Virus record (IMG/VR): IMGVR_UViG_3300018428_000225
Location: 1-21,922 of that record
Strand: one strand, 5' to 3'
DNA length: 21,922 nt
DNA from: a virus
Shown: positions 1 to 21,922 of the stretch, one piece after another
Layout: each line of letters starts with the position of its first letter
Position numbering within the stretch: position 1 is the first letter of the stretch
Program-made: the position numbers and the translations under genes
Notes under the pieces: model-generated
What the model was told of the DNA's origin: nothing
Database searches by the model: none
The model's input: the letters and a program-made list of their open reading frames with translations, nothing else

Positions 1-1
1 G

Positions 2-508
2 AATTTAACCTCAATACTTGATATGGAATTATATTCAACACTTGCTATGAAAGTGACATCAGTACTTGATTTTACAGTTTCCAGTAATGATGTAAACTTT
101 AATACAGGAACGGGTGGCTTTAACATTTGGGGTATTGGTGATACTATTATTAATTCACCTTATGTTAAAACAATTGGTACACTTCAGGCAACTGCAGTTG
201 CAGGTATTAGAGGAGACTTTACAACATTAGGTGCTCCATTGCCATCAGGCCCTGTATCATATAATGGGGCAATATATTCAGCACCAGTAGATGTTCCAAC
301 AAGCTTATTATTTACTTTACCAGAATTAAACTTTGCATTACCTGCTTTATTTGCTGGTTCACAAGCTGAAATGCCCGAACCACCTTCAAAGTCTACTTCT
401 ATCTTCCCAAGAGGATATTTTGCTCAAGGATATACTTCTGGTTATATTTCTAATATTGATGATGGTGCGAAATCAATCGCATCAAAATTTAAGAAAGGTA
501 TTATATAA
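2..508 (+). CDS. Probable baseplate hub/spike protein, C-terminal part (5' truncated by window)
   Basis: The reading frame is open from base 2 with no stop before the first ATG at 23, so the gene very likely begins upstream and only its last ~168 codons are visible. The visible part starts with short hydrophobic/polar strands that repeat a TS-[IV]-LD pattern twice, typical of a beta-stranded or beta-helical shaft. A Gly/Asn-rich stretch follows, then a Pro-rich segment (LPSGP, LPEL, EPP) and a basic tail ending in KFKKGII. I infer the end of a gp5-like hub/spike protein because in T4-like marine phages the hub gene lies just before gp25 and often ends with strand repeats and a Pro-rich tail. 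No catalytic motif is visible. The stop codon overlaps the next start by one base (TAATG), suggesting coupled translation. The identification rests on position and texture; the family could differ. Confidence 0.45.
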   Translation, partial: NLTSILDMELYSTLAMKVTSVLDFTVSSNDVNFNTGTGGFNIWGIGDTIINSPYVKTIGTLQATAVAGIRGDFTTLGAPLPSGPVSYNGAIYSAPVDVPTSLLFTLPELNFALPALFAGSQAEMPEPPSKSTSIFPRGYFAQGYTSGYISNIDDGAKSIASKFKKGII

Positions 509-2049
509 TGGAAAGTAAGTGCATCGATAGATCAGATTTAACTACAATTAATAAACTCAGTTTATCTGCTGGACCATATACCAATGTTGATGGTCAATAC
601 ACTTTAGCTCAAGTTGATGTTTTTGCACAAGATTTATTAAACAATATTGAAACTGATTCTCAAGATAATCCACTTGCAATAATGTATTCTCAATATGGCG
701 ATGCTTTATATGAAGGAACAGATTTTATTAACACACTTAAAAATTTACCATTAACAGATTATCCTGACTTAGATAGAAGATGGTCAAAAGGAGATATAAC
801 TGATATAGAATTTGCAGATTTTATCCAAGCTTATAATTACACACCTTCCAATGTTCCAAATACAAATACAGATAAACTTCTGCGCAATTTAGATTCATAT
901 TATAAAGATACTTTTAGTGAAAGTATTTTGGGTGGATTCTGTAAACAATTCCCAGAAATTTTCCAAAAGATTGACCAGTTTTTTGAGTTAATTGGAGAAG
1001 TTAATGCTCTTATAAAAGACGCAATATCTTTCTTTTCTAAAATTAGAAGTTATAAAGATCTTCAAAAAGAAGCAGAAAAGCAAATTGTAAAAAAGCTAAT
1101 TAAAGAATTAAAGAAAAAAATTGGCGACATTATTGATAAAATCTTTATAGAGGTTGAAGAAGCAATTGGAAACTTTGATATTGAAGGTATTATTGGTGAT
1201 GTCAAAACATTTATGAGAAAAGGTGTTGCGAAACCCATTATGACAGCCAAAGAGGAAATGTGCGCATTCTTTACTCCGGAAAATAAAAAGACTTTTAAAG
1301 AAAAAATGAAAGGTCTCATTGATTATGCTGTAAGCTTATTTGAAAGCCCTAATTTAGAAGCAATACAATTCTTTATTGCTCGATTCTGTGCGTTGGTTAC
1401 AAATATTGAAGGTTTGATAAGAGACATTAAGAAACCTTTAGATGATTATTCATTAAGATTTCAAACAATAGCAAATCGACTATCAACAATATCAAATATT
1501 AACACTTCCACAGCAATTCGTGCAGGAGCTATTAGATATTCTCCTGAGGTTCGCAAAGACACAATAAATAGATTAGAGGCAAGGGCTACTGATCCAGGTG
1601 GTAAAGATTTCACACCTACTGGAGAAGAGCCAGAAGAAGTACCAGAACCAACAGCATCTGAATACAGTAATCTTCCAAAATGTGGAGCTGTATGGAAAGG
1701 ATCTGACCCAACATTTGCCGTTGAGGGCGATTGGACAGATGTAGAAGAAGGTGTTGGTATCTATGGGTACACAAGAATAGATTTAGATGTAAAGGTATAT
1801 CTACATAGAGTACAAAAAGAAATAGGTGGTACTTTTACAATTACGGAAGGTTGGATAAGTAAGGCATATAATGAAAAGCAAGAAGGTGATGAACAAAATT
1901 CTCACCTGAGTGGTTTAGTTATTGATGTTAAGAAAGATATGGCTGACCCGGCTTTGTTTATGGAAACAGCATTGAAAAATGGCTTTAAATTTGCAAGAGA
2001 ATATGACGACTTTATCCACCTAGATATAAGAGAGACTCCAGGGCAATGA
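508..2049 (+). CDS. Baseplate-associated peptidoglycan hydrolase with C-terminal M15-type peptidase domain
   Basis: 513 residues. The first ~350 residues are mostly charged and helical, with a Lys-rich amphipathic stretch around 185-215. A Pro/Glu-rich linker lies at about 368-385, and a compact C-terminal domain follows. That domain has the zinc-peptidase signature of the M15 family (closest in style to Peptidase_M15_3): S465-H466, then D473 six residues after the histidine, then D501-x2-H504 in a FIHLDIRE ending. H466, D473 and H504 would bind zinc and D501 would be the general base. Known M15 enzymes cleave D-Ala-D-Ala or the L-Ala-D-Glu peptide of murein. There is no signal peptide or membrane segment. 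Its place between a hub-like gene and gp25 suggests a tail lysin that opens the wall during injection, filling the role of the lysozyme domain of T4 gp5. It starts on a TAATG overlap and its stop overlaps the gp25 start (ATGA). Domain call is fairly strong; virion role is inferred. Confidence 0.7.
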   Translation: MESKCIDRSDLTTINKLSLSAGPYTNVDGQYTLAQVDVFAQDLLNNIETDSQDNPLAIMYSQYGDALYEGTDFINTLKNLPLTDYPDLDRRWSKGDITDIEFADFIQAYNYTPSNVPNTNTDKLLRNLDSYYKDTFSESILGGFCKQFPEIFQKIDQFFELIGEVNALIKDAISFFSKIRSYKDLQKEAEKQIVKKLIKELKKKIGDIIDKIFIEVEEAIGNFDIEGIIGDVKTFMRKGVAKPIMTAKEEMCAFFTPENKKTFKEKMKGLIDYAVSLFESPNLEAIQFFIARFCALVTNIEGLIRDIKKPLDDYSLRFQTIANRLSTISNINTSTAIRAGAIRYSPEVRKDTINRLEARATDPGGKDFTPTGEEPEEVPEPTASEYSNLPKCGAVWKGSDPTFAVEGDWTDVEEGVGIYGYTRIDLDVKVYLHRVQKEIGGTFTITEGWISKAYNEKQEGDEQNSHLSGLVIDVKKDMADPALFMETALKNGFKFAREYDDFIHLDIRETPGQ

Positions 2050-2459
2050 CAATAGATGTTTTTACACCCAGAACTAAAAAGATAAATCTTTATACAGATT
2101 TTCATAAGGATTTGCGCATTAGTCCTATTTCAAAAGATGTTGCTTTATTAAAAGACGAAGATGCTGTTAAAAGAGCAATATCAAATTTAATACTCACCGA
2201 CCCAGGTGAACGACTTATGCAACCTTATATTGGTGCTGGTATTCGCGAAATGTTATTTGAAAATCTTACGCCGGGTACTTTGAAGATTATAGAGGAACGT
2301 GTAAGAGATACAATCGACATTTACGAACCGAGAGCAGAACTTATTGACGTAGCCGTAGAATCAATAGACGAACAATCAGTACAAATTACTGTATTATTTT
2401 ATGTAACAAACGAAGAGCAACCAATTCAGCTAGATGTTATTTTAGAAAGGAATAGATAG
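2046..2459 (+). CDS. gp25: Baseplate wedge subunit gp25
   Basis: 137 residues, the usual size for the GPW/gp25 family. gp25 is the small sheath-nucleating wedge protein of contractile tails; homologues are TssE in type VI secretion and gpW of P2. Visible hallmarks are the central motif around residues 41-66 (VKRAISNLIL, TDPGER, then QPYIGAGI) and the conserved EPR triad at 94-96 inside IYEPRAEL, which contacts gp6 in the wedge core. The C-terminal strands (SVQITVLFYV and IQLDVILERN) match the family fold. The start is set by the ATGA overlap with the preceding lysin gene. The stop lies two bases before the gp6 start. This order (gp25 then gp6) is the conserved wedge order in contractile phages, so assignment is very secure. 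Confidence 0.97.
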   Translation: MTIDVFTPRTKKINLYTDFHKDLRISPISKDVALLKDEDAVKRAISNLILTDPGERLMQPYIGAGIREMLFENLTPGTLKIIEERVRDTIDIYEPRAELIDVAVESIDEQSVQITVLFYVTNEEQPIQLDVILERNR

Positions 2460-2461
2460 AG

Positions 2462-4303
2462 ATGGCCAATCCAAAGACTCCAATAACCGAACTGGATTTT
2501 GATTCGATCAAAAACCAGCTTAAAACATATTTGCAAACGCAAACACAATTTAAAGACTATAACTTCGAAGGAAGTAATATGTCAGTACTTTTAGATGTTC
2601 TTGCATTTAACAGTTTCCAAAATAACTTTTATACAAATATGGCACTTAACGAAATGTTTCTTGACTCGGCCGTCCTCAAGAACAGTATTGTTTCTCATGC
2701 CAAAGAATTAAATTATATTCCTCGCTCAAGAAAATCTGCTAAAGCTGTTGTCAATGTAACTATTGTTGATAGTACACTTACAGATTCCACTGTTACAATT
2801 CCTCAATATACTAATTTTTCAGCAACATATCAAGGTGAAACATATAACTTTATAACAAATCAGGTTTATATTGCTCGAAGGGTAGAGCCTGGTACATACG
2901 TTGCAGAAAATGTTGAAATTTTTGAAGGGCAAATTCTTGCAAGTTTCCAAAGAGAAGGTTTCATTGTAGATGCTGACGGTGTACTTCGTGTTCAACTAAC
3001 AAATAATGAAGTTGATACTGATAGTATTGTTGTATTTGTTGACGCAGAAGCCACAGAAGATCAAAATATATTTACAAGAGCAACAACAATTTTTGGTGTT
3101 GAACCTTTAGATAAAGTCTTTTATCTTGAACCGTATCTTGATGATAGGTATGCAATTTATTTTGGTGGTAATAAATTTGGATTACAGCCAGAAGAGTTCG
3201 AAGATGTTCGTGTAAGGTATCGTGTTTGTTCCGGTGAAGAACCAAATGGAGCAGCAAGTTTTACAGCATCCTTTATAGATGGAGCAACAATTAGTGTTAC
3301 TACTGTATCCGCTGCCTCTGGTGGTGCTGAACGCGAATCATTAGAAAGTATTAGATATTTTGCTCCTAAAGCATTACAAATACAAGAAAGAGCAGTAACC
3401 ACAAAAGATTATGAAGTATTATTAAAACAAAAATACCCAGAAATTACTGCTGTATCAGCCTATGGTGGCGAAGAATTAGATCCACCTCAATTCGGTAAAG
3501 TTGCGATTAGTATCTTTTTGAATGACGATACACAATTACTTTCTTCTACGCTTGCAAACGCTTATATTGAATACCTGTCGACAAAATCACCTCTAGGGAT
3601 TGAACCTATTTTCGTGCAAACAAAGTTCTTGTATGCGGATATCACAGTTGATGCGACATATACTACAAAGAACACATCAAGGTCAGTTCCAGAACTTGAA
3701 GCACTTATTCGTGGCGCGATTCAAACACATTCTGATACAAACCTTGAAGATTTTAATAAAACATTACGACTATCAAAATTAAATGCTGAAATTGATGCAT
3801 TGGATACAGGCATTCAAAGTAATAGTATTACTGTATTACCTATTATCGAATATGCTCCAGTTGTTAATGTTGAAACTAACCCAACATTTAAATTCTCAGC
3901 AGAATTAATTAAACCATATCCATATAGAAGTTTTAATGGATTTACTGATTATAAACCAGCAATTAAGAGTAGTGTATTTGATGATAAAGATGGAGAATGT
4001 GTATTCTTACAAGATGATGGTATAGGTAACATTATGACAGTTACTGATGATGTATCAAATCCACAAATTATTAATCCAACAGCTGGAACTGTAAATTATA
4101 CTACAGGTGAAGTAAAACTTACAAAATTTATTGTAGAAGCTTATACAGGCGCTGGAATTAAAATTATGGCAAGAGTCAAACGAAGTGATGTAACGGCACC
4201 ACAAGGTCGTGTGTTTATACTTCGAGACACAGATGTTAAAGTAAATATGATTAACGAGACGACAGGCACTGGATCTACATCATCTAGTTCCACAACATAT
4301 TAA
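2462..4303 (+). CDS. gp6: Baseplate wedge subunit gp6 (baseplate J-like)
   Basis: 613 residues, close to T4 gp6 (about 660). gp6 forms the ring of the inner baseplate with gp25 and gp7 and corresponds to gpJ of P2 and TssF of type VI systems. Residues 11-92 are the classic N-terminal domain: LDFDSIKNQL, YNFEGSN, LDVLAFNSFQNNFYTN, then EMFLDSA and AKELNYIPRS. A second family hallmark lies at about 297-318: RYFAPKALQ followed by RAVTTKDYE, the baseplate-J core motif. The last residues are a Ser/Thr-rich tail (TGSTSSSSTTY), probably a flexible end. AAGGA at 2447-2451 is a plausible ribosome binding site ten bases before the ATG. The next gene starts 12 bases after the stop. Confidence 0.95.
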   Translation: MANPKTPITELDFDSIKNQLKTYLQTQTQFKDYNFEGSNMSVLLDVLAFNSFQNNFYTNMALNEMFLDSAVLKNSIVSHAKELNYIPRSRKSAKAVVNVTIVDSTLTDSTVTIPQYTNFSATYQGETYNFITNQVYIARRVEPGTYVAENVEIFEGQILASFQREGFIVDADGVLRVQLTNNEVDTDSIVVFVDAEATEDQNIFTRATTIFGVEPLDKVFYLEPYLDDRYAIYFGGNKFGLQPEEFEDVRVRYRVCSGEEPNGAASFTASFIDGATISVTTVSAASGGAERESLESIRYFAPKALQIQERAVTTKDYEVLLKQKYPEITAVSAYGGEELDPPQFGKVAISIFLNDDTQLLSSTLANAYIEYLSTKSPLGIEPIFVQTKFLYADITVDATYTTKNTSRSVPELEALIRGAIQTHSDTNLEDFNKTLRLSKLNAEIDALDTGIQSNSITVLPIIEYAPVVNVETNPTFKFSAELIKPYPYRSFNGFTDYKPAIKSSVFDDKDGECVFLQDDGIGNIMTVTDDVSNPQIINPTAGTVNYTTGEVKLTKFIVEAYTGAGIKIMARVKRSDVTAPQGRVFILRDTDVKVNMINETTGTGSTSSSSTTY

Positions 4304-4315
4304 TAGGAAAAGTTT

Positions 4316-6667
4316 ATGGCCGTCACTCAAGGCGAAATCAATAAGAATATAGCCTTTTTTATTAAACAACAATTCCCTGGAATATACAGGGAAGATGGTG
4401 CAGAGCTCGTCCAATTAGTAGAAGATTATTATAGATTTGCTGAAACACAAACTAACCAACACAACTATATTTCAAGAAGAATTTATGAAATACGAGATGT
4501 TGATACTACTCTTGCAGATTTTATTATATTCTTTCAAAAGAAATTCCTTCAAGATTTACCTCTTAAAGAAGATGTAATTAAATTTATTGTTAAAAATATT
4601 CTTGACTTATACAGAAGAAAAGGTACTGCAGCAGGTATTGAGTTATTCTTTGCAATATTTTATGAAGAATTTGATTTGGATATTACATATCCAGCAAAAT
4701 TCATGCTCAAAGCTTCAAACAGTGAATGGCGCCAAGGTGTATATTTACAGTTATTCCCAAATACAGGTGCTTTCTTTTCTCAATCCGGTAAAGAATTTAG
4801 TTATTTAGATCTCATTTCTCGTAATATTACTGGTTCGGCATCTGGTGCAAAAGCTGCTGTCAGTAAAGTTAATTTTATTATTTTAAATGGTATTGAAACA
4901 CCTATTATTTACCTTGATGCTTTAAAAGGTAATTTCCAACGATATGATGATTTAATCGTAAACATAAATGGAGAAGTGGTTTCTTTTGGTCGTGTTAACG
5001 GTTCTTTAAGTGGTATCATTATTGATGAAGAATATCCAGGCACAACAGGAAATAATATTGGTGACATTTATGATGTCGTATCAGAATATGGTGGCGGTGG
5101 TAAAGCAATTGTCACAGAATTATCAAACAAAGTTACCGGAGAAATAGATTATAATATTGATAGTGGAGGTTTTGGATATACAATAGATAATACAAGATTA
5201 TTAGTTTCAAACCAAACACTTATTTTACCTAACGCAAATACTGATTATATCATATACGAAACACTTGTTGATACAGCAAATAACCAAGGAATTATTATTG
5301 GTCAAAACGAATCAACTATCGGTGTAAGAATGAACACAGGCCAAGAATTTGATTTGTCTAGACCAATTAGTACTTTAGATCGTAGTTCAAATTTTGTTCT
5401 ACCAGTTGGAGGCATTTCTCCAAAAAATGAATCATCTCCTGGAGCATTATTTCCAGACACCGGCGCAAATACCGATGTTAAGGTTTCACTATTAACAAAT
5501 ACATTTACTGCTGAAGTAATTACAGATCCTATTCAACCACATTTAGCAACAGTCTTAAATATTGCTGATTATGAAGTGAATGCTCCATTCTCAGGAACAG
5601 CATCTCCAGTTAATTTAAGTACTCCATTGGATGAAGCATTTGATATTGAATCATTAACAATTGGAACAATTGCTGATTTTGCAAATATTAATCCTGGTAC
5701 CGATTACGTTAACGACGTTTTTGCAAGAGCAGAAGATGAAGTATTTAAACGATTTGAAAGAAAGAATCAAATATTAAGATTTGCAGAACCAGGCACCGCT
5801 GGAAACTTTACTAAAGGTGAAATTGTAGCTGATGCAAATACAGGTATACAGGGTGCCGTTGTAGATACTGACACAGAATTTGGATTTATTACTGTAACAC
5901 CATACTCGTATTATGGCTTTGAAGGTATTGAAGAAGTTGAAAGATTAAATGGTGATGTATTTCCAGTTGTCGGTTTTGAATTTGATTATAATAGTAGGTC
6001 ATACGGTGACAATGCTGTTATTGATGCCGATACAGAATTTGCAGTAGGAAAAATTAAAGAAGTTGCAATTGATAATTCTGGCTTCGGATATATTGACGGG
6101 TTTACAGCTCAATTAGTTGACCCAGATGATGGTGAAATTCAAGCTCAAGGAACACTTCAATGTTTAAAACAAGGTGTGACTTCTGGGTTCTGGGCAAATT
6201 ACTCTGGTCATATTAACGGATATATTGAATCAGCAAATGGAGTTTTAGATTATTATACTTCAGGACAACGAATTCAGGATAGTGATTATTACCAAGAATA
6301 TTCATACCAAATTAAATCTAAATTAGGTAAAGAAACATACGAAAAATTATTAAAAGAAAATATGCATTTGGCTGGTTCCAAAATGTTTGGCGATTTCATT
6401 TATAAAGCTAAAGTAGATGATCAAACAAAAGCAAGGTTCTTAAGATTATTTAATGATGACGGCAGAGGTTCACCACTTGATATTGCAAATGTTGAGTCAC
6501 TTGATGCTGCAGTTACAAATTATTATGCAGATTCTACATTCGTAACAGCAGACCATGTCAAAGGTGGTGGTTATTCAGGACCTGTAACTCTTGATGTATC
6601 TACAATAGATATTAGTGATTCTTCTGGTAACTATCCAAGTACAACAACAATTACGGTGACGAACTAA
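4316..6667 (+). CDS. Large baseplate wedge protein, gpI/gp7-like N-terminus
   Basis: 783 residues. The N-terminal ~150 residues are helical and resemble the P2 gpI family: residues 82-118 carry an acidic/hydrophobic helix followed by LYRRKGTAAGIE at 98-109, like the conserved 'R-x-x-GT-x-x-x-[IL]' turn of gpI proteins. gpI is the P2 counterpart of T4 gp7 and of TssG, which bind two copies of gp6. Being directly after gp25 and gp6 matches the gp7 position. The rest is a chain of beta-rich, Gly/Asn-rich modules (for example YGGGGKAIVTEL and SGGFGYTIDNTRL) that look like linked small beta domains. The C-terminus ends in a Ser/Thr-rich strand. AGGAAA at 4305-4310 is a good ribosome binding site. 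The stop overlaps the next start by one base (TAATG). The gp7 equivalence is inference; that it is a conserved baseplate structural protein is much surer. Confidence 0.7.
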   Translation: MAVTQGEINKNIAFFIKQQFPGIYREDGAELVQLVEDYYRFAETQTNQHNYISRRIYEIRDVDTTLADFIIFFQKKFLQDLPLKEDVIKFIVKNILDLYRRKGTAAGIELFFAIFYEEFDLDITYPAKFMLKASNSEWRQGVYLQLFPNTGAFFSQSGKEFSYLDLISRNITGSASGAKAAVSKVNFIILNGIETPIIYLDALKGNFQRYDDLIVNINGEVVSFGRVNGSLSGIIIDEEYPGTTGNNIGDIYDVVSEYGGGGKAIVTELSNKVTGEIDYNIDSGGFGYTIDNTRLLVSNQTLILPNANTDYIIYETLVDTANNQGIIIGQNESTIGVRMNTGQEFDLSRPISTLDRSSNFVLPVGGISPKNESSPGALFPDTGANTDVKVSLLTNTFTAEVITDPIQPHLATVLNIADYEVNAPFSGTASPVNLSTPLDEAFDIESLTIGTIADFANINPGTDYVNDVFARAEDEVFKRFERKNQILRFAEPGTAGNFTKGEIVADANTGIQGAVVDTDTEFGFITVTPYSYYGFEGIEEVERLNGDVFPVVGFEFDYNSRSYGDNAVIDADTEFAVGKIKEVAIDNSGFGYIDGFTAQLVDPDDGEIQAQGTLQCLKQGVTSGFWANYSGHINGYIESANGVLDYYTSGQRIQDSDYYQEYSYQIKSKLGKETYEKLLKENMHLAGSKMFGDFIYKAKVDDQTKARFLRLFNDDGRGSPLDIANVESLDAAVTNYYADSTFVTADHVKGGGYSGPVTLDVSTIDISDSSGNYPSTTTITVTN

Positions 6668-7512
6668 TGGCAACGATAAGATATGTATCAGACGGCGACC
6701 CATATCCAGCTAAGGCAGGAAGAACACCATTAACAAATGATGGTTCAACTTCTAGAGCAGGTTTTGGTGGCGGTAATACTATTTCAGATCAAACACATAA
6801 TTATGCTTTTACATATAGAGCAGGAACAAATACAAGCAACCCACAACCAACAACATTAGGGGCAATGGGTATTGCAAATAATGGAGTAGTACTTTTTAAT
6901 CCAAGTGCTGCGCCGGGACCATTACCGGGTGGAAACCAGAATCCAGCTCCAGGATTTACATTTAATGCTGTATTTAATGAATCTGCTTATGGTGTAGATG
7001 CATGTGGTGGGCATCCGGAACAAAATGGAGAATATCATTATCATTCGGGTTCATTTTTAATTAATTGTTGGGATTCAAAAGTTTGGGGCTCAAATGCATA
7101 TTATAATGATACAGATTTTTCAGGCGATCATTTTAGACATACAGATGGTCACAGTAAAGTTTTAGGATTTTGTTTTGATGGTTATCCTTTATATGGACCA
7201 TACGGTTATCAAAATCCGTTAGACCCTAACACATTAGCTGTTCAACAGACAAGTAGCTGGAGAACATTGGCATCAGAAGCAGCAGGAAGAGGCTTTACTT
7301 ATGCTCAAATACCAGCAGGAAGTTTTATAAACGATTATGAATATGTTCAAGGTATAGGAACACTTGATCAATATAACGGGAGATTTTGTATTACTCCAGA
7401 TTACCCAACTGGAACTTATGCATACTTTTTGACTTTTGAAAGTGGTGATTTAACTACACCAGCATTTCCATATATTTTTGGATTAAGTACAAAAGAACAA
7501 AGAGATGTTTAA
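6667..7512 (+). CDS. YHYH-domain protein
   Basis: 281 residues with the full set of YHYH-domain (PF14240-type) motifs: a Gly/Ala nGV core around 65-76 (MGIANNGVVLF), CGGHPEQNGEYHYH ending at H126 (Y123-H124-Y125-H126), GFCFDGYPLYGPYGY at 167-181, LDQYNGRF at 233-240 and YPTGTYAYFLT at 246-256. The biochemical role of the domain is not established; the clustered His and Cys residues (C113, H116, H124, H126, C134, H155, H158, H162) would suit metal binding, which is my inference. There is no signal peptide or membrane segment, as expected for a virion rather than a secreted protein. It begins on a one-base overlap with the gp7-like stop, so it is probably translated with the wedge genes and may be a particle component. 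The gene is followed by a 46-base gap containing a likely late promoter. Confidence 0.85.
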   Translation: MATIRYVSDGDPYPAKAGRTPLTNDGSTSRAGFGGGNTISDQTHNYAFTYRAGTNTSNPQPTTLGAMGIANNGVVLFNPSAAPGPLPGGNQNPAPGFTFNAVFNESAYGVDACGGHPEQNGEYHYHSGSFLINCWDSKVWGSNAYYNDTDFSGDHFRHTDGHSKVLGFCFDGYPLYGPYGYQNPLDPNTLAVQQTSSWRTLASEAAGRGFTYAQIPAGSFINDYEYVQGIGTLDQYNGRFCITPDYPTGTYAYFLTFESGDLTTPAFPYIFGLSTKEQRDV

Positions 7513-7521
7513 ACAATCAAG

Positions 7522-7529
7522 AATAAATA
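7522..7529 (+). promoter_or_regulatory. Probable T4-like late promoter element (AATAAATA)
   Basis: AATAAATA preceded by G, in the gap between the YHYH gene and the following fibre-like gene. T4 late promoters use TATAAATA as the only core element (-10 region), and T4-like cyanophages are reported to use NATAAATA; this copy matches that form. It ends 29 bases before the ATG at 7559. The same nine bases recur at the same distance before gp8. No hairpin terminator lies in the gap. Confidence 0.55.
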
Positions 7530-7558
7530 TTAAATTAAAGATTTTATAAGAGGAAGCT

Positions 7559-8899
7559 ATGGCCAAGCAAATTATTAACATCGGAGCATCCGCAAATGAC
7601 GGGACAGGTGACCCGCTCAGAAATGCCTTCGATAAAACAAACGATAACTTCAATGAGTTATACCTTGCATTAGGAAGTTCAACAACTGCTACATCACTTT
7701 TTGATAGTAGCGGCAACCTTGATTTAACAGGTAAATCTCATAAAATATCATTCTACTATGCTACAAAAGCATTACTAGATGCAGTAAATCCTTCAACATA
7801 TCACGGAGCAATAGGACATGCTCATGATACAGGAAAACTTTACTATGCTCATAGTGGGGAATGGGTAGAATTAGCAACCGCCGACGATTTGCAAGGTGGT
7901 GGAGGTTCCTCAGCTAATACATTTGGTACAATAGCAGTTTCTGGCCAGACTTCGATTGTAGCAGATAGCACTACTGATACTCTTACTCTTGCTGCAGGCA
8001 CAGGAATTTCTTTAACAACAAATGCTACCTCTGATAGTGTTACAGTTGCTTCAACGGTAACAGCTCCTAATACATTTGGAACAATTGCTGTTGGTGGTCA
8101 AAGTAATGTTGTTGCAGATAGTTCAACAGATACACTTACATTTATTGCCGGTTCTAATATTACTCTTACAACTGATGCCACCAATGATAGTATTACAATT
8201 AACTCTTCAGGTGGCGGTGGTTCAAATACTATTAATTTAAATAGTGCAGCTGCTGGAACAGTTGACACAAGCCAAGACAGTTATGCTTTCATTGATGCAA
8301 ATGATAGTGGAAATACTAAAAAGGCAACTCTTTCAGATTTAGTTGCTTCGATCGCCGGTACAAATTTAACTGCAAGTAATGGTGTACTAAATGCTGCTGC
8401 TGGATACGCAAATGCTGATGTTGATGCTCATTTAAATACGAGTTCCGCAGCCAATAATGAAATACTTAGTTGGACTGGAACAGATTATGATTGGGTAGCA
8501 GCTGGTAGTGGTGGTTTTACTCCATCTCGTGTCACAGAAGCAGAAACAACAGCAAGTATTAATGATGGTGCTTCGGGGAATGTTGAATATGCAGATTTAG
8601 GAAAATCATTTGCTCTTTATACAGTTACAGTTGATAAACCATCTTGGATAAGAATATATTCTGATACAGCATCAAGAACAGCAGATGCTGGTAGACCACA
8701 AGGTCAAGATCCTGCAGAAGGTGCAGGTGTTATTGCAGAATTTGTTGCGACTGCAAATAATACAACATTTAAAGTGACACCAGCAATTTATGGTTATATT
8801 GATAATGGAGAAACTACATTGCCCGTTGCGATAAAAAATAATTCGGGAAGCACAGGAACGATACAAGTTTCATTAACAGCATTAAAATTAGAGTCCTAA
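7559..8899 (+). CDS. Virion fibre-like structural protein with two tandem repeats
   Basis: 446 residues. The N-terminus (MAKQIINIGASANDGTGDP, then FDKTNDNFNEL at 24-34) is a module seen at the start of many T4-like cyanophage structural and fibre proteins and probably anchors the protein to the baseplate. Residues 122-172 and 173-218 are tandem copies of a Thr/Ala-rich beta repeat (FGTIAV-[SG]-GQ, VADS-[ST]-TDTLT, then SVTV or SITI). A Gly-rich hinge follows (SSGGGGSNT). The final domain, residues 321-446, contains WIRIYSDTASRTAD, Gly/Ala-rich strands and a terminal LTALKLES; I recall similar C-terminal beta domains in cyanophage fibres, possibly receptor- or carbohydrate-facing. AGAGGAAG at 7549-7556 is a good ribosome binding site and fixes the start. 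Only three bases separate its stop from the next gene. Exact attachment point on the virion is unknown. Confidence 0.7.
   Translation: MAKQIINIGASANDGTGDPLRNAFDKTNDNFNELYLALGSSTTATSLFDSSGNLDLTGKSHKISFYYATKALLDAVNPSTYHGAIGHAHDTGKLYYAHSGEWVELATADDLQGGGGSSANTFGTIAVSGQTSIVADSTTDTLTLAAGTGISLTTNATSDSVTVASTVTAPNTFGTIAVGGQSNVVADSSTDTLTFIAGSNITLTTDATNDSITINSSGGGGSNTINLNSAAAGTVDTSQDSYAFIDANDSGNTKKATLSDLVASIAGTNLTASNGVLNAAAGYANADVDAHLNTSSAANNEILSWTGTDYDWVAAGSGGFTPSRVTEAETTASINDGASGNVEYADLGKSFALYTVTVDKPSWIRIYSDTASRTADAGRPQGQDPAEGAGVIAEFVATANNTTFKVTPAIYGYIDNGETTLPVAIKNNSGSTGTIQVSLTALKLES
7922..8212 (+). repeat. Two tandem 51-residue coding repeats
   Basis: Within the 446-residue fibre-like protein, copies begin at F122 (base 7922) and F173 (base 8075), an exact 153-base period. 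Both run FGTIAV-x-GQ, VADS-x-TDTLT, AG-x-x-I-x-LTT, then a Ser/Thr strand. The DNA differs at many positions, so the repeat is kept at protein level rather than being a recent duplication. Confidence 0.85.
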
Positions 8900-8902
8900 T
8901 TT

Positions 8903-11116
8903 ATGGATAAACATATTCACACGGTAATATTAATACCAGGTACAGACGAAGCAGCATTCTTAGAAAATGAGGCTGCCGGAATGGAAGTCGTCAGTAATTT
9001 GAATATGTTTGACTCCATTATTTCAATGAGATTAACTGAAACAGAGGTTGCAACTTTATTAGAAAGTGATAAGGTTGTTGATGTTGAAAAAGAAATGCCT
9101 GTTGTAGAATTAGCATATCCAGACACTCCAGAATATTCTAGAAGTACTACATTGGAAACACGTAATACACCATCTGGTTCAAATGGTGCCGATTATTCTC
9201 CAACGAGTTTTTGGTTCCATGGTGGAGTAAATATCACATCAAATTCTGCTCCAGTGGGATTTTTTACGACCAATGGTGAAGATTCCGAAGTTTCAGCAAC
9301 AATAGAACAAAACTATGTTGGTGAATATGTTGATATTGTAGCTGTTGAAGCAGGAACTCCATCAAACAGTTATGATTATTATGCATATAGTCACCCAGAT
9401 TTTCAAGATGCAAATAATAGCCCAAGATTTGTAAAAACAGATTGGACAACATATGATTCTGGCCTAGTTGATAATGACCAAGCTTCGGCAAACACAGAAT
9501 TTTTTACTTCCCATGCTATTGGTGTTTTGAGTGCTGCAGGTGGGAAATACTGTGGTTGGAGTAATGCTTCAAGTTTAAGAACGGTATATCTTTCAAATGG
9601 TGTTGCCGCGGCATATAATGGAGTATTAAATTTTCATCAAAATAAACCTGTGAATCCAGCAACAGGAGTTCGTAACGCGACAGTTGTTACTGGTGCCTGG
9701 GGGTTTGCAGGAGTCGATTTAATTGGTGCAATACCAATTGACGATATCTATAAATTAGAAGTTTATGATGATGATGGCAATATGACAACAATTAATAGAC
9801 CAACTGGGACTGGTTTGCCACAGACATATGCAATTACAGCAACAGCTTCAGATTCAAGTAATTACACACTTTCTGGAACAGATAGAGATGGTTCAGTATC
9901 AGGAACAGACCCGGCACTTAATTTAGTTGTTGGAGATACATTAAATATTACAAATAATGTTTCTGGTTCGCATCCAATGTATATAAAAACAACAAATACT
10001 GGAGGAAGTGGAGACCAAGTATCAACACCTGCTGCCACAGGACAAGGTACTGCTAATGTTTCTTGGACTCCAAATGCACCAGGCACATATTATTATCAAT
10101 GTGGGTTCCATAGTTCAATGGTTGGTACAATTACTGTAATTGCACAATCAACTGATGGTTGGGGAACTGATTTTACTCCATTCACAGATAATTTTATGGC
10201 ACCTCGTGTTATTAATGATCCAGCAGATAATACTGATAAATGGATGGTTCCTTGGAATAATGGTTCGAGATATACTACGCTTGATACAATTCTGTCAAAT
10301 TATAATAATGCTGGCGGCATATATCATTTCCAAAGTGCTGGGAACAACAGTACCGTAGGTGTAAAAGAAGCAGACCCAAGGTCAAGTAATAAAATTTATT
10401 TAGATCCAGCAACAAATTATGTTGATATGAGTTTAGTTAACGGCCAATACTCGTTTACCTCACAAACAACAGCTAGTTCTCCATCAGTCACATTTGTATT
10501 GCCATGTCGCATGTATCATGGTGGTGGCACAAATGATATTACAGTTGCTGCATGCCAACAAAGTACTGTGAATCCATTATTAGACGATTATAGTAGCAGA
10601 GGCCCGATGGTCGATATATCTGCCACTGGAGCATATACATGGACATCGTATCCTACAAATACATACAATGATGGTGATTGGGGATATTTTAGTGGAACAT
10701 CTTGTGCCGGCCCAGTTGCTGCAGGAACAGCAAGCATTATGATTTGTGATTTCTTCATCAAACGAGGAGTATATCCAACAATCGCTCAATTAAAACAAAT
10801 TATAACTGATAATGCTAAACCAAATTTAGTAAGTGAAGGTCTTGTGGATTTTGAAAACGCAAGTGCAGCAACAAATTTTGCTTCATCAAGGTTATATTCA
10901 TCAAGCAATGTATTTCGTATCTCTGAAAATGATTACCAAAATGGTGGCACTGATTTGAGTGATTTATTTGGAACACCAACTGATATCATCAATATACCAT
11001 GGGGTATCAGATTAGGTACAGGAAAATATATTAATGCAGTCAGAGGCCCAGCTTATGGAAAGCGTTCAGTATCAGGACAAACATATCCTCGTAGAAAGAT
11101 AAGAGTGGAAGCATAG
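8903..11116 (+). CDS. Subtilisin-like (S8) structural protein with inserted cupredoxin domain
   Basis: 737 residues. Residues 5-66 resemble an I9-type subtilisin propeptide. The S8 fold follows: VDIVAVEAGT around E149 (where active enzymes have Asp), HPDF about 17 residues later, catalytic-type H204 in FFTSHAIGVLSAAGG, oxyanion-type N481 in FQSAGNNS, and nucleophile-type S600 in FSGTSCAGPVAAG. KPVNPATG between the His and Asn regions is a motif I recall from S8 proteins of T4-like cyanophages. Residues ~309-413 are a separate beta domain inserted in the protease: GDTLNITN, SHPMYIKT, then GTYYYQCGFHSSMVG. H357, C400, H403 and M406 form a type-1 copper set with the C-x2-H-x2-M spacing of amicyanin. 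The C-terminal ~120 residues end in a basic YPRRKIRVEA tail. There is no secretion signal, so it probably acts in the virion. The Asp-to-Glu change leaves catalysis uncertain; it may be a structural pseudo-protease. Confidence 0.85.
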   Translation: MDKHIHTVILIPGTDEAAFLENEAAGMEVVSNLNMFDSIISMRLTETEVATLLESDKVVDVEKEMPVVELAYPDTPEYSRSTTLETRNTPSGSNGADYSPTSFWFHGGVNITSNSAPVGFFTTNGEDSEVSATIEQNYVGEYVDIVAVEAGTPSNSYDYYAYSHPDFQDANNSPRFVKTDWTTYDSGLVDNDQASANTEFFTSHAIGVLSAAGGKYCGWSNASSLRTVYLSNGVAAAYNGVLNFHQNKPVNPATGVRNATVVTGAWGFAGVDLIGAIPIDDIYKLEVYDDDGNMTTINRPTGTGLPQTYAITATASDSSNYTLSGTDRDGSVSGTDPALNLVVGDTLNITNNVSGSHPMYIKTTNTGGSGDQVSTPAATGQGTANVSWTPNAPGTYYYQCGFHSSMVGTITVIAQSTDGWGTDFTPFTDNFMAPRVINDPADNTDKWMVPWNNGSRYTTLDTILSNYNNAGGIYHFQSAGNNSTVGVKEADPRSSNKIYLDPATNYVDMSLVNGQYSFTSQTTASSPSVTFVLPCRMYHGGGTNDITVAACQQSTVNPLLDDYSSRGPMVDISATGAYTWTSYPTNTYNDGDWGYFSGTSCAGPVAAGTASIMICDFFIKRGVYPTIAQLKQIITDNAKPNLVSEGLVDFENASAATNFASSRLYSSSNVFRISENDYQNGGTDLSDLFGTPTDIINIPWGIRLGTGKYINAVRGPAYGKRSVSGQTYPRRKIRVEA

Positions 11117-11124
11117 TAAATGAG

Positions 11125-11132
11125 AATAAATA
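11125..11132 (+). promoter_or_regulatory. Probable T4-like late promoter element (AATAAATA)
   Basis: AATAAATA preceded by G, in the 47-base gap before gp8. It ends 31 bases before the ATG at 11164, almost the same spacing as the copy at 7522-7529. It fits the NATAAATA late promoter of T4-like cyanophages and would start a transcript for gp8 and the DUF4815 gene. No terminator hairpin is seen in this gap. Confidence 0.55.
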
Positions 11133-11163
11133 AACTTAATAACACCAATCAAAAGAGTTCAAA

Positions 11164-12825
11164 ATGGCAGAAGTATTAAGTAATAGTTTTAAAACTGATA
11201 TCACTAGACTATTTCTTGCTGATGTGAGAGATAATCAAAATTATTATTTGTTTGTATCATCTATTGATGACTTCTCGCCGAGCGATACTGCAAAATCAAA
11301 AAATGAATTTTTAGAGAAAACATTATTTGGTAAAAAGATTTTAAATGAAGATATTCATTTTTGCATTCCATATTATCCATGGCAGGTTGGTTCTACTTAT
11401 GCTCAATATGATGATGCAGCAGATTTATTAGGTCAAAATTTTTATGCAGTTGTCGGACCAACACAGAATGACACAGGCGATTATCGTGTTTATAAATGTT
11501 TAAACAATAATAATGGTGCAACAGTTTCAAATCCACCTAACTTTAACGCTACAACAACAGATCAAATCTATAAAACAGCAGATGGATATGTATGGAAATA
11601 TATGTATCGCATTAGTGATTTAGATTTTGAAGCATATAATGCTTTAGGTTTTATTCCACTTTTAAGCATGACTGCAAATAATGATCTTATTAGCCCAGCA
11701 GATGGTGGAGGTGGTACATTATCTGATGTGATAGTAGAAAATCCAAATGATAATTTTGGATATGTCGTTGAATCTGGAGGTTTGGTAGGTTCGCCATATA
11801 GTACTGGCGTTATGGATCTAGACCCTTCTACTAATATGAGTGAAATTTCAAACTATTATGTAGGACAATATATTTACACAACAAATCCAAATGGGATTTC
11901 AAGATTATTTGACATAGAATACTATAATTATGATACAAATACCGGTATCGCTGAAATTCGAGTAGGTAGAGAATTATTAACTGGTGCAGCAAATCCAGTT
12001 GCGGCAGGAGTTACACAACAAGCACAATTTAAAATCTTTCCAAAACTTAAAATAGCTGGGGACGGAACAAATACAAACACATTACCAGGCTCTACTGCAG
12101 TAGCAATTCCTAATATTGTAAATGGAAGAGTCACTACATGCACAGTATTAAATAAAGGTATTGGGTATCATAGAGCTACAGCAGAAGTTGTAGATCCTAT
12201 TTACGATTTTGACCCAGAAGATCAAACAACAACAGACATTCGAGCAATTGTAAGACCAGTATTGTCATCTGATGGTGGTCATGCTTATAATTTATTAGAT
12301 GAATTTAGATGTCGTAATTTTTCATTTTATGCATATATTACAGCTGATGATAACAATCAAATTGGAGACACAAATACTTATGGTGCGGTAGGTCTTGTAA
12401 GAACTCCATCATTTGCTAATACAGCACCGGATATCTTTGATAACCGTATAGCAATTACTACAAATGACTACGAAAAAGTAACGGCAAATAGTACAATAAT
12501 ACAAGTAAATTCAGACAACGAGACAATTTTTTCTGCAAAAGTACATGAAGTAGATGCCGCGGCAAATACAATATATCTTGCAGAATACATGGGACCATAT
12601 ATAGATAATGCAAACACAGGTAATGGTGACATTTCATTAGACCTAACTTTGCCATTAAGAAACGACACAGGACAGCTAATCCAAATAAATACTCCTAGTG
12701 CAGACAATGTTGTAGTATCAGAGTACATACAGAGAACTGGTGAAGTATATTTTATGGAAGACTTCTTCCCATTAGCAAGAACCGACCTTTCTCGAGAAGA
12801 ATTTAAGTTTGTATTGGAATTTTAA
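11164..12825 (+). CDS. gp8: Baseplate wedge subunit gp8
   Basis: 553 residues, longer than T4 gp8 (334) but in the style of the T4-like cyanophage gp8 proteins. gp8 is a wedge protein that dimerises and binds gp7 and gp10 in T4. The N-terminal 120 residues carry the family motifs: SFKTDITRLFLADVRDN, YYLFVSSID, FLEKTLFGKK (49-58), IPYYPWQ (68-74), YDDAADL, FYAVVGP, and TGDYRVYKCLNN (104-115), then DGYVWKYMYRI. The C-terminus has GEVYFMEDF and ends in REEFKFVLEF, matching the usual family ending. The middle contains beta-rich inserted modules (Gly/Asn loops). It is separated from the S8 gene by 47 bases with a late promoter, and followed after 15 bases by the DUF4815 gene. The ribosome binding site is weak (GAG at 11155-11157). 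Confidence 0.9.
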   Translation: MAEVLSNSFKTDITRLFLADVRDNQNYYLFVSSIDDFSPSDTAKSKNEFLEKTLFGKKILNEDIHFCIPYYPWQVGSTYAQYDDAADLLGQNFYAVVGPTQNDTGDYRVYKCLNNNNGATVSNPPNFNATTTDQIYKTADGYVWKYMYRISDLDFEAYNALGFIPLLSMTANNDLISPADGGGGTLSDVIVENPNDNFGYVVESGGLVGSPYSTGVMDLDPSTNMSEISNYYVGQYIYTTNPNGISRLFDIEYYNYDTNTGIAEIRVGRELLTGAANPVAAGVTQQAQFKIFPKLKIAGDGTNTNTLPGSTAVAIPNIVNGRVTTCTVLNKGIGYHRATAEVVDPIYDFDPEDQTTTDIRAIVRPVLSSDGGHAYNLLDEFRCRNFSFYAYITADDNNQIGDTNTYGAVGLVRTPSFANTAPDIFDNRIAITTNDYEKVTANSTIIQVNSDNETIFSAKVHEVDAAANTIYLAEYMGPYIDNANTGNGDISLDLTLPLRNDTGQLIQINTPSADNVVVSEYIQRTGEVYFMEDFFPLARTDLSREEFKFVLEF

Positions 12826-12840
12826 GGAAAATAATTAAAG

Positions 12841-15800
12841 ATGCCTATTAACACGAACCTCAATCAAGCTCCTTATTTTGATGATTTCGATCAGGAAAAT
12901 CAGTATTATCGCGTGCTCTTCAAACCTGGGTTCGCTGTTCAAGCCAGAGAGCTAACTCAACTTCAAACACAGCTCCAAAATCAAGTAGAACAATTTGGTG
13001 ACAATATCTTTAAAGAAGGTAGTATCGTCAAAGGTTGTAACTTTACTGAATTAGATGATTTAAAACATGTTAAATTAAATCAAATCACAGGATTCGATCC
13101 AACAAATTATATTAGCACAAGAGTCACAGAAAATATTGGTGGCCAAGATGTCGAGATTGATTATGTTTACGAAGTTGTTGGTGCAACATCTGGACTAAAA
13201 GCTAATATTATTCAAGCATCTTTGGGTTATGAAACAAGACCGCCCGATTTAAATACATTCTTTATTAACTATACAAATACTTCTGCTACAAATAAAGAAT
13301 TCCAGGCTGGTGAAGCTTTAACAATTAATCTTTATAAATTTAAAGTTGGTACTACTTCACCTATTGCAGACATTCCAAACGTTGCATTTGATCGTGATGG
13401 TATCAGTGGTATTGCTGTAACAAGTATTCCTGCTACAGACCACGTAGGTCCTTCCTTCGGTATTCAATCAGCACCAGGCGTAATTTTCCAAAAAGGCCAT
13501 TTTATCTTTGCCGATACTCAAACTTTGGTTGTATCAAAATATAGTAAAAGTCCAACTGATGTTTCAGTAGGTTATCAAGTATCAGAGGAACTTACAACTG
13601 CATTACAAGATGGTTCTCTTTATGATAACGCAAATGGCTCACAAAACGAAAATGCTCCAGGCGCAGATAGATTAAAACTTATTCCTCGTCTTGTTGTATT
13701 AAATACAGCAGATGCAAAAAATGATGCCAATTTCTTTACATTGGTTCGTTATCAAAATGGTAATGCCGTCACTGTTCGTGATGTTTCTCAATATAATGTT
13801 CTTGGTGAAGAATTAGCCAGAAGAACTTATGAGGAATCAGGCAATTATATTTTAAGAGATTTCCCATTACAAACAGATGACCGTGTTCCTGAAGGAGCAG
13901 CAAACTCAGAAGTTCATGTATTAGTAGGCGAAGGTGTCGCTTATGTAAAAGGTTATCGTGTAGAGAATGCTGGAACAAGATCATTTCCAATTGACCAAAT
14001 TTCTTCAACAGAAATAGTAAATGCACAATCAGTATCAACTGATTATGGTAATTATGTTACTATTGCAGACCCCGATGCAGATATACAAGGAACGATAGCT
14101 TTTTGGGAAGAAGTTGAACTTCAAACTGCTGCTGGACAAAGAATTGCATATGCATATGTCACTAACTTCACACCTACTCGAATCTATTTAACTGGCATAA
14201 ACACACCTAATACCACATATAATCTAAACCAAACTGAAAAAATTGTAGATGTGGGCAGTGGCGCAGGTGTTGTAGTTGATGGTTCAAGGTTAAAAGAAGC
14301 TGCAAGAAAGGCTCTTATTTTCGACACAGGTTTAAATAGTTTATTTGAAACTTCAGATACACTAATACCAGTAAGAATTAACGAAGCAGCATCTCATGCA
14401 AATAATGTCATTACTCTTACAGCAAATCCTGGTGAAGATTTTGCTTGTACAAATGATGATGTTCTTGTTATTGATTCTAGTAACACTAGAATTCCTTTAG
14501 ATGCTACTATCAATAATGGAGTTCCTCAAACTTCATTTAATAATAGTATATTGACAATCAATTTAGATCCTGCTGCAAGTTCTGCAACAAATGTTACAGT
14601 TTACTATAATAAAAGATTAATTGGTTCTTTAAATGGTGTTGACCCATACAATAAAATTTCACACGAAACTTATGTAAAAATACAATACCTTGCACCTCAA
14701 ACTGCATACACTTTAGGTTTACCTGATGTATATAAAATTGTTAGTATTGAAGATTCAAATGGAACAGATTTTACTAGTAGTTTCAGGCTTGTACCAAATC
14801 AAAAAGATACATTTTATGATTTATCCTATGTGGAATATATTCAAGGAAGACCTGAACCTTCTGGTACATTAACAGTTAGGTTAAATGTATTTGAAGTTTC
14901 AAACTCAACAGGCGAATATTTCTTTACAATAAACAGTTATCCAAATACACTTGAGAGATATGACATTCCCGTTCATGTATCGGAATCAGGTAAGAGATAT
15001 AATCTAAGAGAATGTTTTGACTTTAGACCTTACGTTGATAAAGATCCTAATATTTCATACTCTGATACTGCCGGCACTGCTCATACACTTAACCCTATAC
15101 CATTACCTGGCATGATAGATCCAACTTTCAGCGATTACGGGCCACCTTTAATTCCAGCTTTTGGGAATTCAATTACAACTGACATTGAATATTACCTTTC
15201 AAGAGTTGATACAGTTGTGTGTGATTCGTATGGAGAAATTTCAGTTATTAAAGGTGAAGAAGAAAGGTTTGCAGTCCCACCTCGTGTAGGTACTGACCAA
15301 TTGGCAATTGCACAGGTGTCAATCCCAGGGTTCCCTGCTTTATCTAGGAAGGAAGCTAATGCTCAGTTGAAGAGTGAATACGCCATCAAGGCTAAGTCGA
15401 CTGGTATTAAGGCTTATACAATGAAGGATATGCATGAGCTTGACAAAAAGATTGATAATCTTGCATATTATATTTCTCTTAACCAATTGGAAGCAGATAC
15501 ACAAAATCTTGTTATTACAGACGAAAATGGATTGTCAAGATTTAAAAATGGATTTATTGTAGACCCATTTAATGATTTATCACTTTCAAATATTGAGGAA
15601 GCAGAGTTCAATGCAGCTATCCCATTCAATCAAAGAGTTTTAACTCCTTCAGTTAAAACTTATCCACTAGATTTAAGATATAAAACTGCTACAGGTTCTT
15701 CTATATTCCCATCAACCTCAAATGCAAAGGTTGCAACAGTCACTCGTGATTCAAATGTGGATATTATTGACCAACCTTATGCTTCTAATATTAGAAACTG

Positions 15801-18279
15801 TGTAAGTAATTTCTACAAATATGTTGGTGATGGAGTTATTTCGCCTCCTTATGACGCAACATATGATACAACTACAAACCCTGTTTCGATTGATATTGAC
15901 TTAGCAACGCCGTTTGAAGAATTTATTGATAATATTCAACAATTCTTACCATTGACAGATACAACAAGTACTACAGATTTCAATCCGGATCCAGGTAGAG
16001 GTGGCCGTCGAGGTGCTGGAACAGAAGTTACAACAATTACAACAAGAACAAGCGAAATTAATGTTCAACCAGGAAGTACTACAACATCATTTGTAGGTGA
16101 TTTTCTTACCAATTTCCAATTTGAGCCATTCATGGCTGGACGCGACATCGCCATTTACATGTCCGGCTTAAGACCATCAACCAGACATTATTTCTTCTTT
16201 GACGGAGTAAATGTTGATTCTCATATTATACCAGGCAACACAACTGCTAATTCTGCAAGTGCAGTAAAAAGATCCGGTAATAAAGGTGCAGCGGTCACAA
16301 CTGATGCAAATGGTGTATTGAGAGCAGTATTTGCTTTACCAAATGAAACATTCTTTGTTGGAGATAGAGTATTAGAGATTGCTGATGTGAATTTATATAA
16401 TAGTATTGATAGTGGAGCAACATCAAAAGGTCATGTCACTTATCGTGCATATAATTTCAGCGTTGAAAGAACATCTCTTACAACTTCAACAAGAGCTCCA
16501 GATATTGATGTCACTACAACAACGACAACAAGAAATGTCGCAAGACGAAGAAGAGGCCGCGATCCACTTGCTCAAACATTCTTTATTAAGAAAGGTATGG
16601 GACAAGGCTCAAACTCTGTTTACCTATCAGAAGTTGATGTATTCTTCAAGCGTGTAAGTTCAACAAACGGTATTTCACTACAGATAAGAGAAGTTGTAAA
16701 TGGCTATCCTGATAATGCTATTGTACCTTTCTCAGTTGTTCATAAACTTCCATCTGATCTGACAAGTGCCTCATCTGATGATGCTTCAGTTGCAACAACA
16801 TTTGCATTTGATGCTCCAATTCGACTTGATGTTGAAAAAGAATATGCAATTGTTCTTCAACCTGATGCTTCAGATCCAAATTACTTAGTATTTACATCTA
16901 AGGTCGGTGGTGTTGACTTGACACCAGGTGATACTCAAGGTTCTGCTATTGTTCAAGACTGGGGCGATGGCGTTCTATTTACTTCAACAAATAATAGTGC
17001 TTGGAAATCTTACCAAGATGAAGACCTCAAGTTTACAATTAGACGCCATAACTTTAGTTCAACTAATGGAACAGTCACACTTACAAATAACGATCATGAA
17101 TTCTTCACAGTAAGTTCATACAGTGGAAGATTCCAAGTAGGTGAATTGATTTACCAAGAGGCCGCATTATTAGGTGGTACTGCTAACACTGTCAGTCTTG
17201 TTGAAGGTTCAAATGTAATTACAGGAACGGCTTTAGATGATACTTATGCTGTTGGTGATTTCATTAGAATAACTGAACAAGCACCAGGCACAGAAGAAGA
17301 TATCTTCGAAGTTACGAATATCGTCAGTACAACACAACTTGAACTTGATAAACCTGCATTCTTCTCTGCAAATCCAGCTGTGGCGACACCGGTAATTGTT
17401 GGTAAATTATCTTACTATGATAAAAATAATCCAACAGAAATGCATTTGGAACAAAGTAGTGCTACTTCAACTAGAACATTTGCTACTGGAGTACAAATTG
17501 TTGGTGTTGACAGTGGAAGAACAGCAACGATTGATTCGATCGACAACATCAATTTAAGTTATGTACAACCGATGATACTCAAAGCTAATGATTCAACATC
17601 TACAACCAAATTATCAGGTGAATTTGTTCCACCTTCTAATGTAAATATTACATATGATTTACCTATGAAATTTAATGATAACAATCATTTTGGTAGAGAT
17701 GGAGTTGTTGTATATAGTAGAAGTAATGATCCTGCCGGTGCAAAGAAATTTGAACTTAAAGTAAATATGGAAAATGGTAGTAATGTTACCTCCACTCCAT
17801 TTGTTGATATTGAATCTTCAAAATTACTTGCATATAGATATAATCTTACAAATAGTTCAGCTACAACATCAAAATATATCAGTAAAACAATTGAATTGGC
17901 AGCTGATTTAGATGCTGAAGATTTAGAATTAATTGTTACAGGTTACAGACCAACTGGAACAGACATTAAAGTTTACATCAAAGCAAAAAATGCTTATGAT
18001 AATACTCCATTTAAGTTAATTGATTGGACTGAATTAGAATTATTTGAAGGAGTTGGAGTTTATTCATCTACAACAAATATTAGAGACTATAGAGAATTTA
18101 AATATAGAATTCCTGCAGCTAATAAAGTTGGTGGTCTCGCAAGTGGTGCATTTACATATGATAATGATAGTGGTAGTTTTGAAACCTATAGAAGTTTTGC
18201 AATTAAGATTGAAATGTTATCACCTAATATCCACAATGCGCCTACATTAAGAGATTATCGTGGGATTGCCTTGACATAG
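12841..18279 (+). CDS. Very large DUF4815-type virion structural protein
   Basis: 1812 residues, the largest gene here. The N-terminus matches DUF4815: NLNQAPYFDDFD, YYRVLFKPGFAVQARELTQLQ, QVEQFGDNIFKEG and VKGCNF, all within the first 70 residues. This family is common in T4-like marine phages, downstream of gp8, and is taken as a baseplate periphery or tail-fibre-related component; the location is that of T4 gp9/gp10, but equivalence is unproven. Further along are a helical segment around 835-880, a Gly/Arg-rich linker (1052-1060), a domain with FMAGRDIAIYMSGLRPSTRH and YFFFDGVNVDSH, a Thr run (1225-1230) with RRRRGR at 1235-1240, then DPLAQTFFI and repeated beta modules. The C-terminus (FAIKIEMLSPN, RDYRGIALT) matches the family ending. 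No catalytic residues are recognised. AAGGA at 12824-12828 is a somewhat distant ribosome binding site. Lysine codon use shifts locally around 15310-15440. Confidence 0.85.
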   Translation: MPINTNLNQAPYFDDFDQENQYYRVLFKPGFAVQARELTQLQTQLQNQVEQFGDNIFKEGSIVKGCNFTELDDLKHVKLNQITGFDPTNYISTRVTENIGGQDVEIDYVYEVVGATSGLKANIIQASLGYETRPPDLNTFFINYTNTSATNKEFQAGEALTINLYKFKVGTTSPIADIPNVAFDRDGISGIAVTSIPATDHVGPSFGIQSAPGVIFQKGHFIFADTQTLVVSKYSKSPTDVSVGYQVSEELTTALQDGSLYDNANGSQNENAPGADRLKLIPRLVVLNTADAKNDANFFTLVRYQNGNAVTVRDVSQYNVLGEELARRTYEESGNYILRDFPLQTDDRVPEGAANSEVHVLVGEGVAYVKGYRVENAGTRSFPIDQISSTEIVNAQSVSTDYGNYVTIADPDADIQGTIAFWEEVELQTAAGQRIAYAYVTNFTPTRIYLTGINTPNTTYNLNQTEKIVDVGSGAGVVVDGSRLKEAARKALIFDTGLNSLFETSDTLIPVRINEAASHANNVITLTANPGEDFACTNDDVLVIDSSNTRIPLDATINNGVPQTSFNNSILTINLDPAASSATNVTVYYNKRLIGSLNGVDPYNKISHETYVKIQYLAPQTAYTLGLPDVYKIVSIEDSNGTDFTSSFRLVPNQKDTFYDLSYVEYIQGRPEPSGTLTVRLNVFEVSNSTGEYFFTINSYPNTLERYDIPVHVSESGKRYNLRECFDFRPYVDKDPNISYSDTAGTAHTLNPIPLPGMIDPTFSDYGPPLIPAFGNSITTDIEYYLSRVDTVVCDSYGEISVIKGEEERFAVPPRVGTDQLAIAQVSIPGFPALSRKEANAQLKSEYAIKAKSTGIKAYTMKDMHELDKKIDNLAYYISLNQLEADTQNLVITDENGLSRFKNGFIVDPFNDLSLSNIEEAEFNAAIPFNQRVLTPSVKTYPLDLRYKTATGSSIFPSTSNAKVATVTRDSNVDIIDQPYASNIRNCVSNFYKYVGDGVISPPYDATYDTTTNPVSIDIDLATPFEEFIDNIQQFLPLTDTTSTTDFNPDPGRGGRRGAGTEVTTITTRTSEINVQPGSTTTSFVGDFLTNFQFEPFMAGRDIAIYMSGLRPSTRHYFFFDGVNVDSHIIPGNTTANSASAVKRSGNKGAAVTTDANGVLRAVFALPNETFFVGDRVLEIADVNLYNSIDSGATSKGHVTYRAYNFSVERTSLTTSTRAPDIDVTTTTTTRNVARRRRGRDPLAQTFFIKKGMGQGSNSVYLSEVDVFFKRVSSTNGISLQIREVVNGYPDNAIVPFSVVHKLPSDLTSASSDDASVATTFAFDAPIRLDVEKEYAIVLQPDASDPNYLVFTSKVGGVDLTPGDTQGSAIVQDWGDGVLFTSTNNSAWKSYQDEDLKFTIRRHNFSSTNGTVTLTNNDHEFFTVSSYSGRFQVGELIYQEAALLGGTANTVSLVEGSNVITGTALDDTYAVGDFIRITEQAPGTEEDIFEVTNIVSTTQLELDKPAFFSANPAVATPVIVGKLSYYDKNNPTEMHLEQSSATSTRTFATGVQIVGVDSGRTATIDSIDNINLSYVQPMILKANDSTSTTKLSGEFVPPSNVNITYDLPMKFNDNNHFGRDGVVVYSRSNDPAGAKKFELKVNMENGSNVTSTPFVDIESSKLLAYRYNLTNSSATTSKYISKTIELAADLDAEDLELIVTGYRPTGTDIKVYIKAKNAYDNTPFKLIDWTELELFEGVGVYSSTTNIRDYREFKYRIPAANKVGGLASGAFTYDNDSGSFETYRSFAIKIEMLSPNIHNAPTLRDYRGIALT

Positions 18280-18291
18280 AGAATATGAGAT

Positions 18292-18477
18292 ATGAAAAAC
18301 TTTACAAGAGACAATAAAACTAAAGCAATACTAAACACAGATGTAGAAGCTTTAAATAAATATAAGATAGAAAGGACTTATTACCGTAAAGTTGATTTAA
18401 TACAAAAAGATATACACGATATTAAAAAGTCTATAGTCAGTATCTGGGCAAAAATAGAAGAATTGGAAAATAAGTAA
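18292..18477 (+). CDS. Small coiled-coil hypothetical protein
   Basis: 61 residues, not a family I recognise. It is highly charged, Lys-rich at the N-terminal half, and from about residue 33 shows a heptad-like pattern of hydrophobic residues (VDLIQKDIHDIKKSIVSIW, then AKIEELENK), so a short coiled coil is likely. There is no signal or membrane segment. It begins 12 bases after the DUF4815 stop and its stop overlaps the start of the fibre gene (TAATG), so it is probably translated with that gene. By position it may be a small fibre-assembly or attachment protein, but that is only a guess. Its dense packing and clean overlap argue that it is a real gene. Confidence 0.65.
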   Translation: MKNFTRDNKTKAILNTDVEALNKYKIERTYYRKVDLIQKDIHDIKKSIVSIWAKIEELENK

Positions 18478-19634
18478 TGGCCAAAAATATAGGACAAATC
18501 ACCACATCACAGACATTCCAAAATTGGTTTGATAAAACTAATTCTTTGGTGACTGAACTATCTCAAAATATACTTACTGCGTCAAGTGGCTCTGGTGATA
18601 CTACTTCAGGAAATGCAACTTTAGCGGGTACATTTACAGGTACAAATTTAATTGCAAATACATTACTTACAACTAATGATATTTCTGCAAGAACAAATAG
18701 TGCAGTTAATTTTCAAGATCCAATTATTGTAACAAGTACGGCACAAACTGCTGCAACATTTAGTTTCGGTTCTGGTGGTCAAGTAAACTTTACAGATGGT
18801 TCACTTACATGGCTTGCTGGAATGCAAGACAGCAACCCTGGCAATTTCATTATTGACACAGGCGCTGCACCAGTTAAATTCAGTTTATCAACAGCTGGTA
18901 CACTTACAGTTCCAGATGCTGTTGTCACTGGAACACTATCAGTAGGAAGTATCTCTATTGGCGGTGGAGGCAGTGGTTTAAGTACTGATGATATTAGTGA
19001 AGAACCAGGCGCAACAAATTTATGGTTTACAGATGCTCGTGCTAGAGCAGCAATACGAAAACAAGATATTGATGCTTTAGAAGTAGATGCTGGTACACTT
19101 GACGGTTTAAATAGTACACAATTTATTAGAAGTGATGCTAATGATACAGCATCAGGAGATTATATCTTCACAGGTGATGTTGATGTACAAGGTGATTTCA
19201 ATGGTGCAGCAGGTAATTTTTCAGGCACATTAGATGTTGACGGCGATTTAACAATTACAAATAATGCTAGTAATTTAATAAGATTACAACAAACTGGTGG
19301 TAATATTATTGCAACTGGTAATGTTACAACTAAGGGCACAATATCAGATATAAGACTTAAAGAAAATATTGTTAGATTAAATAACTCATTAGAGAAAATA
19401 TCACAGATTAATGGATATACATTTAATTATAAAGACAGACCAGATGAAACAATGCCTGGCGTAATTGCTCAAGAGATTGAGAAAGTATTACCAGAAGTTG
19501 TTTACGATTTTGAACAAGAGAATGAAACCTATAAAGCTGTTCGTTATGCAAATATTGTCCCACTATTAATTGAGGCAATAAAAGATTTGAAAGGTAAGGT
19601 AGATGAGCTAGAAACCCAAATAAATAAAGGGTAG
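18477..19634 (+). CDS. Tail fibre protein with C-terminal S74 intramolecular chaperone
   Basis: 385 residues. The N-terminus (MAKNIGQITTSQTFQNW, FDKTNSLVTEL at 18-28) shares the FDKTN-x4-EL motif with the fibre-like protein at 7559-8899, suggesting the same docking mode. The middle is Gly/Thr-rich fibre shaft; residues 168-198 carry LSTDDISE and LWFTDARARAAI, and 208-238 carry LDGLNSTQFIRSD and DYIFTGDV, motifs common in phage fibre shafts. The C-terminal ~96 residues are a Peptidase_S74 chaperone: S290-D-I-R-L-K295-ENI holds the Ser/Lys dyad that cleaves itself off after trimer folding, followed by GYTFNYKD, PGVIAQEIEKVLPEVV and a terminal coiled coil ending LETQINKG. Cleavage before S290 would leave a 289-residue mature fibre. 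It starts on a TAATG overlap with the small gene. Function as a trimeric fibre is well supported. Confidence 0.93.
   Translation: MAKNIGQITTSQTFQNWFDKTNSLVTELSQNILTASSGSGDTTSGNATLAGTFTGTNLIANTLLTTNDISARTNSAVNFQDPIIVTSTAQTAATFSFGSGGQVNFTDGSLTWLAGMQDSNPGNFIIDTGAAPVKFSLSTAGTLTVPDAVVTGTLSVGSISIGGGGSGLSTDDISEEPGATNLWFTDARARAAIRKQDIDALEVDAGTLDGLNSTQFIRSDANDTASGDYIFTGDVDVQGDFNGAAGNFSGTLDVDGDLTITNNASNLIRLQQTGGNIIATGNVTTKGTISDIRLKENIVRLNNSLEKISQINGYTFNYKDRPDETMPGVIAQEIEKVLPEVVYDFEQENETYKAVRYANIVPLLIEAIKDLKGKVDELETQINKG
19619..19626 (+). promoter_or_regulatory. Possible late promoter element (AATAAATA) at 3' end of the S74 gene
   Basis: AATAAATA spans the last codons of the S74 fibre gene and lies 50 bases before the ATG at 19677, further than the two intergenic copies. 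The same eight bases also occur by chance inside coding sequence in this AT-rich window (for example 1563-1570 and 18355-18362), so this is a weak call. Confidence 0.25.
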
Positions 19635-19676
19635 GTAGTATAATTGGTCAAGCATAAGGAATAAAGGAAAAGCTAA

Positions 19677-21922
19677 ATGGCAAAAATTTCAGAACTAGGT
19701 TCCATTACCGGTGCTAATACCAGGTCGGAAGACCTATTCGTTATTGTCAACCTTGTTCAAGGCGATGATGGTACCAAAAATATTACTCGTAAAGAATTAG
19801 TTGAGGCTATTCAGTACGAGATATTTAGTCGTATCACAATAACTGGAGGTACAATCTCCGGCGTCGTGATGTCCGATTCACGACTAGATAATGTTACCAT
19901 TGACAATTCTGACATTGAAGATACTTCATTTATTCGTGGTAATATTGACAATACAGTAATTACAAATTCCGATGCTAGAAACATTACAATTACCGAGTCC
20001 AGTTATTCAAACGGCGTAATCTTTGATGTAACAGCAAATACAATGACAATTACCGATTCTGATTTCTCAGATGGTACTGCAAATAATATTGTCATTACAA
20101 ATTCCGAGTTCAACGAAGGTACTGGTAACAATGTTGTCTTAACAAATTCAACCATTGATGATTCTACCATTACAGATTCAACAGCAAACAATGTTAATAT
20201 TACAAGTTCCGTTTTTGATGATGGTTCGATTACAAATTCTTCTTTTGCAAATGGTACATTACAGGATTCGACTGGCGATAATATTACATTAGTAAATTCC
20301 GATTTCTCAAACGGAACAATTTCAACATCTACTGCTGACCAAATTACAATCACTAATTCTTCAATGGAAGATAGTGATATTGCAAATACAGTTATTCAAA
20401 CATCTACATTTACAAATGGTGCTATTACAAACTCTACTGCTAACACCACTGTTATTACAGATTCCGAGTTTAATGATGGAACAGCAAATAATATCGTCAT
20501 TACAGATTCTGAATTTAATGACGGAACAGGTAACAATGTAGTACTTACAAATTCAACCATTGATGAATCATTATTCCAAAATGGCACAATTGCAAATACC
20601 AGTTTCCAAGGCACAATGGAAAATGTTGTTGCTACTGATATTACAATCCGTAGTTCATCTGCTGATGGACTTTCATCAAATAATTCATCATTTGAAAATG
20701 GTACATTAGAGACATCAACATTTAGTGGTGGTGTTATTGACCAATCTAAACTTGTTGACTTTGATATGGATCTTACCAAAGAGTTTGATCCTCCAATGGA
20801 AGATGAAAATTATTTTGCAATTAAAAATGAAAAGACTGGTGAAACAGAACAAATTAGCTTTGGTCAATTATTCGACGAAGTATCTAAGAAAACAGCTCAA
20901 GCACTTAAAGTTCATGTAGACGCTGGTTCAGGTGATGATGACAATCCAGGGACTCAATTACAACCTGTTAGAACACTTGAAAGGGCATTTGAACTTTGTT
21001 TAGAAAAAGCTGGCGGTGATTATAATAGAAACGCAGTAAACAATGCTGTGCACATTTCTGCTGGACCAGGAACATATTATACAAAAGGTAATCTTGCACT
21101 ACCAGATGATTGTTCAATGAGTTCAACAGCTGGACAATATGCTACTGTAATTGAAGCATTACCTGGCTATGAAAATAATAACGCTGTTCTTGTTGGTTCA
21201 GGTTGTTATGTTCAAGGTTTCTCATATCAAAACTGGAAAATTGACAACTTTGATTTCCCAGAAGGTGGATTTGCTGTCGCATACAGACCAGGTGCAAAAC
21301 TCCTGCGTTCTCCATACCTAAGAGATAGTACTCAGTTATCAAACTTCAACAGATTAGATGTTGAACCACCTCTTAATCCTTATAACAGTAAAGGAACACT
21401 TGCTGATTTAGGTCAAACATTCACAATGGAGCCTGGTTACTCTGGTGCCTGGGAAGAAGGTGATGAGATTAAATTCAGTTCAGGTGCTGTTGGTTACCTA
21501 TCATGGGACGACGCAGCAGATGCACTGAAAGGCAATCCAGGTGATATCGCAACTAGTGGTATTATTAGAGTCCGAAATCTTAAAAATGGTGAAGGGTTTG
21601 CTGTAGGTGATACTGTAACATCAGAATCTGGTGGTACTGGTGTCATTCAATCAATTGGTATTGACGACTTCCCGAACAGAGAAGTTGGTCGAGGTGGTGG
21701 TTGTGTTCTCGCAGACAGAAGAGTTTTAGATCCGGATTCACTTTATACCTACGTATTATGCTTCGGTTTCACACCTCGTACACAAAACGGAATAGGTTAT
21801 GTTGCTAGAGATGGTGCTGGTGTTAACGGTATCGGTTCTCTATCCATCTTCGTACGATGTGCATTCTATGCATTGAATGGTGGTCAGATGACACTGAACA
21901 ACTCAGGTACTCAGTTCGGTGA
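19677..21922 (+). CDS. Large fibre-like structural protein with pentapeptide-repeat shaft (3' truncated by window)
   Basis: Open reading frame from the ATG at 19677 to the window end: 748 codons with no stop, so the gene continues. AGGA at 19665-19668, eight bases before the ATG, supports this start. Residues 1-50 (MAKISELGSITGANT, DLFVIVNLVQGDDG, KNITRKELVEAI) match the N-terminal module of a fibre family found in T4-like cyanophages. Residues 55-364 form a near-perfect pentapeptide array with a hydrophobic or small residue every fifth position and Ser/Thr/Gly between, as in ITNSE, FNEGT, GNNVV and LTNST. Such arrays fold into right-handed quadrilateral beta-helices. After a hinge comes VHVDAGSGDDDNPGTQ, then PVRTLERAF (about 412-436), the usual start of a pectate-lyase-like beta-helix in phage fibres and tailspikes. 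The remainder is Gly-rich beta sequence. Role: host-contact fibre or baseplate appendage, inferred. No catalytic residues could be assigned in the visible part. Confidence 0.85.
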   Translation, partial: MAKISELGSITGANTRSEDLFVIVNLVQGDDGTKNITRKELVEAIQYEIFSRITITGGTISGVVMSDSRLDNVTIDNSDIEDTSFIRGNIDNTVITNSDARNITITESSYSNGVIFDVTANTMTITDSDFSDGTANNIVITNSEFNEGTGNNVVLTNSTIDDSTITDSTANNVNITSSVFDDGSITNSSFANGTLQDSTGDNITLVNSDFSNGTISTSTADQITITNSSMEDSDIANTVIQTSTFTNGAITNSTANTTVITDSEFNDGTANNIVITDSEFNDGTGNNVVLTNSTIDESLFQNGTIANTSFQGTMENVVATDITIRSSSADGLSSNNSSFENGTLETSTFSGGVIDQSKLVDFDMDLTKEFDPPMEDENYFAIKNEKTGETEQISFGQLFDEVSKKTAQALKVHVDAGSGDDDNPGTQLQPVRTLERAFELCLEKAGGDYNRNAVNNAVHISAGPGTYYTKGNLALPDDCSMSSTAGQYATVIEALPGYENNNAVLVGSGCYVQGFSYQNWKIDNFDFPEGGFAVAYRPGAKLLRSPYLRDSTQLSNFNRLDVEPPLNPYNSKGTLADLGQTFTMEPGYSGAWEEGDEIKFSSGAVGYLSWDDAADALKGNPGDIATSGIIRVRNLKNGEGFAVGDTVTSESGGTGVIQSIGIDDFPNREVGRGGGCVLADRRVLDPDSLYTYVLCFGFTPRTQNGIGYVARDGAGVNGIGSLSIFVRCAFYALNGGQMTLNNSGTQFG
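19839..20768 (+). repeat. Pentapeptide-repeat array (about 62 repeats)
   Basis: Residues 55-364 of the terminal fibre-like gene. From I55 to F310 every fifth residue is I, F, L, M, Y, A or G without interruption. Between F310 and M314 one residue is missing, then the five-residue spacing resumes to M364. At about 20 residues per coil this would give roughly 15 coils of quadrilateral beta-helix. Confidence 0.85.
20031..20567 (+). repeat. Internal duplication within the pentapeptide array (copies 405 bases apart)
   Basis: Residues 119-162 (bases 20031-20162) and 254-297 (bases 20436-20567) align without gaps with 37 of 44 residues identical, by my hand count. Many codons differ synonymously, so the copies are not very recent. 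The offset of 135 residues is a multiple of five, keeping the helix register. Confidence 0.8.

Follow-up and report, generated by a model that had tools for sequence, protein, structure and literature searches.

A cupredoxin domain retaining all type-1 copper ligands inside a subtilisin-like phage tail protein: a probable copper-binding surface module

A 737-residue subtilisin-like (S8) protein encoded among the baseplate and tail genes of a marine T4-like myovirus carries an internal cupredoxin domain with a full set of predicted type-1 copper ligands, and this domain probably belongs to a horizontally spread group of copper-binding surface modules of tail proteins acting at host contact. The protein is the product of an open reading frame at positions 8903..11116 of a 21.9-kb virus record, referred to here as the window (all coordinates are given on its + strand). 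The fold family of the domain, its ligand set, its insertion into the S8 protein, its spread across carrier proteins and the conservation of its ligands were established by computation.

Taken as a single sequence, the domain (aa 308-413; 9824..10141) falls below the Pfam thresholds (PF13473, E=0.013; PF00127, E=0.024). A phmmer search aligned it with plastocyanin 1b3i at E=8e-4, with His, Cys, His and Met lining up with the copper ligands, and a 12-row profile matched plastocyanin and copper nitrite reductase at 1.7e-7, amicyanin at 4e-5 and rusticyanin at 5e-5. The homologous phage S8 protein L029 scored above both Pfam cut-offs (40 bits for PF13473 and 35 bits for PF00127). AlphaFold2 (AF2), supplied with a 70-row alignment of the domain, returned a nine-stranded model with a mean pLDDT of 97.1 and a pTM of 0.90, and every top Foldseek match in the PDB was a cupredoxin or a copper protein of cupredoxin fold (E from 5e-6, TM 0.4-0.6); model and matches are in keeping with the Greek-key beta-sandwich of about eight strands that characterises the fold. 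Fold prediction and comparison with plastocyanin and amicyanin, which the initial annotation had put forward as a check on its cupredoxin assignment, thus recovered the cupredoxin fold by AF2, Foldseek and profile alike. The type-1 ligand set His ... Cys-x(n)-His-x(n)-Met/Gln is supplied by H357 (in SHPMYIK; 9971..9973), C400 (10100..10102), H403 (10109..10111) and the axial M406 (10118..10120), which is Gln in a minority of relatives; all four were assigned by alignment to plastocyanin and by conservation, and lie exactly where that annotation had placed them. Alignment with solved cupredoxins, ligand on ligand, and the confident model of the fold point indirectly to the four residues meeting in space, failing which the annotation would have given up its reading. 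Sequence comparison and modelling therefore confirm the segment spanning aa ~301-416 as a genuine cupredoxin domain with a complete predicted type-1 ligand set.

The window domain shares with amicyanin and plastocyanin (PF00127) the cupredoxin fold and the His-Cys-His-Met order, and with amicyanin the length of the loop C-x2-H-x2-M. Its score against the amicyanin equivalog TIGR02657 was 16.8 bits, below the cut-off of 110.2. Whereas amicyanin and plastocyanin are free periplasmic or thylakoid carriers, the window domain is embedded in a phage tail protein, and at the first ligand it has His-Pro in place of the His-Asn of plastocyanin in the alignments shown. His-Pro is also found at the type-1 His of laccases and thus need not prevent a type-1 site.

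The carrier protein itself matched the tail fiber family phrog_15006 (E=2.6e-48) and, by profile, the SubHal subtilase (E=1.6e-5); it gave no Pfam match to PF00082. When profiles were aligned with hhalign, it matched phage S8 proteins that are Pfam-positive at E=1.5e-29, over the whole protein and with a gap at the cupredoxin segment, which establishes homology to peptidase family S8 over the S8 core. The family alignment and the S8 profile alignment put the predicted catalytic His at H204 (9512..9514), the predicted oxyanion-hole Asn at N481 (10343..10345) and the predicted nucleophile at S600, in GTSCAGP (10700..10702). The position of the catalytic Asp is occupied by E149 (9347..9349), so that the window protein lacks a canonical Asp-His-Ser triad. 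The Pfam-positive S8 relatives compared keep the Asp, while every row of the family alignment (A4) that covers position 149 has Glu, with His, Asn and Ser retained. Classical protease activity is therefore uncertain, and the activity of this S8 family may possibly have been altered or lost. Full-length AF2 modelling of the protein was poor (mean pLDDT 56.8) and was used for the N-terminal segment only, where it predicts a beta-alpha-beta-beta-alpha-beta arrangement (aa 1-63; 8903..9091) with pLDDT values mostly of 76-88 and one ten-residue block at 59. In the profile alignment this segment aligns with the N-termini of other phage S8 proteins; it resembles a subtilisin propeptide and may be I9-like.

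The inserted segment (~aa 301-416; 9803..10150) was delineated by comparison with three relatives, L006, L007 and L008, which encode the same protein at 68% identity and lack this part only. The domain is thus an insertion, as had been proposed, and not an end fusion. Its placement between the catalytic-His half and the Asn/Ser half of the S8 fold was likewise upheld, H204 preceding the segment and N481 and S600 following it in the profile alignment to the Pfam-positive phage S8 proteins. From its baseplate-gene setting and its relation to phage tail proteins, the 737-residue protein is predicted to be a structural protein of the tail or baseplate. Virion proteomics of cyanophages has been published (PMC3037559).

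The window has the gene content expected where a T4-like myovirus encodes its baseplate and tail. It comprises genes for an M15 peptidase, gp25, gp6, a wedge protein, the YHYH protein, the gp9/10-like connector, the S8 protein, a second wedge protein (gp8-like), a large protein with DUF4815, and fibre proteins. The best relatives of the window gp6 were found in rhizobial T4-like phages (Sinorhizobium phiN3, 41%). The S8-cupredoxin gene lies within a same-strand run, flanked by the gp9/10-like gene and the gp8-like baseplate wedge gene. The core order of phage phiM12 is similar (M15, gp25, gp6, wedge, gp8) and has no gene between the wedge protein and gp8, for which reason the YHYH, gp9/10 and S8 genes look like an accessory block. 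The connector that adjoins the S8 gene (7559..8899; PF07880, E=3.6e-6) is free of cupredoxin; its counterparts in L006, L008, L035, L036 and L051 have one. One gene upstream of the connector, at 6667-7512, lies the YHYH-domain protein (PF14240, E=3e-38), of a type predicted to be a metal-binding hydrolase (PMC7824862). A cupredoxin-like fold was also seen inside the YHYH protein A0A6J5L0K2 of BFVD, indicating that the two modules can share one protein. Elsewhere in the window, 508-2049 encodes a baseplate-adjacent protein (phrog_25247) with a C-terminal M15-type peptidase domain, as in phiM12, and 19677-21920 encodes long pentapeptide-like repeats (PF13599, E=1e-16) in a protein that is open at the window end.

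The initial annotation had regarded such a domain as no standard phage part. This did not stand: related domains are present in tail proteins from 275 or more deposited phage genomes, and from hundreds of metagenomic contigs besides. The 275 public phage records, retrieved by tblastn, are nearly all T4-like phages of Synechococcus or Prochlorococcus, and the carriers among the tblastn rows listed are mostly gp9 connectors, followed by S8, tail-spike and hypothetical proteins. In IMG/VR, a single pattern retrieved at least 545 confirmed stretches with the domain. Of 19 named phage records searched whole, 15 gave one to four matches; T4, phiM12, HTVC008M and S-PM2 gave none, indicating that the domain is not essential to this tail type. 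Weak matches in ~110-aa frames of the named records are consistent with petE, and the whole-record search therefore recovers petE as well. A regular expression, which may overlook or wrongly assign some carriers, detected an S8 motif in 46 of the 93 non-redundant ones, and both the carriers and the position of the domain within them vary widely. In the gp9 fibre connectors of cyanophages (phrog_677; P-SSM4, Syn9, S-RIM12), which share with the window domain intact ligands and a location among tail and baseplate genes, the cupredoxin is C-terminal and falls into a separate clade, whereas that of the window is internal to S8. Cyanophage S8 proteins (ACG-2014e, S-H9-1, P-HM1) resemble the window protein in combining S8 core and cupredoxin but have the latter in a terminal or tandem position. 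The tail domains of the records inspected are not annotated as copper domains, and among the open-licence papers retrieved on cupredoxins or plastocyanin-like domains in phage tails and virions, none describes such a domain in its title or abstract.

The closest cellular relatives, sought with close patterns whose reach is close relatives, came from marine Bacteroidota at 36 of 38 loci, the other two being a Prochlorococcus single-cell contig and a Candidatus Shapirobacteria contig. Among them are L214 and L217, which stand alone at 128-131 aa and seem to have signal peptides, the lipoprotein-like L203 and L207, and L226, which includes a secretion-system sorting domain. Phage and bacterial domains are up to ~61% identical and share the pattern HP...CxxHxxM; the bacterial ones are cellular and stand alone or form part of lipoproteins or secreted proteins, whereas that of the window resides in a phage tail protein. 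It is rather likely, on balance, that marine Bacteroidota and marine T4-like phages have in common a mobile family of exported cupredoxin modules. In a tree of 139 rows, which has few columns and many unresolved forks, carrier types are mixed, and the gp9-like inserts of L006, L008, L038 and L051 group in a clade of their own, separate from the S8 inserts (100/97). This tree supports repeated movement of the domain among carriers, short of a rooted history. A scheme in which a single cupredoxin per phage shifts between S8 and gp9 was rejected, as L035, L036, L051 and L038 have both and the two sets fall into different clades.

The tree also bears on whether the window domain is a captured copy of a phage or host plastocyanin, that is, of the auxiliary metabolic gene petE. 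Many of the phage genomes with the domain also encode petE, and PetE shares the cupredoxin fold and type-1 ligands with the window domain. However, PetE is the product of a stand-alone metabolic gene, forms its own clade (100/90) and has a loop C-x2-H-x4-M as opposed to the C-x2-H-x2-M of the virion domains, and the Bacteroidota domains are much closer to that of the window. The window domain is accordingly not plastocyanin proper, and a petE origin, rejected on these grounds, is extremely improbable.

Retention of the ligands across homologues, on which the initial annotation had staked its reading, was borne out. Among 195 unique domains, 166 have His-Cys-His-Met (HCHM) and 9 His-Cys-His-Gln (HCHQ), or 175/195 in all, and the loop C-x2-H-x2-M is present in 165/195. 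Because the pattern of the first IMG/VR scan contained the Cys, retrieval was repeated with a ligand-free N-terminal segment. With similar sequences down-weighted, this ligand-independent set comprised 22.6 HCHM, 3.3 HCHQ and 2 lost sites of 27.9 effective sequences, so that ~93% keep His-Cys-His with Met or Gln. In the 70-row alignment A3 the four ligands are the sole invariant columns, an invariance that is overstated since degenerate and Gln-type rows had been left out beforehand. The exchange of Met for Gln is the natural axial variant of stellacyanins, as would be expected if copper were really bound. A second cupredoxin subtype, in which Gln takes the place of the axial Met (CHFHTGQ), was observed at ~aa 1400-1525 of large S8 proteins (L054, L060, L061, L064, L065, L140, L166, L171).

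These data also weigh on the possibility that the domain is a stable beta-sandwich spacer or oligomerisation module in which copper, if bound, would do no more than stiffen the fold and would take no part in redox chemistry or signalling. Phage tails often contain Ig-like and other beta-sandwich modules, the carriers and positions of the domain vary widely, and ligand-less copies persist in tandem arrays, showing that the fold alone is tolerated. Against such a spacer, His-Cys-His ranks among the most conserved columns, the sole common ligand variant being the alternative axial Gln, and the site is almost never lost from single-copy domains: it is intact in 56 of 57 single-copy carriers, compared to a loss in 18 of 99 copies of multi-copy carriers, where all such proteins except one retain an intact copy. 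This difference reached significance across all loci (p=0.002) but did not do so in the ligand-independent subset by itself (p=0.34), and the copies scored as lost include some fragments. We consider a purely structural role unlikely, though not negligible. Broken cupredoxin remnants fused to an S8 part were observed at ~aa 198-314 of S-CAM1 (L176), one fragment having Cys-His-Met and the next the first His only, with the Cys-His-Met loop missing.

Sequence and model together make it very probable that the window domain binds copper, and a copper-dependent surface-contact module on the phage tail is, in our estimation, the likelier role, if by no wide measure. From the features described, we infer that the cupredoxin, accommodated in a loop of the subtilisin-like protein, would hold one copper ion in a type-1 site made up of His-Cys-His-Met with the short amicyanin-like loop C-x2-H-x2-M. 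Given that the S8 protein is encoded among baseplate genes, the domain should lie outside the tail near its host-facing end, where it may serve as an accessory module for surface contact. It would fold as an apo-protein in the host and be loaded with copper after release of the particle, and the copper site would be needed either for the function of the module or for a stable binding surface.

Copper is tightly bound in type-1 sites, whose architecture serves electron transfer. The domain may accordingly sense copper or redox state, or exchange electrons with a protein of the host envelope, thereby gating fibre deployment, tail contraction or protease activity. The intact ligands would fit such a role, as would the recurrence of the domain in S8 proteins and in gp9, the connector between fibres and baseplate in T4. 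The residues around the exposed His differ among relatives, however, which argues against one fixed partner, and a light-dependent adsorption switch finds no support, as S-PM2, the classic light-dependent adsorber, has no copy. This reading is quite improbable. It is more doubtful still, to the point of being very improbable, that tails loaded with copper take advantage of copper uptake by the host, or imitate a cupredoxin of the host surface so as to bind its receptor, in analogy to the 'Ferrojan horse' proposed for iron. One could conceive of such mimicry in that exported cupredoxins of marine Bacteroidota are the nearest relatives in cells, but isolate carriers with known hosts infect cyanobacteria and the nearest core genes of the window phage belong to rhizobial T4-like phages, not to Bacteroidota phages.

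Returning to a tail module that binds copper and contacts the host, the near-universal upkeep of its copper-holding residues in ocean phages suggests that copper probably matters on the particle. A further step, which we regard as speculative and on the whole unlikely, is that copper serves as a functional cofactor of the tail in a sizeable fraction of marine T4-like phages, where a redox or copper response of type-1 sites on the gp9 connector, the S8 spike and other tail proteins, or their binding to a host surface partner, would make adsorption or tail triggering copper-dependent. Recognition as cupredoxins gives a name to tail domains so far entered only as hypothetical, gp9 or subtilisin-like. 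Should copper indeed be bound, one of the ocean's most abundant virus groups would carry a redox-active metal on the exterior of its particles, a departure from the usual view of phage cupredoxins as metabolic genes such as petE, and marine copper chemistry would be tied to phage adsorption.
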